Assembly (NCBI RefSeq): GCF_030817355.1
Contig: NZ_JAUSZH010000001.1
Coordinates: 1,736,001-1,800,000 of the forward strand
Direction: 5' to 3'
Source: Streptomyces sp. V1I1
Lineage (GTDB): Bacteria > Actinomycetota > Actinomycetes > Streptomycetales > Streptomycetaceae
Length of the DNA stretch: 64,000 nucleotides
Part shown: one piece after another, positions 1 through 64,000 of the stretch
How the letters are laid out: each line of letters starts with the position of its first letter
Position numbering within the stretch: the first letter of the stretch is position 1
Notes under the pieces: generated by a model
Databases searched by the model: none
Seen by the model: only the letters and a program-made list of their open reading frames with translations
Told to the model about the DNA's origin: nothing
Translations under genes and position numbers: made by a program

Positions 1-549
1 CAGAGCCTTGGTGACCTGCCGGAACTCCTCCCAGCTCCAGGGTTTCCCGGCGGTCGGGACGCGGATCCCGGAGGAGTCGAGGATCTTCTTGTTGGCGAAC
101 AGGACGCGCGGCTCCTGCAGGAAGGGAACGCCGTAGATCCCCTTGCCGAAGGTCGCCGTCTGCCAACTCCGCTGCGGGATGTCGGCCTTGAGGCGCTCGG
201 GCAGCAGCTCGCTCAGATCGGCGAGATAGCCGCCGTACGCGAAGTCGGCGAGGTCGTCGGAGGCGTCATGGATGATGTCCGGCGCCTCGCCGCCCTCGAA
301 GGAGGTCAGCAGCTGGTCATGGACGCTGTCCCAGCTGCCCTGGACGTACTGGACCTGGATGTCGGGGTGGCTCGCGTTCCACTCCTTCACCAGCTCCTTG
401 TTGGCGTCGACGGACTCCTTCTGCCAGGCCAGGGACTGGAAGCGGAGCGTGATCTTCCCGTCGGCGCCGGAGCCGTCGCCGTCCGTGCAGCCGGTCAGCA
501 GCAGCGCGAGGGCGGCGGTGAGTGCCGTCAGCAGTCGTGCGCGCATCAT
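1..549 (-). CDS. Sugar ABC transporter substrate-binding lipoprotein (3' end cut by window)
   Basis: This is the extracellular solute-binding component of a carbohydrate ABC importer. The visible N-terminus is a lipoprotein signal: MMRARLL, a hydrophobic stretch, then the lipobox LLTGC with the lipidated Cys near residue 21. The mature part continues with ITLRFQSLAW and EWNASHPDIQVQYV, typical of family 1 sugar-binding proteins. The gene runs off the left edge, so only about 180 residues are visible. Its ATG overlaps the stop of the upstream permease as ATGA, which implies translational coupling as the last gene of a permease-permease-binding protein operon. The sugar cannot be told from this fragment. 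Confidence 0.9.
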   Translation of the reverse strand, partial: MMRARLLTALTAALALLLTGCTDGDGSGADGKITLRFQSLAWQKESVDANKELVKEWNASHPDIQVQYVQGSWDSVHDQLLTSFEGGEAPDIIHDASDDLADFAYGGYLADLSELLPERLKADIPQRSWQTATFGKGIYGVPFLQEPRVLFANKKILDSSGIRVPTAGKPWSWEEFRQVTKAL

Positions 550-1388
550 GACTTCACCGCCCCTGCCAGCATCCCGCCCGTGATCCGTTTCTGGATGATC
601 GCGAAGATGACGAGCGAGGGGAGCGTCGCGAGGAACGCGGCCGCGGCGAGCGGGCCCAGGTCGGCGGCGCCCTCCGCACCGAGGAAGTGTGTGAGGACGA
701 CCGGCAAGGTCTGCTTCTCCGGGGTCTTGAGTAGGACGAGCGCGAAGAAGAACTCGTTCCATGCGGTGATGAAGGCGAAGAGCGCGGTGGCGACGATGCC
801 GGGCGCGAGCAGCGGTGCGGTGACCGAGACGAGCGTGCGGAGCCTGCCCGCGCCGTCGACGGCCGCGGCCTCCTCCAGTTCGCGCGGCACGGCCCGTACG
901 TATCCGACCAGCATCCAGAGCGCGAACGGCAGCGCCCACACGACGTACACCATGATCAGTCCGAACAGGGTGTTGATCAGATGCAGGTTCTTCAGGATCA
1001 GGAACAGCGGAATGATCACCAGGACGAACGGGAACGCCTGGCTGACCACGACCCAGCCGGTGGCGGCGGTGGAGAGCTTGCTGCGGTGACGGGCCATTAC
1101 GTACGCCATGGGCGTGGCGATCACCACGGCGATCAGGGCTGCGGCGAGCGCCGCGATCAGGCTGTTGGCGGCGGCCTGGAGGAGGGGCTGTTCGTCGAAG
1201 GCCTGCCGGAAGTTGTCGAGGGTCGGGTCCTCGGGGATCCAGGTGGGGTGCAGGGAGCCCAGTTCGCGCGGTGGCTTGAAGGCGGTGGAGATCAGCCACA
1301 GGAAGGGGAACGCGAGGAAAACGAGGTAGCACAGGAGCGCGAGGTACTGGCCGGCGCGGCCGGACCTGCTGGTGCGCAGTGCCGTCAC
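546..1388 (-). CDS. Carbohydrate ABC transporter permease (MalG type)
   Basis: This is the second inner-membrane permease of the sugar importer, 280 residues with about six membrane segments. The cytoplasmic coupling loop EEAAAVDGAGRLRTLVSVTAP is the EAA motif that contacts the ATPase. Length and the N-terminal YLALLCYLVFLAFPFLWLI segment match the MalG/CUT1 family. It starts at a GTG overlapping the stop of the preceding permease (GTGA) and overlaps the binding-protein start by ATGA, so the three genes form one tightly coupled operon. No ATPase gene lies in the visible part. Streptomyces CUT1 systems usually share the MsiK ATPase encoded elsewhere (family knowledge, not seen here). Confidence 0.93.
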   Translation of the reverse strand: MTALRTSRSGRAGQYLALLCYLVFLAFPFLWLISTAFKPPRELGSLHPTWIPEDPTLDNFRQAFDEQPLLQAAANSLIAALAAALIAVVIATPMAYVMARHRSKLSTAATGWVVVSQAFPFVLVIIPLFLILKNLHLINTLFGLIMVYVVWALPFALWMLVGYVRAVPRELEEAAAVDGAGRLRTLVSVTAPLLAPGIVATALFAFITAWNEFFFALVLLKTPEKQTLPVVLTHFLGAEGAADLGPLAAAAFLATLPSLVIFAIIQKRITGGMLAGAVKS

Positions 1389-2335
1389 TTTTCATCGCCT
1401 CCCTTGAGCCGTCCTACGAGATAGAGGGCGAGCATCACCGAGATCACCGCGACCATGACGCAGCCCATCGCGGCGGCGTACCCGAACTGGCCGTAGCGGA
1501 AGGCCTCTTCGTAGGCGAAGAGCATGGGGAGGCGGGTGCGTCCGCCGGGGCCGCCGTTGGTGAGCACGTACACCAGGGCGAAGGAGTTGAAATTCCAGAT
1601 GAAGTTGAGCGCGGTGATGGCGAGCGCGACGGGCTTGAGGGCGGGCCAGGTGACGGTGCGGAACCGGCGCCAGGCACCCGCGCCGTCGAGGGCCGCGGCT
1701 TCGTGGAGTTCGTACGGCGTGTTCTGGAGCCCGGCGAGGAGCGCGACGGTGGTCTGCGGCATGCCGGCCCAGATGCCGACGACGATCACGGCGGGCAGCG
1801 CGGTGGCGAGGCCGGTCAGCCAGTCCCTGCCGTCTCCGAGGCCCAGGTCGCGGATGGTCTCGTTGAGGATGCCCGCGTCGGGGTTGTAGACGAGCCGCCA
1901 CATGATGGCGACGACGACCTCGGGCATGGCCCAGGGAATGATCGCGAGGGCGCGCGTCAGCCAGCGGAAGCGGAGGTTCTGGTTGAGCAGCAGAGCGAGG
2001 CCGAGGGCGAGCACGAACTGCGGGACACTCACGCCGACGGCCCAGAGCAGGCCGATGCGGAAGGAGTCCCAGAAGAGCGTGTCGTGCGCCAGGTCCTGGA
2101 AGTTGAGCGTCCCGATCCACTCGGTGGGCTCGGTGCGGCCGGCCTGGGAATCGGTGAAGGCCAGCGAGATGCCGTAGAGCAGCGGCCCGACGCTGAGCAC
2201 CAGGATCGGTATCAGGGCAGGCAGTACGAGGAACCAGGCCCCGTGGTCCAGGTGTCTGACGGGCCGCGGCTTGCCGGGCCGCGGCCTGCTGGGCCCCGGC
2301 TCTCCGGACCGCGGCGCTGCGCTCGCCAATGTCAC
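1385..2335 (-). CDS. Carbohydrate ABC transporter permease (MalF type)
   Basis: This is the first membrane permease of the sugar importer, 316 residues. The N-terminus is a Pro/Arg-rich cytoplasmic tail (PRPGKPRPVRH), followed by the first membrane segment AWFLVLPALIPILVLSVG. The EAA coupling motif is HEAAALDGAGAWRRFRTV, about 90 residues from the C-terminus. It starts at a GTG at 2335 and is the first visible gene of the minus-strand operon. The promoter should lie in the 99-bp gap to the divergent gene at 2435, but I could not pick out convincing -10/-35 boxes or an operator there. Confidence 0.92.
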   Translation of the reverse strand: MTLASAAPRSGEPGPSRPRPGKPRPVRHLDHGAWFLVLPALIPILVLSVGPLLYGISLAFTDSQAGRTEPTEWIGTLNFQDLAHDTLFWDSFRIGLLWAVGVSVPQFVLALGLALLLNQNLRFRWLTRALAIIPWAMPEVVVAIMWRLVYNPDAGILNETIRDLGLGDGRDWLTGLATALPAVIVVGIWAGMPQTTVALLAGLQNTPYELHEAAALDGAGAWRRFRTVTWPALKPVALAITALNFIWNFNSFALVYVLTNGGPGGRTRLPMLFAYEEAFRYGQFGYAAAMGCVMVAVISVMLALYLVGRLKGGDEK

Positions 2336-2434
2336 GGATTCGACTCCTTCGGGCGGCTCGACCTGGTCCGGCCGCCCCGGCGGCCCCCGTCATCGTGCTG
2401 ACGGTCCGTCGGTTCGTCAAGGCAGCCTGCACGG

Positions 2435-3304
2435 ATGCGAGACTTTGCGCCCATGGACGAGACACGGGCACGCGAGGTACTGACGGCCGCGGGGCTCCCC
2501 GCCGACGCGTCGCTGCTGGCGCTCGGTGAGAACGCGGTGTTCGTGGCGGGCGATGTGGTCGTCAAGGTCGGCCGGGACGCGGAGCTGCTGGCGCGGGCGG
2601 AGCGCGAACTGGCCGTCGGGGCGTGGCTGTCGGAGGCGGGCGTGCCCGCGGTCCGGCCGGCCGAGCCGAAGGCCCGCCTGGTGGAGGGCCATCCGGTGAC
2701 GGTCTGGCACCGGCTGCCGGCTGCGGTGCGTCCGGCCGAGCCCGCGGATCTGGCGCGGCTGCTGCGCCTGATCCATGCGCTGCCCTCGCCGTCGTTCGCC
2801 CTGCCGCGGCGGGAGTTGCTCGGCGGCGTCGAGCGCTGGCTGCGGCTGGCGGGCGACGCGATCGACCCGGCGGACGCGGCGTACCTGCGCGAGCGCCGCG
2901 ACGGTTTCGCCGCGGCGGCGTCCGCGCTGACTCCCCACCTGCCTCCGGGCCCGATCCACGGCGACGCGCTCCCGCGCAACGTCCATGTGGGACCGGACGG
3001 CCCGGTCCTGGTGGACCTGGAGACGTTCTCGGGGGACCTGCGCGAACACGACCTGGTGGTCATGGCGCTGTCCCTCGACCGGTACGGCCTGGCGCCCGAG
3101 GCGTACGAGTCCTTCACCGCGGAGTACGGCTGGGACGTGCGCGAGTGGGAAGGCTGCGACGTCCTGCGCGGCGCACGCGAAACGGCGAGCTGCGCATGGG
3201 TGGCGCAGCATGCCCCGGCAAATCCGAAGGCGCGCGAGGAGTTCGCCCGCCGGGTCGCCTCCCTGCGCCAGGACGCGCGCGGGGTCCGCTGGTACGCGTT
3301 CTGA
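2435..3304 (+). CDS. Aminoglycoside phosphotransferase (APH) family kinase
   Basis: This is a small-molecule kinase of the APH/choline-kinase fold, 289 residues. The catalytic loop is IHGDALPRN (HxD plus Asn) and the Mg-binding segment is LVDLETFSGD. The N-lobe has a nucleotide-binding beta region (VFVAGDVVVKVGRD, where the K is the likely ATP-phosphate lysine). The substrate is unknown and the name does not imply antibiotic resistance. Two ATG starts are possible, 2435 and 2453 (MDETRAREV); neither has a strong ribosome-binding site. It is divergent from the sugar operon and convergent with the exonuclease at 3366. Its stop codon lies inside a 27-bp tandem repeat. Confidence 0.85.
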   Translation: MRDFAPMDETRAREVLTAAGLPADASLLALGENAVFVAGDVVVKVGRDAELLARAERELAVGAWLSEAGVPAVRPAEPKARLVEGHPVTVWHRLPAAVRPAEPADLARLLRLIHALPSPSFALPRRELLGGVERWLRLAGDAIDPADAAYLRERRDGFAAAASALTPHLPPGPIHGDALPRNVHVGPDGPVLVDLETFSGDLREHDLVVMALSLDRYGLAPEAYESFTAEYGWDVREWEGCDVLRGARETASCAWVAQHAPANPKAREEFARRVASLRQDARGVRWYAF

Positions 3305-3369
3305 CCGGGGCTCAGCTGGTTTTCGTTCTGACCCGAGCTCAGCTGGTACGCGTTCTGACCCGGGCTCAG
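3289..3369. repeat. Three tandem 27-bp repeats spanning two converging stop codons
   Basis: Three consecutive 27-base units (3289-3315, 3316-3342, 3343-3369) share the core CTGGTACGCGTTCTGACC followed by CGGGCTCAG. Units 1 and 3 differ at one base; unit 2 has several changes. The first unit contains the stop codon of the APH-family gene and the last contains the stop codon of the opposite-strand exonuclease gene. The array is therefore the entire intergenic region plus both 3' ends. It looks like a local tandem duplication of the 3' end of the kinase gene. Confidence 0.85.
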
Positions 3370-4088
3370 CCCGTCGTCGGCACCAGTTCCCGCAACGGCC
3401 AGGACGCGTCCACCACCGCCTCGGGGCTGCCCTTCTTCCGCAGGAAGCGCTGGAAGTCCGCCGCCCACTCCGCGTACCAGTCGATCTGACGCTCATGCAG
3501 CTCAGCCGGTGTCAGCGCGGCCACCGGAGCATGGCGTTCCGCTATGGCGCAGGCCACCCGAACCGCCGCCAGAGCGTCTGCCGACGCATCGTGGGCCGCG
3601 TCCAGGATCACGCCGTACTCGACGCAGACCGCCTCCAGCGTGCGCTTGCCCTTTCGATAGCGGTCGACCGCGCGGTCGATGGTGTACGGATCGATCACTG
3701 GGCCGATCGGGCGTCCGGCCAGCCGGTCGCTCAGTGAGGGCAGGCCGTGGCGCTGCAACTCGGCCGTGAGCAGCGTCAGATCGAATGCCGCGTTGTACGC
3801 GACGACCGGCACGCTCTCCGCCCAGTACCCCGTCAGCGTCTCCGCGATCTCGTCCGCCACCTCGCGCGCCGGACGTCCCTCCGCCGTCGCCCGTTCGCTG
3901 CTGATGCCGTGGATCGCCGACGCCTGCGCGGGGATGCGGATCCCGGGGTCCGCCAGCCACCCCCGCCGCCGCACGGGCTCCCCCGCCCGGACCCCGACGA
4001 TCGCGGCCGTCACGATCCGCGCCTCCAGCGGCTCCGTGCCCGTCGTCTCCAGATCGAAGCCGACCAGCGGTTCCCCGTGCCAAGCCAT
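3366..4088 (-). CDS. 3'-5' exonuclease of the DEDDh (DnaQ/polIII epsilon) family
   Basis: This is a stand-alone exonuclease domain of 240 residues. Exo I is FDLETTGTEP (catalytic D and E), Exo II is VAYNAAFDLTLL, and Exo III is HDASADALAAVRVA, giving the H and D of the DEDDh set. There is no polymerase, helicase or GIY-YIG partner domain, so it is probably a DNA or RNA trimming enzyme rather than a polymerase subunit. It starts at ATG 4088, preceded by GGAGGGCCACG on the coding strand, a good ribosome-binding site. The 3' end lies in the 27-bp repeat array shared with the converging kinase gene. Confidence 0.9.
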   Translation of the reverse strand: MAWHGEPLVGFDLETTGTEPLEARIVTAAIVGVRAGEPVRRRGWLADPGIRIPAQASAIHGISSERATAEGRPAREVADEIAETLTGYWAESVPVVAYNAAFDLTLLTAELQRHGLPSLSDRLAGRPIGPVIDPYTIDRAVDRYRKGKRTLEAVCVEYGVILDAAHDASADALAAVRVACAIAERHAPVAALTPAELHERQIDWYAEWAADFQRFLRKKGSPEAVVDASWPLRELVPTTG

Positions 4089-4160
4089 CGTGGCCCTCCT
4101 TCGTGGTGCGGTGGTGCTTTCCCCCAGTGGGTACTCACCCTCCCACGCGCCACTGACAAC

Positions 4161-5393
4161 TCAGGAGACGGGACGTGAGTCCGCCCATACGGACTCGAAC
4201 TCCTCACGGTATGTCTGAAAGAGTCCGTTCTCACTGTCGTGCCCCGCACGCACGACCGCCCGCCCGCCGCCCCGCAGCACCAGCACCGGCGCCTCCATGC
4301 CCCGTGCCCTGCGCAGATAGGACTGAACGACGGCCAGACCGTCGGGACCGTCGCCGTCGACCAGATAGGCCGTGAAGCGGGGGGTCTCGTCGAAGACCTG
4401 GATCTCGAACGCTCCCGGGTCGCGCAGACGGGAGCGTACGCGGCGCATATGAAGGATGTTCATCTCCACTGTGCGGCTCAACTCCCCCTTCTTGAGGCCC
4501 AGTTCGCGCTCCCTGCGCTTGACCGCACTGCTCGCCGGGTTCAGGAAGACAAGGCGGACCCGGCAGCCCGATTCGGCCAGCCGGACCAGGCGGCGTCCGG
4601 AGAAGTTCTGGACCAGGAGGTTCAGGCCTATGCCGATCGCGTCGAGGCGGCGCGCGCCGCCGAAGAGGTCTTCGGCCGGGAGCTGGCGCTGCAGCCGGAC
4701 CCGGTCGGGGTGGACGGAGACCACGTCCGCGTAGCGGTCGCCGACGAGATCCTCGACCGCGTCGACCGGCAGGCGGTCGGCGGAGGGGACACCCGCGCCG
4801 CTGTCGAGTATCTCCAGCAGACGGGCGGAGGCGCGCTCGGCCTGGGCGAGGACCGCCTCGTTCAGCGCCCGGTTGCGCGATACGACATTGCGCGCGACCT
4901 CCAGCTCGTCCAGCGCCAGCTCGACGTCGCGCCGGTCGTCGAAGTAAGGCTCGAAGCAGGGCCAGTGCTGGACCATCAGTTCGCGCAGCTGAGGAAGGGT
5001 GAGGAAAGACAGGACATTGTCGTCCGCCGGATCGAGGAGATAGCCCTTGCGGCGGGAGACCTCCCGCACCGCGACCGCGCGCTGCACCCACTCCTGCCCC
5101 GCGGGCCCGGCCGCGGCCACCACCCAGTCGTCGCCGTGCACGGGCTCGTAGATGGGGCGCAGTACGGCTGCCACCACGGCCCGCAGCCGCTGCTCCACGA
5201 GGTTCAGCCAGATGTAGGCCCGCCCGGCACGCTGGGCGCGCGTACGCACTTCGCTCCAGGCGTCCGCGCCCCAGTCCAGTTCCGCCCCGATCTCCATCGG
5301 TCTGGCGAGGGAGACCGCTCCGGGCGGGACGTCGGTGGAGTCCCCCTCGTGACCTGCGTCACCGGGGGGAAGCTCCAGCCCTCCCGAGCTCAC
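4161..5393 (-). CDS. SAV2148-type HEPN protein with C-terminal PLD-like domain
   Basis: This 410-residue protein has an N-terminal helical HEPN-like half and a C-terminal half (GIGLNLLVQNFSG, CRVRLVFLNP) that resembles the PLD-like/DUF5919 domains that recur in bacterial signalling and conflict proteins. The HEPN signature position reads RNVVSRN (R168 in this numbering). The usual catalytic His of RNxxxH is Arg, so ribonuclease activity is doubtful. I chose the GTG at 5393 because GGAAGG precedes it. The frame stays open upstream to a TTG at 5429 without a ribosome-binding site. It is divergent from glgX. The function is not established, and the family name is from memory of Streptomyces annotation. 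Confidence 0.75.
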   Translation of the reverse strand: MSSGGLELPPGDAGHEGDSTDVPPGAVSLARPMEIGAELDWGADAWSEVRTRAQRAGRAYIWLNLVEQRLRAVVAAVLRPIYEPVHGDDWVVAAAGPAGQEWVQRAVAVREVSRRKGYLLDPADDNVLSFLTLPQLRELMVQHWPCFEPYFDDRRDVELALDELEVARNVVSRNRALNEAVLAQAERASARLLEILDSGAGVPSADRLPVDAVEDLVGDRYADVVSVHPDRVRLQRQLPAEDLFGGARRLDAIGIGLNLLVQNFSGRRLVRLAESGCRVRLVFLNPASSAVKRRERELGLKKGELSRTVEMNILHMRRVRSRLRDPGAFEIQVFDETPRFTAYLVDGDGPDGLAVVQSYLRRARGMEAPVLVLRGGGRAVVRAGHDSENGLFQTYREEFESVWADSRPVS

Positions 5394-5692
5394 CCGCGCA
5401 CCGCCTTCCCAGACCCCTTCAACGATCAAGGAAGACTACTCCGCCTGCGGGACACGGTGCAGCCGGATCGGCAGTGTACTTTCCCAACTCCCTTGTCAAA
5501 TATGGCCGTTCTGCCAGGCAAGATCTGCCGTAGTGAGCGGATTCATAGCGGTTGCGTCCCGGGGCGACACAACGAACCCGATGTTGACCGCGTCGTCCAC
5601 CGCCGTCGGGGCCCCTCACCGGCGATACTTTCGGGGAGGATCTGGGCCAAGTGCCCCCCAGCACCCGGAACAGAAGTGGAAGAGTCATATCT
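5394..5692. other. Intergenic region between divergent HEPN protein and glgX
   Basis: About 300 bases without a credible gene. It is noticeably richer in A/T around 5470-5540 than its flanks, as expected for divergent promoters, but I cannot assign boxes with confidence. The only clear element is the glgX ribosome-binding site GGAAGAG at 5678-5684, eight bases before the ATG. Confidence 0.5.
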
Positions 5693-7813
5693 ATGCAGGT
5701 CTGGCCGGGACAGGCGTATCCCCTCGGTGCCACGTACGACGGCGCCGGCACCAACTTCGCGGTGTACTCCGAAGCCGCCCGACGCATTGAGCTGTGCCTG
5801 TTGCACGACGACGGCTCCGAGACCGCGGTGGAGCTCCGCGAGACCGACGCGTTCGTACGGCACGCGTATCTGCCGGGCGTGATGCCGGGTCAGCGGTACG
5901 GATTCAGGGTCCACGGTCCGTACGCGCCCGAGCGCGGGCAGCGCTGCAACTCCGCGAAGCTGCTCCTCGATCCGTACGCACGTGCGATCAGCGGCAGCAT
6001 CGACTGGGGCGAGACCGTGTACGGCTACCACTTCGGCAAGCCGGACTCCCGCAACGACCTCGACTCGGCGCCGCACACGATGACATCGGTCGTGGTCAAC
6101 CCGTACTTCGACTGGGGCGACGACCGGCCGCCGCGTATCGACTACCACCGGACGGTGATCTACGAGGCCCATGTGAAGGGCCTCACGATGCTGCATCCGG
6201 AGCTGCCGCCGGAGCTGCGCGGTACGTACGCCGGGCTCGCGCATCCCGCGGTGATCTCGCATCTGACGGAACTGGGCGTCACGACGCTCGAATTGATGCC
6301 GGTGCACCAGTTCGTCAACGACCACCGGCTGGTGGACGCGAAGCTGAACAACTACTGGGGCTACAACACCATCGGGTTCTTCGCGCCGCACAACGCCTAC
6401 GCCTCCTGGGGCGACCGGGGCGAGCAGGTGCTGGAGTTCAAGCAGGCGGTGCGGGCGCTGCACCAGGCGGGCATCGAGGTCATCCTCGACGTCGTCTACA
6501 ACCACACTGCGGAGGGCAATCACCTCGGCCCCACCCTCTCCTTCCGGGGCCTGGACAACGCCTCGTACTACCGGCTGTCCGACGATCCGCGCTACTACAC
6601 CGACACGACGGGGACCGGAAATTCGCTGCTGATGCGCAGCCCCCATGTGCTCCAGCTGATCATGGACTCGCTGCGCTACTGGGTGACCGAGATGCATGTC
6701 GACGGCTTCCGCTTCGACCTCGCGGCGACGCTGGCCCGGCAGTTCCACGAGGTGGACCGGCTGTCGTCGTTCTTCGACCTGGTGCAGCAGGATCCGGTGG
6801 TCAGCCAGGTGAAGCTGATCGCCGAGCCGTGGGACGTGGGCGAGGGCGGCTATCAGGTGGGGAACTTCCCGCCGCTGTGGACCGAGTGGAACGGCATGTA
6901 CCGGGACTGTGTACGGGACCTGTGGCGGGGCGAGCCGCGGACACTGGCGGAGTTCGCCTCCCGGCTGACGGGCTCGTCCGATCTCTACCAGGACGACGGG
7001 CGGCGGCCGCTGGCCTCCATCAACTTCACGACCTGCCACGACGGGTTCACCCTGCACGATCTGGTCTCGTACAACGAGAAGCGCAACGAGGCGAACGGCG
7101 AGGGCAACCGCGACGGCGAGAGCCACAACCGGTCGTGGAACTGCGGGGTCGAGGGCGATACGAACGACCCCGAGGTGCTGGATCTGCGCGAGCGGCAGAT
7201 GCGCAACTTCATCGCGACGCTGATGCTCTCGCAGGGTGTGCCGATGCTCAGCCACGGCGACGAGTTCGCGCGTACGCAGGGCGGCAACAACAACGCGTAC
7301 TGCCAGGACAACGAGGTTTCCTGGGTGCGCTGGCCGGAGCCAGGCACGGACCAGGACGGCACGCTGCTGGCCTTCACCCGGGCGATGGTGTGGCTGCGGC
7401 GGGACCATCCGGTGTTCCGGCGGCGCAGGTTCTTCCACGGGCGGCCGGTGGAGGGGACGCACGACGAGCTGTCCGACATCGCGTGGTTCACCCCCGAGGG
7501 CGAGGAGATGGTCCAGCGGGACTGGCAGGCGGTGCATGCGAAGGCGCTGTCGGTGTTCCTGAACGGCCACGCGATCTCGGAGCCGGGACCGCGCGGCGAG
7601 CGGATCGCCGACGACTCGTTCCTGCTGATGTTCAACGCGAGCGCCGAGGATCTGGACTTCGCGGTGCCGGTGAACCACGGAAGGCAGTGGCAGGTGGTCG
7701 TGGACACGGCACGCAAGGAGGGAGTCCCGCCGGGCGAGGGCCCGAAGGTGGCGGCCGGGGAGCGGGTGCGGCTGGTGGGGCGGAGCCTGACGGTGCTGCG
7801 GCGGCCCGCGTAG
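5693..7813 (+). CDS. glgX: Glycogen debranching enzyme GlgX
   Basis: This hydrolyses alpha-1,6 branches of limit-dextrin glycogen in the cytoplasm. It is 706 residues: an N-terminal CBM48 (YPLGATYDGAGTNFAVYSE) followed by a GH13 catalytic barrel. Conserved regions are DVVYNHTAEG (I), VDGFRFDLA with nucleophile D342 (II), LIAEPWDVG with acid E378 (III) and TCHDGFTLHD (IV). The motifs SYNEKRNEANGEGN and SHGDEFARTQGGNNNAYCQDN are characteristic of GlgX/TreX debranching enzymes. The ATG at 5693 was chosen because GGAAGAG lies eight bases upstream; the frame is open further 5'. The TreY gene follows 196 bp downstream on the same strand, so debranched maltodextrin can feed trehalose synthesis. Confidence 0.95.
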   Translation: MQVWPGQAYPLGATYDGAGTNFAVYSEAARRIELCLLHDDGSETAVELRETDAFVRHAYLPGVMPGQRYGFRVHGPYAPERGQRCNSAKLLLDPYARAISGSIDWGETVYGYHFGKPDSRNDLDSAPHTMTSVVVNPYFDWGDDRPPRIDYHRTVIYEAHVKGLTMLHPELPPELRGTYAGLAHPAVISHLTELGVTTLELMPVHQFVNDHRLVDAKLNNYWGYNTIGFFAPHNAYASWGDRGEQVLEFKQAVRALHQAGIEVILDVVYNHTAEGNHLGPTLSFRGLDNASYYRLSDDPRYYTDTTGTGNSLLMRSPHVLQLIMDSLRYWVTEMHVDGFRFDLAATLARQFHEVDRLSSFFDLVQQDPVVSQVKLIAEPWDVGEGGYQVGNFPPLWTEWNGMYRDCVRDLWRGEPRTLAEFASRLTGSSDLYQDDGRRPLASINFTTCHDGFTLHDLVSYNEKRNEANGEGNRDGESHNRSWNCGVEGDTNDPEVLDLRERQMRNFIATLMLSQGVPMLSHGDEFARTQGGNNNAYCQDNEVSWVRWPEPGTDQDGTLLAFTRAMVWLRRDHPVFRRRRFFHGRPVEGTHDELSDIAWFTPEGEEMVQRDWQAVHAKALSVFLNGHAISEPGPRGERIADDSFLLMFNASAEDLDFAVPVNHGRQWQVVVDTARKEGVPPGEGPKVAAGERVRLVGRSLTVLRRPA

Positions 7814-8009
7814 CCGCCGACGCCGCAAGGGCCGGCCGAGCCCGACGTCGTGGGCCGCCGGGCTCCGCGAGGGTGCTCGTCAGGGTGAGAGCCGGCGCTT
7901 CGCGGTAGGTGCGGACCATGAGGGGCAACGGGCGAACGTAGCCCGATCGGCCGATACCGGCGCATGGGCCGATGACACAGAAGCGCTCAAGGTGGGTACG
8001 TACGTTCGC

Positions 8010-10367
8010 ATGACGCCCACCGCCACATACCGGCTGCAGATCCAGCCGGACTTCCCGTTCTCGGCCGCCGCGGAAGCCGTGCCGTACCTCGCCGAGCTCG
8101 GCGTCTCGCATCTTCATCTGTCGCCGGTGCTCGAGGCGGTCCCCGGGTCGACGCACGGCTACGACGTCGTCGACCCCGCGCGGGTGCGGGAGGAGCTCGG
8201 CGGCGAGGCGGGCCTGCGGGAGCTGTCCCGTACGGCGCGCGATCACGGCCTCGGACTGGTCCTGGACATCGTCCCGAACCATATGGCGGCGGTGCCGCGC
8301 CACAACCGGGCCCTGTGGGAGGTGCTGCGCGAGGGTCCCCTGTCGCCGTACGCCCGCTGGTTCGACATCGACTGGGAGGCGGGCGGCGGGAAGGTGCTGC
8401 TGCCGGTGCTCGCGGGCCGCATCGGGGACGAGCTGGGCGCGATGCGGGTCGAGGGGGACGTGCTGCACTACGGCGAGCAGCGCTTCCCGCTGCGCGAGTC
8501 CACCGCGAAGCTGCCGCTGCCCGAGCTGCTGGACGCGCAGTGGTACCGGCTGGGCTGGTGGCGGCTTGCCCGTACCGAGCTCAACTACCGGCGGTTCTTC
8601 ACCATTTCGGATCTGATCGGGGTACGGGTGGAGGACCCGGAGGTCTTCGACGCCACCCACGGAAAGATCATTGAACTGGTGCGGGACGGGGTCGTCGACG
8701 GCCTGCGCATCGACCACCCGGACGGGCTCGCCGACCCCGAGGCGTATCTGCGGCGGCTCGACGAGGCGACGGGCGGGGCATGCTGGACGGTCGTCGAGAA
8801 GATCCTCACCGGGGACGAGCGCCTGCCGGCCGACTGGCCGGTTGCGGGGACGACGGGGTACGACGCGCTGCGGCAGGTGGACGGGCTGTTCACCGATCCG
8901 GCGGGCGCGGCGGAACTTGTCGGTCAGTACCGGGAGTTCGCGGGCCCGGCGAGTGACCGTGGCGGCTACTGGGAGGCGACGGCGCGCCGCGCCGCGTACA
9001 AGGTGGTCACGCATGAGCTGGCCGCCGAGACCGCGGCGCTTACCCGCCTGGCGGAGCGGATCTGCGCGGCGGATCCCGCGCTGCGCGACCACGCCCCCTG
9101 GGCGCTGCGGGTGGCGGTCCGCGAGCTGCTGGTGCGGGTGCCCGTCTACCGCCCGTACCGCATCGGCGGCGAGGAGGCGCTGCCGGTGGAGGCGGCGGCC
9201 GCGGCGAAGGGGGCCTTCACGGTGGCCGAGGAGGCCGCGGCCGTCGACGTGGTGCGGGACCTGGCGCTCGGGCGGCTCGGCGAGGGGCCCGACCACGCGG
9301 CGTTCCGTGCGCGCTTCGCCCAGACGTCGTCCGCGCTGCGCGCCAAGTCCGTTGAGGACACGGCATTTTACCGCTACGCGCCGCTGATCTCGGCGAACGA
9401 GGTGGGCGGGGACCCGGGGCGGCCGGCGGTGGATCCCGAGGACTTCCATGCGTACTGCGCACGGCTCGCGCGCGACTGGCCCGCCACCGGCACCGTGCTG
9501 ACCACGCACGACACCAAACGCAGCGCGGATGTACGGGCCAGGATCGCGGTGCTTTCCGAGTGCCCCGAACGCTGGGCCGACTTCCTGCGGCGCATCACGG
9601 AAGAGGCGACCCGCCTCGAGGGCGGCCGCGCGCCCGATCCGCATCTGGCGTGGGTGACCTGGCAGACCGCTGTCGGGTTCGGCATCCCGAACCACGACAG
9701 GCTGGAGACGGCACTGCTGAAGGCCGTGCGGGAAGCGGGGCTGCACACCAGCTGGACGGAGCCGGACCAGGCGTACGAGCGAGCAGTCACCGCGTTCGTG
9801 GACGCGGGGCCGGCGGGCCCGCCGCTGTACTCGGCTGCGCTCTTCGCCCGCGAGCTGGATCCGTATGTACGCGCCAACGCGCTGGGCGCGGCGCTGGTGC
9901 AGCTGACGATGCCGGGGGTGCCTGATGTGTACCAGGGCACGGAGCGCCAGTACTTGGCCCTGGTGGACCCGGACAACCGTGGGCCCTTCCGCCAGGGCCC
10001 GCCGGACGAGAAGACGGCGGTCACGCAGGCGGCGCTGCGGCTTCGGCGGGAGCGGCCGGAGGTCTTCGGCGAGTCGGGGACATACACACCGCTGACCGCG
10101 AGCGGCCCCGCGGCCGGCCACTGCCTGGCGTTCTGCCGCACGGGCGAGGTGGTCACGGCGGTCACCCGGCTGTCGCTGCGACTGTCGGAGACAGGCGGCT
10201 GGGCGGGTACGGAGCTGACGCTGCCGGGGGGCAGATGGGCGGATCTGCTCGCGCCGGAACGGGAGTTCGGGGGCGGGCCTGTGCCGGTGGCAGAACTGTT
10301 CGCGGACCGCCCGGTGGCGCTGCTGAGCCGCGCGGCGGTACGGGAGGGGTCGGCGGCGAGCGAGTGA
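8010..10367 (+). CDS. treY: Malto-oligosyltrehalose synthase TreY
   Basis: This converts the reducing-end alpha-1,4 bond of maltodextrins to an alpha,alpha-1,1 trehalosyl end, the first step of the TreY-TreZ pathway. It is 785 residues in the GH13 family. Visible motifs are HLSPVLEAVPGSTHGYDVVD, LVLDIVPNHMA, DGLRIDHPDGLADP with nucleophile D235, WTVVEKIL with acid E263, and SVEDTAFYRYAPL and LTTHDTKRSADVRAR, which are specific to TreY. I placed the start at ATG 8010 (MTPTATYRLQ, the usual N-terminus); a GTG at 7992 is in frame. The partner hydrolase TreZ is 4.7 kb downstream with unrelated genes between. Confidence 0.95.
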   Translation: MTPTATYRLQIQPDFPFSAAAEAVPYLAELGVSHLHLSPVLEAVPGSTHGYDVVDPARVREELGGEAGLRELSRTARDHGLGLVLDIVPNHMAAVPRHNRALWEVLREGPLSPYARWFDIDWEAGGGKVLLPVLAGRIGDELGAMRVEGDVLHYGEQRFPLRESTAKLPLPELLDAQWYRLGWWRLARTELNYRRFFTISDLIGVRVEDPEVFDATHGKIIELVRDGVVDGLRIDHPDGLADPEAYLRRLDEATGGACWTVVEKILTGDERLPADWPVAGTTGYDALRQVDGLFTDPAGAAELVGQYREFAGPASDRGGYWEATARRAAYKVVTHELAAETAALTRLAERICAADPALRDHAPWALRVAVRELLVRVPVYRPYRIGGEEALPVEAAAAAKGAFTVAEEAAAVDVVRDLALGRLGEGPDHAAFRARFAQTSSALRAKSVEDTAFYRYAPLISANEVGGDPGRPAVDPEDFHAYCARLARDWPATGTVLTTHDTKRSADVRARIAVLSECPERWADFLRRITEEATRLEGGRAPDPHLAWVTWQTAVGFGIPNHDRLETALLKAVREAGLHTSWTEPDQAYERAVTAFVDAGPAGPPLYSAALFARELDPYVRANALGAALVQLTMPGVPDVYQGTERQYLALVDPDNRGPFRQGPPDEKTAVTQAALRLRRERPEVFGESGTYTPLTASGPAAGHCLAFCRTGEVVTAVTRLSLRLSETGGWAGTELTLPGGRWADLLAPEREFGGGPVPVAELFADRPVALLSRAAVREGSAASE

Positions 10368-10502
10368 ACAGCCGGTCGCGACGGGGCGGGTCGTGACGGG
10401 CGGGTCGTCGGCGGTCGTGTCTGCCGTGCCGGGCACCCGCCGTGGCACGGTGCCGCCGCGCCGACTGCGGTCCCGCGCGGTCGGACTGGCCTCAAGCCGG
10501 CT

Positions 10503-11051
10503 TCAGCGCGCGGTGAGACGGAAACTCATCCGGCCGAAGCCCACCATGTCCCCGTCGTGCACGACGACCGAGTCGGTGACCCGCCGCCCGTTGACAGTCG
10601 TGCCGTTGGTCGAGCCGAGGTCGCGCAGGATCCACAGGCTGCCCTGCCTGCTCAGTTCGGCGTGCAGTCGCGAGACCGTGTCATGGCTGAGCCGCAGTCC
10701 GTTGGCCGGGTCACGACCTATCCGCAGGGGGTACGGGCCGGGTTCGGGCAGCAGAAGCGGCGGCAGTTTCTCGGCCTGCCAGGCCCTGCGCAGCCGTACG
10801 GAGAAAGCGGACACGCGGCCCACCGCGGCGTACAGCCGCCGCGACCAGCGGCCCTCGGTGGCGAGGTCGGCGGTGAGCGCCTGGAGTTCGTCGGGCCGGC
10901 GGGCGACCAGGGCGAGTTCCATGCGCCGCATGAAGGTGTCGTGCGACAACTTGCCCTGAGCCGCGCCCTCTCTGAGCACACCGAGGACACGGTCGCGCTC
11001 GGCATCCGAGAGCCGAGCGGGATACGTGTGGAACTCGTAGGAGGACGTCAC
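10503..11051 (-). CDS. DUF1707-FHA domain protein
   Basis: This small cytoplasmic protein of about 182 residues combines two domains. Residues 10-65 are DUF1707 (LSDAERDRVLGVLREGAAQG, MRRMELALVARRPDEL). The C-terminal 95 residues are an FHA domain with the phosphothreonine-binding motifs LRIGRDPANGLRLSHDTVSRLHAEL and DLGSTNGTTVNG. FHA domains bind pThr peptides made by Ser/Thr kinases, so this is a likely phospho-reader; no kinase gene is nearby. The start is uncertain. GTG 11051 puts DUF1707 near the N-terminus; the frame is open to GTG 11111, and neither start has a clear ribosome-binding site. Confidence 0.85.
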   Translation of the reverse strand: MTSSYEFHTYPARLSDAERDRVLGVLREGAAQGKLSHDTFMRRMELALVARRPDELQALTADLATEGRWSRRLYAAVGRVSAFSVRLRRAWQAEKLPPLLLPEPGPYPLRIGRDPANGLRLSHDTVSRLHAELSRQGSLWILRDLGSTNGTTVNGRRVTDSVVVHDGDMVGFGRMSFRLTAR

Positions 11052-11387
11052 ATACGAGATTGTCGGGCCGAAGACCCCGGGGTGTCCAGATGAAGCGGCT
11101 TTCCCGAACACGGTCGGGACATTGCTGACCTGCGCGGAAGCTTTCGTGCCTGTGGGCGGCCGCTACTGTCGGGCCGCAGTCGATCATTTCTGGGGGATGG
11201 AATGGGGGACGGAAAAAGCGCTGGACGGCTCCCTACCCGGCCGTCTAGCGTGATCGCGACGCCACGGACCGACGGAAGGAGGCGAGAGCAGTGCAGACCA
11301 CACAACTCCCGTGCTCCCGCCCCGTCCACCGCGCGTTCGCTGTCTGACCGGGAGCGCATGCCGCACATCTTCCCGGAGGCTTCTCCC
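11052..11387. other. Long divergent upstream region with a possible 18-codon leader
   Basis: About 336 bases separate the DUF1707-FHA gene from the acetyltransferase gene. No full-size gene is visible. The only notable element is a very short reading frame at 11291-11347 behind a perfect AAGGAGG, annotated separately. The distance from the DUF1707-FHA start and the A/T-richer stretch near 11185-11215 suggest that the promoter of the acetyltransferase transcript lies there. Confidence 0.4.
11291..11347 (+). CDS. Candidate 18-residue leader peptide upstream of acetyltransferase
   Basis: A GTG-initiated frame encodes MQTTQLPCSRPVHRAFAV. It is preceded by AAGGAGGCGAGAGCA, which is a stronger ribosome-binding site than most full-size genes nearby have. 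It ends 40 bases before the acetyltransferase start. I do not recognise the peptide. It may be a regulatory upstream ORF, or chance. There is one Cys and no run of a single amino acid that would suggest a classical attenuator. Confidence 0.35.
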   Translation: MQTTQLPCSRPVHRAFAV

Positions 11388-12278
11388 ATGACCGAACTGG
11401 TCATCCGCGCGCTCACCGAGAGCGACGCACATCTCTTCGACACCCTGCCCGACCCGCTCGGCGTGGGCCGCGCGCTGGCCCGTGCCACGCACCGGCCCGA
11501 CTGGAAGCGGGTCGCGCTGCGCGACGGCAAGGCCGTCGCGCGGGCCGCCTGGTGGGGCGGCCCCGATGACGAATCCCCCGTCAACGTCAACTGGTTCGAC
11601 GTCGCCGAAGGCGAGGAGGAGGCGGGCGCCGAGCTGCTGCGCACCTCCCCGTTCCAGGTCGAGTACGAACTGATCCTGCCCGCCGGCTGGCGCGATGACC
11701 CGGCGGCCCGGGCGGCCGGTGAGGCCAGGATCCGAGCCGCGACCGCGGCCGGAATGAAGGTCCTGGTGGAGCGGTACCAGTACCGCTGGACGCCCGAGTG
11801 CGGGCTGCCGGAGCGCCCCGGGCGGCTGGAGTTCCGGCCGGAGCCCGACGACGCCGTGGTCCTCGACATTCTGCGCCGAGTCCACTCCGTCACGCTCGAC
11901 GCGCACGCGCTTCGCGCCATCGCCGAGGGCGGGCTGGACCGGGCCGCGCAGGAGGAGCTGGACTTCTTCCACTGGTGCCCGTCGCCACGCGAGTGGTGGC
12001 GGCTGGCGCACACGCCCGAGGGTGAACTGGTCGGCATCCAGGTCCCGGCGCACAATCCGTCAGGCCCGTGCGTCGGCTTCATCGGCGTCGTACCGGAGCA
12101 GCGCGGCAACGGCTATGCGTACGACCTGCTCGTGGAGTGCACCAACTTCCTGGCGGAGCAGGGCGCTGAGTTCATCGCGGGCGCAACCGATCAGGGCAAC
12201 TTCCCGATGGCCGCGAACTTCGCCAAGGCCGGGCATCCGGTGGTCCAGGAGCGGATCCACTTCCTTCCTGCTTCATAG
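11388..12278 (+). CDS. GNAT family N-acetyltransferase
   Basis: A 296-residue protein with a C-terminal GNAT fold. The acetyl-CoA-binding region is GVVPEQRGNGYAYDLLVECTNFL (the R/QxxGxG/A loop), followed by EFIAGATDQGNFPMAANFAKAGH, which is typical of the last helices of this fold. The N-terminal half is longer than a single GNAT domain and may be a degenerate second one. The substrate is unknown. The ATG at 11388 was chosen because GGAGG is eight bases upstream, although the frame is open much further. An 18-codon leader-like frame precedes it. Confidence 0.85.
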   Translation: MTELVIRALTESDAHLFDTLPDPLGVGRALARATHRPDWKRVALRDGKAVARAAWWGGPDDESPVNVNWFDVAEGEEEAGAELLRTSPFQVEYELILPAGWRDDPAARAAGEARIRAATAAGMKVLVERYQYRWTPECGLPERPGRLEFRPEPDDAVVLDILRRVHSVTLDAHALRAIAEGGLDRAAQEELDFFHWCPSPREWWRLAHTPEGELVGIQVPAHNPSGPCVGFIGVVPEQRGNGYAYDLLVECTNFLAEQGAEFIAGATDQGNFPMAANFAKAGHPVVQERIHFLPAS

Positions 12279-12345
12279 GTATTGATCACGCGCGGGGGTG
12301 TCCGTAGGCTCCGGGCACCCCCGAGCCGATGGCGAGCGGCCCCCC

Positions 12346-13572
12346 ATGGTCATGGACGATCCCCGCACGGAGCCGCAGCATCGCGTGGGCGGCGGCTGGA
12401 TATCCGCTCTCGTACTGGCCAACCTGGGCCTGTTCATGGCCTTTCTCACCCCGATCCAGATACTGCTCGCCGAGCAGATCGACGCACTCGACCCGTCGGG
12501 CAAGGAGATTGCGCTGGGCTGGACGACGGGTGTCGGGGCGCTCGTCGCCGTGGTCGCCAATCCGCTCGCGGGCGCGCTCTCGGACCGTACGGGCGGGCGC
12601 TTCGGCCGCCGTCGGCCGTGGATCCTGGGCGGCGCTGTGCTGGGCGCGGTGGGACTCGCCGTCACCGCGGCGCAGACGACGGTCCTCGGGGTCGCGCTCG
12701 GCTGGTGCCTGGCACAGCTCGGGCTGAACGCCATGCTTGCCGGGACCAACGCGGTGGTGCCCGACCAGGTGCCGGTGCGTCAGCGGGCCGCGGTCTCCGG
12801 CTTCATCGGGATACCGATGACGCTGGGTCTGGTGGTCGGCGCGCTCCTGGTGACCATGGTGGTGACGGGGATCGCGACGGGCTATCTGCTGCTGGCTGTG
12901 CTGACGGTGCTCTGCGCACTGCCGTTCGTTCTGTTCGTGCCGGACCCTCAAGTGCCGGTATCCGCACGGGAGTCGGTGCGGCTGAAGGACTTCTGGGTGA
13001 GCCCGCGGGCGTATCCGGACTTCGGCTGGGCCTGGCTCACCCGCTTTCTGGTGATGCTCGGCAATGCCATGGGCACGCTCTATCTGCTGTATTTCCTCAA
13101 AGAGGCCGTGCGCTACGCGGATCCCGACGAGGGCGTGCTGATCCTGACGCTGCTGTACACAGCGGGCGTGGTGGTGACGGCGATGGCGGGCGGGGTGGTC
13201 TCGGACCGGCTGGGGCGGCGCAAGGCGCTGGTGGCAGTCGGTTCGGCGGTGATGGCGGCGGCCTCGCTGCTGCTGACGTTCTGGCACACCTGGCCGGTGG
13301 CGATGGGCGCCGCGGCGCTGCTGGGGCTCGGCTTCGGGTTGTACATCGCGGTCGACCAGGCGCTGATCACCCAGGTGCTGCCGCGGGCAGGCGACCGCGC
13401 CAAGGATCTGGGCGTCATCAATATCGCCAACTCGGCGCCACAGGTCCTCGGCCCGGCGCTGGCCGCGCCGATCGTGGCGTACGCGGGCGGGTACGCCGGG
13501 CTGTATCTGACCTCCACGGTTGTTACGGTCCTCGGCGGGGTGCTGGTGTGGAAGATCCGCTCAGTGCCGTGA
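12346..13572 (+). CDS. MFS transporter, probable glycoside/sugar carrier
   Basis: About 408 residues with 12 predicted membrane segments. The MFS motif between segments 2 and 3 is LAGALSDRTGGRFGRRRPW, and it is echoed in the second half by GVVSDRLGRRKALVA. The first half resembles GPH/SLC45-like sugar carriers. It is convergent with the beta-glucosidase gene five bases downstream, so uptake of a beta-glucoside for that enzyme is a reasonable guess but only from position. Possible starts are ATG 12346 and ATG 12352; the ribosome-binding site is weak. Confidence 0.85.
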   Translation: MVMDDPRTEPQHRVGGGWISALVLANLGLFMAFLTPIQILLAEQIDALDPSGKEIALGWTTGVGALVAVVANPLAGALSDRTGGRFGRRRPWILGGAVLGAVGLAVTAAQTTVLGVALGWCLAQLGLNAMLAGTNAVVPDQVPVRQRAAVSGFIGIPMTLGLVVGALLVTMVVTGIATGYLLLAVLTVLCALPFVLFVPDPQVPVSARESVRLKDFWVSPRAYPDFGWAWLTRFLVMLGNAMGTLYLLYFLKEAVRYADPDEGVLILTLLYTAGVVVTAMAGGVVSDRLGRRKALVAVGSAVMAAASLLLTFWHTWPVAMGAAALLGLGFGLYIAVDQALITQVLPRAGDRAKDLGVINIANSAPQVLGPALAAPIVAYAGGYAGLYLTSTVVTVLGGVLVWKIRSVP

Positions 13573-13577
13573 ACCGT

Positions 13578-14936
13578 TCAGTGCTGTGACTTCTGGGCTG
13601 CGACGGCGTCCCGGTACCAGGCGTACGAGGCCTTCGGTGTGCGCTCAAGCGTCTCGTAGTCGACGTGGACGAGCCCGAAGCGCTGGGACGCGCCCTCGAC
13701 CCACTCGATGTTGTCGGTGAGCGACCAGGTGAAGTAGCCGCGTACGTCGACTCCCGCGCCGATCGCCTCGTGCAGCGAGCGCAGGTGGGCGTCGAGGAAG
13801 GCGATACGACGAGGGTCGTCAAGGCCGTCGTACGAGCAGCCGTTCTCGGTGATGTACAGCGGCGGCAGGCCGTCGCCGAACCGGTCCTTCAGCTGTACGA
13901 GCAGCTCACGAAGCCCGTCGGGGACGACCGGCCAGCCGAAGTCGGTGCGCTCGTCACTCGCGATGTCCCGCAGCCCGAAGGGGAGTTCGGCGGGCATGCC
14001 GACGCCCGCGAAGTCCCCGAGGGCGTTGTTCGAAGGCGCGCCGACGAGCATCGGGTGGTAGTAGTTCACGCCGTACCAGTCGAGGGGAGCGGAGATGACG
14101 GCGAGATCCTCGGCGACCGGTCCCGGCATCAGGGCGGCGAAGTTCTCGTCGGGGTAGCGGCCGGTCAGGATCGGGTCGGCGAACATCCAGTTGGTGATCG
14201 TGTCGTACAGCTCCGCTCCGAACCGGTCCTCCTCGCTCGTCCCGGCGGTCCACACGGGCGAGTGGGAGACGGCGATGCCGATGTTCGCCACGCCCGCCGC
14301 GCGCAGTGCCTGGACGGCGAGGCCGTGGGCGAGCAGCTGGTGGTGGGCGGCGGGCAGCGCGTCGAAGAGGAGCTGCTTGCCGGGCGCGTGCTCGCCGAGG
14401 GCGTAGCCGAGCAGGGTGACCTCGGCCGGCTCGTTGATGGTGATCCACATCGGTACGCGGTCGGCGAGCCGTTCGGCGACCACGGACGCGTACTCGGCGA
14501 ACCGGGCCGCCGTGTCGCGGTTGAGCCAGCCGCCCGCCTCGTCCAGCGGGAGCGGGGTGTCCCAGTGGTACAGGGTGGGCGCTGGCGTGATGCCGTGGGC
14601 GCACAGTTCGTCGACGAGCCGGTCGTAGAAGTCGAGCCCGGCGGCGCTCACCCGGCCGCTGCCGCCGGGGACGACGCGCGGCCAGCTGACCGAGAAGCGG
14701 AAGGCGTCCGCGCCGAGCCCGGCGAGCAGGGCGACGTCCTCGCGGTAGCGGGCGTGGAAGCCGGTGCCGCGCGAGGCGTCGGCGCCGTCCTTGATCCGGC
14801 CCTGGGCGGCGAAGGCGTCCCATCCGGAGGGGCCCTTGCCGTCGGTGTCGGCGGCCCCCTCGGTCTGGAAGGCGGAGGCGGACGCGCCCCAGAGGAAGCC
14901 GGGCGGGAACGCGGGCAGCGGCGGCGGGATCGACAT
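13578..14936 (-). CDS. GH1 beta-glucosidase
   Basis: This is a cytoplasmic retaining beta-glucosidase of 452 residues, the usual length of bacterial GH1 enzymes. The N-terminus PPGFLWGASASAFQTEGA is the GH1 signature. The acid/base is E169 in ITINEPAE and the nucleophile is E364 in YITENG. The C-terminus has GYFTWSLTDNIEWVEGASQRFGLVHVDYETLERTPKAS-type sequence (only part quoted in frame). No signal peptide is present, so it hydrolyses imported beta-glucosides or cellobiose. The start ATG 14936 has AAGG upstream; the frame stays open far into the antisense of treZ, but homology begins here. Confidence 0.93.
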   Translation of the reverse strand: MSIPPPLPAFPPGFLWGASASAFQTEGAADTDGKGPSGWDAFAAQGRIKDGADASRGTGFHARYREDVALLAGLGADAFRFSVSWPRVVPGGSGRVSAAGLDFYDRLVDELCAHGITPAPTLYHWDTPLPLDEAGGWLNRDTAARFAEYASVVAERLADRVPMWITINEPAEVTLLGYALGEHAPGKQLLFDALPAAHHQLLAHGLAVQALRAAGVANIGIAVSHSPVWTAGTSEEDRFGAELYDTITNWMFADPILTGRYPDENFAALMPGPVAEDLAVISAPLDWYGVNYYHPMLVGAPSNNALGDFAGVGMPAELPFGLRDIASDERTDFGWPVVPDGLRELLVQLKDRFGDGLPPLYITENGCSYDGLDDPRRIAFLDAHLRSLHEAIGAGVDVRGYFTWSLTDNIEWVEGASQRFGLVHVDYETLERTPKASYAWYRDAVAAQKSQH

Positions 14937-15026
14937 GGTTGGTGACCTTAATGGCCCCAACGTCACCGCCTCTAGACCCCGATCTTGCCAGGATGGGAGT
15001 CGGCAGAGACGACGAGGGGACCGCCA

Positions 15027-16772
15027 GTGCTGTTCGAGGTGTGGGCGCCGCAGGCCGAGGACCGGGTCGCGCTGTGGCTGGAGGGCGAGGAGCGCCCGAT
15101 GGTGCGCGCCGAGGGGCGTGCGGGCTGGTGGCACGCGGAGGCCGACGCGGGCGACGGCGCGCGGTACGGCTTCGCGCTGGACGGCGGTCCCGTGCTGCCC
15201 GATCCGCGCTCGCGGCGCCAGCCGGAAGGACCGGAAGGCCCGAGCGCGGTGGTCGACCAGGGTGCGTACGAGTGGCGGCACGCGTGGGCGGGGCGTGGGC
15301 TCGGCGGCGCGGTGCTGTACGAGCTGCACATCGGCACGTACACGCGCGAGGGCACCCTGGACGCGGCGGCCGAACGGCTCGGCGAGCTGGCCGAGTTGGG
15401 GATCACGCATATCGAGCTGATGCCGCTGTGCCCCTTCCCCGGGGTGCACGGCTGGGGCTACGAGGGCGTTTCGCTGTGGGCTGTGCACGAGCCGTACGGC
15501 GGGCCCGAGGCGCTCAAACGCTTTGTCGACACGGCGCACGGGCACGGCCTCGGGGTGGTGCTGGACGTGGTCCACAACCACCTCGGCCCGTCCGGGAACC
15601 TCCTGCCCGCCTTCGGCCCGTACTTCACCGACACCCACCACACGCCGTGGGGTTCGGCAGTCAACCTCGACGCCCCGGGCTCGGACGACGTGCGTGCGTA
15701 CCTGCTGGGCAGCGCAATGGCCTGGCTGCTCGACTACCGTCTGGACGGCCTGCGTCTGGACGCGGTACACGCCCTCGCCGACACCCGGGCGCTGACCTTC
15801 CTGGAGGAGCTCTCGACCGCCGTCGACGCGATCTCCCGCGAGATCGGTCGGCCGCTGTTCCTGATCGCCGAGTCGGATCTGTGCGACCCGCGGACGACGC
15901 GGCCGCGCGTGGCGGGCGGCCTCGGTCTGCACGCGCAGTGGAACGACGACTTCCACCACGCCCTGCACACCGTGCTGACCGGCGAATCCCAGGGCTACTA
16001 CGCCGACTTCGCCGCCGCTCCCCTCGCGGCCCTCGCCAAGACCCTCACCCGCGTCTTCTTCCACGACGGCACGTACTCGTCCTTCCGCGGCCGTACGCAC
16101 GGCCGCCCGGTCGATGTGACGAGCACCCCCGCACTCCGCTTCCTCGGCTATGCGCAGACGCACGACCAGATCGGCAACCGGGCGCTGGGCGACCGGCTCT
16201 CGGCCACCCTCTCCCCCGGGCTGCTGGCGTGCGCGGCCGCGCTGGTGCTGACCGGGCCCTCCACTCCGATGCTGTTCATGGGCGAGGAGTGGGGCGCCCG
16301 CACGCCCTGGCAGTTCTTCACCGACCACACCGACCCGGAGCTCGCCGAGGCTGTACGGGCCGGCAGGCGGCGGGAGTTCGCGGCGCACGGCTGGGCGGCC
16401 GAGCAGATCCCCGACCCGCAGGATCCGCGGACCAGGGAGCACTCCTGTCTGGACCGGGCCGAGCGGGAGCGGGAGCCGCACGCCCGGCTGCTGGCCTGGC
16501 ACCGCGAACTGATCGCGCTGCGCCGTACACAGTCCGATCTGGCCGACCCCGATCTGGCCGCGGTGAAGGTGGCGTACGACGAACAGGCGCGCTGGCTGGC
16601 CTTCCGGCGCGGCGATCTGCGGGTCGCGGTCAATCTCGCCAAGGATCCGGCCGCGATCCCGCTGGGCGGCGGCGGCCGCGTGCTGGCAGCCTGGGAGCCT
16701 GTCGAGGCGCCGGGCGCGGACGGCCTGTTGCACCTGCCGCCGGAGTCCTGTGTCGTCCTGGCAGACGACTGA
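15027..16772 (+). CDS. treZ: Malto-oligosyltrehalose trehalohydrolase TreZ
   Basis: This releases free trehalose from the maltooligosyl-trehalose made by TreY. It is 581 residues: an N-terminal CBM48-like domain ([19 protein letters not shown]) then a GH13 barrel. Motifs are [25 protein letters not shown] with nucleophile D245, [11 protein letters not shown] with acid E282, and [16 protein letters not shown], typical of TreZ. I chose the GTG at 15027 because GAGGGGA ends six bases upstream. It is divergent from the GH1 gene, with about 90 bp between the starts. Together with glgX and treY the window holds a complete glycogen-to-trehalose route. Confidence 0.95.
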
Positions 16773-16815
16773 AACCTTTGCCTTCGAGCGCACTCAAGCT
16801 CCTACTGTCGCTGCT

Positions 16816-17820
16816 ATGAGGCAACGGAATCTGGGCAGGACAGGTCTGCGCGTCAGCGAGCTCTGTCTCGGCACGATGAGCTTCGCCGACGACGCGAGCG
16901 GACATCGCATCCTCGACGCCTTCATCGAGGCGGGCGGCACCTTCATCGACACCGCCGACATGTACGAGCGCGGCGGCTCGGAGGAGATCCTGGGCCGCTG
17001 GCTCAAGGGGCGCAGGCGCGACGACCTGGTCGTCGCGACCAAGGTGTGGGGACGGATGGGCGACGCCCCCAACGACGGCGGGCTGAGCCGCAAGCACATC
17101 GTGGCAGCCGTGGAGGCGAGCCTGCGCCGTCTCGGCACGGACTACATCGATCTGTACCAGACGCATGTATGGGATCCGACGACGCCGATCGAGGAGACCC
17201 TCGCCACGCTCGACACCCTCGTGAAGGCCGGCAAGGTCCGCTATGTGGGCGCCAGCAATGTGTCCGCCTCCCAGTTGCAGCGCTCCCTCGATATGGCCCG
17301 GCACCGTGGGTGGGAGCCCTATGTGTGTCTCCAGCCGCTCTACAACCTGCTGCGCCGCGAGTTGGAGTGGGAGCTGGCGCCTCTGTGCGAGGCCGAGGGC
17401 GTCGGCGTCATTCCGTGGAGCCCGCTGTCGGGCGGCTGGCTGACCGGCAAGTACCGGCGCGGCATGGAGTCCGTGCCGGCCGACTCCCGGGAGGCCCGGT
17501 TCCAGGAGCGGTCGGGGAACGAGGGCTGGCGCGAGCGGGACACCGAGGACACCTGGCGGGTGCTGGACGCGCTGCACGAGGTGGCCGACGAGGCGGGCCG
17601 TACGCCGTCGCAGGTGGCGCTGCGCTGGCTGGCGGAGCGGCCGGCGGTGACCGCGCCCATCATCGGGCCGCGTACGGCCGAGCAGCTGACGGACAATCTG
17701 GGCGCGGTCGGCTGGGAGCTGACGGCGGACCAGACCGCGAAGCTGGACGCGGCGAGCGCGCGCCCGTTGCCGTATCCGTACGACATGCTGGCGCGCCACA
17801 GCCACCACGACCCGCGCTAG
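16816..17820 (+). CDS. Aldo/keto reductase
   Basis: A 334-residue NADPH-dependent (beta/alpha)8 oxidoreductase. The catalytic tetrad is visible: D and Y in [12 protein letters not shown] in [11 protein letters not shown] and H in [10 protein letters not shown]. The C-terminal cofactor region [17 protein letters not shown] is typical of the YajO/Tas-like subfamily. The substrate is unknown. The ATG at 16816 is only 43 bp after treZ and lacks a clear ribosome-binding site, so it may be read through from treZ or be leaderless. Confidence 0.9.
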
Positions 17821-17859
17821 AGCGGGCCATCGGGCCCCGAACGCCCTTCCGGCGACCGG

Positions 17860-17884
17860 AGCCCCGGGGGCGGAGCCCGGGGCT
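17860..17884. terminator. Hairpin between converging genes
   Basis: The arms AGCCCCGGG (17860-17868) and CCCGGGGCT (17876-17884) form a nine-base-pair stem with a seven-base loop. It lies between the converging aldo/keto reductase and M24 peptidase genes and overlaps the peptidase stop. It is also a member of the GGGGGCGGAGCCC family of intergenic hairpins common in Streptomyces. Confidence 0.6.
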
Positions 17885-19004
17885 ACTCCACGATCGCCAT
17901 CTCGCGTGAGGTGGTGTTCAGGCGGCGGCCGCCGTCCTCGGTGACCGTGACGATGTCCTCGATACGGACGCCGAAGCGCCCGGGGAGATAGATCCCCGGC
18001 TCCACGGAGAAGCACATCCCGGGCACCAGCGGCCGCCCCTCGCCCTCGATCATGTACGGCGGTTCATGCGTGGTGACGCCGATGCCGTGGCCGGTGCGGT
18101 GGATGAACAGGTCACCGTACCCGGCCTCGTCGATGATCTCGCGGGCGGCGCGGTCGATCTCCTGGCAGGCCACGCCCGGCTGCACGGCCTCGACCCCGGC
18201 CCGCTGCGCCTCCTGTACGACGTCATGGATGTGCTGCTCGGCGGGGCCCGGCTCACCGACATGGACGGTACGGGAGGTGTCGGAGCCGTAGCCGTGCTTG
18301 AGGCCGCCGAAGTCGAGGACGACCATGTCGCCGTGTTCGATGGTGCGGTCACCGGCCTCGTGGTGCGGATTGGCACCGTTCGGGCCGGAGCCGACGACGG
18401 TGAAGTCGACCTGGGAGTGGCCGAAGTGCTTGAGCAGCGCGGCGAGATCAGCCGCGACGTCCGTCTCCTTCCGCCCCGAAAAGCGGACCTTGAGGATCTC
18501 CTCGTACGCCGCGTCGGCGGCCGCGCCCGCCGCGGCCAGCCGCTCCAGCTCGGCCGCGTCCTTGACCGCCCGTAGCATCGGCAACGCTTCGGTGAGCGAT
18601 ACGTACGAAGTCCCCGGCAGCTCCCTCTGCAGGCCGAGCAGATGCATCGCCCAGGCGTTGTCGCTGATGCCGAAGCGACCGTCCACATCGAGCAGGGGAG
18701 CGGTGACGCCGTACGGATCCTTGCCGTCGGTCCAGTCCCGCAGGGTCAGCGCGGCCGCGCCGGGGGCCCGCTCGGCGTCCGGGGCCTCCAGGGTGGGGAC
18801 GACGAGGACCGGGTCCTGGCCCGCGGCAAGGACGAGGAGGGTCAGCCGCTCGGTGATCGCGGGCCGGTAGCCGGTGAGGTACGTGAGGTCGGGGCCGGGC
18901 GCGACCAGCACTCCGGCGAGCCCCGCGTCGGCTGCGGAGTCGGCGGCGCGGACCATCCGGGCCTGGTAGTCGGCGGCGGTGAAGGGCGCGGGCGTCGTGG
19001 ACAT
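17883..19004 (-). CDS. M24 family metallopeptidase (Xaa-Pro aminopeptidase-like)
   Basis: A 373-residue cytoplasmic peptidase: an N-terminal creatinase-like domain (YLTGYRPAITERL) and a C-terminal pita-bread domain. The five metal ligands are visible in VVLDFGGLKHGYGSDTSRTVH (two Asp), HRTGHGIGVTTHEPP (His), FSVEPGIYLPG (Glu) and VRIEDIVTVTEDG (Glu). It probably cleaves X-Pro dipeptides or N-terminal residues before proline. It starts at ATG 19004 and lies 37 bp after the gene at 19042 on the same strand, so the two may be cotranscribed. Confidence 0.92.
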   Translation of the reverse strand: MSTTPAPFTAADYQARMVRAADSAADAGLAGVLVAPGPDLTYLTGYRPAITERLTLLVLAAGQDPVLVVPTLEAPDAERAPGAAALTLRDWTDGKDPYGVTAPLLDVDGRFGISDNAWAMHLLGLQRELPGTSYVSLTEALPMLRAVKDAAELERLAAAGAAADAAYEEILKVRFSGRKETDVAADLAALLKHFGHSQVDFTVVGSGPNGANPHHEAGDRTIEHGDMVVLDFGGLKHGYGSDTSRTVHVGEPGPAEQHIHDVVQEAQRAGVEAVQPGVACQEIDRAAREIIDEAGYGDLFIHRTGHGIGVTTHEPPYMIEGEGRPLVPGMCFSVEPGIYLPGRFGVRIEDIVTVTEDGGRRLNTTSREMAIVE

Positions 19005-19041
19005 GGGGCCATCCTGCCCGCAGCTCGTGGGGCGCGCGAGC

Positions 19042-19995
19042 TCAGTCCTGGCCCTTGGCCACCAGCCGCTCGAGAAGTTCCTGGAACTCGTCGCCGACCA
19101 CGATCCGAAGGCCCTCGCCGTCCTCGTCGTGGTCGCTGAGCTGGGTGAGCGTGCCGTCGCGCCACCAGTAGACGTACGGGCTGATGGCGCCGGGGGTGTC
19201 GACGTAGCCGGAGGCAGCGAAGGAGGCCATGGCGTTGAGCGCGGGGATCATCCCGGCGTCGTGGATGGCGTGGAAGGCGAGCTGGTGCCGGAAGGGCATG
19301 GCCACCAGAGCGCCGTCGGCGGTGAGCTGCTGACCGGTCACCTGCCGTACGACGCTGTCCAGAGCCAGGACCCGGCTCGCGGTGTAGAAGGAGTCGCCGA
19401 GGACCACCTCGAAGCGCATGCCTTCGCCGTCCTTGACGGTCTCGTGCCCCTCGACGGGCAGTCCCCTGAGGTTGTAGAGCGCCTGGTCCCGCAGGTACTG
19501 AAGGTCGCCGAGGGGTTCCAGGGCCTCGTCGGTGAGCATCATGACGCTCTCCGGGAGGTCGAGCGCGATGATCTCGTACAGGCCGGGGGCGAGGGCGCGA
19601 GCGTAGCCGAAGTTCTCCGGGTTGAAGCCGTCGCGGCCGACGACGCGGGGGTAGAGCTGGGCGCGGATCTGCTCAGTCGGGAGAGTGTCGAGCGCGGAGG
19701 GGGCGTCCATGGTGCGCAGCACCATCCCGACGTGCTGGCGGACGAGTTCGGGCCAGGCGCGCGGCCCGCGTTCGTCGTTGTGGCAGACGGCGGCGAGGTT
19801 GGCGAGGCCGAACTGGCGGCCCGCGCTGTCGGTCACCACGTCCGCGTAGACGGTCACCTCCAGGCCCGATTCGGCGAAGGCTTCCCGCACCTGGGCGCGG
19901 AAGCGTGTGCCCTCGTCGGCCGAGAAGAAGGAGAACTCGGGGTCCCGGGGTGCATCGCGTCCGTCACGCTTCGGCCCTCGCCGGAACAACCCCAC
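19042..19995 (-). CDS. Conserved hypothetical protein
   Basis: A 317-residue soluble protein with no signal peptide or membrane segment. I do not recognise a catalytic motif. The N-terminus is basic (MGLFRRGPKRDGRDAPRD), followed by a mixed alpha/beta sequence including PENFGYARALAPGLYEIIALDLP and a C-terminal acidic loop SDHDEDGEGLRIVVGDEF. It reads like a stable housekeeping-type actinobacterial protein. It is upstream of the M24 peptidase on the same strand and 101 bp from the kinase gene stop. Function unknown. Confidence 0.75.
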   Translation of the reverse strand: MGLFRRGPKRDGRDAPRDPEFSFFSADEGTRFRAQVREAFAESGLEVTVYADVVTDSAGRQFGLANLAAVCHNDERGPRAWPELVRQHVGMVLRTMDAPSALDTLPTEQIRAQLYPRVVGRDGFNPENFGYARALAPGLYEIIALDLPESVMMLTDEALEPLGDLQYLRDQALYNLRGLPVEGHETVKDGEGMRFEVVLGDSFYTASRVLALDSVVRQVTGQQLTADGALVAMPFRHQLAFHAIHDAGMIPALNAMASFAASGYVDTPGAISPYVYWWRDGTLTQLSDHDEDGEGLRIVVGDEFQELLERLVAKGQD

Positions 19996-20096
19996 GTCAA
20001 CCGCCTTCGCTCGTCCGCTCGCGTGCAGGGCTTCGAGCGTACCGACCCCGTCCGGCTCCTTCGCCGCGGGCCGGTGCCTGCGGCGGGCCCCGGGGG

Positions 20097-20747
20097 CTAC
20101 GGGGACTGTGTGACCACGAAGTCGGCGCGGTTGCGGCCGCGGGCCACCAGGCGGGCGTTGGGCTCGTCGGAGTCGTGGACCCAGCGCTCGGCGTAATGCC
20201 GCTGCTTGCCGAACCGCACATGCCGGTCGACCAGGCGGCGTACGCGCACGGCGTCGTCGATCTCCAGGTACCAGACCTCGTCGAGAAGGGGCCGGACCTG
20301 CGCCCAGGGGCCTTCGTCGTGGAGGAGGTAATTGCCCTCGGTGACGATGAGCGGGACGTCGGGGGCGACGGGAATGCTGCCGGCGACCGGCTCCTCCAGA
20401 GCGCGGTCGAAGGCGGGCGCGTAGACCGTGGCGTCCGGGGCGGGGGCACGCAGCCGGGCGAGCAGGGCGGCGTACCCGGCGGCATCGAAGGTGTCGGGGG
20501 CACCCTTGCGGCCGGCGCGGCCGAGGCGTTCGAGCTCGGCCTGGGCGAGGTGGAAGCCGTCCATGGGGACGAGGACAGCGAGCCCGTCGAGGGCGTCGAC
20601 GAGATGGGCGGCGAGGCTCGACTTCCCGGCGCCCGGGGCTCCCGCGATGCCGAGGACGAGGCGGCGACCGGGGACGGCGAGGGCGCGGGCGCGGTACAGG
20701 ACGTGCGGTGGGTACTGCGGCGGAGGTGGCGCATGCATGCTGCGCAT
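20097..20747 (-). CDS. P-loop nucleoside/small-molecule kinase
   Basis: A 216-residue kinase of the uridine kinase/pantothenate kinase-like P-loop family. Walker A is GIAGAPGAGKSSLAAHL. The segment VLVPMDGFHLAQAELE matches the substrate/Mg loop (DGFH) of this family, and LIVTEGNYLL and RHVRFGK correspond to the Walker B-like strand and lid arginines. The substrate is not predictable. Starts at ATG 20747 or 20738 are possible; the frame is open upstream into the antisense of the VOC gene. It is divergent from that gene with a 48-bp spacer. Confidence 0.82.
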   Translation of the reverse strand: MRSMHAPPPPQYPPHVLYRARALAVPGRRLVLGIAGAPGAGKSSLAAHLVDALDGLAVLVPMDGFHLAQAELERLGRAGRKGAPDTFDAAGYAALLARLRAPAPDATVYAPAFDRALEEPVAGSIPVAPDVPLIVTEGNYLLHDEGPWAQVRPLLDEVWYLEIDDAVRVRRLVDRHVRFGKQRHYAERWVHDSDEPNARLVARGRNRADFVVTQSP

Positions 20748-20759
20748 TGTTCCATCGCG

Positions 20760-20786
20760 TTGATCGATCTTCGTCATACGTATAAC
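20760..20786 (+). promoter_or_regulatory. Candidate promoter for the VOC gene (near-leaderless)
   Basis: TTGATC (20760-20765) and TATAAC (20781-20786) match -35 and -10 boxes with a short 15-base spacer. The predicted transcript would start only a few bases before the ATG at 20796, which fits the weak, closely spaced GGAG in front of that gene. The same 48-bp spacer must hold the promoter of the divergent kinase gene. Confidence 0.45.
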
Positions 20787-20795
20787 GTGGAGCGC

Positions 20796-21185
20796 ATGTC
20801 CTACATCGCCCTGGTCACCCTCGTCGTCCGCGACTACGACGAGGCCATCGCCTTCTACACCGACGCGCTCGGCTTCGAGCTGGTCGAGGACACCGACCGC
20901 GGAGACGGCAGCCGCTGGGTGGTGGTCCGCCCGCGCGGGTCGGGCGGCGGCACCGCGCTGCTGCTGGCCCGCGCCAAGGGGGAGGTCCAGCGCGCGAGCG
21001 TGGGCGCGCAGACGGGTGGCCGGGTCGGCTTCTTCCTGCACACCGAGGATTTCGCGGCCGACCACGCGAGGATGACGGCGGCCGGCGTGCGCTTCCTGGA
21101 GGAGCCGCGGCACGAGGCGTACGGCTCGGTCGCGGTCTTCGAGGATCTGTACGGCAACCGCTGGGACCTGCTGCAGCCCAAGTAG
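20796..21185 (+). CDS. VOC (glyoxalase/bleomycin-resistance fold) protein
   Basis: A 129-residue single-domain VOC protein. The N-terminal beta-alpha-beta module is YIALVTLVVRDYDEAIAFYTDALGFEL; the C-terminal module ends in VAVFEDLYGNRWDLLQPK, with the usual Glu metal ligand region (VFEDLYGN). Members are metal-dependent lyases, dioxygenases or binding proteins; nothing here tells which. The start ATG 20796 sits ten bases after a TATAAC -10 box. It is convergent with the ATPase gene at 21186, with no spacer. Confidence 0.85.
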   Translation: MSYIALVTLVVRDYDEAIAFYTDALGFELVEDTDRGDGSRWVVVRPRGSGGGTALLLARAKGEVQRASVGAQTGGRVGFFLHTEDFAADHARMTAAGVRFLEEPRHEAYGSVAVFEDLYGNRWDLLQPK

Positions 21186-21629
21186 TCAGCCGGGGAGATC
21201 GAGCTCCGCGCGAACGGTCTTCCCGAGCCCTCCGCGCTCCAGGACCTCCCACCGGCAGGCGAGCGCCTCGACGAGGAGGAGGCCGCGGCCGGATTCGGCC
21301 AGGGCCGGTGGCCGCGGTACGCCTCCCGGGTGGGGCGGTCGCTGCTCGGTACGGGTGTCGGAGACCTCGATACGGAGTGTGTCCGCGCTCAAGGTGAGCG
21401 TCAGCTCGAAGTCCCGGCCGGGTACGCGCCCGTGGGTCACCGCGTTCGCGGCGAGCTCCGCGACGAGCACGGCGGCGGTGTCGGACGGCTCGGAGTCGTA
21501 CGGGATGCCCCAGGCGTGCAGCTGGTGGAGGGCGAGGTGGCGGGCGCACCGGGCACCGCGTCGGGTGGCGCTGAAGCGCTGGGTGAACACACGTACGGTG
21601 AGGGGCTGTTGGGGAGTGGGTGCGTGCAT
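21186..21629 (-). CDS. Anti-sigma-factor-like ATP-binding protein (HATPase_c)
   Basis: A 147-residue GHKL ATPase domain of the SpoIIAB/RsbW class. The N box is LVAELAANAVTHG (E and N bind Mg-ATP), the G1 box is LRIEVSDTR, and the G2 region is LAESGRGLLLVEAL. The start ATG 21629 is inferred from the domain boundary; the frame is open further upstream into the operator region. It is divergent from an HTH_31/DUF5753 regulator and its DUF397 partner. This three-protein set recurs in Streptomyces and is related to whiJ/abaA loci (established knowledge). It likely acts in a regulatory switch rather than against a dedicated sigma factor. Confidence 0.85.
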   Translation of the reverse strand: MHAPTPQQPLTVRVFTQRFSATRRGARCARHLALHQLHAWGIPYDSEPSDTAAVLVAELAANAVTHGRVPGRDFELTLTLSADTLRIEVSDTRTEQRPPHPGGVPRPPALAESGRGLLLVEALACRWEVLERGGLGKTVRAELDLPG

Positions 21630-21672
21630 GCGACCACGGTGGCGGCTGGGAGCCGCGTTCCCCCAGATCAGG

Positions 21673-21723
21673 AACCCGTACGCCGAGTCAGCGTACGGGT
21701 ACCCACAGTGGACAGTACGGGTA
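21673..21723. promoter_or_regulatory. Candidate operator: inverted plus direct GTACGGGT repeats
   Basis: A perfect inverted repeat ACCCGTACGC (21674-21683), seven bases, GCGTACGGGT (21691-21700) lies between the divergent ATPase and HTH genes. A further copy GTACGGGTA occurs at 21715-21723, exactly 22 bases downstream of the copy at 21693-21701. Three copies of one half-site with two-helical-turn spacing is what a cooperative repressor would bind. The adjacent HTH protein is the obvious candidate ligand (inference). Confidence 0.65.
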
Positions 21724-21787
21724 ACTGACCGTGACCATGGGTGAGTTGCGGGGTTGCTCAGCGCAGGCACGTGGGAGGTGGCCGTAG

Positions 21788-22633
21788 ATGACGGAGACGG
21801 CGGGCGCACCGGGCGGTTCGGGCGGGGAGCCGGAGGTATCGGACAGCCTGAAGGCGTTCGGGGAGGTGGTCAAGGCCTTCCGGAGGCGGGCGAGGCTGAC
21901 ACAGGAGGAGTTCGCGCCGAGGGTGCGGTACTCGCTGCCGACGGTGGCGTCGATCGAGCAGGGCCGCCGCTTCCCGCCGGCGGATTTCGTCGACCGGGCG
22001 GAGGAGGTGCTGGACGCGTTCGGCACGCTGAAAGGCGCGGCACGGCATCTGTCGCGGCGGCCGGGGCTGGCGAGCTGGTTCCGGCAGTGGGCGAGTCTGG
22101 AGGCGGAGGCGGTCAGTCTCTACACATACGAATGCCGGTTGATTCCGGGCCTGTTGCAGACGGAGGCGTACGCGCGGACGCTGTTCGCCGACCGGCTGCC
22201 ACCGCTGGGCGACGAGCAGATCGATACTCGGCTCAGCGCGCGTGCGGATCGACAGCGGTTGCTAAGGGAGCGCCCGAACACCGCGTACAGCTTCATCTTC
22301 GAAGAGCATCTGCTGCTGCGGCGGTTGGGCGGGGCTCAGGTCACGCGGGAACTCATCGACCACATCCTCGGGCTCGCCGAGCTCCGCAACATCGAGCTAC
22401 AGATCATGCCGCTGGTGCGGGAGAGTCACGCGGGGACGGACGGCCCCATGCGGCTGCTGGAGACCTCGGACAACAAGTGGCTCGGCTACTGCGAGGGGCA
22501 GGAGAGCGGGCAGTTCATCTCCGACCCGAAAGTGGTCAGCATGCTCCAGATGCGGTATGCCAGGATGCGGTCACAGGCTCTTACCCTGGAAGACTCCGTG
22601 AGCCTGTTGCGGCAGATGCGAGGAGCAGCATGA
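21788..22633 (+). CDS. HTH_31/DUF5753 transcriptional regulator (WhiJ-like)
   Basis: A 281-residue regulator. Residues 20-75 form an XRE-type helix-turn-helix (FRRRARLTQEEFAPRVRYSLPTVASIEQG region). Residues 100-280 are the DUF5753 domain (LYTYECRLIPGLLQTEAYART, FIFEEHLLLRRLGG, IQIMPL-like strand as LQIMPLVRESHAG). GGGAGGTGG precedes the ATG by about six bases. It overlaps the DUF397 gene by ATGA. This regulator plus DUF397 plus ATPase arrangement is a lineage-specific developmental/secondary-metabolism switch in Streptomyces; the DUF397 protein usually antagonises the DNA-binding partner (family knowledge). Confidence 0.9.
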   Translation: MTETAGAPGGSGGEPEVSDSLKAFGEVVKAFRRRARLTQEEFAPRVRYSLPTVASIEQGRRFPPADFVDRAEEVLDAFGTLKGAARHLSRRPGLASWFRQWASLEAEAVSLYTYECRLIPGLLQTEAYARTLFADRLPPLGDEQIDTRLSARADRQRLLRERPNTAYSFIFEEHLLLRRLGGAQVTRELIDHILGLAELRNIELQIMPLVRESHAGTDGPMRLLETSDNKWLGYCEGQESGQFISDPKVVSMLQMRYARMRSQALTLEDSVSLLRQMRGAA

Positions 22634-22881
22634 GCACCACAGAACTGGCCTGGTTCAAGAGCAGCTACAGCGGCAGCTCCGGTGACGACTGCGTCGAAGT
22701 CGCGCTCTCCTGGCACAAGTCCAGCTACAGCGGCAGCTCCGGCGACTCCTGCGTCGAGATCGCCACCTGCCCCACCACCGTCCACGTCCGCGACTCCAAG
22801 GACACCGAGGGCCCCCAACTCGCCCTCGCCCCCGCCTCCTGGACCAGCTTCGTCACCTACGCCGCCGAAGCCCGGGGCTGA
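22630..22881 (+). CDS. DUF397 protein with duplicated KSSYSGSSGD motif
   Basis: An 83-residue small protein, translationally coupled to the HTH gene (ATGA overlap). It contains the DUF397 signature twice: WFKSSYSGSSGDDCVEVA and WHKSSYSGSSGDSCVEIA, then HVRDSKDTEGPQLALAP near the C-terminus. DUF397 proteins partner with HTH_31/DUF5753 regulators. The internal duplication covers about 21 codons and is still similar at the DNA level. Each copy has one conserved Cys. Confidence 0.9.
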   Translation: MSTTELAWFKSSYSGSSGDDCVEVALSWHKSSYSGSSGDSCVEIATCPTTVHVRDSKDTEGPQLALAPASWTSFVTYAAEARG

Positions 22882-22919
22882 CGCGGCTCAGACGCGCGCT
22901 ACTCACCGGGCACCTTCGC

Positions 22920-23207
22920 TCAGGTCAGCCGGAAGACCGGGCCGCGGGGCGTGAACGGAAGGGAGCCGCCCTGCGGGATCAGGAAGGCGTGCTCGCGCCG
23001 GATCCGCAGGGGGTCGCACCAGCCGTCGGTGATCACAAGCACTGGGGCGGCGGGCGGGAAGTCACCGGCCCGCTGCAACAGGTCGATCCCGGGCTGCAGT
23101 ACGGTCCCGCCGCGCCCGCGGACCCGCACCCGTCCCGGCCGCACGGTGGCGAGCCCCAGCAGCAGTTCGGGTATCTGGGCGGGAGTGACGGTGACGGCAG
23201 CCTGCAC
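22920..23207 (-). pseudogene. 5'-truncated remnant of a VWA-like (DUF2201-type) protein gene
   Basis: The frame encodes about 95 residues that read as the C-terminal end of a VWA-like protein: VRVRGRGGTVLQPGIDLLQ, APVLVITDGWCDPLRIRREH, and GSLPFTPRGPVFRLT just before the stop. The N-terminal metallopeptidase-like half and the MIDAS strand are absent. Upstream the sequence passes directly into the msrB terminator hairpin. It is therefore most likely a decayed fragment. A short gene starting at GTG 23207 cannot be excluded, but there is no ribosome-binding site. Family assignment is from memory of the motif pattern. Confidence 0.6.
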
Positions 23208-23242
23208 GCGGTGGTGTTCCTTCGGCGAACTCGGAGAAGAAG

Positions 23243-23273
23243 ATCGGGCCCGCCCAGTGTGGGCGGGCCCGAT
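23243..23273 (-). terminator. Rho-independent-type hairpin after msrB
   Basis: ATCGGGCCCGCCCA (23243-23256), loop GTG, TGGGCGGGCCCGAT (23260-23273): a perfect 14-bp stem with a three-base loop. It lies 33 bases downstream of the msrB stop, and on that strand is followed by a T/C-rich stretch. Confidence 0.8.
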
Positions 23274-23305
23274 GGTCCCTCGCAGCCGATTTTCCGTCCG
23301 CGGGA

Positions 23306-23713
23306 TCAGCCCTCGTCCGGGCTGAGCCGCAGCGAGATGCTGTTGATGCAGTACCGCTGGTCGGTCGGGGTCGGATAGCCCTCGCCCTCGAAGACGTGGC
23401 CCAGATGCGACCCGCACCTCGCGCACCGCACCTCCGTGCGCGACATCCCGTGCGAGCGGTCCTCGATCAGCTCGACCGCGTCCGTGTCCTTCGGGTCGTA
23501 GAAGCTCGGCCAGCCGCAGTGCGACTCGAACTTCGTGTCCGAGCGGAAGAGCTCGGCGCCGCATGCCCGGCAGGAGTAGACGCCCGTCGTCTTGGTGTCG
23601 GTGTACTCACCGACGAAGGCGGGCTCCGTGCCGGCCTTCCGCAGGACCTGGTATTCCGCGGGGGACAGCTCCGCGCGCCACTGCTCGTCCGGCTTTTCGA
23701 TGTCGTACGACAT
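23306..23713 (-). CDS. msrB: Peptide-methionine (R)-S-oxide reductase MsrB
   Basis: This reduces methionine-R-sulfoxide in proteins. It is 135 residues. The zinc site is formed by CRAC (in VYSCRACGAELF) and CARC (in VRCARCGSHLGHVF). The catalytic Cys is C122 in QRYCINSISL. Other conserved segments are FESHCGWPSF and the HVFEGEGYPTPTDQR loop. The start ATG 23713 has GGGAG eight bases upstream. It follows murC by 19 bp on the same strand, so they share a transcript ending at the hairpin 23243-23273. Confidence 0.96.
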   Translation of the reverse strand: MSYDIEKPDEQWRAELSPAEYQVLRKAGTEPAFVGEYTDTKTTGVYSCRACGAELFRSDTKFESHCGWPSFYDPKDTDAVELIEDRSHGMSRTEVRCARCGSHLGHVFEGEGYPTPTDQRYCINSISLRLSPDEG

Positions 23714-23732
23714 GAGAACGGCTCCCTTGGGT

Positions 23733-25130
23733 CTATCGGCCGGCCAGGCGGGCCAGGATGTCCGGACCGAGGTCCGTGACGTCGCCCGCGCCCATGGTGA
23801 GAACCAGATCACCGGGCTTCGCCATTCCCGCGACCACCTCGGGCACGGTCGCCTTGTCGTGGACGGCCGTCACGTCCGCGCCCGCCGTGCGGGCCGCGTC
23901 GATGATCAGGGTGCTGGTGATGCCCGGGATCGGGTCCTCGCGGGCCGGGTAGATGTCGAGGACCACCGAGGCGTCCGCCAGCGCGAGCGCCTGGCCCATC
24001 TCCGTGCCCAGTTCCTGCGTACGGGAGAAGAGGTGCGGCTGGAAGACGACCAGCAGCCGGGCGTCCGCCGCCGCGCCGCGCATGGCCTCGAGGTCGGCGG
24101 TCATCTCGGTGGGGTGGTGCGCGTACGAGTCGATGACCTGGACGCCCGCGGCCTCGCCCTTGAGCTGGAGGCGGCGCTTGACGCCGGTGTACTTGCCGAT
24201 GGCCGATGCGAGGTTGTGCGCCGGGATGCCGAGGGCGACGCCGGCGGCGAGTGCGGCCACGGCGTTGTGCGCGTAGTGGCGGCCGGGAACCGAGACCGTG
24301 AAGGTGAGGAACTTGCCGTCCAGCAGGACCGTGACCTCGCTGGTCAGGCCGCGCGGGGTGACCTTGTGGACGCGGACGTCCGCGGACTCTGCCTCGCCAT
24401 ACGTGACGACCTTCAGCGTGGACAGGTCGCGGATGCGGGAGGTGAGCTCGACGGCGCCGGGCTGGTCGGCGGTGATCACCAGCGTGCCGCCCGGGACGAC
24501 CTTGCCGACGAACGTCTCGAAGGAGTCGTAGATCTCGTCCATCGAGGCGTAGTTGGCGTGGTGGTCGAGCTCCACATTGAGGACGATCGCGACCTCGGGG
24601 TCGTACTTCTGGAAGCTGCGGTCGCTCTCGTCGGCCTCGGCGACGAAGATGTCGCCCTCGCCGTGGCGGGCGTTCGTCCCCGGTCCGGCCAGGTCGCCGC
24701 CGATGGCGTACGCGGGGTCGAGGCCCAGCTCGGTCAGGGCCACGGCCAGCATGGAGGTGGTGGTCGTCTTGCCGTGCGTGCCGGCGACGGCGATCGAGCG
24801 CAGGCCCGTCATCAGCGAGGCCAGCGCGTCGGAACGGTGCACGACCGGGACGGACAGCTCGGCGGCGCGTGCCAGCTCCGGGTTGTCGGGGCGGATGGCG
24901 CTGGAGACGACCACGCAGGTCGCGTCGTCCGCGAGATGCGAGGCCGCGTGCCCGATGTGGACCGTGGCACCCAGCGCCCGCAGGGCCTCGGCCGTCGCAG
25001 ACTCCTTGGCGTCGCTGCCCGCGACCTTCGCTCCGCGCTGGGCGAGGATCTTCGCGATGCCCGACATTCCGGCGCCGCCGATGCCGATGAAGTGCGGGCG
25101 TTCCATGGCGCTAGGGACGGCGGGTGCCAT
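23733..25130 (-). CDS. murC: UDP-N-acetylmuramate-L-alanine ligase MurC
   Basis: This adds L-Ala to UDP-MurNAc in peptidoglycan precursor synthesis. It is 465 residues. The N-terminal Rossmann domain has HFIGIGGAGMSGIAKIL. The central ATP-binding loop is AVAGTHGKTTTTSML, with EADESDRSF and NVELDHHANY for Mg/ATP. The C-terminal domain has DSYAHHPTEMTADLEAMR and FQPHLFSRT. The start ATG 25130 has GGGGGAGA about eight bases upstream. In this genome murC lies away from the division-and-cell-wall cluster and is paired with msrB, as in other Streptomyces (recollection). Confidence 0.96.
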   Translation of the reverse strand: MAPAVPSAMERPHFIGIGGAGMSGIAKILAQRGAKVAGSDAKESATAEALRALGATVHIGHAASHLADDATCVVVSSAIRPDNPELARAAELSVPVVHRSDALASLMTGLRSIAVAGTHGKTTTTSMLAVALTELGLDPAYAIGGDLAGPGTNARHGEGDIFVAEADESDRSFQKYDPEVAIVLNVELDHHANYASMDEIYDSFETFVGKVVPGGTLVITADQPGAVELTSRIRDLSTLKVVTYGEAESADVRVHKVTPRGLTSEVTVLLDGKFLTFTVSVPGRHYAHNAVAALAAGVALGIPAHNLASAIGKYTGVKRRLQLKGEAAGVQVIDSYAHHPTEMTADLEAMRGAAADARLLVVFQPHLFSRTQELGTEMGQALALADASVVLDIYPAREDPIPGITSTLIIDAARTAGADVTAVHDKATVPEVVAGMAKPGDLVLTMGAGDVTDLGPDILARLAGR

Positions 25131-25213
25131 GCGTGTGTCTCCCCAAGATGTACGAGCAAGATCAGCGAGCAAGATCAGCGAGCGAGGTACACGAGTACGT
25201 GCGAGGGTCCAGC

Positions 25214-25684
25214 CTATTCGCTGTGTGCGAAGAGCTTGAGCACCGGTACGCCGACCTTGTGGCGGGCCCTGGAGGCCCAGTCCCGGTGGAAGAACTCCTC
25301 CACATAGTGCGGCGCGGTCAGCACGATCACTTCGTCCGCGCCCGACTCGTCGACGGCGGCCTTCAGCTTGTCCAGCGGATGGTCCTCGACGACCTGGCCC
25401 ACGGCTTCGCAGCCGGCGGCCCGCAGCGCGGCGAGCGAGTGGTCCAGGGCGCGCTCGGCGGGGGCCTTGGCGTCCTGGCCCTCGGGCTCCTCGCCCTCGC
25501 GGACCGCTTCCCTCAGTTCGCCGATCGCCACGTCGTCGATGGCCCGCAGCAGCAGGTCGGCCTGGTCGCCGCGGGGCTGCATCAGCACGACGAACGAGAC
25601 AGCCTCGGCACCGTGCAGGGTGGTGACGAATTCCACGTCTTCGGAGGTCAGGGGCTTCTCGATCATCAATACGCTTGTGAACAC
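25214..25684 (-). CDS. USP-like conserved protein (often mislabelled indole-3-glycerol phosphate synthase)
   Basis: A 156-residue protein with alternating helices and strands. The C-terminus ESGADEVIVLTAPHYVEEFFHRDWASRARHKVGVPVLKLF resembles the last strand-helix-strand of universal stress proteins (only partly conserved; quoted in pieces: DEVIVLTAPHYVEEF, KVGVPVLKLF). None of the TrpC active-site motifs are present, although homologues frequently carry that name. GTG 25684 was chosen because AAGGG lies eight bases upstream. It is directly upstream of murC on the same strand with an 83-bp gap. Confidence 0.7.
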   Translation of the reverse strand: MFTSVLMIEKPLTSEDVEFVTTLHGAEAVSFVVLMQPRGDQADLLLRAIDDVAIGELREAVREGEEPEGQDAKAPAERALDHSLAALRAAGCEAVGQVVEDHPLDKLKAAVDESGADEVIVLTAPHYVEEFFHRDWASRARHKVGVPVLKLFAHSE

Positions 25685-25800
25685 GTTCGGACCCTTCTGC
25701 GGAACCATCCTTCCCCGTGCCCGCACGGGGTCTGCGAGACCAATTGTGCCCAGCCGGAGCACCGGCCGAAGCTAACCGGAACGACAAAATCCGCCGATTG

Positions 25801-26664
25801 TCAGATGTGACGGTAGCGGGTGAAAAGGAACCCCGCCTCTTCCAGCACCGAAGCCAGGGCGAACCTCTCCGGAACGGCCAGCGCCGGGCCGCCCGCGATC
25901 CGCTGCGCGCCCCCCGCCGTCAGCATCGGCGACAGGGTCAGGCACAACTCGTCCAGTACCCCGGCCGCCACGAATTGACCCAGCAGCCGCGGCCCGCCCT
26001 CGGTGAGCAGCCGCACCAGACCGCGCTGCGCCAGCGCTTGTACCGCTCTGCCCGGCTCCACCCCGGGCCCGTCCCCGGCGATCACCACCTCCGCGCCCGC
26101 CTTCTCCGCTGCGCGGATACGGTCCGGGGGCGCCGCGGCCCCCGTCAGCACCAGCGTCGGGACGAGCGGCTCGGCGAACAGCGGGAGCGAGTAGTCGAGG
26201 TCGAGCGAGGCGCTGACCACGGCGATCGCGGGCGCGGGGCCCTGGCCGGCCGCGGCCCGCCGCTCCGCGAATGCCTCCCGGGCGCGGGCCGGGCGGTACC
26301 CCTCCAGGCGTACCGTTTCCGCGCCCACCACCACCGCATCGGCGAGCCCCCGCAGCGTGCCGAAGATCCGCATGTCGGTGTCGGACGAGATGGGCTGCGA
26401 GCGGCCCTCGTGCTGGGCGGCCCCGTCCAGCGAGGAGACCATGTTCGCCCGCAGCCAGGCCCGGCCCGCGGCACCGGCCCCTCCTCCGGCACCGGCACCC
26501 GTCCCTCCCCCGGATCCTCCCCCGGACCCTCCCCCGGATCCGGTCCCGTCGGCCGTATACGCGTAGGCCGCGGCCGGATACGCATAGGCCTCGGCCAGCT
26601 CGTCCAGGGACCACTCCCGGTCCACGGCGGCTGTCTGGTCGGTCACAGGGAGCAGACGTCGCAT
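25801..26664 (-). CDS. Pyrimidine reductase family protein (RibD C-terminal domain)
   Basis: A 287-residue DHFR-like reductase. Motifs are ANMVSSLDGAAQ, FGTLRGLADAVVVGAETVRLEGY (NADPH site) and LLTEGGPRLLGQFVAAGVLDEL, all typical of RibD-C. It could take part in riboflavin or related pterin/pyrimidine reduction. An unusual feature is a Gly/Ser/Ala linker of about 28 residues (SGGGSGGGSGGGTGAGAGG) at residues 37-65, before the conserved domain. It is encoded by a repetitive C/G-rich stretch near 26465-26550. The start ATG 26664 lies 37 bp from the divergent zapE start. Confidence 0.85.
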   Translation of the reverse strand: MRRLLPVTDQTAAVDREWSLDELAEAYAYPAAAYAYTADGTGSGGGSGGGSGGGTGAGAGGGAGAAGRAWLRANMVSSLDGAAQHEGRSQPISSDTDMRIFGTLRGLADAVVVGAETVRLEGYRPARAREAFAERRAAAGQGPAPAIAVVSASLDLDYSLPLFAEPLVPTLVLTGAAAPPDRIRAAEKAGAEVVIAGDGPGVEPGRAVQALAQRGLVRLLTEGGPRLLGQFVAAGVLDELCLTLSPMLTAGGAQRIAGGPALAVPERFALASVLEEAGFLFTRYRHI

Positions 26665-26701
26665 GCCGTGCAGTCTGGCACGGCCCTTACAGTTGGGAAC
26701 T

Positions 26702-27773
26702 GTGTCGACCAGTGCCATAACCGAAGCGGCCCCGCTGTCCCTGTGCGCCCGCGAGCCGCATGTCCCCGCCGACCGGCTGGTCGCCGAGATGGTGCCGCCG
26801 CCGCGCTTCGACTCGGTGCGCTTCGATACGTATGTCCCCGACCCGAACCAGCCGAGCCAGAGCGAGGCGGTCACGGTCCTCGGCTCGTTCGCGGCGGGCC
26901 TCGGCGGGGCGCACGCGAGCGGCTCCGGCCGGCGCAGGTGGTTCGCCAGGAAGCCCGCGGCGCCCACCGGACCGCGCGGCGTCTACCTCGACGGCGGCTA
27001 CGGGCGTCGGCAAGACGCATCTGCTCGCCTCTCTGTGGCACGCCACCCCGGCCGACCCGTCGCTGAAGGCCTTCGGCACCTTCGTGGAGCTGACGAACCT
27101 CGTCGGCGCGCTCGGCTTCCAGCAGACCGTGCAGACCCTGAGCGGGCACCGGCTGCTCTGCATCGACGAGTTCGAGCTGGACGACCCGGGCGACACCGTC
27201 CTCGTCTCGACGCTGCTCGGCAAGCTGGTCGACGCCGGCGTCGCACTGGCGGCCACCTCGAACACGCTGCCCGGCAAGCTCGGCGAGGGCCGGTTCGCCG
27301 CCGCCGACTTCCTCCGCGAGATCCAGGGGCTCTCCGCGCGCTTCCACCCGCTGCGCATCGACGGCGAGGACTACCGCCACCGCGGGCTGCCCGAGGCCCC
27401 TCCCCCGTACTCCGAGGAACAGGTCGCCAAGACCGCGTACGCGACCGACGGCGCCTCCCTCGACGACTTCCCGCATCTGCTGGAGCACCTCGCGAAGGTG
27501 CACCCGAGCCGGTACGGGGCGCTCACCGACGGTCTGCGCGCCGTCTGCCTCACCGATGTGCAGCCCATTGCGGACCAGTCGACGGCGCTGCGGCTGGTCG
27601 TGCTCGCCGACCGGCTGTACGACCGCGAGGTTCCGGTGCTCGCCTCCGGCATGCCCTTCGACCGACTGTTCAGCGAAGAAATGCTGAACGGCGGTTACCG
27701 CAAGAAGTACTTCCGGGCGATCTCCCGCCTCACCGCGCTGGCTCGGGACGCGAAGGGCCTGGTGTCCCAGTAG
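26702..27773 (+). pseudogene. zapE: Cell division protein ZapE (AFG1-like ATPase), frameshifted in Walker A
   Basis: Two overlapping frames together encode one AFG1/ZapE ATPase of about 356 residues. The first part (26702 to about 27000) reads MSTSAITEAAPLSL through PRGVYLDGGYG in one frame. The second reads GVGKTHLLASLWHATPADP through LTALARDAKGLVSQ in another. The switch occurs inside the P-loop at GGG 27002-27004, where the expected TAC-GGC-GTC-GGC has one additional G. Walker B is LLCIDEFELDD. As written the product would be truncated within Walker A. This is either a genuine one-base insertion or a sequencing error. The rest is well conserved, with no other damage. Confidence 0.88.
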
Positions 27774-27815
27774 GTTGGGGCTGGTTGGTACCAATCCATC
27801 TGAAGGGACCCAATC

Positions 27816-28241
27816 ATGGCCACCACGCGTCAGGCGCACACCGTCTGGGAGGGCAACCTGCTCGAGGGCAAGGGGGTTGTGACCCTCGACTCCTCCGGCA
27901 TTGGCGAGTACCCGGTCTCCTGGCCGTCGCGTGCCGAGCAGGCGAACGGCAAGACCAGCCCGGAAGAGCTGATCGCCGCCGCTCATTCCAGCTGCTTCTC
28001 CATGGCTCTCTCGCACGGACTCGCCCAGGCCGGCAACCCGCCGACCAAGCTGAACACCCAGGCCGAAGTGACCTTCCAGCCGGGCACGGGCATCACCGGC
28101 ATCCACCTCACCGTGCAGGGCGAGGTCCCCGGTCTTGACGAGGCCGGCTTCGTCAAGGCGGCCGAGGACGCGAAGGCGAACTGCCCCGTCAGCCAGGCCC
28201 TTACGGGTACGAGCATCACGCTCACCGCCAAGCTGAGCTGA
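27816..28241 (+). CDS. OsmC family peroxiredoxin
   Basis: A 141-residue thiol peroxidase of the OsmC subgroup, which detoxifies organic hydroperoxides. The two redox Cys are in AHSSCFSMALS and ANCPVSQALTG. The N-terminus has AHTVWEGNL and the motif KTSPEELIAAAHSSC. AAGGGA lies eight bases before the ATG at 27816. A small palindrome TTGGTACCAA (27785-27794) sits between it and zapE and may be a regulatory site. A second OsmC-fold enzyme (Ohr) lies 2 kb away. Confidence 0.93.
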   Translation: MATTRQAHTVWEGNLLEGKGVVTLDSSGIGEYPVSWPSRAEQANGKTSPEELIAAAHSSCFSMALSHGLAQAGNPPTKLNTQAEVTFQPGTGITGIHLTVQGEVPGLDEAGFVKAAEDAKANCPVSQALTGTSITLTAKLS

Positions 28242-28328
28242 CCCGGTCGCACCACGAGGCACAGTGGCCCGCACGGTTCACGAGTAACCAATTCGGTGAT
28301 ACACACGTGCGGGTCACATCTCCTGTCC

Positions 28329-28362
28329 TTCCCCCCAGCCTTCGGCATGGGGGTACCCCCAC
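28329..28362. repeat. Dispersed C-run/G-run palindromic repeat before phoX
   Basis: CCCCCAGCC-ttc-GGCATGGGGG (28332-28353) folds as a hairpin, and GGGGGTACCCCC (28349-28360) is a perfect 12-bp palindrome. The same CTTCCCC...GGGGTACCCC pattern recurs inside hemE (about 48083-48128) and, more loosely, in the MITE at 38760-38937. In the mRNA it would lie just upstream of the phoX ribosome-binding site. Confidence 0.6.
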
Positions 28363-28375
28363 AGGGAGTTGCCTC

Positions 28376-29734
28376 ATGTCCACAACACGCCGTCAGGTCC
28401 TGGCCCGCACCGGTGCGTTGAGCGCCGGGATCGCCTTCACCGGCGCCTTCTCCGAACTCTTCGCCGGCACCGCCGCCGCCCGCGGGCACAGCGGGTACGG
28501 CCCGCTCGTCCCCGACCCCGCGGGACTGCTCGATCTGCCGAAGGGTTTTCGCTACCGGGTCCTCTCCCGGGAGGGCGAGCCGCTGCGCTCCGGCGAAGGC
28601 CGGGTTCCCAGCAACCATGACGGCATGGGGGCCTTCGCGGGCCGCCGCGGCCGCGTCCATCTCGTCCGCAACCACGAGAACCGCGTCTCCGCCGCGATCG
28701 GCGTCCCCACGGTCGAGGGCCTCACCTACGACCCGATGGGCAAGGGCGGCTGCACGGCGCTGGAGCTGGACGGCCGGGGCAATGTCCTGTCCGAGCGGGT
28801 AGCCATCGCCGGCACCGCCGTCAACTGCGCCGGCGGGCCCACTCCGTGGGGCACCTGGCTCACCTGCGAGGAGACCGAGGACAGGGCCGGCACCAACGGT
28901 TACACCAAGGACCACGGCTTCATATTCGAGGTCGACGGCGCCGATCCGCGCCGTACCGGAGCCGTGCCGCTCACCGCGATGGGCCGCTTCCAGCACGAGG
29001 CGATCGCCGTCGATCCGCACAGCGGGATCGTGTACGAGACGGAGGACGCCTTCGAGCGGCCCTTCGGGCTCTTCTACCGCTTCCTGCCCTGCAAGCCGCT
29101 CGGCGGTACGGGCTCGCTGCGCGCGGGCGGGACGCTGGAGGCGATGCGGGTGCCGGGCGTGCCCGACCTGTCCGCCATCCAGGAGCCGGGCGCGTGCTTC
29201 GACCGGATCGAGTGGGCGCCCGTACCGGACAGCCAGGCGAAGCAGACGCCCATCAGGCTGCAGGACTTCGGCCCGAAGGGCATCACCCACGCCCAGAAGC
29301 TGGAGGGCTGCTACTGGGGCGGGAGTTCGGTGTACTTCGTCTCCAGCTTCGCGCACAGCGCTGAGGGCTCGGCGGCCGACCACTTCGGGCAGGTGTGGAA
29401 GTACGAGCCGCACCGGCGCCGGCTCACGCTGGTGATCGTCTTCGGGCCGAGTACGGACATCCAGCTGCCCGGCGAGTCCCCCGACAACATCTGCCTCGCG
29501 TCCGGCGGCGGGCTGATGGTGTGCGAGGACGGCGGCGGTGCGCAGCATGTGTACGGACTGACCAAGCGCGGCGAGGTCTATCCGATGGCGCGGGGGCGGC
29601 AGAACATCGGCACGCCCGAGGCCCCGGAGTGGGGCGAGTTCGCGGGAGTCACCTTCTCGCCGGACGGGGAGACGATGTACGTCAACTGCTATGCGCCCGG
29701 CACGACGTTCGCGGTGACCGGCCCCTGGCGCTGA
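28376..29734 (+). CDS. Tat-exported PhoX-type phosphatase (DUF839)
   Basis: A 452-residue secreted protein. The N-terminus MSTTRRQVLARTGALSAG is a twin-arginine signal, followed by a hydrophobic stretch and AAARGHSG at the probable cleavage region. The mature part is a beta-propeller of the PhoX family: VRNHENRVSAA, LTCEETEDRAG, GRFQHEAIAVDPHSGIVYETED, SPDNICLASGGGLMVCEDGG and FSPDGETMYVNCYAPGTTFAV. PhoX enzymes are Ca/Fe alkaline phosphatases. The start ATG 28376 has GGGAG eight bases upstream. GTTCACGAGTA at 28276 resembles one unit of a PhoP box, but the second unit is poor, so phosphate control is only a guess. Confidence 0.88.
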   Translation: MSTTRRQVLARTGALSAGIAFTGAFSELFAGTAAARGHSGYGPLVPDPAGLLDLPKGFRYRVLSREGEPLRSGEGRVPSNHDGMGAFAGRRGRVHLVRNHENRVSAAIGVPTVEGLTYDPMGKGGCTALELDGRGNVLSERVAIAGTAVNCAGGPTPWGTWLTCEETEDRAGTNGYTKDHGFIFEVDGADPRRTGAVPLTAMGRFQHEAIAVDPHSGIVYETEDAFERPFGLFYRFLPCKPLGGTGSLRAGGTLEAMRVPGVPDLSAIQEPGACFDRIEWAPVPDSQAKQTPIRLQDFGPKGITHAQKLEGCYWGGSSVYFVSSFAHSAEGSAADHFGQVWKYEPHRRRLTLVIVFGPSTDIQLPGESPDNICLASGGGLMVCEDGGGAQHVYGLTKRGEVYPMARGRQNIGTPEAPEWGEFAGVTFSPDGETMYVNCYAPGTTFAVTGPWR

Positions 29735-29739
29735 TACAC

Positions 29740-30001
29740 GCGCGTAACGCGATCGCCGCGCTCAGCAAAGCTGCCGGGGCCGGTCGTCGGCGCGGCGGTG
29801 CTCGTGCTGTTCGCCACTGTCACGATGGTCGGGATCAATACGCTGCGCCGGGTCGACCTCAGCAACGGCCACGACCTGACCATCGCGTCGGTCTCGCTGG
29901 GCGTTGGCCTGCTGCCGGAGGTCACCACGTTCGGGGGAGCAGCTGTTCCGCAGGACGACTTCGACGTGGCGGAACACCGGAAGCGGCTGCCGCAGGACTG
30001 A
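29740..30001 (+). pseudogene. Remnant of an NCS2 uracil/xanthine permease gene
   Basis: The segment encodes LPGPVVGAAVLVLFATVTMVGIN then TLRRVDLSNGHDLTIASVSLGVGLLPEVT, which reads as a late membrane segment and loop of nucleobase:cation symporters. It is preceded in a different frame by IAALSK, so one A in the run AAAG (29767-29770) breaks the frame. After LLPEVT the sequence turns into an unrelated tail ending at 30001. No start, no N-terminal two-thirds and no ribosome-binding site are present. It is a decayed fragment in the 320-bp gap between phoX and ohr. Nothing else is seen in that gap. Confidence 0.7.
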
Positions 30002-30054
30002 CCTGCGGGCAGCCGCCCGGATTCGCCCGCGGGTCTGCCCCGCGCGCCGTCTGA

Positions 30055-30468
<414 letters not shown>

Positions 30469-30525
30469 GAGTTGCATCCCTCTTCGTCCGTGGGGGAACC
30501 GTTAACCACTATAGTGACACACAAT

Positions 30526-30543
30526 TTAGTTGCGTACAACTAA
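30526..30543. promoter_or_regulatory. OhrR operator palindrome
   Basis: TTAGTTGCGTACAACTAA is a perfect 7-4-7 palindrome between ohr and ohrR. OhrR-family repressors bind A/T-rich palindromes of this size and are released when the conserved Cys is oxidised. On the ohr side it lies just upstream of the TATAGT -10 box. On the ohrR side it is upstream of TATGCT (30567-30572), so one dimer could control both promoters. Confidence 0.85.
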
Positions 30544-30578
30544 GTGGCGTACGAGTGACGACCGGGTATGCTGTCTCC

Positions 30579-31076
30579 ATGGAGAAGACGACGTTGACGA
30601 CCGTGCCGGACGAGGACTTCCTGCGCCTCGACAACCAGATCTGCTTCTCGCTGCACGCCGCGTCCCGCGCCTTCAACGGCGTCTACCGGACCGCGCTGAA
30701 GGATCTGAACCTCACTTATCCGCAGTACCTGGTAATGCTGGTGCTCTGGGAGCACGGCGAGCTGCCGGTGAAGCGGATCGGCGAGCATCTGCGGCTGGAC
30801 TCGGGCACCCTGTCACCGCTGCTCAAGCGCCTGGAGGCGGCGGGTTACGTGGAGCGCAGGCGCAGCCCGGAGGACGAGCGCTCGGTCACCGCCCGCCCCA
30901 CGGCCGAGGGTGCCGCGCTCCGCGAGCGGGCGCTGGACGTGCCGCGCCGGATCGCGGTGGCCACCGGGATGCCCCTGGAGCACATCCGCGAGCTGCGCGC
31001 CGATCTCAATGCGCTCACCGCGAGGCTGGACACCGCCGACCCGGACGCGGCCGGCTGCGCGGCGGCCGACGACTGA
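30579..31076 (+). CDS. ohrR: MarR-family organic-hydroperoxide sensor OhrR
   Basis: A 165-residue winged-helix repressor. The redox-sensing Cys is in [21 protein letters not shown], and the tyrosine of [10 protein letters not shown] belongs to its oxidation pocket. The wing and recognition helix are [32 protein letters not shown]. It should repress ohr and itself through the palindrome at 30526-30543. The start ATG 30579 follows the TATGCT -10 box by only six bases, so the message is probably leaderless, matching the missing ribosome-binding site. Confidence 0.93.
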
Positions 31077-31105
31077 GGTCCGGGTCGCTCATGGCTGGGC
31101 GATGT

Positions 31106-31139
31106 ACGGCCCCGGGCATCCGCCGACACCCGGGGCCGT
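31106..31139. terminator. Bidirectional hairpin between ohrR and the protease gene
   Basis: ACGGCCCCGGG (31106-31116) pairs with CCCGGGGCCGT (31129-31139), an 11-bp stem with a 12-base loop, between two converging genes. Confidence 0.75.
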
Positions 31140-31151
31140 TACTTGGAGGCG

Positions 31152-32684
31152 TCAGCCGCTCTGGCCGAGGCCGTCGTGCGCGCCGCCACCGTCGTCGGCC
31201 GCGCCGCCGTCACCCGCAGCGCCGCCGTCGTCCTGAGCACCGGGGTCGGCCGTCGCGCCGCCGTCACCCGCAGCGCCGCCGTCCGCAGCCGCGCCGCCGT
31301 CGTCCTGAGCGCCGGGGTCTTCCGTCGCGCCACCGTTCGCCGCGCCACCGTTGTCCTCAGCGCCGCCGTTCGCCGCGCCACCGTTGTCCTCAGCGCCACC
31401 GTTGTCCTCAGCGCCACCGTTGTCCTCAGCGCCGCCGTCACCCGCACCGCCGTTGTCCTCAGCGCCGCCGTCCTCAGCGCCGCCGTTGTCCTCAGCGCCG
31501 CCGTTGTCCTCAGCGCCGCCGTCACCCGCACCGCCGTTGTCCTCAGCGCCGCCGTCACCCGCACCGCCGTCGCCGATCTGAGCGCCGACCGCTGCCAGGG
31601 CCGTCGTCACGGGCTGGAAGAACGTCTCGCCACCCGCGGTGCAGTCTCCGCTGCCGCCCGAGGTGAGGCCGATCGCGCTACCCTCCTGGGTGAACAGCGA
31701 ACCGCCGCTGTCGCCCGGCTCCGCGCAGACATCGGTCTGGATGAGCCCGGTGACCGTGCCCTCCGGGTAGTTCACGGTGGCGTCGAGGCCGGTGACCGCG
31801 CCGTCCTTCAGCCCGGTGGTGCTTCCCATACGGAACACCTCCTGGCCGACTGCGGCGTCGGCCGCCTCCGTGATCGACACGGTCTGTCCGTTGCCCAGGT
31901 CGACCGTGCTCGCGGCTTGCGTCGCCGGGTCGTCGTACGTGACGAGCGCGAAGTCACCGTCGCCGGGGAACGTCGCCGCCTGGACAGTGCCGATGGGCTC
32001 GCCGTTCGCCTCCTCCGACCACTGCTCGGCGGCGACACCGCAGTGGCCCGCGGTCAGGAAGCCGGGGCTGCCGTCCTGAGTGGTGACATTGAAGCCGAGC
32101 GAGCAGCGCGCGCCGCCGCCGAAGATGGCGTCGCCGCCCTCCACGAAGGGCTTGAACTCGCCTGAGGACTTCTGGATCCGGGCCATGCCCGAGCCCAGGG
32201 ACTTCACGGCCGATTCGATTCTGTCCCACCGCTCGCCCGACACCGTGCGGTCCGCCGTGACGAGGATCTGGTTGGTCTTCGGGTCGACGGACCACGCCGT
32301 TCCCGGGATGGTGGCCTTCTCGGCCAAGGTGCTCGCGGCGGACTTCAGTTCGCCCGCGCTGTTCTCGACACTCCGCGCCACGGCGCCGGCCTTTTTGACC
32401 TCGACGATGACGTTGTTGTTGTTGCCCACCACGTTGACGACGACCTGCTGCTTCTCGGCGTCGTAGTACGCCCCGCCGTAGGCCTCGCCCAGCTTCTCGC
32501 CGAGCTTCGAGACGAGATCCGCCGCCGATGCGGCGCTCATCGTCCTGGGGGCCGACCGTGCCTCGGAGTCGGATTCCGACTGCGAAGCGTTGGCGTGGGG
32601 CAGCAGGATGGCCGCTGCGGCGATTCCCACCGCCCCAGCTCCCGCCAGAATGGCCTTCCGCTTGGGTATTCGCCTGTGACTCAA
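31152..32684 (-). CDS. Secreted S1E serine protease with long acidic Gly-rich repeat tail
   Basis: A 510-residue streptogrisin/alpha-lytic-like protease. The start is TTG 32684, chosen because AGGAGG lies seven bases upstream. A signal peptide (HRRIPKRKAILAGAGAVGIA) is followed by a propeptide of about 140 residues. The catalytic domain has H214 in FLTAGHCG, D244 in GDGDFALVTYDD and S326 in EPGDSGGSLF. Residues 373-510 are a low-complexity tail built from GGAEDN, GGAGD and GGAAD units, strongly acidic and with no LPXTG anchor. Family enzymes are autoprocessed exoproteases. The tail is the odd part and may be cleaved off or act as a spacer or Ca-binding segment (inference). Confidence 0.93.
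   Translation of the reverse strand: MSHRRIPKRKAILAGAGAVGIAAAAILLPHANASQSESDSEARSAPRTMSAASAADLVSKLGEKLGEAYGGAYYDAEKQQVVVNVVGNNNNVIVEVKKAGAVARSVENSAGELKSAASTLAEKATIPGTAWSVDPKTNQILVTADRTVSGERWDRIESAVKSLGSGMARIQKSSGEFKPFVEGGDAIFGGGARCSLGFNVTTQDGSPGFLTAGHCGVAAEQWSEEANGEPIGTVQAATFPGDGDFALVTYDDPATQAASTVDLGNGQTVSITEAADAAVGQEVFRMGSTTGLKDGAVTGLDATVNYPEGTVTGLIQTDVCAEPGDSGGSLFTQEGSAIGLTSGGSGDCTAGGETFFQPVTTALAAVGAQIGDGGAGDGGAEDNGGAGDGGAEDNGGAEDNGGAEDGGAEDNGGAGDGGAEDNGGAEDNGGAEDNGGAANGGAEDNGGAANGGATEDPGAQDDGGAAADGGAAGDGGATADPGAQDDGGAAGDGGAADDGGGAHDGLGQSG
31160..31572. repeat. Low-complexity tandem repeats coding the protease tail
   Basis: On the plus strand the region is dominated by CCGCCGTTGTCCTCAG and CCGCCGTCACCCGCA units repeated with a 15-base period or multiples of three. 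Repeats remain nearly identical at DNA level, which implies recent expansion and likely length variation between strains. Confidence 0.85.
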
Positions 32685-32855
32685 CTCGTCGCCTCCTGTA
32701 GGGGGGTACGGAGTCCGGTTGCCGACGGAAACCGGGGGACGCGTCCGACCGTTGATACGGATGGGGCGGGAGTTGTACTCATCCACGGTGCTGGACAAGT
32801 TTTCTGACGGCCTGTTACCGAGGGCGACATGCGCTCAATCGGATAGCTTGCGCCA

Positions 32856-33716
32856 GTGACGACTTTCGTACGAAGACTTATGGCCGTGGCCGTTATGGGC
32901 ACCATGCTCGTCGGCTGCGACAGCGGTTCCGAGAAGGCCTCCCCCACCTCCCCCAGCAGGACGACCGCGGCCGTCTCACCCCAGCCCGGGAAATCACCCC
33001 AGCCCGGAAAGCCGGTCGACAAGGTCGAAAAGAAGGCTCCCAACGGCCTGACGCCCGTATTCGAGCGCGCGCCCAAAGCGGCATCCAAAACTGTCGCGCT
33101 CACCTTCGACGCCGACATGACGGCCGATCAGGGGCCGCGGGCCGCCCGCGGGGAGCGATTCGACAACCCCGCCCTGATCGCCTCGCTGCGGAAGCTGAAC
33201 GTACCGTCGACGGTCTTCATGACGGGCCGCTGGGCCGAGGAGTACCCCGACCAGGCGAAGTCGATCGGCAGCGACCCGCTCTTCGAGGTCGCGAATCACT
33301 CGTACAGCCACTACGCCTTCAAGTCCCCCTGCTACGGCCTGCCGGTGGTCGACAAGAACGACATGCGGGCCGACGTGGACCGGGCCTTCGCCGCGTTCAA
33401 GAAGGCCGGGGTGCGCAATGTGGTGCCGTACTTCCGCTTCCCCGGCGGCTGTTACAACGACGCGGCCCTGCGCGCCATCGCCCCGGCGAAGGTGACCGCG
33501 GTCCAGTGGGACGTCGTCAGCGGCGACGCCTTCGCCACGAACGCCGACGCGGTCGCCGAGCAGGTGCTCGCGGGCGTGCGGCCGGGATCCCTGGTGGTCA
33601 TGCACTGCACGCGCAGCGCGGCTCCTGTCACCGAGCAGGCGGTCCGGAGGATCGTCCCCGAGCTGCGCGGGCGCGGGTACCACTTTGTGAAGGTCTCCGA
33701 CCTCATGCGCCGCTAG
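32856..33716 (+). CDS. Polysaccharide deacetylase (NodB domain) lipoprotein
   Basis: A 286-residue exported enzyme. The signal peptide ends in the lipobox MLVGC, so the protein is tethered to the membrane. A Ser/Pro/Thr-rich spacer contains the direct repeat QPGKSPQPGK. The NodB domain has TFDADM (metal Asp), NHSYSH (His ligands), PYFRFPGG, DVVSGD and LVVMHC (catalytic His). It probably deacetylates peptidoglycan or a surface glycan. The start is GTG 32856. It is divergent from the protease, with about 170 bp between. Confidence 0.88.
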   Translation: MTTFVRRLMAVAVMGTMLVGCDSGSEKASPTSPSRTTAAVSPQPGKSPQPGKPVDKVEKKAPNGLTPVFERAPKAASKTVALTFDADMTADQGPRAARGERFDNPALIASLRKLNVPSTVFMTGRWAEEYPDQAKSIGSDPLFEVANHSYSHYAFKSPCYGLPVVDKNDMRADVDRAFAAFKKAGVRNVVPYFRFPGGCYNDAALRAIAPAKVTAVQWDVVSGDAFATNADAVAEQVLAGVRPGSLVVMHCTRSAAPVTEQAVRRIVPELRGRGYHFVKVSDLMRR

Positions 33717-33733
33717 CCGGAGGGGTCAGCCCG

Positions 33734-33910
33734 TCAGCCCGAACACGCCGTCCGCTGGGCCTCCTGCCATTCGCATACGGGGCAGAGCGTCACACCCTTG
33801 ACCGACTCCGGATACTCCGTCGGCTTCCGGCACAGCACGCAGTCGGCAAACGGCGGGCCGCCGGCCGCGGTGGGCGCGCGGTCCGGGGCCTCGCAGTACG
33901 ACTCGTCCAT
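33734..33910 (-). CDS. Small 58-residue double-CxxC zinc-ribbon protein
   Basis: A short gene: MDESYCEAPDRAPTAAGG at the N-terminus, then FADCVLCRKPTEYPESVKG and VTLCPVCEWQEAQ. The two CxxC pairs, 15 residues apart between CVLC and CPVC, are a zinc ribbon; two more Cys lie at residues 6 and 56. It follows the AIM24 gene stop by ten bases on the same strand, so it is almost certainly cotranscribed. The ATG has no strong ribosome-binding site, which fits coupling. Function unknown. Confidence 0.75.
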   Translation of the reverse strand: MDESYCEAPDRAPTAAGGPPFADCVLCRKPTEYPESVKGVTLCPVCEWQEAQRTACSG

Positions 33911-33920
33911 GCGTACGAGG

Positions 33921-34598
33921 CTAGCTGGCCGACGCCTTCTGGGGGGTGAGCTCGCTGGGCCGTACGATCACGAATCCTTCGCCCTGGAGCATCAGCTGAA
34001 CGGCCTCGCCCGAGCCGCCGCGGATCATCGAGCCCACGGACTGCGAGCGGTGCAGGGAGGTTTGCAGCTGGGCGCTCCAGCCGACGACCGCGTCCGTGTC
34101 AACGTACACCGGCTGCGCGCCGGTGACGGGTATCACGATGGGGTTGCCCTCGCAGATGACGGCGAGCTTTCCGTAGCCGGTGAAGAGGCTGTTGAAGAGC
34201 CCGCCGCCGGTCATGCCGGCGCCCTTCACCGTCTTGATCTCGTACGAGAGGGTGGCGTCGAAACACAGGACGTTGCGGCCGTTGATGGTGAGCGCGTCGC
34301 CCTGGTCGATGTCGACGATGAAACAGTTGGCGGCCTCGTGCGCGAACCATGCCTCGCCCTGGCCGCGCACCGCCATCAGCGCCAGGCCCTCACCGGTGAC
34401 GGCGCGCTTGAGCATGCCGCCTATGCCCTGGCCCTTGCGCTCGAACTGGAGATTGCCGCGGAAGGCGATCATCGATCCCTGTCGCGCGTGCATCTCGCCG
34501 TTGACGGCGTACTTGATCGACTTGGCGTTCTGCAGGGTCATGCCGGGCGCGGTGGCCGGCTGCGCCATGTTCTCGGAAGCGAAGAGATCACTTTTCAT
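33921..34598 (-). CDS. AIM24 family protein
   Basis: A 225-residue all-beta protein of the AIM24/TRAP-like family. Glycine-rich beta-helix motifs are visible: GNLQFERKGQGIGGMLKR, GEGLALMAVRGQGEAWFAH, GRNVLCFDATLSYEIK and GGGLFNSLFTGYGKLAV. There is no signal peptide. Bacterial AIM24 proteins have no assigned reaction. Start candidates are ATG 34598 and ATG 34607, neither with a convincing ribosome-binding site; I chose the former from the usual MKSDLF start. It is divergent from the PTH2-like gene (82 bp) and leads the small zinc-ribbon gene. Confidence 0.87.
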   Translation of the reverse strand: MKSDLFASENMAQPATAPGMTLQNAKSIKYAVNGEMHARQGSMIAFRGNLQFERKGQGIGGMLKRAVTGEGLALMAVRGQGEAWFAHEAANCFIVDIDQGDALTINGRNVLCFDATLSYEIKTVKGAGMTGGGLFNSLFTGYGKLAVICEGNPIVIPVTGAQPVYVDTDAVVGWSAQLQTSLHRSQSVGSMIRGGSGEAVQLMLQGEGFVIVRPSELTPQKASAS

Positions 34599-34680
34599 GG
34601 TGTGCATCGTGTCCCGGAGGCACCCGTTCCGCCAACAGCCCCGACCGGTCGGAACAGCAGCGGCTGGCAGACTTGCCGGT

Positions 34681-35421
34681 GTGAGCAGCGAAGAAACCCG
34701 CCCCGCCAGTCCCGTCGCCAGTCCCGCCGACAGCCCCTTCCGGCACGAGAGCACCGCACGCGACGAAGCCCCGCAGTTCGTGCTTCCTCTGGTGGTGCGC
34801 ATCGAGAAGGCCGAACCCCCGTCCCGTACCGACGCGCTGGAGACCGCGGCTCGGGCCGTGCTCGACATCCTGAGCGACGAGCGGTCGGTGGGCGACGGAG
34901 AGTGGGCGCAGTCGATGCGGGACTGGCAGGACGCCCGGATCCGCAAGGTGGTGCGGCGGGCGCGCGGCGCGGAGTGGCGCAAGGCCGGGGCGCTGCCGGG
35001 CATCACGGTGACGGGCGGGACCGCCGAGGTACGGGTCTTTCCGCCCGTACCTCTGGACGGCTGGCCCAAGGAGCTGGCCAAGCTCCAAGTCTCGGGCACG
35101 GATCTGGACGACCCCGAGCCTCCCGCCGCGCCCGACCTCGCGGGCCCGGTGCTGTGGCTGAGCCCGGATGTCGGCATGTCGGCGGGCAAGGCGATGGCGC
35201 AGGCCGGACACGGTGCCCAACTGGCCTGGTGGGAGCTGTCGGAGGCGGACCGCAAGGCGTGGCGCGAGGCCGGTTTTCCGCTCTCCGTGCGCACCGCGGA
35301 TCCGGCGCGCTGGCGAAAACTCACGGTCAGCGGCTTGCCGGTGGTGCGGGACGCCGGCTTCACGGAGATCGCTCCGGGGTCGTGCACGGTGGTCGCGGAT
35401 CATCCCTCGCTGCGCGGCTGA
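34681..35421 (+). CDS. PTH2-like aminoacyl/peptidyl-tRNA hydrolase
   Basis: A 246-residue protein. The C-terminal half carries the PTH2 signature SAGKAMAQAGHGAQLAWWEL (catalytic-type Lys and the QxGH core), then GFPLSVRTADPARWRKL and FTEIAPGSCTVVADHP. The N-terminal 120 residues are a helical extension not found in archaeal PTH2. It may recycle peptidyl-tRNA, but the extension means another hydrolase or protein-binding role is possible. The GTG start at 34681 has no clear ribosome-binding site. Confidence 0.78.
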   Translation: MSSEETRPASPVASPADSPFRHESTARDEAPQFVLPLVVRIEKAEPPSRTDALETAARAVLDILSDERSVGDGEWAQSMRDWQDARIRKVVRRARGAEWRKAGALPGITVTGGTAEVRVFPPVPLDGWPKELAKLQVSGTDLDDPEPPAAPDLAGPVLWLSPDVGMSAGKAMAQAGHGAQLAWWELSEADRKAWREAGFPLSVRTADPARWRKLTVSGLPVVRDAGFTEIAPGSCTVVADHPSLRG

Positions 35422-35525
35422 ACACAGCGGGCCCGCCGTACGTACCTCTCAATACCGCCAAGTAGGTTGAGCGCTGATTTGCTCGGCGGTTGATTGCCGA
35501 GAGACTCATCGGTTCAGGAGGCACT

Positions 35526-36293
35526 GTGTTGCGGCGCATCAACGGGACGGCTCTCATCATCGCGGCTCTGGTCGCCACGGTAGGCGCGCTCGCGTTCCCC
35601 GTGTGGTCGTACGCGGACCGTTCCGGCACGGGTCCGGACAATCTCAACGCCTCGAGCGTGGCGACGCAGTGGGGACCGCTGTCCGCAACGGACCGCGACT
35701 TTCTGGTGAAGGTCCGGCTGGCCGGGCTCTGGGAGCTGCCCGCGGGACAGCAGGCGATCGAGCGCGCGCCCACGAAGGCGATCAAGGACGCGGGCGACCA
35801 TCTCGTCGTCGGGCACACCGATCTGGACAAGCGGGCGCGCGATGTGGCCGCCAAGCTGGGCGTCGAGCTGCCGAACCAGCCGACGGAGCAGCAGCAGGCA
35901 TGGCTGCGGGAGCTGTCGGCGGCGAGCGGCCAGGACTACGAGAGGAAGTTCGCGAACCTGCTGCGCAATGCGCACGGCAAGGTCTTCTCGCTGGTCGCCC
36001 AGGTCCGGCACACCACCAGGAACACGCTGATACGCCAGCTGGCGACGGACGCGAACCAGACGGTGCTCGACCACATCACCATGCTGGAGTCGACCGGGAT
36101 GGTCGACTTCGACTCCATCGCGAACGAAGCCGCGGGCGGGGCGACGGCCAGCCCGACCGGTCCGCCGCCGCCGAACGGCAACCTGCCGCCGCAGCCGGCG
36201 CCGGCGTCGCCGTCCGGGAACGACCAGTCCTTCACCTCGCGGCCGTCCACGCAGCCGGGGCCACCGACAGCGATCAACACCAACCGTCCGTAA
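35526..36293 (+). CDS. DUF4142 secreted protein (copy A)
   Basis: A 255-residue exported protein. The N-terminal hydrophobic segment GTALIIAALVATVGALAFPVW acts as a signal or membrane anchor. The helical DUF4142 domain spans roughly residues 45-200: WGPLSATDRDFLVKVRLAGLWELPAGQQ, GHTDLDKRARDVAAKLGVELP, and LATDANQTVLDHITMLESTG. A Pro-rich C-terminus follows. AGGAGG precedes it. Both GTG 35526 and TTG 35529 are possible, and alignment with the second copy at 39033 favours the TTG. A DUF692 gene follows 150 bp downstream. Confidence 0.83.
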   Translation: MLRRINGTALIIAALVATVGALAFPVWSYADRSGTGPDNLNASSVATQWGPLSATDRDFLVKVRLAGLWELPAGQQAIERAPTKAIKDAGDHLVVGHTDLDKRARDVAAKLGVELPNQPTEQQQAWLRELSAASGQDYERKFANLLRNAHGKVFSLVAQVRHTTRNTLIRQLATDANQTVLDHITMLESTGMVDFDSIANEAAGGATASPTGPPPPNGNLPPQPAPASPSGNDQSFTSRPSTQPGPPTAINTNRP

Positions 36294-36306
36294 CATCGGC
36301 GCGCCG

Positions 36307-36342
36307 GGTTCCGGCCGGAACCGGCTGGAACCCGCCGGAACC
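36307..36342. promoter_or_regulatory. Phased GGAACC repeats upstream of the DUF692 gene
   Basis: GGTTCCGGCCGGAACC (36307-36322) is a perfect 16-bp palindrome. Its right half GGAACC is then repeated at 36327-36332 and 36337-36342, exactly ten bases apart. The last copy is followed after 18 bases by CGTCC, which loosely resembles an ECF-sigma promoter. The group could be a DNA-binding site or a terminator-like structure of the DUF4142 gene. Confidence 0.4.
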
Positions 36343-36443
36343 TCAAATGAAGCTCTGAACGTCCCCTCCTCTGGGTTCACCGCTGTCCGGCGGGGCCATG
36401 AGCTCTGCACGCACCGTCACACGGCGCAGAGGAGGGGGACCCA

Positions 36444-37748
36444 ATGGAACTCGGTATCGGCATCGGCTGGCGCCCGGAGATCGCCGACGCGGTGGAGGAG
36501 CTGCCAGGCGTCGACTGGGTCGAGGTCGTCGCGGAGAACATCTGCCCGGGCCATCTGCCCGCCGCGCTGACCCGGCTGCGCTCGCGCGGCACGCGGATCG
36601 TCCCGCACGGCGTCTCACTGGGCCTGGGCGGCGCGGACCGCCCCTCCGCACACCGGCTCGCGGACCTGGCCGAGCGGGCGACGGCACTGGGCGCGCCCCT
36701 GGTCACCGAACACATCGCGTTCGTACGGGCCGGAGGCGTGCTCACCGCGTCCCCGCAGCTGGAGGCGGGCCACTTGCTGCCCGTGCCGCGCACCTGGGAC
36801 GCGCTCAAGGTGCTCTGCGAGAACGTCCGCATCGCACAGGACTCCCTGCCGGTGCCGCTGGCACTGGAGAACATCGCGGCGCTGATCTCCTGGCCCGGTG
36901 AGGAGCTCACGGAGGGCCAGTTCCTGGCGGAGCTGGTCGAGCGGACGGGCGTGGGCCTGCTGATCGACGTGGCCAACCTCCACACGAACCACGTCAACCG
37001 CGGCGAGAACCCGGCGACTGCGCTCGACGGACTCCCGGTCGAGGCGATCGCCTACGTCCACGTGGCGGGCGGCACCGAACGCGACGGCATCTGGCACGAC
37101 ACCCACTCGCACCCGGTCACCGAGCCGATCCTGGACATCCTGTCGGACCTGCGGGCACGAGTGTCCCCGCCCGGGGTGCTGCTGGAGCGCGACGACGACT
37201 TCCCGCCCAAGGAGGAGCTGGCGGCGGAGTTGACGACGATCCGCGGGAGGGTAGCGGGGCAGCCCGCCGCGCCGCGCGGCGAAGCCCGAGCGCGAGGGGG
37301 TCTGGGGGCCCGCCCGAAGGTTGTGGAGAGCAGCTCACCCGACGCCCGCGAGCGCGTCGCGCTCTCACAGGCCGCCCTTCTCTCCGCTCTCGTCGCCGGC
37401 ACCCCCGCCCCCGAAGGCTTCGACTCACAGCGCCTCCGGGTCCAGAGCCGCGCCCTCGCCGCCAAGCGTGCCGACGTCGTCGCCAAGGTCGCCCCAGAGC
37501 TGCCCGAGATCCTCGGCGAGGGATACCGCGCCGCGTTTCTCGCGTACGCCAAGGGCCGCCCCATGTGCGACGGTTACCGCCGCGACGCACTCCACTTCGC
37601 CGAGCAGCTGCTCGTCTCCGGACGTCCCGATGACGAGAACGCCCGCCGCCTGCTCACCCGTTGGTGGGAGGAGCGCGCCGGAGCCCATCCGCCGCGCCGG
37701 GGCACCCGGCTCGTCCGTGCGGCCCGCGCCGCGCTCGTCAGGCGGTGA
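36444..37748 (+). CDS. DUF692/MNIO-family iron enzyme fused to a helical partner-like domain
   Basis: A 434-residue protein. Residues 1-275 form a DUF692 TIM barrel (multinuclear non-heme iron oxidase, MbnB/TglH class). Putative metal and active-site residues are E31-N32, H55, D175, N178, H180, H206, H218/D219/H221/H223 and E248. Residues 295-434 are helical ([36 protein letters not shown]) and resemble the DUF2063-type partner proteins that normally accompany these enzymes as separate chains. Known family members modify Cys in peptide substrates. A GGAGGGGGA ribosome-binding site precedes the ATG. It overlaps or abuts the TIGR04222 membrane protein gene whose Cys-rich tail is the obvious candidate substrate. 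Confidence 0.85.
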
Positions 37749-37753
37749 GCGGC

Positions 37754-38731
37754 ATGGTCCTTCTCGCCGTGTTCGTGTATCTCGCCATCGGCGCATCGTC
37801 CGCCGCGCTGATCGTCCGGGCCTCCGCGTCCCGGACCCGCCACCCGGTCGGCGGCGGACAGATCCAGCACGTCTACGAGGCTGCCTTCCTCAGCGGCGGC
37901 CCCGCCCGTGTCGCCGACGCGGCACTCGCCGCCATGCACGCGGACGGCCGGCTGGTCATCGGCGGCCCGGGCATCGTCTCCGTACGGCAGGCCCTCGCCC
38001 ATGACCCCGTGGAGCGCGCGGTGTTCGAGCAGCTGGCCGCCGCCCCGACCGGCGCGCTGCACACTTTGCGCCTCGCGGTGATGCGCCACCCCGCCGTGCA
38101 GGAGATCGGCGACGGCCTCGCCGCCCGCGGGCTGATGACGCCGCCCGGACAGAACCGGGGGCTGACGGTGTGGGGCTACACCCAGGGCTTCCTCTGCGTC
38201 ATGGGGCTGCCCCTCTCCTTCGGCCTGACCATCTTCAGCTTCATCCAGAACGACGGACCGGTGGATTTCGGCCCGCCGTTCATCCTGATGGTTCTGCCGG
38301 CCCTGATCACGGGCATCGTGATCGGGTTCATGATGGGGGGCCGCGCCCGGCGGCGGATCACGACGGCCGGGCGGCACGCCCTGCGCTCATACCTGGTGCA
38401 GTACGCCCAGGTGTACTCGGCGGCCCATCTCGTCGCGGTGCACGGTCTGCGCGGAGTGCCGGATCCCGCGCTCCAGGCGCAGCTGACCACGGCGGCACGG
38501 ATCCCGGCGGGCCGCACGGACGGCTACTCGCCGTCGTACACGGACTCCGCGGCCGTGTGGTGCGCCGGGTCGAGCCCGGGATCCGGTTGTGGCAGCTCCA
38601 GCTGCGGCGCGAGCGGGGGATCGAGCTGCGGTGGTTCGTCCGGCGGCTCCAGCTGCGGCGGCTCGTCAGGAGGTTCCAGCTGCGGCGGATCCTCGGGCGG
38701 GTCCAGTTGCGGAGGGGGCAGCAGCTCCTGA
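37754..38731 (+). CDS. TIGR04222-type membrane protein with Cys/Gly/Ser repeat tail
   Basis: A 325-residue membrane protein. There is an N-terminal segment MVLLAVFVYLAIGASSAALI, a cytoplasmic domain (HVYEAAFLSGGPARVADAAL, the TIGR04222 signature) and two more membrane segments around residues 140-195. From residue 270 to the end it is nearly pure Cys, Gly and Ser, with four near-identical repeats of SSCGGSSGG and seven Cys in total. ATG 37754 aligns with the second copy at 39853. A GTG at 37745 overlaps the DUF692 stop as GTGA, so the two are translationally coupled. The tail looks like a modification target (inference). Confidence 0.82.
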   Translation: MVLLAVFVYLAIGASSAALIVRASASRTRHPVGGGQIQHVYEAAFLSGGPARVADAALAAMHADGRLVIGGPGIVSVRQALAHDPVERAVFEQLAAAPTGALHTLRLAVMRHPAVQEIGDGLAARGLMTPPGQNRGLTVWGYTQGFLCVMGLPLSFGLTIFSFIQNDGPVDFGPPFILMVLPALITGIVIGFMMGGRARRRITTAGRHALRSYLVQYAQVYSAAHLVAVHGLRGVPDPALQAQLTTAARIPAGRTDGYSPSYTDSAAVWCAGSSPGSGCGSSSCGASGGSSCGGSSGGSSCGGSSGGSSCGGSSGGSSCGGGSSS

Positions 38732-38759
38732 CCGCGCAAGTCCGGCGCGGCACCGCCAC

Positions 38760-38937
38760 AGGGCGTGTTTTAGAAGTAGCGCCGTCCGCCCGCAGGGCGG
38801 GCCCCGCGGCGTCTGGTGCGTTCAATGGCAAGGCGGTGGGGGCACCCCCGGACGAAGTCTGGGGGAGATCGCCCTCGTACGAATGGGGGCACCTCCCAGG
38901 CGAAGCTCTGGGGGGAGGGACTTCTAAAACCCGCCCT
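38760..38937. mobile_element. MITE-like element with 18-bp terminal inverted repeats
   Basis: AGGGCGTGTTTTAGAAGT at 38760-38777 is the reverse complement of 38920-38937 with one mismatch. The 178-bp interior has no gene and contains nested G-run/C-run hairpins around CCCCCGGACGAAGTCTGG and GGCGAAGCTCTGG. A/T-rich ends in a 72% GC genome, near-perfect inverted repeats and lack of a transposase define a miniature inverted-repeat element. No clear target-site duplication was found. It fills most of the 301-bp gap between the two module copies. From memory, similar elements are dispersed in Streptomyces genomes. Confidence 0.8.
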
Positions 38938-39032
38938 AGCCCCCGCAGGACCGCCCACCTCACACTTCCCGCAACACCCCACAGGATCACCCCGGAGCCG
39001 ACTAGCGTGCTGGACCGCACGCAGGAGGCTCC

Positions 39033-39788
39033 ATGCGTTCCCTCACCGGCACCGGCCTGGTCGTCGTCGCCCTGACGGCGACCATCGCCGCGATCCTCTT
39101 CCCCATCTGGTCGTACGACGACCGCTCAGGCACCGGCCGGGCCAACCTCAGAGCCGGTTCCGTCAGCACACCCTGGGGCCCGCTCTCCGCCGCCGACCGG
39201 GACTTCGTCGTCCGCGTCAGACTCGCCGGTCTGTGGGAGCTCCCCGCCGGCCAGCAGGCCGTCGGCCGCGCCCCCACCGTCGCGGTGAAGGTGGCCGGCG
39301 AGCATCTCGTCGAGGGCCACACCTATCTCGACGCCCGCGTCCGCGAGGTCGCGGCCCGGCTCAACATGGAGCTGCCGAACCAGCCGACCGCCCAACAGCA
39401 GGGCTGGCTCAAGGAGTTCACCGAGGCACGCGGCCAGGAGTACGAGACCAAGTTCGCCAATATCCTGCGCCGTGCCCACGGCAAGGTCTTCTCCCTCGTC
39501 GCCGACATCCGCAACAGCACCCGCAACACCCTGGTGCGCGAACTCGCCAACGACGCCAACACCACCGTCCTGGACCACATCAAGGTCCTGGAGGCGACCG
39601 GCCTGGTCGACTTCGACGCCATCGCCGACGGCTCCGCCGCCACCGCGACGGCAAGTCCCACAGGACCGCCGCCGCCCGCCCCGGGCGCTACACCGCCGCC
39701 AGCAGACCCCGTCACCCCCACCCCGGCCCGGTCGTTCCCGCTGCCGCCCGCGGCCTCCCGCCCCCGATCCGACGTCACGGACCGATAA
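39033..39788 (+). CDS. DUF4142 secreted protein (copy B)
   Basis: A 251-residue paralogue of the protein at 35526. The N-terminal membrane/signal segment GTGLVVVALTATIAAILFPIW is followed by the same DUF4142 domain: WGPLSAADRDFVVRVRLAGLWELPAGQQ, PNQPTAQQQGWLKEF, KFANILRRAHGKVFSLVADIRNSTRNTLV (quoted in parts) and a Pro-rich end. AGGAGG lies five bases before the ATG. It is the first gene after the MITE-like element, and the TIGR04222 copy B follows 64 bp downstream. Confidence 0.85.
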   Translation: MRSLTGTGLVVVALTATIAAILFPIWSYDDRSGTGRANLRAGSVSTPWGPLSAADRDFVVRVRLAGLWELPAGQQAVGRAPTVAVKVAGEHLVEGHTYLDARVREVAARLNMELPNQPTAQQQGWLKEFTEARGQEYETKFANILRRAHGKVFSLVADIRNSTRNTLVRELANDANTTVLDHIKVLEATGLVDFDAIADGSAATATASPTGPPPPAPGATPPPADPVTPTPARSFPLPPAASRPRSDVTDR

Positions 39789-39852
39789 AGCCACGGTCCG
39801 TATGGTGAACACCCCATGGCGCAACCGCGGACATCTCGCGTAGAACTCGGCC

Positions 39853-40611
39853 ATGTTCTGGGTCCTATTCCTGCTGGTGGCCTGGGCCGCGGCGGGCATC
39901 AGCTGCGCCCGGCTCTGCATCGCCGCCGTCGAAGCCGCTCGCCCCGCCCCCGAAGGAGCAAGCCGGAAAGGGCAGTTGAGCCTGTACGAGGCCGCCTTCC
40001 TGGCCGGCGGCCCGCAACGGGTCGCAGAGCTCACGCTCGTCTCGATGCACCGCGGCCGCAGGCTGCTGCTCGCGCGCACCGGCTGGGCCACGGTCGTCGA
40101 CCCGGAGGGCGAGGACGACTTGGAGCGCTCGGTCATCGGCGCGATAGGACCCGCGGGCCAGGCGCGGATAGCCGCGGTGCGGGCCGCCGCATCCGCCGCC
40201 GACGCGGTTCGGGCCCTGGCCGACCCGCTCGTCAGCGCCGGCCTCGCCGTCCCGGACGCGGCCAGGTCGGGCGTCGCCGCCGCCGTGCGCGCCGTCCAGG
40301 GCGCGACCGCGCTCACCGTCGCGCTGGCGGCCGCCGCACTGCTGATGCTCCCTCAGGAGCAGGGCGCGAGAGCCCCGATCCTCGCCTGGTTCGCCCTCCC
40401 CCTCCTGCTCACCCTGGGCTGTCTGGCCATCGCACGGATCGAGGTACATCCGTACACCCGTTGGGCCTCGCCCGACGGCCAGCGTCTCCTCGGCACGCTC
40501 TCCCCGGGGGACACGCTCACCGCCGTCGCCGTGCGCGGCGTCGGCGCGCTCGACGATCCGGACCTGCGGGCGGCGCTGGCGAGCCGCCGCATGGCGCATC
40601 GGAGTCATTGA
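39853..40611 (+). CDS. TIGR04222-type membrane protein (copy B, no Cys tail)
   Basis: A 252-residue paralogue of the protein at 37754. It has an N-terminal membrane segment MFWVLFLLVAWAAAGISCA, the domain core LYEAAFLAGGPQRVAELTLVSMHRGRRLLL, two membrane segments (ALTVALAAAALLML, AWFALPLLLTLGCLAIA) and a short polar C-terminus. It lacks the Cys/Gly/Ser tail completely. Its pairing with DUF4142 copy B mirrors the A-copy module but without a DUF692 gene. Confidence 0.82.
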   Translation: MFWVLFLLVAWAAAGISCARLCIAAVEAARPAPEGASRKGQLSLYEAAFLAGGPQRVAELTLVSMHRGRRLLLARTGWATVVDPEGEDDLERSVIGAIGPAGQARIAAVRAAASAADAVRALADPLVSAGLAVPDAARSGVAAAVRAVQGATALTVALAAAALLMLPQEQGARAPILAWFALPLLLTLGCLAIARIEVHPYTRWASPDGQRLLGTLSPGDTLTAVAVRGVGALDDPDLRAALASRRMAHRSH

Positions 40612-40711
40612 CCCCGACACCGGACATTGGTCCTTTACATCGCTAATAAGCCCACCAAGGATCCCTTTCGTCCCGTGGCCTCACGGCCGCTGTCCGCATG
40701 AAGGGAACTCG

Positions 40712-42313
40712 ATGAGAGCAGTTGCGATGTACGGGGCCGCGACGAGCCTCAGTGCCTTGGTCGTCTCTGCGCTGGCCGTCGCCCCGGCCGGCGGCACCAC
40801 CACTGTCGATGCCGAGTCGTACGGCACGACCGTCGCCGCCGAGCGCGCGGCCGCCGCCGGGATCTCCTTCGGACGCTGCCCCAAGGCCGAGATGCTGCCC
40901 GCCCCCGTCCAGTGCGGCACGGTCAAGGTCCCCCTCGACTACGCCAGCCCCTCGGGCCCGCAGATCTCCCTGACCGTCAGCCGTGTGAAGGCGAGCGGCA
41001 AGCCAGCCGAGCACCAGGGCGCGTTCGTCTACAACCCCGGCGGCCCCGGCGCCTCCAGCATGTACTTCCCGATGGCCGCCCAACTCCCCGAGTGGAAGCG
41101 GATCGCCCAGGCGTACGACATCGTCGGTTACTCCCCGCGCGGTGTCGGCCGCTCCGCCCCGCTGTCCTGCCAGGACCCGGCCGACTTCACCAAGGCGCCC
41201 ACCCTGTCGCCGGTACACCCTTCCCCCTCGTACAAGATGGAGCGGATTGCGCAGGCGAAGGCGTACGCCCAGGGCTGCGCGAGCAACGCGGGCCCGGCGC
41301 TTCGGCACTACACCTCGCTGAACAACGCCCGCGACCTGGATGTGCTGCGGGCAGCGCTCCGCCAGCCGCGGCTGACCTTCATGGGCGCCTCGTACGGCAC
41401 GTATTTCGGCGCGCTGTACGCGACCCTCTTCCCCTCCCACGTGCGCCGCATGGTCTTCGACTCGGCGGTCAACCCGGAGCCGGGCCGGATCTGGTACCGC
41501 AGCAACCTCAACCAGTCGCTCGCCTTCGAGAGCCGCTGGGCGGACTTCCGCGCCTGGGTCGCCAAGCACGACCAGACGTACCATCTGGGCGCCACGCCGG
41601 AGGATGTGGCCATGAGCTACGAGCAGGCACGCGCCCGGCTCGCCCTCGAGCCTGCGGGCGGCACGGTCGGCCCCGGCCAGTTGCACGCGGCATTCCTGCG
41701 GGCCGCTTACCACGACGACTACTGGCCACTGCGCGCCGGCGCGCTGGCCGAGTATCTGAAGGGCAACGAGGAGCCGCTGGTCAAGCAGGCCGCGCCGCGG
41801 CCGGAGGAAGCGTATGAGGCGGAGAACGGCAACGCCGTGTACACCGCCGTCGAGTGCAACGACGCGCCCTGGCCGACCGAATGGGAGGTGTGGGACCGCG
41901 ACAACAGCGCTCTCGCACGCGTCGCGCCCTTCGAGACCTGGGACAACGCCTGGATGAATCTGCCGTGCGCCTACTGGCCCGCGCCCCGGCAGCAGCCGCT
42001 GGACGTGCGTACCAAGCTCGGTGCGCTGCCGCCGACGCTCATCCTGGCCGCCGAGCGGGACGCGGCGACGCCGTACGAAGGGGCGCTTGAACTGGCGCGG
42101 CGGCTGAAAGGCTCCGCGCTGATCACGGAGAAGGACGCCGGCACGCACGGCATCGGCGGCGGCAACAACCAGTGCGTCAACGCCTACCTGGAGAAATACC
42201 TGCTGTACGGCGTGACGCCGGTGCGGCGCGCATCGTGCGCGCCGCACCCGGAGCCGGACCCGGTGTCGCTGGAACGGGCGGCGGCAGAGCCGAAACTGCC
42301 GCACGTCGTCTGA
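40712..42313 (+). CDS. Secreted alpha/beta-hydrolase, tripeptidyl aminopeptidase-like (S33)
   Basis: A 533-residue secreted hydrolase of the Slp/Tap family that removes N-terminal tripeptides. There is a signal peptide (YGAATSLSALVVSALAVAPAGG). The catalytic triad is S227 in TFMGASYGTYFG, D450 in LAAERDAATPYE and H479 in AGTHGIGGG. The oxyanion region is FVYNPGGPGASSM. A C-terminal TAP-like segment ends at PEPDPVSLERAAAEP. AAGGGA precedes the ATG by about seven bases. The terminator at 42332-42360 separates it from hemQ. Confidence 0.9.
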   Translation: MRAVAMYGAATSLSALVVSALAVAPAGGTTTVDAESYGTTVAAERAAAAGISFGRCPKAEMLPAPVQCGTVKVPLDYASPSGPQISLTVSRVKASGKPAEHQGAFVYNPGGPGASSMYFPMAAQLPEWKRIAQAYDIVGYSPRGVGRSAPLSCQDPADFTKAPTLSPVHPSPSYKMERIAQAKAYAQGCASNAGPALRHYTSLNNARDLDVLRAALRQPRLTFMGASYGTYFGALYATLFPSHVRRMVFDSAVNPEPGRIWYRSNLNQSLAFESRWADFRAWVAKHDQTYHLGATPEDVAMSYEQARARLALEPAGGTVGPGQLHAAFLRAAYHDDYWPLRAGALAEYLKGNEEPLVKQAAPRPEEAYEAENGNAVYTAVECNDAPWPTEWEVWDRDNSALARVAPFETWDNAWMNLPCAYWPAPRQQPLDVRTKLGALPPTLILAAERDAATPYEGALELARRLKGSALITEKDAGTHGIGGGNNQCVNAYLEKYLLYGVTPVRRASCAPHPEPDPVSLERAAAEPKLPHVV

Positions 42314-42331
42314 TCTTCCGGGTCGGGGGAC

Positions 42332-42360
42332 GGCCGGGTCCGCATCGCGCGGACCCGGCC
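42332..42360. terminator. Bidirectional hairpin between hydrolase and hemQ
   Basis: GGCCGGGTCCG (42332-42342) and CGGACCCGGCC (42350-42360) form a perfect 11-bp stem with a seven-base loop between two converging genes. Confidence 0.82.
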
Positions 42361-42385
42361 ATCGGGCTTCTGGGGCGAGCCCGCT

Positions 42386-43099
42386 TTACGCGAGCCCCGC
42401 CACCAGCTCCGCGACCGACTTGCGGCGGCCCGTGTAGAACGGGACCTCTTCGCGGACGTACATACGCGCCTCGGAGCCGCGCAGATGACGCATCAGGTCG
42501 ACGATGCGGTACAGCTCGTCGGCCTCGAAGGCGAGCAGCCACTCGTAGTCGCCGAGCGAGAACGACGCCACCGTGTTGGCGCGCACGTCCGGGTAGCCGC
42601 GGGCCATCTTGCCGTGGTCGGCGAGCATCCGGCGGCGGTCCTCGTCGGGCAGCAGGTACCAGTCGTAGGAGCGCACGAAGGGGTAGACCGAGACATAGTT
42701 GCGCGGCGTCTCGTCGGCCAGGAAGGCCGGGATGTGCGACTTGTTGAACTCGGCGGGGCGGTGCAGCGCCATGTTCGACCAGACCGGCTCGAGCGCGCGG
42801 CCGAGCCTGGTGCGGCGGAAGAGGTTGTACGCCTCCTGCAGCTCGTCCGCGGTCTCGGCGTGCCACCAGATCATGACGTCGGCGTCGGCGCGGAGCCCGG
42901 ACACGTCGTACGTGCCGCGCACGGTGACGTCCTTGGCGGCGAGCTGGTCGAACAGCTCCTGGACCTCGTCGGCGTAGCCGGAACGGTCCTCGGGCAGCAC
43001 ATCGCGCAGCTTGAAGACGGACCACAGCGTGTACCTGATGACCTCGTTGAGGTCCTTGGCCTTCTTGCCTGCGTTCGGAATCTTTTCGGGCGCACTCAT
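42386..43099 (-). CDS. hemQ: Coproheme decarboxylase HemQ (chlorite dismutase family)
   Basis: This is the last step of the coproporphyrin-dependent heme pathway: H2O2-dependent decarboxylation of coproheme to heme b. It is 237 residues. Motifs are [62 protein letters not shown] (split quotes in family order), and [21 protein letters not shown]. The start ATG 43099 is four bases after the hemG stop, so the two are cotranscribed. Placing hemQ directly after hemG is typical of actinobacteria. Confidence 0.94.
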
Positions 43100-43103
43100 A
43101 AAG

Positions 43104-44528
43104 CTATTCTCCCGCGCCGCGATCAGTGCCCCGCGCCAGGGTGGGCGTGGCGAGGATCTCGTCGGCGGCGCGCTGGGCGCTGGCGATGCAGGCGGGGATG
43201 CCGACGCCGTCGTACGCCGCCCCGCAGACCCTGAGGCCCGGCAGTTTGGCGACCTCGTCGCGGATCCGGGCGACGCGCGCGAGATGCCCGACGGGGTACT
43301 GCGGCAGTCCGCCGATCCACCGGGTCACCTCGGTGGCTACGGGCCTGGCCGCGAGTCCGGTGGCCTCCCCGATGTCGCGCAGGGATACGGCGACGAGCTC
43401 GGCGTCCTCGCGGTGCAGGTGTTCCTCCTCGCCGTAGCGTCCGATCGAGGTGCGCAGCACGAAGAGGCCGGAGGAGCCCTTGTCGACCCAGCTCCACTTG
43501 CGGGTGGAGAAGGTGGACGCCTTGATGGTGCGGCCGTCCACGGGCGGCACCAGGAAGCCGCTGCCTTCCGGTATGCCGGCCAGGTCCGTGCGCCGGAAGG
43601 CCATGGTGACCAGCGCCATCGAGGCGTACTCGACCTGTCCGAGCTCCGCGGCGGCGGCCGGGGATTCGGCGGCGAGCAGCGCGGACGCGGACCAGGCGGG
43701 GGCCGCGAGCACCACGCCGTCGGCGGCGATGACCCGCTGGTCGGTGCGGATCTGCCAGCCTTCGGCGCTACGGGTCAGCCCGAGGACGGGCGTCTCCATG
43801 AGGATCTCGCCGCCCCGGGCGCGTACGGCGTCGGCGACAGCGCCCGGCAGCTGCCCCACGCCGCCCTCGATGCCCACGAAGACCGGCCCGGCTGCCTGCT
43901 GCCCGGCGGCGGCCTTCGCCTGGATGTCGCGTACGGCGGCGAGCAGCGAGTCATGCGTCTTCGCCGCCTCGAAGAGCTGAGGGACGGCGGCGCGCATCGA
44001 GATGCGGTACGCGTCGCCCGCGTACACCCCGCCGAGCAGCGGCTCCACCAGCCGGTCCACGACCTCGCGGCCGAGGCGCTCGGCGACGTACGCGCCGACC
44101 GCGACATCGTCGCCGAGCTCTGCGGGCGCGAGGTCCCGCTCCCGCTCGATACGGGCGATGCCCTCCGCCGAGAGCAGGCCCGCGAGCGCCGCCGGGTCGC
44201 CCGGCACGCCCATCACATGGCCCTTGGGCATCGGGCGCAGCGCATCGCGCGTCCACACCGAGGCGGAGGCGGTGGCGGGCGGCTGGAGCCGGTCGGCGAG
44301 GCCGACGGCACGGGCCAGTTCGACCGCTTCGGGGCGGCGGGCGAGCATCGACTCGGCGCCGAGATCGACGGGGGCGCCCTCGATCTCGCCCGCCTGGAGC
44401 TTGCCGCCGAGCCGGTCGGTGGCCTCCAGGAGCGTGACGCGCACCCCGGAGTCGAGCAGCCGGTGCGCGGCGGCGAGACCGGCGATGCCGCCTCCGATGA
44501 CGACGACATGACCCGTACGTGTGTCCAT
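43104..44528 (-). CDS. hemG: Coproporphyrinogen/protoporphyrinogen oxidase (HemY/CgoX)
   Basis: A FAD-dependent oxidase of 474 residues that makes coproporphyrin III (or protoporphyrin IX). The N-terminal dinucleotide fold is [18 protein letters not shown], followed by [13 protein letters not shown]. The C-terminal FAD segment is [32 protein letters not shown] 44528 is preferred; a GTG at 44537 is in frame. It leads the hemG-hemQ operon. The divergent DUF4349 gene lies across an intergenic region with a 19-bp direct repeat. With hemE 2.5 kb away, several late heme genes are close together. Confidence 0.94.
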
Positions 44529-44585
44529 GCCCCCCACTCTCTCAAACCCCTTACCGAGTCCTGACCGTGACCGCTTCGGAACCGG

Positions 44586-44637
44586 AAAACGGCAACCCTC
44601 ACCACGGGCCCGTCCGTCAAACCGGCAACACTCACCA
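44586..44637. promoter_or_regulatory. 19-bp direct repeat, 33 bp apart, between hemG and DUF4349 gene
   Basis: AAAACGGCAACCCTCACCA (44586-44604) and AAACCGGCAACACTCACCA (44619-44637) match at 17 of 19 positions. The 33-bp offset puts both copies on the same face of the helix. They occupy the divergent promoter region, so a regulator-binding role is plausible, but the protein is unknown. Confidence 0.5.
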
Positions 44638-44657
44638 TCTGTCCCTGGGGGGACGAC

Positions 44658-45623
44658 ATGCGTGCACGTCGTACGGTCGCGGCACTGTTTCTCACCGCTT
44701 CACTCGCGCTTGCCGGATGCAGCGCGGCCGATTCCGAGTCCGGCGCGGACGACAAGGCGCAGAGCGCCGCGAAACCCGCGTTGCAGGACGGCGGGGCCGG
44801 CTCGGGCTACGACTCCGACCGGCAGTCGTCCGGCGCGGAGCAGACGAAGCCGAAGGACCCGGTCGCCCTGGCGCCGACCCACATCATCCGCACCGCGGAG
44901 CTCGCCGTGGAGGTCAAGGACGCCCAGAAGGCCCTCGCCGCGGCCCGCGGGTCCGCTGAGAGTGCCGGCGGGCATGTCTCCAACGAGACCACTGAGCGGA
45001 TCGACGACACCCATGTGACCTCGCGCGTCGTGCTGCGCGTCCCGCAGGAGAAGTACGACGCGGTCCTGGCCGAGCTGGCGGGCGCAGGAAAGCTGCTCTC
45101 CCGCAAGGCCGACGCCAAGGACGTCACCGACCAGGTCGTCGACGTGGAGAGCCGCATCGCGACGCAGCGGGCGAGCGTCGCACGCGTACGGGCGCTGATG
45201 GACCGGGCCGAGAAGCTCAGCGACGTGGTCACGCTGGAGGGTCAACTGAGCAGCCGTCAGGCCGAGTTGGAGTCGCTGCTCGCGCAGCAGGCCGCGCTCA
45301 AGGACCGTACGACGCTGGCGACCATCACCTTGGTCCTCTCCGAGAAGGAGGACAAGGAGCAGAAGGAGGACGACGACCCGGGCTTCCTGGACGCGCTCGG
45401 CGGCGGCTGGTACGCGCTCGTGGCGGTGGGCGTATGGATCGCGTTGGCGGTGGGAGCGGTGGCCCCGTTCGCCGTGGTCTTCGGGGTGCTGTACGCGCTG
45501 TGGCGCTGGGTGCTGCGGCCGCGGCTCGCCAAGCGGCCTGTCGCTGCGCGGCCTGTCGCTGAGCCCGCGGTGCCCGCGCCCGCGCCCGGCCCCGGATCCG
45601 GCCCCGCCCCAGGTCAGGACTGA
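44658..45623 (+). CDS. DUF4349 lipoprotein
   Basis: A 321-residue membrane-associated lipoprotein. The lipobox is ALAGC. The periplasm-equivalent domain has a coiled-coil-prone region (EKYDAVLAELAGAGKLLSRK, QLSSRQAELESLLAQQAALKDR) typical of DUF4349. A C-terminal membrane segment (YALVAVGVWIALAVGAVAPFAVVFGVLYALW, in part) and a Pro/Ala-rich cytoplasmic tail follow. Its role is unknown. It is divergent from hemG and 28 bp upstream of the flavoprotein gene. Confidence 0.87.
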   Translation: MRARRTVAALFLTASLALAGCSAADSESGADDKAQSAAKPALQDGGAGSGYDSDRQSSGAEQTKPKDPVALAPTHIIRTAELAVEVKDAQKALAAARGSAESAGGHVSNETTERIDDTHVTSRVVLRVPQEKYDAVLAELAGAGKLLSRKADAKDVTDQVVDVESRIATQRASVARVRALMDRAEKLSDVVTLEGQLSSRQAELESLLAQQAALKDRTTLATITLVLSEKEDKEQKEDDDPGFLDALGGGWYALVAVGVWIALAVGAVAPFAVVFGVLYALWRWVLRPRLAKRPVAARPVAEPAVPAPAPGPGSGPAPGQD

Positions 45624-45651
45624 ACGGCCGTCGCGCCGTAGCGTGTTCCCC

Positions 45652-47034
45652 ATGGCAATGGAGCGACTGGTGGTCATCGGGGGCGATGCAGCGGGCATGT
45701 CCGCCGCATCGCAGGCACGCAGGCTCAAGGGCCCGGACGAGCTGGAGATCCTCGCGTTCGAGCGCGGCCACTTCAGCTCGTTCTCGGCGTGCGGGATTCC
45801 GTACTGGGTCGGCGGTGATGTGCCCGAGCGCGACGACCTGATCGCCCGTACGCCGGCCGAGCACCGCGAGCGCGGCATCGAGCTGCGGATGCGTACGGAG
45901 GTGACGGAGATCGACGCCCCGGGCGGGCGGGTGCGCTCCCGTGATCTGGAGACCGGCGCCGAGTCGTGGACGGGCTTCGACAAGCTGGTGATCGCGACCG
46001 GCGCGCGCCCGGTCCGCCCGGCGCTGCCGGGCATGGACGCGCCGGGCGTGCACGGCGTGCAGACCCTCGACGACGGCCAGGCCCTGCTGGACACCCTCGC
46101 GCGCACCGACGGGCGGCGCGCGGTCGTCATGGGCGCCGGCTACATCGGCGTCGAGATGGCGGAGGCGATGCTGAAGCGCGGCTACGAGGTGACCGTCCTC
46201 AACCGCGGCGAGCAGCCGATGGCCACCCTCGACCCCGACATGGGCCGCCTGGTCCACGAGGCGATGGACCGGATCGGCATCACGACGGTGAACGGCGCCG
46301 GGGTCACCAAGATCCTCACGGGCTCAGACGGCCGGGTCCGCGCCGTCGCGACCGAGAACGCCGAGTACCCGGCGGACGTGGTGGTCCTCGGCATCGGCGT
46401 CGAGCCGGAGACCACCCTCGCCCGCGCCGCCGGTCTGCCGCTCGGTGCGTACGGCGGGCTGCTCACCGATCTCGCGATGCGGGTGCGCGGCTACGAGAAC
46501 ATCTGGGCCGGCGGCGACTGTGTGGAGGTTCTCGACCTGGTCTCGGGCCGCGAGCGCCATATCGCGCTGGGCACGCACGCCAACAAGCACGGCCAGATCA
46601 TCGGCGCGAACGCGGGCGGCGGGTACGCGACCTTCCCCGGCGTCGTCGGCACGGCGGTAAGCAAGGTGTGCGATCTGGAGATCGCCCGCACCGGCCTGCG
46701 CGAGAAGGACGCCCGCGCGGTCGGCCTGCAGTACGTCACGACCACGATCGAGTCGACGAACAGCGCCGGCTACTACCCCGACGCCGCGCTGATGACGGTG
46801 AAGATGCTCGCGGAACGCCGTACGGGCCGACTCCTCGGCGTCCAGATCGTCGGCCGCGACGGCGCGGCCAAGCGCGTCGACATCGCGGCCGTCGCCCTGA
46901 CCGCGGGGATGACGGTGGAGCAGATGACGGCCCTGGATCTCGGCTACGCCCCGCCGTTCTCCCCGGTCTGGGACCCGGTGCTGGTGGCGGCGCGAAAGGC
47001 GACGACGGCGGTCCGCGAGGCGGGGCCCGGCTAG
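45652..47034 (+). CDS. CoA-disulfide reductase/NADH oxidase-like flavoprotein
   Basis: A 460-residue class III pyridine-nucleotide disulfide oxidoreductase. The FAD fold is [20 protein letters not shown]. The single redox Cys is C47 in [16 protein letters not shown]. The NAD(P) fold is [18 protein letters not shown]. The second FAD segment is [11 protein letters not shown], and the dimerisation domain starts near [19 protein letters not shown]. It may reduce CoA disulfide or O2/polysulfide; no rhodanese domain is present. The ATG at 45652 or 45658 is the start. Its stop overlaps the convergent hemE stop by four bases. Confidence 0.9.
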
Positions 47035-48143
47035 CGCGCGGTCCGCGTGTGCACGTACTCCACGAGACGGGTCAGCGCGTCGGGGTCGGTCGTCGGAAGC
47101 ACGCCGTGGCCCAGGTTGAACACATGGCCCTCCAGGCCGGCGGCGGCGCCCAGCACCTCGCGGGTCTTGGCCTCGACGGCCTCCTGCGTGGAGAACAGGA
47201 CGGCCGGGTCGAGGTTGCCCTGGAGCGCCTTGCCCGGGCCGACCCGGCGGGCGGCCTCGTCCAGCGGCACCCGCCAGTCGACGCCGACGACGTCCGCGCC
47301 CGCCTCGCCCATCAGGCCGAGGAGTTCGCCGGTGCCGACGCCGAAGTGGATGCGCGGCACGTCGTACGACGCCACCGCGTCGAGGACCTTGGCGGACGCC
47401 GGCATCACCGAGCGCCGGTACTCGGCGGGGGCGAGCGCGCCCACCCACGAGTCGAAGAGCTGCACCGCCGAGGCACCGGCCTCGATCTGCACCTTGAGGA
47501 AGGCCGAGGTGATCTCCGCGAGCCGGTCGAGCAGGTCGGCCCACAGCTGCGGGTCGCCGTACATCAGGGCCTTGGTGTGCTCGTGGTTGCGCGAGGGGCC
47601 GCCCTCGACGAGGTAGCTCGCGAGGGTGAAGGGCGCGCCGGCGAAGCCGATGAGCGGGGTGGCCCCGAGCTCGCCGGTGAGCAGCCCGATCGCCTCGGTG
47701 ACATACCAGACGTCCTCGGGCGTGAGGTCGCGCAGCCGTGCCAGGTCGGCGCGGGTGCGGATCGGCTCGGCGACGACCGGGCCGACGCCCGGCTTGATGT
47801 CGAGGTCGAGGCCGATGGCCTTGAGCGGTACGACGATGTCGCTGAAGTAGATCGCCGCGTCGACCTTGTGGCGGCGCACCGGCTGCAGCGTGATCTCGGT
47901 GACGAGCTCGGGCCGCATGCAGGACTCGAGCATCCCGATGCCCTCGCGGACCTTGAGGTACTCGGGCAGTGAGCGCCCCGCCTGACGCATGAACCAGACC
48001 GGGGTGTGCGGCACCGGCTCACGCCTGCACGCCTTCAGAAAGGCTGATTCTTCGACAGCGTGTGTCTTCGTCGGCTGGTCCGAGGATGGGGTATCCCCAG
48101 CTCGGGCGGAGCCTCGAGCGAGGGGAAGGTCGTTGGCACTCAC
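47031..48143 (-). CDS. hemE: Uroporphyrinogen decarboxylase HemE
   Basis: This decarboxylates uroporphyrinogen III to coproporphyrinogen III. It is 370 residues. Signature motifs are [15 protein letters not shown] and [17 protein letters not shown], with the substrate Asp in [13 protein letters not shown]. Residues 6-22 ([17 protein letters not shown]) form an extra stretch before the conserved core, and its DNA is a copy of the dispersed CTTCCCC...GGGGATACCCC repeat. The start is GTG 48143. It ends convergent with the flavoprotein gene (4-bp overlap) and is divergent from the DUF3000 gene. Confidence 0.95.
48083..48128. repeat. Dispersed palindromic repeat inside the 5' end of hemE
   Basis: On the coding strand, CTTCCCCTCGCTCGAGGC followed by CCGAGCTGGGGATACCCC has the same C-run/hairpin/G-run/TACCCC design as the element at 28329-28362. 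It is in frame in hemE and adds about 17 residues. Confidence 0.5.
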
Positions 48144-48235
48144 GCCGAGAATCTTCGCACGTACACCTGAAGTGGCCGCTCCGGGCCGGGTGTCCCTCCC
48201 TGCGCGAAGCCCCCGTTCCGCCTACTCTTCCCCGC

Positions 48236-48907
48236 ATGGCTGCGGCTCAGGGACATTTTTCCGATCATTCCAACAGCGCTGACGACCCGGACAGCGCGGA
48301 GGGGAATGCCGTCCCGCGCGCGTTCCGGCTGGCGGTCGACGCACTGCGGGCCGCGCGGCTGCGCCCCGAGGTCGAGGTGGACCCGACGCGCCCGCCGCAG
48401 CGCCTCGCGCCGCATGCCTACGCGCTGGAGGCGGCGGTCGTCGACGGCGACGACGACCTGGCGGACGGCCGCCTGGTGCTGCTGCACGATCCGGCCGGTC
48501 ATGACGCCTGGCAGGGAACCTTCCGGCTGGTGACGCTGGTACGCGCCGAGCTGGAGCCCGAGATGGCGGCCGATCCGCTCTTTCCCGAGGTCTGCTGGTC
48601 GTGGCTGACGGGCGCGCTGGAGGCGCGCGGGCTCTCGTACGGCGAGGCGAGCGGGACCGTCACCCGCGCGAGTTCTCACTACTTCGGTGGACTCTCCGAA
48701 CGGCGCCCGGCGACGCAGATCGAGATCCGGGCGTCGTGGACACCACGCGAGGGTCTGGAGGGGGTTCCGGACTCGGCGGCACACCTCGTGGCCTGGTGCG
48801 ATCTCCTCTGCCAGGTCGCCGGGCTGCCGCCGTCGCCGGCCGGTCCGGTGGACGCGGCGACGGGCGTGGTCTCGCTTCCACAGCGGCGGGGCCCGCAGCA
48901 GCCGTGA
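48236..48907 (+). CDS. DUF3000 family protein
   Basis: A 223-residue actinobacterial protein of unknown function. Conserved segments are FRLAVDALRAARLRPEVEV, LAPHAYALEAAVVD, GRLVLLHDPAGHDAWQGTFRLVTLVRAELEPEMA (in part), EVCWSWLTGALEARG and RPATQIEIRASWTP. No membrane segment or catalytic motif is evident. ATG 48236 is the homology-based start; the frame is open upstream. It is divergent from hemE, with 92 bp between. Confidence 0.85.
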   Translation: MAAAQGHFSDHSNSADDPDSAEGNAVPRAFRLAVDALRAARLRPEVEVDPTRPPQRLAPHAYALEAAVVDGDDDLADGRLVLLHDPAGHDAWQGTFRLVTLVRAELEPEMAADPLFPEVCWSWLTGALEARGLSYGEASGTVTRASSHYFGGLSERRPATQIEIRASWTPREGLEGVPDSAAHLVAWCDLLCQVAGLPPSPAGPVDAATGVVSLPQRRGPQQP

Positions 48908-48980
48908 CTCCGCGCCCGGGGCGGCGCCCGGGAGACTGAGGCACGAGAGGTGCTCGCAGCCGCAGCCGGGAATCTCAGCG

Positions 48981-49129
48981 CGGGACGTGCCGGGAGGTTG
49001 ACGCCCGGGACTGCCGGGAGGCCGACCCGCGGGACGTGCCGGGGAGCCGACGCCCGGGATGTGCCCGGAGGTTGACGCCCGGGACATGCCCGCAGGAACG
49101 CACCGGGACCGCGGCCGGAGATCGTGCAC
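48981..49129. repeat. Tandem array of six degenerate ~25-bp repeats
   Basis: Units of 24-26 bases start at 48981, 49006, 49030, 49055, 49080 and 49104. The consensus is CGGGACGTGCCGGGAGG followed by TTGACGCC or a close variant. The units are adjacent with no spacers, so this is not a CRISPR array. Divergence between units is 10-40%. Confidence 0.8.
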
Positions 49130-49245
49130 CGGACCGCCGGGACCACGGCCGGAAGATCGGGCACGGGACCTCCGGGAGCTCGTAGGATGATCGATCACCC
49201 GTCCGAATTGCCCCAATTGTTACTCACTAAATCGTGATCATTCTC

Positions 49246-49273
49246 TAAAGGCGGACGGGTTCGGTGCCGAAGA
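49246..49273 (+). promoter_or_regulatory. Sigma-WhiG-dependent promoter of whiI
   Basis: TAAA (49246-49249), exactly 16 bases, then GCCGAAGA (49266-49273). The known sigma-WhiG/FliA consensus in Streptomyces is TAAA-N16-GCCGATAA, so 11 of 12 defined positions match. The start of transcription would be about 75 bases before the whiI GTG. whiI is one of the established WhiG targets. Confidence 0.88.
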
Positions 49274-49354
49274 GGTCTGTGACCCTAACTGCACGGCCCG
49301 CCCCGGCTTCTTCCCCCCGAGCCGGCTCCGTCCCGCACCCTCCCAGGAGGCCTG

Positions 49355-50017
49355 GTGTCCGTTCTTCTCGAGCAGCCCGCAAGCCTGGTCGCCTACCGCC
49401 CGAACAAGCCGACGGCCATGGTCGTCGTGGCCGACCCGCGCGTCCGCTCCACCGTCACCCGCCACCTGTGGGCCCTCGGAGTGCGTGACGTCATCGAGGC
49501 GTCGTCCATCGCGGAGGCCCGTCCCCGCGTCGGCAACCCGCGCGACATCTGCGTTGCCGACGTCCACCTGCCCGACGGTTCCGGGCTGACCCTCCTGTCC
49601 GAGACCCGAGCCGCGGGCTGGCCCAACGGCCTCGCCCTTTCCGCCGCCGACGACATCGGCGCCGTGCGCAACGCCCTCGCGGGCGGCGTCAAGGGCTACG
49701 TCGTCACCGGCACACGTACGAACATCGGGCACCCGACCCGACCCGGCGCCGCCCCCATCGGCGCCGTGGCCGGCCGGATGCACCGCCGCCCCCCGGGCGC
49801 CCCGAGCCACCCGGGCGGCTACCGCGAGCTCTCCGGCCGTGAGGTCGAGGTGCTCCGCCTGGTCGCGGAAGGCCAGTCCAACAAGGCGATCGGCGTCTCG
49901 ATGGGCCTGTCCGCGCTGACCGTCAAGAGCCACCTCGCCCGTATCGCGCGCAAGCTGGGCACGGGCGACCGGGCCGGAATGGTGGCCGTCGCCCTGCGGA
50001 CCGGCATCATCCACTGA
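49355..50017 (+). CDS. whiI: Sporulation response regulator WhiI
   Basis: A 220-residue orphan, atypical response regulator needed for sporulation septation. It acts with BldM to activate late genes (established for Streptomyces). The receiver domain has VVVADPRVRSTVTRHLWALG, with a single Asp where normal receivers have an acidic pair, then VADVHLPDGSGLTLL and VKGYVV. The C-terminal LuxR-type HTH is YRELSGREVEVLRLVAEGQSNKAIGVSMGLSALTVKSHLARIARKLGTGDR (quoted here only as landmark, residues 150-200). No kinase gene is adjacent. The GTG start follows AGGAGGCCTG. Identification rests on sequence recognition, gene neighbours and the WhiG promoter. Confidence 0.88.
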   Translation: MSVLLEQPASLVAYRPNKPTAMVVVADPRVRSTVTRHLWALGVRDVIEASSIAEARPRVGNPRDICVADVHLPDGSGLTLLSETRAAGWPNGLALSAADDIGAVRNALAGGVKGYVVTGTRTNIGHPTRPGAAPIGAVAGRMHRRPPGAPSHPGGYRELSGREVEVLRLVAEGQSNKAIGVSMGLSALTVKSHLARIARKLGTGDRAGMVAVALRTGIIH

Positions 50018-50035
50018 CCGCTGTACATATTCTTC

Positions 50036-50069
50036 GCGCCCGTCGACGGAACGTTCCGTCGACGGGCGC
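50036..50069 (+). terminator. Perfect 34-bp palindrome after whiI
   Basis: GCGCCCGTCGACGGAAC (50036-50052) is immediately followed by its reverse complement (50053-50069). The 17-bp stem with minimal loop lies 18 bases after the whiI stop, and is followed by TCTCC. Confidence 0.82.
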
Positions 50070-50095
50070 TCTCCGTTGACAGATACCCTTGACAC

Positions 50096-51370
50096 GTGAC
50101 CGACGCCCAAGAGACCGCAGCAGAGACCGCACTGCGAACCACCGGGGGCGCTCCCCCGGACGACGTCGAACCGGCGCCGATTCCCTTGCTGGAGCCCCGT
50201 GAAGGCATTCCGCCCGTGGTCGCCGACGAGGCGGCACTCGCCGAAGTGATCGCCGCGTTCGCCAGGGGATCCGGCCCTGTCGCCGTCGACGCCGAGCGCG
50301 CGTCCGGCTACCGCTACGGCCAGCGGGCCTATCTCGTACAGCTGCGCCGCGAAGGCGCGGGCAGCGCGCTGATCGATCCGGTCGGCTGCCCCGACCTCTC
50401 CGGGCTCGGCGAGGTCCTGGCCGGTACGGAGTGGATTCTGCACGCGGCCACCCAGGATCTCCCCTGCCTGCGCGAAATAGGCATGATCCCGACCCGGCTC
50501 TTCGACACGGAGCTCGCCGGGCGCCTCGCTGGCTTCCCCCGGGTCGGCCTTGGCGCGATGGTCGAGTCCGTCCTCGGCTACGCGCTGGAGAAGGGCCACT
50601 CCGCGGTGGACTGGTCGACCCGCCCGCTGCCCGAGCCGTGGCTGCGCTATGCCGCGCTCGATGTGGAGCTGCTGGTCGATCTGCGCGACGCGCTGGAGAA
50701 GGAGCTGGACCGGCAGGGCAAGCTGGAATGGGCCTGGCAGGAGTTCGAGGCGATCGCGTCGGCTCCGCCCGCTCCCCCGCGCAAGGACCCCTGGCGTCGT
50801 ACGTCCGGGATGCACAAGGTGCGCCGCCGCCGTCAGATGGCGGTCGTACGGGAGCTGTGGACGGCCCGCGACAAGGTGGCGCAGCGGCGTGATGTGTCGC
50901 CGGGCAAGGTGCTGAGCGACTCGGCGATCGTCGAGGCGGCGCTCTCCGTGCCGGCGAATGTGCAGGCGCTGACCGCGCTGCCCGGGTTCGGCCACCGGAT
51001 GGGACGGCGGCAGCTGGAGCAGTGGCAGGCGGCCGTCGACCGGGCCAAGGCGCTGCTCGACGCCGAGCTCCCGCAGCCTGGCCAGCCGCTGAACGGCCCG
51101 CCCCCGCCGCGTTCGTGGGCGGACAAGGACCCTGCGGCCGCGGCCCGGCTCTCCGCGGCGCGTGCGGCGGTCTCCGCGCTCGCGGAGGAACTCAATCTGC
51201 CGCAGGAGAACCTGATCACTCCGGACACGGTCCGCCGGGTCTGCTGGGAGCCGCCGGCCGAACCCACGGTGGCCGCGGTGGCCGAGGTGCTGGCCGGGCA
51301 CGGGGCGCGCGCCTGGCAGATCGAGCAGGTGGCGCCGCTGCTGGCGAGCGCGCTGACGGCGACGGCCTGA
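50096..51370 (+). CDS. rnd: Ribonuclease D (DEDDy exonuclease with HRDC domains)
   Basis: A 424-residue 3'-5' exoribonuclease involved in tRNA/rRNA 3' trimming. Exo I is VAVDAERASGYRYG, Exo II is ILHAATQDLPCLRE, and Exo III is WLRYAALDVELLVDLRD, with Tyr in the DEDDy position. A C-terminal HRDC domain follows (RRRQMAVVRELWTARDKVAQ, LPGFGHRMGRRQLEQWQ). The start is GTG 50096. TTGACA at 50076-50081 could be a -35 box. fadA is 242 bp downstream. Confidence 0.93.
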   Translation: MTDAQETAAETALRTTGGAPPDDVEPAPIPLLEPREGIPPVVADEAALAEVIAAFARGSGPVAVDAERASGYRYGQRAYLVQLRREGAGSALIDPVGCPDLSGLGEVLAGTEWILHAATQDLPCLREIGMIPTRLFDTELAGRLAGFPRVGLGAMVESVLGYALEKGHSAVDWSTRPLPEPWLRYAALDVELLVDLRDALEKELDRQGKLEWAWQEFEAIASAPPAPPRKDPWRRTSGMHKVRRRRQMAVVRELWTARDKVAQRRDVSPGKVLSDSAIVEAALSVPANVQALTALPGFGHRMGRRQLEQWQAAVDRAKALLDAELPQPGQPLNGPPPPRSWADKDPAAAARLSAARAAVSALAEELNLPQENLITPDTVRRVCWEPPAEPTVAAVAEVLAGHGARAWQIEQVAPLLASALTATA

Positions 51371-51384
51371 CACCTGCGGCGGGA

Positions 51385-51465
51385 CTGAATTTGTCAGCCC
51401 CGTGGGGTCCCCCGGACGAAGTCTGGGCGAAATTGAGGCGCAAGGGGCGGGGGCGAAGCCCCCGG
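51385..51465. repeat. Dispersed intergenic repeat related to the MITE interior
   Basis: GGTCCCCCGGACGAAGTCTGG at 51405-51425 is nearly identical to a 20-base part of the element at 38760-38937. It is flanked by AATTT (51388) and AAATT (51431) as a short inverted pair. A hairpin GGGGGCGAAGCCCCC follows at about 51450. This is one of the common Streptomyces intergenic repeat types. It sits in the rnd-fadA gap, which otherwise contains only the fadA leader. Confidence 0.6.
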
Positions 51466-51612
51466 CTACGAGCAGCCCCGCCGTGTGACGTTCGCCGCTC
51501 CCGCCGCAGGGGGTGGGCAGGGTGGTTACCCGCAAGTAGCATGAGCGGAGGAAGCGCGCGCTTAGGCGCGTGCCCGCAGCAGTGCCACCCCGCACCCTGG
51601 AGGAGAGCCATC

Positions 51613-52833
51613 GTGCCTCGTACCGTCAGGGACGTCGTCTTCGTCGACGGCGTCCGCACCCCGTTCGGCAAGGCGGGCCCGAAGGGCATTTACCACGAGA
51701 CCCGTGCCGACGATCTCGTCGTGAAGGCGATCCGGGAGCTGCTGCGCCGCAACCCGGACCTCGACCCCGCCAAGATCGACGAAGTCGCGATCGCGGCGAC
51801 CACGCAGATCGGCGACCAGGGTCTGACCATCGGGCGGACCGCGGGCATCCTCGCGGGTCTGCCGCAGTCCGTGCCCGGTTACTCCATCGACCGCATGTGC
51901 GCCGGCGCCCTGACCGCCGTGACCTCGGTCGCGGGCAGCGTGGCCTTTGGTGCGTACGACATCGCCATCGCGGGTGGTGTCGAGCACATGGGCCGCCACC
52001 CGATGGGCGAGGGCGTCGACCCCAACCCGCGCTTCGTGTCGGAGAAGCTCGTCGACGAGTCGGCCCTGTTCATGGGCATGACCGCGGAGAACCTGCACGA
52101 CCGCTACCCCTCGATCACCAAGCAGCGCACCGACGAGTACGCCGTGCGCTCGCAGGAGAAGGCCGCCAAGGCGTACGCCAACGGCAAGATCCAGCAGGAC
52201 CTGGTGCCGGTCTCCGTCCGTCGCACCAACCCCGAGGCCGGCGAGACCGGCTGGGGCCTGGTCACCGCGGACGAGCCGATGCGGCCGGGCACCACGCTGG
52301 AGAACCTCTCCGGCCTGAAGACCCCGTTCCGCGTCCACGGCCGCGTCACCGCCGGTAACGCCGCGGGCCTGAACGACGGTGCCACCGCCTCGCTCATCGC
52401 CTCCGAGGACTTCGCCCGTGAGAACAACCTCCCGGTGAAGATGCGCCTGGTCTCGTACTCCTTCGCCGGCGTCGAGCCCGAGGTCATGGGCTACGGCCCG
52501 ATCCCGGCGACCGAGAAGGCCCTTGCCCAGGCGGGCCTGTCCATCGAGGACATCGGCCTGTTCGAGATCAACGAGGCCTTCGCCGTCCAGGTGCTGGCCT
52601 TCCTCGAGCACTACGGCATCGCGGACGACGACGCGCGCGTCAACCAGTACGGCGGCGCCATCGCGTACGGCCACCCGCTGGCCTCCTCCGGTGTCCGCCT
52701 GATGACGCAGCTGGCCCGGCAGTTCGAGGAGCAGCCGCACGTCCGCTACGGCCTGACCACCATGTGCGTCGGCTTCGGCATGGGCGCGACGGTCATCTGG
52801 GAGAACCCGCACTTCGACGGAGGCAACAAGTGA
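51613..52833 (+). CDS. fadA: Acetyl-CoA C-acyltransferase FadA (thiolase)
   Basis: A 406-residue 3-ketoacyl-CoA thiolase, the last step of fatty-acid beta-oxidation. The nucleophilic Cys is in SIDRMCAGALTAVT. The C-terminal His and Cys are in NQYGGAIAYGHPLASSGVR and TTMCVGFGMGATVIWE. Another family motif is INEAFAVQVLAFL. GTG 51613 follows a strong GGAGGAGAG. The stop overlaps the fadB GTG (GTGA), so the two are coupled and likely form the beta-oxidation complex. Confidence 0.95.
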   Translation: MPRTVRDVVFVDGVRTPFGKAGPKGIYHETRADDLVVKAIRELLRRNPDLDPAKIDEVAIAATTQIGDQGLTIGRTAGILAGLPQSVPGYSIDRMCAGALTAVTSVAGSVAFGAYDIAIAGGVEHMGRHPMGEGVDPNPRFVSEKLVDESALFMGMTAENLHDRYPSITKQRTDEYAVRSQEKAAKAYANGKIQQDLVPVSVRRTNPEAGETGWGLVTADEPMRPGTTLENLSGLKTPFRVHGRVTAGNAAGLNDGATASLIASEDFARENNLPVKMRLVSYSFAGVEPEVMGYGPIPATEKALAQAGLSIEDIGLFEINEAFAVQVLAFLEHYGIADDDARVNQYGGAIAYGHPLASSGVRLMTQLARQFEEQPHVRYGLTTMCVGFGMGATVIWENPHFDGGNK

Positions 52834-54968
52834 GCACCACCGCTGAACTCCTGAAGGGCGCGGCCGAGCTGTTCCCGGACGAGGTAGTCACTCAGGCGCA
52901 CGTGCGCCATCTCGAACTCCCCGGCGGGGCGGGCAAGTTCGCGCTCGTCACGCTGGACAACGGCCTGGACCACACCAAGCCGACCACCTTCGGGCCGCAG
53001 TCGCTGGCGAACCTCAACGCCGCCATCGACCAGGTCGAGAAGGAGGCGGCCGAGGGCACGATCGTCGGCATCGGCATCACCGGCAAGCCGTTCATCTTCG
53101 CGGTCGGCGCCGACCTCAAGGGCGTGGAGCTGCTGAAGCGCCACGAGGAAGCGCTGGCGATCGGCAAGGGCGGCCACGACGTCTTCAAGCGGCTGTCCGG
53201 GCTCGCGGTCCCGACGTTCGCGTACTACAACGGCGCGGCGATGGGCGGCGGTGTCGAGGTCGGGCTGCACTGCTCGTACCGCACCGTCTCCAAGGCGATC
53301 CCCGCCTTCTCGCTGCCCGAGGTCTTCCTCGGTCTCGTCCCGGGCTGGGGCGGCTGCGCGATCCTGCCGAACCTGATCGGCGCGGACCGCGCGGTCTCGG
53401 TGATCATCGAGAACTCGCTCAACCAGAACAAGCAGCTCAAGGGCAAGCAGGTCTTCGAGCTCGGGATCGCCGACGCGATCTTCGAGGGCGCGGACTTCCT
53501 GGAGCAGTCGCTCATCTGGACCGCGTCCGTCCTCAAGGGCGAGATCGCCGTCGAGCGTGCGGAGATCGACCGCGGCGAGGCCTGGGACCAGGCCGTCGCA
53601 CGCGGCCGCTTCATCGCCGACTCCAAGGTGCACGGTGCCGCTCCGGCCGCGTACCGCGCCCTCGACATCATCGAGGCTGCCAAGGACGGCGACCTGCAGA
53701 AGGGCTTCGACGCCGAGGACACCGCTCTCGCGGACCTGATCATGGGCGGCGAGCTGCGCAGCGGCATCTACGCCTTCAACCTGGTCCAGAAGCGCGGCAA
53801 GCGCCCTGCCGGTGCGCCGGACAAGTCGCTGGCCCGCCCGGTCACCAAGGTCGGCGTCGTCGGCGCGGGTCTGATGGCCTCGCAGCTGGCGCTGCTCTTC
53901 CTGCGCCGCCTCGAGGTGCCGGTCGTGCTGACCGACATCGACCAGGAGCGCGTCGACAAGGGTGTGGGCTACGTCCACGCCGAGATCGAGAAGCTGCTCG
54001 GCAAGGGCCGCATCAACCAGGACAAGGCCAACCGCCTCAAGGCCCTGGTGACGGGTGTCCTCGACAAGGCCGAGGGTTTCTCCGACGCGGACTTCATCAT
54101 CGAGGCCGTCTTCGAGGAGATCGGCGTCAAGCAGCAGGTGTTCGCCGAGGTCGAGGCGGTCGCCCCGGCGCACGCGATCCTCGCCACCAACACCTCCTCG
54201 CTGTCGGTGACCGAGATGGCATCGAAGCTGCAGCACCCGGAGCGGGTCGTCGGCTTCCACTTCTTCAACCCGGTCGCGATCCTCCCGCTGCTGGAGATCG
54301 TCCGCGGCGAGCAGACGGACGACGCCGCGCTGGCGACGGCCTTCGGTGTCGCGAAGAAGCTGAAGAAGACCGCCGTACTGGTCAAGGACGCGCCGGCCTT
54401 CGTGGTCAACCGCATCCTGACCCGCTTCATGGGCGAGATCCAGAACGTCATCGACGAGGGCACTCCGGTCGAGGTGGCCGAGAAGGCCGTCGAGCCGCTG
54501 GGTCTGCCGATGTCGCCGCTGGTCCTCCTGGAGCTGGTCGGCCCGGCCATCGGCCTGCATGTCTCCGAGACCCTCAACCGGGCCTTCCCGGACCGGTTCA
54601 CGGTCTCCGAGAACCTGGCCGCGGTCGTCAAGGCCGGCAAGCGCGGCTTCTACGTCTACTCCGCCGAGAATCCTGCCAAGCCGGAGCTGGACCCGGAGGT
54701 CGCCGCTCTCCTCAAGCAGGGCGATGTCGTCCTGACGGAGGAGCAGACCCGCGAGCGCGTGCTGAACGCGGTGGCGCAGGAGATCGGCCTGATGCTGGAG
54801 GAGGGTGTCGTGGCCGAGGCCCAGGACATCGACCTCTGCCTCATCACGGGCGCCGGCTGGCCCTTCCACCTGGGCGGCATCACGCCGTACCTGGACCGCG
54901 AGGGTGTCTCCGAGCGCGTGAACGGCAAGCCGTTCCTGGCGCAGGGCGTGGCGAGCGTCCCGGCGTAA
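52830..54968 (+). CDS. fadB: Multifunctional FadB (enoyl-CoA hydratase/3-hydroxyacyl-CoA dehydrogenase)
   Basis: A 712-residue bifunctional beta-oxidation enzyme. The N-terminal crotonase domain has ITGKPFIFAVGADLKGVELL, NGAAMGGGVEVGLHCSYR and LPEVFLGLVPGWGGCAILP (catalytic Glu region). The NAD-binding domain starts at VGVVGAGLMASQLALLFLRR. The dehydrogenase core has SSLSVTEMASKLQHPERVVGFHFFNP (split) with the catalytic His. The C-terminal helical domain follows DAPAFVVNRIL. GGAGG lies six bases before the GTG. It is translationally coupled to fadA. Confidence 0.95.
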   Translation: MSTTAELLKGAAELFPDEVVTQAHVRHLELPGGAGKFALVTLDNGLDHTKPTTFGPQSLANLNAAIDQVEKEAAEGTIVGIGITGKPFIFAVGADLKGVELLKRHEEALAIGKGGHDVFKRLSGLAVPTFAYYNGAAMGGGVEVGLHCSYRTVSKAIPAFSLPEVFLGLVPGWGGCAILPNLIGADRAVSVIIENSLNQNKQLKGKQVFELGIADAIFEGADFLEQSLIWTASVLKGEIAVERAEIDRGEAWDQAVARGRFIADSKVHGAAPAAYRALDIIEAAKDGDLQKGFDAEDTALADLIMGGELRSGIYAFNLVQKRGKRPAGAPDKSLARPVTKVGVVGAGLMASQLALLFLRRLEVPVVLTDIDQERVDKGVGYVHAEIEKLLGKGRINQDKANRLKALVTGVLDKAEGFSDADFIIEAVFEEIGVKQQVFAEVEAVAPAHAILATNTSSLSVTEMASKLQHPERVVGFHFFNPVAILPLLEIVRGEQTDDAALATAFGVAKKLKKTAVLVKDAPAFVVNRILTRFMGEIQNVIDEGTPVEVAEKAVEPLGLPMSPLVLLELVGPAIGLHVSETLNRAFPDRFTVSENLAAVVKAGKRGFYVYSAENPAKPELDPEVAALLKQGDVVLTEEQTRERVLNAVAQEIGLMLEEGVVAEAQDIDLCLITGAGWPFHLGGITPYLDREGVSERVNGKPFLAQGVASVPA

Positions 54969-55007
54969 CACCTGTCGCGAGCAAGCACGCAGCACGCGAG
55001 CGAGCAA

Positions 55008-55043
55008 CTGCCCCGGCACCGTCCTTCGGTGCCGGGGCAGTTT
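55008..55043 (+). terminator. Terminator of the fadAB operon
   Basis: CTGCCCCGGCACC (55008-55020), loop GTCCTTC, GGTGCCGGGGCAG (55028-55040), then TTT: a 13-bp perfect stem with a short T run, 40 bases after the fadB stop. Confidence 0.9.
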
Positions 55044-55071
55044 GCGTTGTCGAGGTTCCGGCGCGCGGCCG

Positions 55072-56223
55072 TCAGATCCGGGTCCAGGCCTCCATCGCCA
55101 GACCGGGCTCCGTCGTCTTCTGCCGGGTGATCCGGAGGCCGCCGTCGGCGGCGAACGCGGCGAGCACGACGCGGCCATCGGCGTCGACGGCCAGTGCCGG
55201 GGCGCCCACACACGCTTCTCCGGTGCCGGTCCAGACCGCACCCGCGGGCTCGTCCTCGGTCGGATACGCGGCGAGCGCGGGCCGTCCGTCGGCGTGGCGC
55301 TGCGCCATGAGCGTGCAGTCGTGGCCGTCCACGGAAGCCCGCAGCACGGCCACCGGCCCGGTGCCCGTCCCGCCGCCCAGCGGCTCGGGCACGCTGTCCT
55401 GACGCCAGGCGTGCACCTCGGCGGACTTCTCGTCGCGCCAGAAGAAAGTGAGCCGGTCCTCACCGGTCGCCACACCCGATACGGAGCCGTCGCGGACCTG
55501 CGCGGGGATGTCCTCGTCCCTGGTGAACAGGGGCTTGTCGCCGTCCTGCAGCCAGCGCATGATGCCCTCGCGCGCGGGCGCGAGAATCTCCGCCCGGCCG
55601 CTGCCGGTCGCGGCGGCGGCGAGCCTGCCATGGGCTCCGCTGCCCTTGAGATCGGCCCACGGCCGCCAGGCTCCGGAGGAGGTCTGACTGCGACCGCACA
55701 CCCCGCCGCCGACGTTGCGTACGAAGACATGGACGTTGCCGACGCCGTCCACGACCGACGCCGGACGGCCTATCTGCCCGGCGAGCTTCCAGTCGTTCGG
55801 ATACGGCGTGCCCAGCGGCTGCCAGTCCTTCACCGGACGGCCCGACTGGTACTGGATCGCATGGACGAGGTCCGTCCGGACCTCGTCACCGCCCGCCGGG
55901 GTCTGCCGCAGGCCGAAGAGGTGCACATAGCCGTCGGCTCCCTGGGCGAAGGAGAGGTACGGCAGCAGACCGTCGGCCGGGACCACCAGCTCGGGGCCCG
56001 ACCACTCGGGCCCGGCAGGCTGGGTCTCGGTCCACCGAAGCACACCGCCTACGGTGGGTGCGTACGCCGTGAGCCGGCCGTCCTTGCCGCGCAGCAGCCA
56101 GCCGGTGGCCGTCGGACTGCCGTCCTCCGCAGTGCTGACCGGTGCGTGGCCCCGCTGTGCGGTGGGAACCTCGCGAGTCCGGCCCGCCTGCTGCTTCGAT
56201 CTTCGCGCAGGCCCCAACGCCAT
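55072..56223 (-). CDS. Tectonin/PLL-like beta-propeller protein
   Basis: A 383-residue protein made of repeated blades with conserved aromatic and Gly-rich positions: GWLLRGKDGRLTAYAP, SFAQGADGYVHLFGL, DGVGNVHVFVRN and AVDADGRVVLAAF. The N-terminus is basic and lacks a clear signal peptide. Such propellers often bind glycans or proteins. I cannot assign a ligand. It is divergent from the NYN gene and convergent with fadB behind the terminator. Confidence 0.65.
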   Translation of the reverse strand: MALGPARRSKQQAGRTREVPTAQRGHAPVSTAEDGSPTATGWLLRGKDGRLTAYAPTVGGVLRWTETQPAGPEWSGPELVVPADGLLPYLSFAQGADGYVHLFGLRQTPAGGDEVRTDLVHAIQYQSGRPVKDWQPLGTPYPNDWKLAGQIGRPASVVDGVGNVHVFVRNVGGGVCGRSQTSSGAWRPWADLKGSGAHGRLAAAATGSGRAEILAPAREGIMRWLQDGDKPLFTRDEDIPAQVRDGSVSGVATGEDRLTFFWRDEKSAEVHAWRQDSVPEPLGGGTGTGPVAVLRASVDGHDCTLMAQRHADGRPALAAYPTEDEPAGAVWTGTGEACVGAPALAVDADGRVVLAAFAADGGLRITRQKTTEPGLAMEAWTRI

Positions 56224-56337
56224 GGCTCACCGGCCACCTTTCCTGACGAGAAACCGCACTGAGCGGCCGCATACAACGCTCCATGAAGTGCTGCGACAAT
56301 AACACCCAGCCGGTCGGCGAATTTTTGGGGATTTCTG

Positions 56338-56721
56338 ATGCGAACGCTTGTGATCGTCGACGCAGCAAATGTGGTCGGTTCAGTGCCCGACGGCTGGTGG
56401 CGCGACCGCCGCGGGGCAGCCGAGCGGCTGCGGGACCGGCTGGTCGATGTCGCGGCGGCCGGAGTCCCCGGGCATCCCGGTCCCGTCGAGCTGGTGCTCG
56501 TCGTGGAGGGGGCCGCCCGCGGGGTGGAGAGTGTGCCCCAGGTGCGGGCCGAGTCCGCGCCGGGCAGCGGGGACGACAGAATCGTGGAGCTGGTGTCCGA
56601 GCGTCCGGCGGGCCAGCCCTGCGTCGTGGTCACGGCCGACCGGGAACTCAGACGGCGGGTAGAGGCGTACGGCGCCGAGTGCATGGGACCGCGGGCGGTT
56701 CAGCCGCCCGAGCGTACATAG
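56338..56721 (+). CDS. NYN-domain (YacP-like) putative nuclease
   Basis: A 127-residue single-domain protein. The N-terminus RTLVIVDAANVVGSVPDGWW carries the first catalytic Asp and Asn of NYN/PIN domains. SGDDRIVELV holds the central acidic pair, and CVVVTADRELRRRVEAYGAE the terminal D/R motif. It is therefore a probable RNA-processing nuclease. GGGGA lies seven bases before the ATG. Its last 22 bases overlap the 3' end of the converging glycosyltransferase gene. Confidence 0.82.
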   Translation: MRTLVIVDAANVVGSVPDGWWRDRRGAAERLRDRLVDVAAAGVPGHPGPVELVLVVEGAARGVESVPQVRAESAPGSGDDRIVELVSERPAGQPCVVVTADRELRRRVEAYGAECMGPRAVQPPERT

Positions 56722-58223
56722 AACACCGCGCCGTCGACCTCGTCGGGCAGCGGCTCGTAGTGCCAGGACAGCAGCCTGTTCAGGGTGGGGATCCGCTCCG
56801 GGGCGAACGGTTTGCCGCGGGAGTCATCCACGATCAGGGCCGGTCTGCGGCGGCGCATCTCGCCGGCGAAGACCTGCCACGCGCCCGCCACCGCGTACTT
56901 CTCACCGACCTGCGGACCGTTGCGGCCGCCGCTGTAGTTGGTGAGCAGTCCGGCGGTCAGATACCGGCTGGCGGGTGCCCGGTCGGCGAGCCAGTACATC
57001 TCGGGGTGTATCCCCCACACCAGAACCGGCTCCGACGGGCTTGTACGGGCCTGTACGGCGGCGGCAAGCCGCTCGGCATGGTCCAGCTCCGGGCGCGGCG
57101 CCAGCATCCCCCAGGCGAGAAACAGCGCGCACCCGCAGGCCGAGGTGAGCAGCGCCGTCGCGAGCCGGGCGCGCGGCAGGATTTGCAGCGCGCCTGCCGC
57201 CAACAGAGCCAGCGGCGGGATCAGTTGCAGGTAGTAGTGGCCGAAGAAGTGGAAGCCGAGCAGCACGGCGGCCGCCGACGCCGCCAGCCACAGCCACAGG
57301 TCGGTGGCGCCGGTCCTGGCGATGCGCAGCACCCGCACGATCGGCGGGATCAGCCCGGCGCAGGCGGCGCCGAGCAGCGCGGTGTTGACCACGGCCCGGA
57401 ACAGGACGTGGAGTTCGGAGCCGGTGAAGGTGGCGTACGCACCCGAGCCTGTCACCGTCCAGAACACAAAGCCGTACGGAGTGGTCAGCCCGGCGGCGCA
57501 GAGCACCGGGAGCCCGAGGCCGACTCCCGTACGCAGCAGGGCTGTTCGGGACGCTGACGTCTGCCAGAGCAGCCACAGGACCGGGACCAGGACTGCTCCG
57601 CCGGTCTGTTTGGTGAGGAGGGCCCCCGCCACCGCGAGGCCCGCCGCGGCCCAGCGGCCCCGGTCCGCGCACCAGATGGCGGCCGCCGTGAACGGCAGCA
57701 TGAAGACCTCGAAGGTGGCCGCCTGCGCGTCCTGCGGATTGAGGCCGATGGAGACCAGCAGATACAGGACGCCTGCGGTGCGTCCGGCCCGGTCGCCCCA
57801 GCGGCGGCGGGCGATGCCCACGAGCAGGGCGGCAGTGATCAGTTGGGCGATGACCGCCAGGATTTTGACGGAGAGCAGGGATTCGTCGCCGAACACCGCG
57901 AACGACGCCTGGTACAGCAGGGGCAGCAGCGGCGGTTTGCGGTCGACCACCGTGTCGTACAGCGCTCCCCCGTCGGCCAGTATCCGTGCCTGGACGGCGA
58001 GATAGCCCTCGTCCGGGTTCCACAGCCGGCGTCCGAAGGAAGGGATGCGGGTGACGAGGGCGAGCAGGGCCAGCACCGGGAGCAGCCGCCGCCAGTAGCC
58101 GGGCGGGGGGACGGCGGACGGAGGGACGGCGGATGGAGGGACGGCGGACGGAGCACGGCCTCGCTGCCGGGGCAGTGCAGTTGCGGATACGTACCGTAGC
58201 GACGACGACGGCTCGACGAGCAT
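56700..58223 (-). CDS. Polytopic membrane glycosyltransferase (GT39/ArnT-like)
   Basis: A 507-residue membrane protein with about 11-12 segments. The first extracellular loop has SFGRRLWNPDEGYLAVQARIL (the Asp-Glu typical of GT-C enzymes) and DTVVDRKPPLLPLLYQASFAV. A soluble C-terminal domain follows (ILVDD-like as ALIVDDSRGKPFAPER). It probably transfers a sugar from a polyprenyl-phosphate donor. The start ATG 58223 has AAAGG upstream. The N-terminus contains the triple repeat PSAVP encoded by three 15-bp tandem units (58110-58154). Confidence 0.83.
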   Translation of the reverse strand: MLVEPSSSLRYVSATALPRQRGRAPSAVPPSAVPPSAVPPPGYWRRLLPVLALLALVTRIPSFGRRLWNPDEGYLAVQARILADGGALYDTVVDRKPPLLPLLYQASFAVFGDESLLSVKILAVIAQLITAALLVGIARRRWGDRAGRTAGVLYLLVSIGLNPQDAQAATFEVFMLPFTAAAIWCADRGRWAAAGLAVAGALLTKQTGGAVLVPVLWLLWQTSASRTALLRTGVGLGLPVLCAAGLTTPYGFVFWTVTGSGAYATFTGSELHVLFRAVVNTALLGAACAGLIPPIVRVLRIARTGATDLWLWLAASAAAVLLGFHFFGHYYLQLIPPLALLAAGALQILPRARLATALLTSACGCALFLAWGMLAPRPELDHAERLAAAVQARTSPSEPVLVWGIHPEMYWLADRAPASRYLTAGLLTNYSGGRNGPQVGEKYAVAGAWQVFAGEMRRRRPALIVDDSRGKPFAPERIPTLNRLLSWHYEPLPDEVDGAVFYVRSGG

Positions 58224-58267
58224 GCCTGCCTTTCGGGTCCGGGGGGTCACCCGGAAAAGCACAGTAT

Positions 58268-58309
58268 CCGGCCCCGCAGTCCCCCCCGAAGCGGGACATA
58301 CGGGGCCGG
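58268..58309 (-). terminator. Hairpin after the amino-acid permease gene
   Basis: CCGGCCCCG (58268-58276) pairs with CGGGGCCGG (58301-58309); the loop is 24 bases and can fold further. It is 11 bases downstream of the permease stop. Confidence 0.6.
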
Positions 58310-58320
58310 GCAGAACAGGT

Positions 58321-59838
58321 CTAGTACTTGGCGTCGGCACCCACCTTGCCGAGGCGGCTGTGGTGGCGCCCGTACACGAAGTACACCAGGAAGCCGAGCG
58401 CCATCCAGATGGCGAACCGCACCCAGGTCTCGGCCGGCAGATTGAGCATCAGCCACACCGAGGCGGCCACCGAGAGGATCGGAACCAGCGGCACCCACGG
58501 GGTGCGGAACGCGCGGTGCAGTTCGGGCCTGGTGCGGCGCAGGACGATCACGCCGAGTGCGACGACGACGAACGCGAAGAGCGTGCCGATGTTCACCAGT
58601 GTCGCGAGCTCGTTGATGCTGGTGAAGCCCGCGATGATCGCGATGATCACGCCGAGCAGGATGGTCGGCCGGTAGGGCGTGCGGAAGCGCGGGTGTGTGA
58701 CGGAGAAGAACCGCGGCAGCAGCCCGTCCCGGCTCATCGCGAAGAACACCCGGGTCTGACCGAGCAGCAGAATCATGCACACCGTGGTGAGGCCGACCGC
58801 GGCGCCGAAGCTGATGACACCGGCGTAGAACGGGTGCCCGACGGACTTGAAGGCGTCGGCGAGCGGGGCGCTCACCGACATTTCGGTGTAGTGCTGCATG
58901 CCGGTGACCACCAGCGAAACGGCGACATAGAGCACGGTGCAGATCAAGAGCGAACCGAGGATGCCGCGCGGCATGTCCCTCTGCGGGACTTTGGTCTCCT
59001 CGGCGGCGGTGGCCACCACGTCGAAGCCGATGAAGGCGAAGAAGACGACGGAGGCGGCGGTGAAGATGCCCATGACGCCGAAGTTGGTGGGTGCGTATCC
59101 GAAGATCAGCTGGACCAGAGGGGCGTCCAGACCCGCACCGGCGGGCTGTGGCTGCGCCTTGGGGATGAAGGGCGAGTAGTTGTCGGCCTTGATGAAGAAG
59201 GCGCCCGCGACGATCACGATCATGACCACGGTCAGTTTGATGGCGACCACGACCGCCGTGACCCGGGCGGACAGCTTCATGCCGAGCACCAGGATGACCG
59301 TGAGAATCAGCACCAGTACGAAGGCCAGGAGATCGAAGCCGAACCCTACCGCCACATCGGGCCCGGAGAGCGCTTCGGGCATGTGCCAGCCGACGTTGTC
59401 CATCAGCGAGCGGACATAGCCCGACCAGCCGACCGCCACCACGGCGGTGCCGAGGGCGAACTCTAGGACCAGGTCCCAGCCGATGGTCCAGGCGACCAGC
59501 TCACCGAGCGAGGCGTACGAGAAGGTGTACGCCGATCCTGCCACCGGGACGGTGGAGGCGAACTCGGCGTAGCAGAGCGCGGCGAGGCCACAGACGATGC
59601 CCGCGGCCACGAATGCGAGGGCGGTCGCGGGACCCGCCGTCTCCTTGGCCACCTTGCCCGTGAGAACGAAGATGCCGGTGCCGATGATGACCCCGACCCC
59701 GAAGACCGTCAGGTCCAGCGCGGAGAGGGATTTCTTGAGCGCGTGCTCCGGCTCCTCGGTATCACGGATCGACTGTTCGACCGTCTTGGTCCGGAACAGG
59801 CCGTCTCCGGCTGGTCCCGTGTCCTGCTGCGTACTCAC
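58321..59838 (-). CDS. APC-family amino-acid permease (cationic amino-acid transporter type)
   Basis: A 505-residue permease with 12 or more membrane segments. The first is SALDLTVFGVGVIIGTGIFVLTG, the APC substrate/Na-site motif (GIGxGIF-like). Other family motifs are YAEFASTVPVAGSAYTFSYASLGELVAW (split), FFAFIGFDVVATAAEETKVPQRDMPRGI and RVFFAMSRDGLLPRFF. These match CAT/YfnA-like transporters of Arg/Lys or branched substrates. GTG 59838 was chosen because GGAGGT lies six bases upstream. Confidence 0.92.
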   Translation of the reverse strand: MSTQQDTGPAGDGLFRTKTVEQSIRDTEEPEHALKKSLSALDLTVFGVGVIIGTGIFVLTGKVAKETAGPATALAFVAAGIVCGLAALCYAEFASTVPVAGSAYTFSYASLGELVAWTIGWDLVLEFALGTAVVAVGWSGYVRSLMDNVGWHMPEALSGPDVAVGFGFDLLAFVLVLILTVILVLGMKLSARVTAVVVAIKLTVVMIVIVAGAFFIKADNYSPFIPKAQPQPAGAGLDAPLVQLIFGYAPTNFGVMGIFTAASVVFFAFIGFDVVATAAEETKVPQRDMPRGILGSLLICTVLYVAVSLVVTGMQHYTEMSVSAPLADAFKSVGHPFYAGVISFGAAVGLTTVCMILLLGQTRVFFAMSRDGLLPRFFSVTHPRFRTPYRPTILLGVIIAIIAGFTSINELATLVNIGTLFAFVVVALGVIVLRRTRPELHRAFRTPWVPLVPILSVAASVWLMLNLPAETWVRFAIWMALGFLVYFVYGRHHSRLGKVGADAKY

Positions 59839-59926
59839 CGGCGTACCTCCACGCACTCGTCGTGAACGCCATGATTGAGACATCGGCGGTCCGAGAGGGC
59901 TCCGTACGGGTGGATTTCACGCGAAT

Positions 59927-59967
59927 GGGCCGGTCGGACCACCCATACAGGGTGAACCCACCGGCCC
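59927..59967 (-). terminator. Hairpin after dxs
   Basis: GGGCCGGT (59927-59934) pairs with ACCGGCCC (59960-59967). An inner stem ACCC/GGGT (59941-59954) lengthens the structure. It lies 15 bases downstream of the dxs stop. Confidence 0.75.
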
Positions 59968-59981
59968 TTCGGCGCTACAGG

Positions 59982-61895
59982 TCAGTCGCGGGCAGGCTCG
60001 ACCGCCTCGGTGTCGAACCGGCCGTCCAACTTGGAGACGAGACCGGTGACCTGACGGGCGATGTCCGGCGCGGTCAGGCCGATCTCCGCCATGACCTCCT
60101 TGCGGGAGGCGTGGTCGAGGAAGCGCGGCGGGATGCCGAAGTCGCGCAGCGGTACGTCGACGCCCGCGTCGCGCAGCGCCTGGGCGACGGCCGAACCGAC
60201 GCCGCCCGCACGGCTGTTGTCCTCGACGGTGACGACGACGCGGTGCTGCTCGGCGAGCGGCGCGAGGGCCTCGTCGACCGGCTTCACCCAGCGCGGGTCG
60301 ACGACGGTGGTCGTGATGCCCTGGGCGTCGAGCAGACCGGCGATCTCCAGGCACATCGGTGCGAGCGCGCCGACGGAGACGAGGAGGACGTCGGGCCGGT
60401 CCGTGCCGGCGGTGCGCAGGAGGTCCATGCCGCCGACCTTGCCGACGGCCTTTACGGCGGGGCCGACCGCGCCCTTGGAGAAGCGCACCACGGTCGGCGC
60501 GTCATCGACCTCGACGGCCTCGCGCAGCTGGGCGCGGACCTGGTCGGCGTCGCGCGGGGCCGCGATCCGCAGGCTGGGCACGCACTGCAGGATCGACATG
60601 TCCCACATGCCGTTGTGCGAGGCGCCGTCGGTGCCGGTGACGCCTGCCCGGTCGAGTACGAACGTCACGCCGCACTTGTGCAGGGCCACGTCCATCAGCA
60701 CTTGGTCGAAGGCGCGGTTGAGGAATGTGGCGTACACGGCGAAGACGGGGTGCAGTCCGCCGGTCGCGAGGCCGGCGGCGGAGACCGCGCCGTGCTGCTC
60801 GGCGATGCCGACGTCGTAGACCCGGTCGGGGAAGGCCCTCGCGAACTTGTCGAGGCCGACCGGCTGGAGCATCGCCGCGGTGATCGCAACGATGTCCTCC
60901 CGCTCCTTGCCGAGCTCGACCATCTCCTCGCCGAAGACCGAGGTCCAGTCGAGGCCGGAGCTGGCGATCGGCAGGCCGGTGTCGGGGTGGATCTTGCCGA
61001 CGGCGTGGAAGCGGTCCGCCTCGTCCTGGAGGGCGGGCTGGTAGCCACGGCCCTTCTCGGTCAGGCAGTGGACGATGACGGGGCCGCCGAAGCGCTTGGC
61101 GCGGGCGAGCGCGGACTCCAGGGCCTCGATGTCGTGGCCGTCGATGGGGCCGACGTACTTGAGGCCGAGGTCCTCGAACATGCCCTGCGGGGCGATGAAG
61201 TCCTTGAGGCCCTTCTTGGCGCCGTGCAGGGTCTCGTAGAGCGGCTTCCCGACGACGGGGGTGCGCTCCAGGATGTCCTTGCCGCGGGCCAGGAACCGCT
61301 CGTAGCCGTCGGTGGTGCGCAGTGTGGCGAGGTGGTTGGCGAGGCCGCCGATGGTGGGGGCGTAGGAGCGCTCGTTGTCGTTGACGACGATCACGAGCGG
61401 GCGGTCCTTGGCGGCCGCGATGTTGTTCAGCGCCTCCCAGGCCATGCCGCCGGTGAGGGCTCCGTCGCCGATGACGGCGACGACGTGGTCGTCCTTCTTC
61501 AGCACCTCGTTGGCCTTGGCGAGGCCGTCGGCCCAGCCGAGCACGGTCGAGGCGTGGGAGTTCTCGATGATGTCGTGCTCGGACTCGGCACGCGCGGGGT
61601 AGCCGGAGAGGCCGCCCTTCATCTTGAGCTTGGAGAAGTCCTGTCGTCCGGTCAGCAGCTTGTGGACGTAGCTCTGGTGGCCGGTGTCCCAGAGGACCTT
61701 GTCCTTCGGGGAGTCGAAGACACGGTGCAGTGCGATGGTCAGCTCGACCACGCCCAGGTTGGGACCGAGATGGCCGCCGGTCTTGGCGACGGCGTCCACG
61801 AGGAAGATCCGGATCTCGGCAGCCAGCTGGTCCAGCTGCTCCGGGCTGAGCCGGTCCAGATCGCGCGGTCCCGTGATGCGGGTCAGCAGCGCCAC
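59982..61895 (-). CDS. dxs: 1-deoxy-D-xylulose-5-phosphate synthase Dxs
   Basis: The first enzyme of the MEP isoprenoid pathway: it joins pyruvate and glyceraldehyde-3-phosphate with thiamine diphosphate. It is 637 residues. The ThDP motif is [18 protein letters not shown]. The N-terminus [19 protein letters not shown] and [12 protein letters not shown] contain the catalytic His residues. The pyrimidine domain has [17 protein letters not shown], and [17 protein letters not shown] is strongly conserved. GTG 61895 has GGAGG six bases upstream. It stands alone between the permease and an unknown secreted protein. Confidence 0.97.
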
Positions 61896-62148
61896 CCGTG
61901 CCTCCTTGCAGTTGTGCGGTCTAGCTTGCCGGTTTGTCGAGTCTAATGTTCCGCCTGCGGCGCCGGTCGCCGGGCGGTGCGATCTACCTCACGCGATGGG
62001 GTGAACGCCCAGACCCGCCCAGAAGTAAACCTTTGACGCGATCACTACAGATCTGCTTGGGTTCACGCGCTTCAAGGTTGATCAACGAGGGCGGGGGCCT
62101 CAACGACCAATCATCACCCCCCGTTCTCGAAAATCGGGAGGGAAGTAC
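61896..62148. other. 253-bp divergent spacer between dxs and secreted-protein gene
   Basis: No gene is seen. The region 61975-62095 is A/T-richer than its surroundings and contains GTGAACGCCCAGA (62001-62013) and TCTGCTTGGGTTCAC (62051-62065), which form an imperfect inverted pair. The ribosome-binding site GGGAGGGAAG of the downstream gene lies at its end. Confidence 0.4.
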
Positions 62149-62757
62149 GTGAAGAGACTCTTTGCAGCGTTTGCACCTGCTGCACTACTGGTCACACTCT
62201 TGGCCGCTCCGGCGTCGGCGGAAAGCGCTGAGCAGCCCAAGTCCCAGCGAGTAACGATCGCGGCAGGCGCGGAAGCAGCGGCGCCTGCCGCTACCAGCCG
62301 CAAGCTCTACGACGTTGACTTCTTCGTCGGCGAACGAGTCAGCGCCAACCAGATAAGGAAGCTCAAGGTCAAACCGGTCAAGGCCTGGAATGAGCTCCAC
62401 CGCTGCTTCAACTGCAGCTTCCCCGTCAAGGGCGCGCCGAAGAAGTTTCCGGCCGAGGGGCAGCTCATCAAGCTCAAGGCGTGCGCGACTGGCAGCTGGG
62501 GCTGCAAGCCTGCCCCTGTCCGCTACTACAAGAGCACGGGCTGGCCGTACACCTGGTACTTCATCGCCCAGAAGGGACACTTCGACGGCGCAGGGTCGAA
62601 GGTCTACTTCCGCTTTTACAACGACAGTAGTGGGTACCTGAAGCTCAACGTGTGGGCATACGTGACCAAGCCCACGGTCCCCGACGGAGTGAACAAGGAA
62701 TTCGCCACGTCGAAGTGGCGGGCGTTTGCCCACGTCCTGGGAACGAAGTTGGGCTGA
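62149..62757 (+). CDS. Unrecognised secreted protein with four Cys
   Basis: A 202-residue protein with a classical signal peptide: MKRLFAAFAPAALLVTLLAAPASAESAE, cleaved after ASA (shown here by landmarks MKRLF and APASA). The mature part is basic and rich in aromatic residues (GWPYTWYFIAQKGHFDG, KVYFRFYNDSSGYLKLNVWAYV). It contains two Cys pairs, HRCFNCSF and KACATGSWGCKP, so two disulfides are likely. I do not recognise a family. Codon use is less G/C-extreme than neighbours, suggesting more recent acquisition. The GTG start follows GGGAGGGAAG. Confidence 0.75.
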   Translation: MKRLFAAFAPAALLVTLLAAPASAESAEQPKSQRVTIAAGAEAAAPAATSRKLYDVDFFVGERVSANQIRKLKVKPVKAWNELHRCFNCSFPVKGAPKKFPAEGQLIKLKACATGSWGCKPAPVRYYKSTGWPYTWYFIAQKGHFDGAGSKVYFRFYNDSSGYLKLNVWAYVTKPTVPDGVNKEFATSKWRAFAHVLGTKLG

Positions 62758-62777
62758 CCTTCCGGCGAGGAATCGGT

Positions 62778-62809
62778 GAGGGGCCGGCGCCAGCAGGCGC
62801 CGGCCCCTC
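62778..62809. terminator. Bidirectional terminator before the xylose-type permease
   Basis: GAGGGGCCGGCGCC (62778-62791), loop AGCA, GGCGCCGGCCCCTC (62796-62809): a perfect 14-bp stem between two converging genes. Confidence 0.9.
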
Positions 62810-62822
62810 ACGCGTCTGCCGG

Positions 62823-64000
62823 CTAGGCGCGGCCCGCGCTCTTCTGGGTCTTGCGGGTGACAGAGTCGATCACCACGGTCGCCAGGAGTACGCCACCGGT
62901 AATCATGTACTGGATCGGCGTAGCGATGCTTTCCAGCGCCAGGCCGTACTGGATCGAGACGATCACCATCACACCGAGCAAGGCGTTCCAGGTCCGGCCG
63001 CGTCCGCCGAAGAGGCTGGTGCCACCGATGACGGCGGCCGCGATGACGTTCATCAGAAGGTCACCGGCGCCCGCGCTCTGGTTGGCCGCAGCGATCTTGG
63101 AAGCCCAGAACAGACCGCCGATGGCGGCGAAGGTACCTGCGATCGCGAAGACCGAGATCCGGACCGCCGTGACGTTGATGCCCGCACGACGGGAGGCCTC
63201 GACGCTGCCGCCGAGTGCGAAGATCTTACGGCCGTAGGTGGTCCGACGGAGCACGAAGTCCGTGACCACCAGCACAACGAGGAACAGGACCAGCGCCAGC
63301 GGCAGGCCCCGGTACTGGTTGAACATGATCGCCGCGGCAAAGGCCGCCACGGCCAGCAGAACCGTACGCACCACGATGTCGACAAGCGGCCGCGACGGGA
63401 TACCTGCGGCCTCACGACGGCGGGCGTCGAGGAAGGCCGAGACGAAGAATCCGGCCACCGCAACCGCGGCCAGGCCGTAGGCGGCTGCCACGTCGGAGAA
63501 GTAGTACGTGGTCAGCTTGCCGACCACACCGTCGCCATCCAGGTTGATGGTGCCTTGGTCGCCGAGTAGCTGGAGCATGAAGCCCAGCCAAAAGAGCAGA
63601 CCGGCCAGCGTGACGGCGAACGCGGGTGCGCCGATCCGGGCGAAGAAGAAACCGTGGAGGGCGCCAATTACGGCGCCGCTGACGATCGCAACCAGGACAG
63701 CCAGCCACTCGTTCATGCCGTGTGTGACGCTCAGTACGGCGACGATCGCGCCGGAGACACCGCTGACGGAGCCGACCGACAGGTCGATCTCACCGAGCAG
63801 CAGCACAAAGATGATGCCTACGGCCATCATGCCGGTGGCCACCATCGCGACGGCGATGTCGCTGAGGTTCTTCGCGGAGAGGAACTGGGAGTTCAGGCTC
63901 TGGAAGATCACACAGATGACGATCAGACCGATGATGACCGGCATCGAGCCCAGGTCACCGGCGGACATCTTGCGCTTGAACTCCGAGACGTAGCCGCCGA
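62823..64000 (-). CDS. xylH: Xylose-type sugar ABC permease XylH (5' end beyond window)
   Basis: A branched-permease-type (RbsC/XylH) inner-membrane subunit. The frame is still open at the right edge: upstream of MSAGDLGSMPV the codons read GGYVSEFKRK. At least 392 residues are visible with about 10-12 membrane segments. Family motifs are GIIFVLLLGEIDLSVGSVSG and GRKIFALGGSVEASRRAGINV, the latter being the ATPase-coupling loop, plus AAVIGGTSLFGGRGR. Length fits XylH better than RbsC. It would be the last gene of a xylFGH-type operon, whose other genes lie outside. Xylose specificity is inferred from similarity and recalled gene order. Confidence 0.88.
   Translation of the reverse strand, partial: GGYVSEFKRKMSAGDLGSMPVIIGLIVICVIFQSLNSQFLSAKNLSDIAVAMVATGMMAVGIIFVLLLGEIDLSVGSVSGVSGAIVAVLSVTHGMNEWLAVLVAIVSGAVIGALHGFFFARIGAPAFAVTLAGLLFWLGFMLQLLGDQGTINLDGDGVVGKLTTYYFSDVAAAYGLAAVAVAGFFVSAFLDARRREAAGIPSRPLVDIVVRTVLLAVAAFAAAIMFNQYRGLPLALVLFLVVLVVTDFVLRRTTYGRKIFALGGSVEASRRAGINVTAVRISVFAIAGTFAAIGGLFWASKIAAANQSAGAGDLLMNVIAAAVIGGTSLFGGRGRTWNALLGVMVIVSIQYGLALESIATPIQYMITGGVLLATVVIDSVTRKTQKSAGRA

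Follow-up and report, generated by a model that had tools for sequence, protein, structure and literature searches.

What does an MNIO (DUF692) enzyme do when its gene overlaps one for a membrane protein that ends in a Cys/Gly/Ser tail? The question is raised by the window analysed here, a stretch of 64,000 nucleotides from Streptomyces sp. V1I1. Our results suggest, with a probability of about 0.64, that the MNIO and a partner domain fused to it modify a cytoplasm-facing tail carried on exchangeable membrane anchors. The features of the locus are the following:

35490..36293, + strand: DUF4142 protein upstream of the MNIO, part of a wider Streptomyces locus (PF13628, E 2.6e-20)
36444..37268, + strand: TIM-barrel catalytic part of the MNIO (DUF692), residues 1-275
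37302..37748, + strand: helical C-terminal domain of the MNIO chain (residues 287-434), a homologue of stand-alone PME-type 2 / DUF2063-like partners
37745..38731, + strand: TIGR04222 membrane protein with the Cys tail, of 328 aa when started at the GTG (37745), with an alternative ATG at 37754 (TIGR04222.1, 153.4 bits against an NCBIfam cut-off of 43)
38555..38728, + strand: Cys/Gly/Ser tail of that protein, 58 residues with seven Cys, starting at the conserved Trp-Cys (W272-C273)
39033..39788, + strand: second DUF4142 protein, between both TIGR04222 genes (PF13628, E 7.6e-17)
39853..40611, + strand: second TIGR04222 protein, without a Cys tail and thus a built-in negative control (126.5 bits)

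The gene overlap previously claimed at 37745 is real: read directly, the MNIO and TIGR04222 ORFs share the GTGA at 37745-37748. Profile searches of the host genome gave one MNIO match and two TIGR04222 matches. The pair is flanked by the tail-less TIGR04222 gene (39853-40611) and the two DUF4142 genes. The nearest relatives of the locus, the best 80 of 542, are all from Streptomyces, and DUF4142 was present in 42 of these 80, in 34/65 with a Cys tail and 8/15 without.

The enzyme, 434 aa encoded by 36444-37748, matches PF05114 at E 9.4e-78 (261.5 bits; gathering threshold 25), and in a fold search it proved to be a TIM barrel resembling TglH and MbnB. All nine iron ligands of TglH are present (H55, H90, E142, D175, N178, H206, D219, H221 and E248). 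The close homologues have rarely lost any of them: the nine are kept together in 163 of 166 related MNIO, and they are also intact in the 28 checked MNIO loci from Streptomyces without a Cys-tailed ortholog. The best-scoring family models were BufB (180 bits) and HvfB (140 bits), both below their cut-offs of 310 and 360. Note that loci L107, L108 and L109 hold a distinct MNIO group (PF05114 E around 1e-110) with neither a TIGR04222 neighbour nor the C-terminal partner domain.

The original prediction gave the enzyme a C-terminal helical domain of its own, similar to the separate DUF2063-type partners of other MNIO. In support of this, the AlphaFold (AF2) model places helices at residues 299-412, with block pLDDT values of 80-96 over 301-410, and an hhalign comparison with DUF2063 partners gave E 8.7e-5 (probability 60, 75 columns) against E 0.36 for the control (A2). 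The DUF2063 side of this comparison consisted of seven plasmid-encoded partner proteins taken from annotated DUF692 operons; three were checked, and each matched DUF2063 with an E of 1e-16 or lower. Moreover, relatives carry the domain as a separate gene. Of 80 loci of the class searched with its profile, 36 have it as an ORF of its own, another 36 have it fused and 8 gave no match; it was fused to the MNIO in all 80 Streptomyces loci that were the best of 542, and the Streptomyces loci of the class set with a separate domain were L112 and L131. Seven switches between the fused and separate states fall on the best enzyme tree. In our reading, residues 287-434 are a putative partner of PME-type 2 that has become part of the enzyme chain.

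PF09836 itself recognised 2 of the 38 members of this domain family, with E 0.048 at best, and an NCBIfam scan of the 38 members matched four families, no partner family among them. The rows of the enzyme fold search, consulted for likeness to NGO1945 (3dee) or TglI, do not reach the C-terminal domain. Two candidate relatives were rejected: formylglycine-generating enzymes, with a best E of 1.1 in a PDB profile search, were judged a chance match, and the likeness to SDR oxidoreductases, seen in 3/38 members at E 3.2e-4, was judged compositional. Newer Pfam annotation places PF26136 on the MNIO family (120 of 6,826 proteins covered; a further search covered 120 of 945). This entry, which is not in the matches of the Pfam version scanned, presumably is the C-terminal domain.

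The neighbouring TIGR04222 protein is predicted to cross the membrane three times, around residues 5-23, 149-167 and 179-197, and the N-terminal segment resembles a retained anchor. A Pfam scan of this protein gave nothing at E up to 1, and DUF2282, the mark of Buf1, was therefore not matched; the best hit of a PDB fold search with its model had E 1.6. Its tail does contain the seven Cys that had been announced (C273, 282, 287, 295, 304, 313 and 322), and its length of 58 residues is close to the 56 or so first given. SSCGGSSGG, said to occur four times, is found three times exactly and once as the variant SSCGGGSSS. Read directly, the repeats use differing synonymous codons. The AF2 model leaves the tail disordered (pLDDT below 50 over 256-299, 306-321 and 323-326), and the Trp-Cys at its start is invariant in 57 Streptomyces relatives. 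We scored stop-to-stop ORFs of at least 60 aa as tailed when their last 60 residues held at least four Cys and at least 55% Gly, Ser and Cys. Among the 539 ORFs of the window only the TIGR04222 protein has such a tail, and the 22,710 ORFs of 226 loci, some of which overlap, gave 121, 108 of them on TIGR04222 proteins. The tail in the window is more than chance.

The tail also keeps company with the enzyme, in line with the coupling of the two in the original prediction. A Cys tail lies within 450 bp of the MNIO in 65 of the 80 Streptomyces loci that were the best of 542. Tail-less TIGR04222 proteins are not just as common beside the enzyme: the tail is present in 40/47 of those within 450 bp of an MNIO, compared to 14/62 of those elsewhere. 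In a class survey of 335 genomes, PF05114 was found in 79 and TIGR04222 above its cut-off in 88. The TIGR04222 loci of 82 genomes were examined, a set that leaves out G376, G393, G407, G484 and G616 among others as well as many sub-cut-off matches: 48 genomes were Cys-tailed, all 48 with an MNIO, and 34 were tail-less, 16 of them with one. Outside Streptomyces the enzyme was present in 38/38 tailed versus 2/19 tail-less genomes (Fisher 1.2e-12, kinship ignored); within Streptomyces the same survey showed no tail-MNIO signal, with the enzyme in 10/10 tailed and 14/15 tail-less genomes. A tree-aware test was not significant, with nine tail changes on the best TIGR04222 tree and four supported pairs, and because independent tail changes are so few the association is only suggestive. 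In several genomes the Cys-tailed gene lies apart from the MNIO (for example L168, L170, L172, L173 and L175). The tail-less relatives in L189, L190, L192 and L202 have a Gly/Asp-rich tail without Cys, and their genomes have no MNIO match.

Is the TIGR04222 protein then the only substrate? The enzyme was present in 114 of 121 Streptomyces genomes and a Cys-tailed ortholog in 53, each time together with the enzyme; the 53 are our own count at E 5e-19 or better, to which the weaker or partial matches in G652, G676, G635 and G645 may belong. In the 30 loci fetched for this ortholog set, the Cys tail was read in frame in 28. The ortholog is thus absent from 61 of the 114 MNIO-bearing genomes, a figure that may be somewhat high because a few of the weaker or partial matches are possibly orthologs. 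On the enzyme tree, 19 sampled tail-less rows form one clade (support 84) and the remainder are scattered. Therefore, the Cys-tailed TIGR04222 protein cannot be the only substrate: genomes without it must offer the enzyme something else to act on, or use it for a different function. Divergent TIGR04222-like proteins (those like L100) were rejected as a general answer, since 21/24 have 0-2 Cys in their last 60 residues and 3/24 have 3-5.

The persistence of the MNIO in these 61 genomes, 19 sampled rows of which amount to one clade, is what one would expect if the thiols of the tail simply bound metal or served in redox chemistry, unmodified, beside an enzyme that is its neighbour by locus history and acts elsewhere. 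Poly-Cys tails are able to bind metal in their unmodified form, and the association of tail and enzyme hangs on few independent changes. However, an MNIO in every one of the 48 tail-bearing genomes, and Gly-rich tails devoid of Cys in genomes without an MNIO match, speak against this explanation, which we consider unlikely.

A further point against an unmodified tail is that the anchor can be swapped while tail and MNIO remain paired. The same tail is found on small proteins with one membrane segment, encoded beside the MNIO in L135, L137, L138, L150, L152, L153 and L159, and one gene off in L157; the fetched stretch of these eight loci holds no TIGR04222 gene, and the loci occupy two places on the MNIO tree. 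The consensus of the small proteins is a membrane segment, an Arg-rich stretch, Ser-Trp-Trp-Ala and then SSCGGG repeats. Only the tail aligns between them and the TIGR04222 proteins, and in both kinds the Cys are mostly found as [S/G]-C-G with a modal spacing of six. A profile of the small proteins collected 103 proteins at E 0.01, mostly called "hypothetical" where named, with at least three tail Cys in 80. We consider them the leading candidates for the other substrates.

Small tail proteins also occur away from the MNIO or on other contigs. The search matched 44 of the 121 Streptomyces genomes at E 0.01; 30 loci were fetched and the proteins were verified by reading in at least 20 genomes, all 20 with an MNIO, which is not significant because 114/121 genomes have one. 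In a comparison of genomes with and without the enzyme, a search that missed two positives known from loci (G560 and G598), they were verified in 5/35 MNIO-positive versus 1/45 MNIO-negative genomes, the single negative genome, G626, having its protein at a contig edge. One profile match (P0342, E 8.5e-3) is labelled S. canus, a species whose two MNIO loci in our set, L058 and L065, have no TIGR04222 tail protein. Note that L287 carries, at 557-2118 on the minus strand, four small Cys/Gly/Ser-tailed membrane proteins in tandem, far from the MNIO gene of that genome.

These small proteins, encoded elsewhere, could even be the main substrate in Streptomyces, the TIGR04222 protein then coming second as a substrate or serving in assembly. 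Their occurrence in genomes both with and without the TIGR04222 ortholog, the tandem of four in L287, the 80/103 profile matches with several tail Cys and the S. canus protein fit this possibility. Their verification in only 20/121 genomes, at the sensitivity reached, and their weak association with the presence of the enzyme (5/35 versus 1/45) do not, and the odds seem to us tilted against it. A broader version of our preferred reading, that of a modified tail on exchangeable anchors, is held tentatively, at somewhat less than even odds: throughout the Actinobacteria, one cytosolic MNIO with its partner would modify a portable, cytoplasm-facing tail of Trp and poly-(Ser-Cys-Gly) on many unrelated anchors, among them TIGR04222 proteins, small proteins that cross the membrane once or twice and possibly further kinds. 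Some of these would be encoded in trans and in tandem, and what is recognised would be a tail code and not a precursor family.

On which side of the membrane does the tail lie? We compared Lys plus Arg around the last hydrophobic segment across 119 TIGR04222 proteins with a Cys tail, a set in which close relatives are numerous. Three hydrophobic segments were predicted in 91, four in 17, two in 8, one in 2 and five in 1, the comparison meaning little for the last three groups (8, 2 and 1 proteins). In 88 of the 91 three-segment proteins, the 25 residues after the last segment hold more Lys and Arg than the preceding loop (means 4.81 versus 0.51), and in the small proteins the residues after the segment exceed those before it in 35/35 (means 6.5 versus 0.2). 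Because both protein kinds show this positive-inside bias, the tail probably faces the cytoplasm, where the enzyme is. The original prediction had instead imagined a cell-surface structure, and the same bias argues against it.

The idea that the tail is modified and then exported, to become a periplasmic or surface chelator like the bufferins, has nevertheless been favoured elsewhere, since Antoine et al. (2025, PMC12452194) predict a periplasmic tail for selected TIGR04222 models, and 15 of the 17 four-segment proteins would point the same way if the fourth segment were real. We think, and this is a judgement, that the fourth segment is a false one following TM3. Moreover, that paper itself terms the proteins signal peptide-less, and together with the charge bias in both kinds of anchor this makes export quite improbable.

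Under the preferred reading of a cytoplasmic modified tail, a cytosolic MNIO would act together with its fused partner domain. The sequences themselves show the active-site residues, the fused partner-like domain, the tail, the gene overlap and the exchange of anchors. Recognition of the anchored protein may rely on the residues immediately preceding the tail, probably on the conserved Trp, and the tail Cys, in their [Ser/Gly]-Cys-Gly context, would be oxidised one by one on the cytoplasmic side to which the charge bias points. Our guess is that the product groups are most likely of the thiooxazole or oxazolone/thioamide type, as in the bufferins and oxazolins. The anchor is exchangeable, a TIGR04222 protein here and small single-pass proteins elsewhere, and, more speculatively, the likely end product would be a ligand or sensor for metal (copper), tethered to the membrane on its inner side.

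The pair is conserved and real, and its main idea is already known, so that the "possible new" system of the original prediction is not new at its core. Antoine et al. (PMC12452194) already proposed Cys-rich-tailed subsets of TIGR04222 as MNIO substrates, among more than 3,500 TIGR04222 proteins, mostly from Actinomycetota; PME-type 2 partners occur in at least 10% of their TIGR04222-MNIO clusters, and many clusters appear without a partner gene. The two families and the hypothesis are the same in both studies, and the side of the tail differs, periplasmic there and cytoplasmic here by charge bias. Within the portion of that paper available to us there is no description of the fused partner domain or of small anchors with the same tail, and among the papers listed in our literature search on TIGR04222 and DUF692 it was the one in which TIGR04222 came up, with nothing nearer. 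Within that scope, we met no earlier account of a partner fused to the enzyme, of a tail facing the cytoplasm or of one tail shared by unrelated anchors.

Other MNIO systems share some of these features. The bufferins and oxazolins also combine a BufB/HvfB-type MNIO, Cys-containing targets and a partner protein. In the bufferins, the precursor carries a Sec signal peptide and the partner is a DUF2063 protein (PME-type 1; PMC12452194); by contrast, the partner here is DUF2063-like but unmatched by the DUF2063 model, and the candidate substrate is a multi-pass membrane protein. In MovX, a Vibrio methanobactin-like system (PMC12452194), the MNIO chain likewise includes an additional domain, in that case a winged helix, which may replace the partner. 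TglHI and MbnBC resemble our system in fold, in the nine iron ligands of TglH and in pairing an enzyme with a partner, which is there a separate chain. Their precursors are small and soluble.

If our reading is correct, these MNIO act on anchored proteins inside the cell and not on small secreted peptides. The enzyme-fused partner domain may then account for the partner genes seemingly missing from some clusters, and the small proteins, mostly named "hypothetical", would become a testable set of substrates.

Several minor observations concern further proteins of these families. A survey of the phylum gave weak TIGR04222 matches within ORFs of about 500-1200 aa in many other Actinomycetota, which we take to be possibly DUF2207-type proteins. 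The adjamnio-V proteins, very small proteins encoded after MNIO genes (PMC12452194), might overlap with the small anchors. In L144, a pair of ORFs resembling each other, each about 440 aa long (6876-8234 and 8480-9790, minus strand), lies upstream of an MNIO gene and has no TIGR04222 match; one ends in GGCGGGGCGGGGGGCGGGGC and its companion in a Cys/Gly run that is shorter, and they are maybe a third kind of tail carrier. Finally, a small ORF in L136 (3052-3357), about 2 kb upstream of an MNIO ORF, ends in SSCGGCNGCMGCSM and resembles a classic small precursor.
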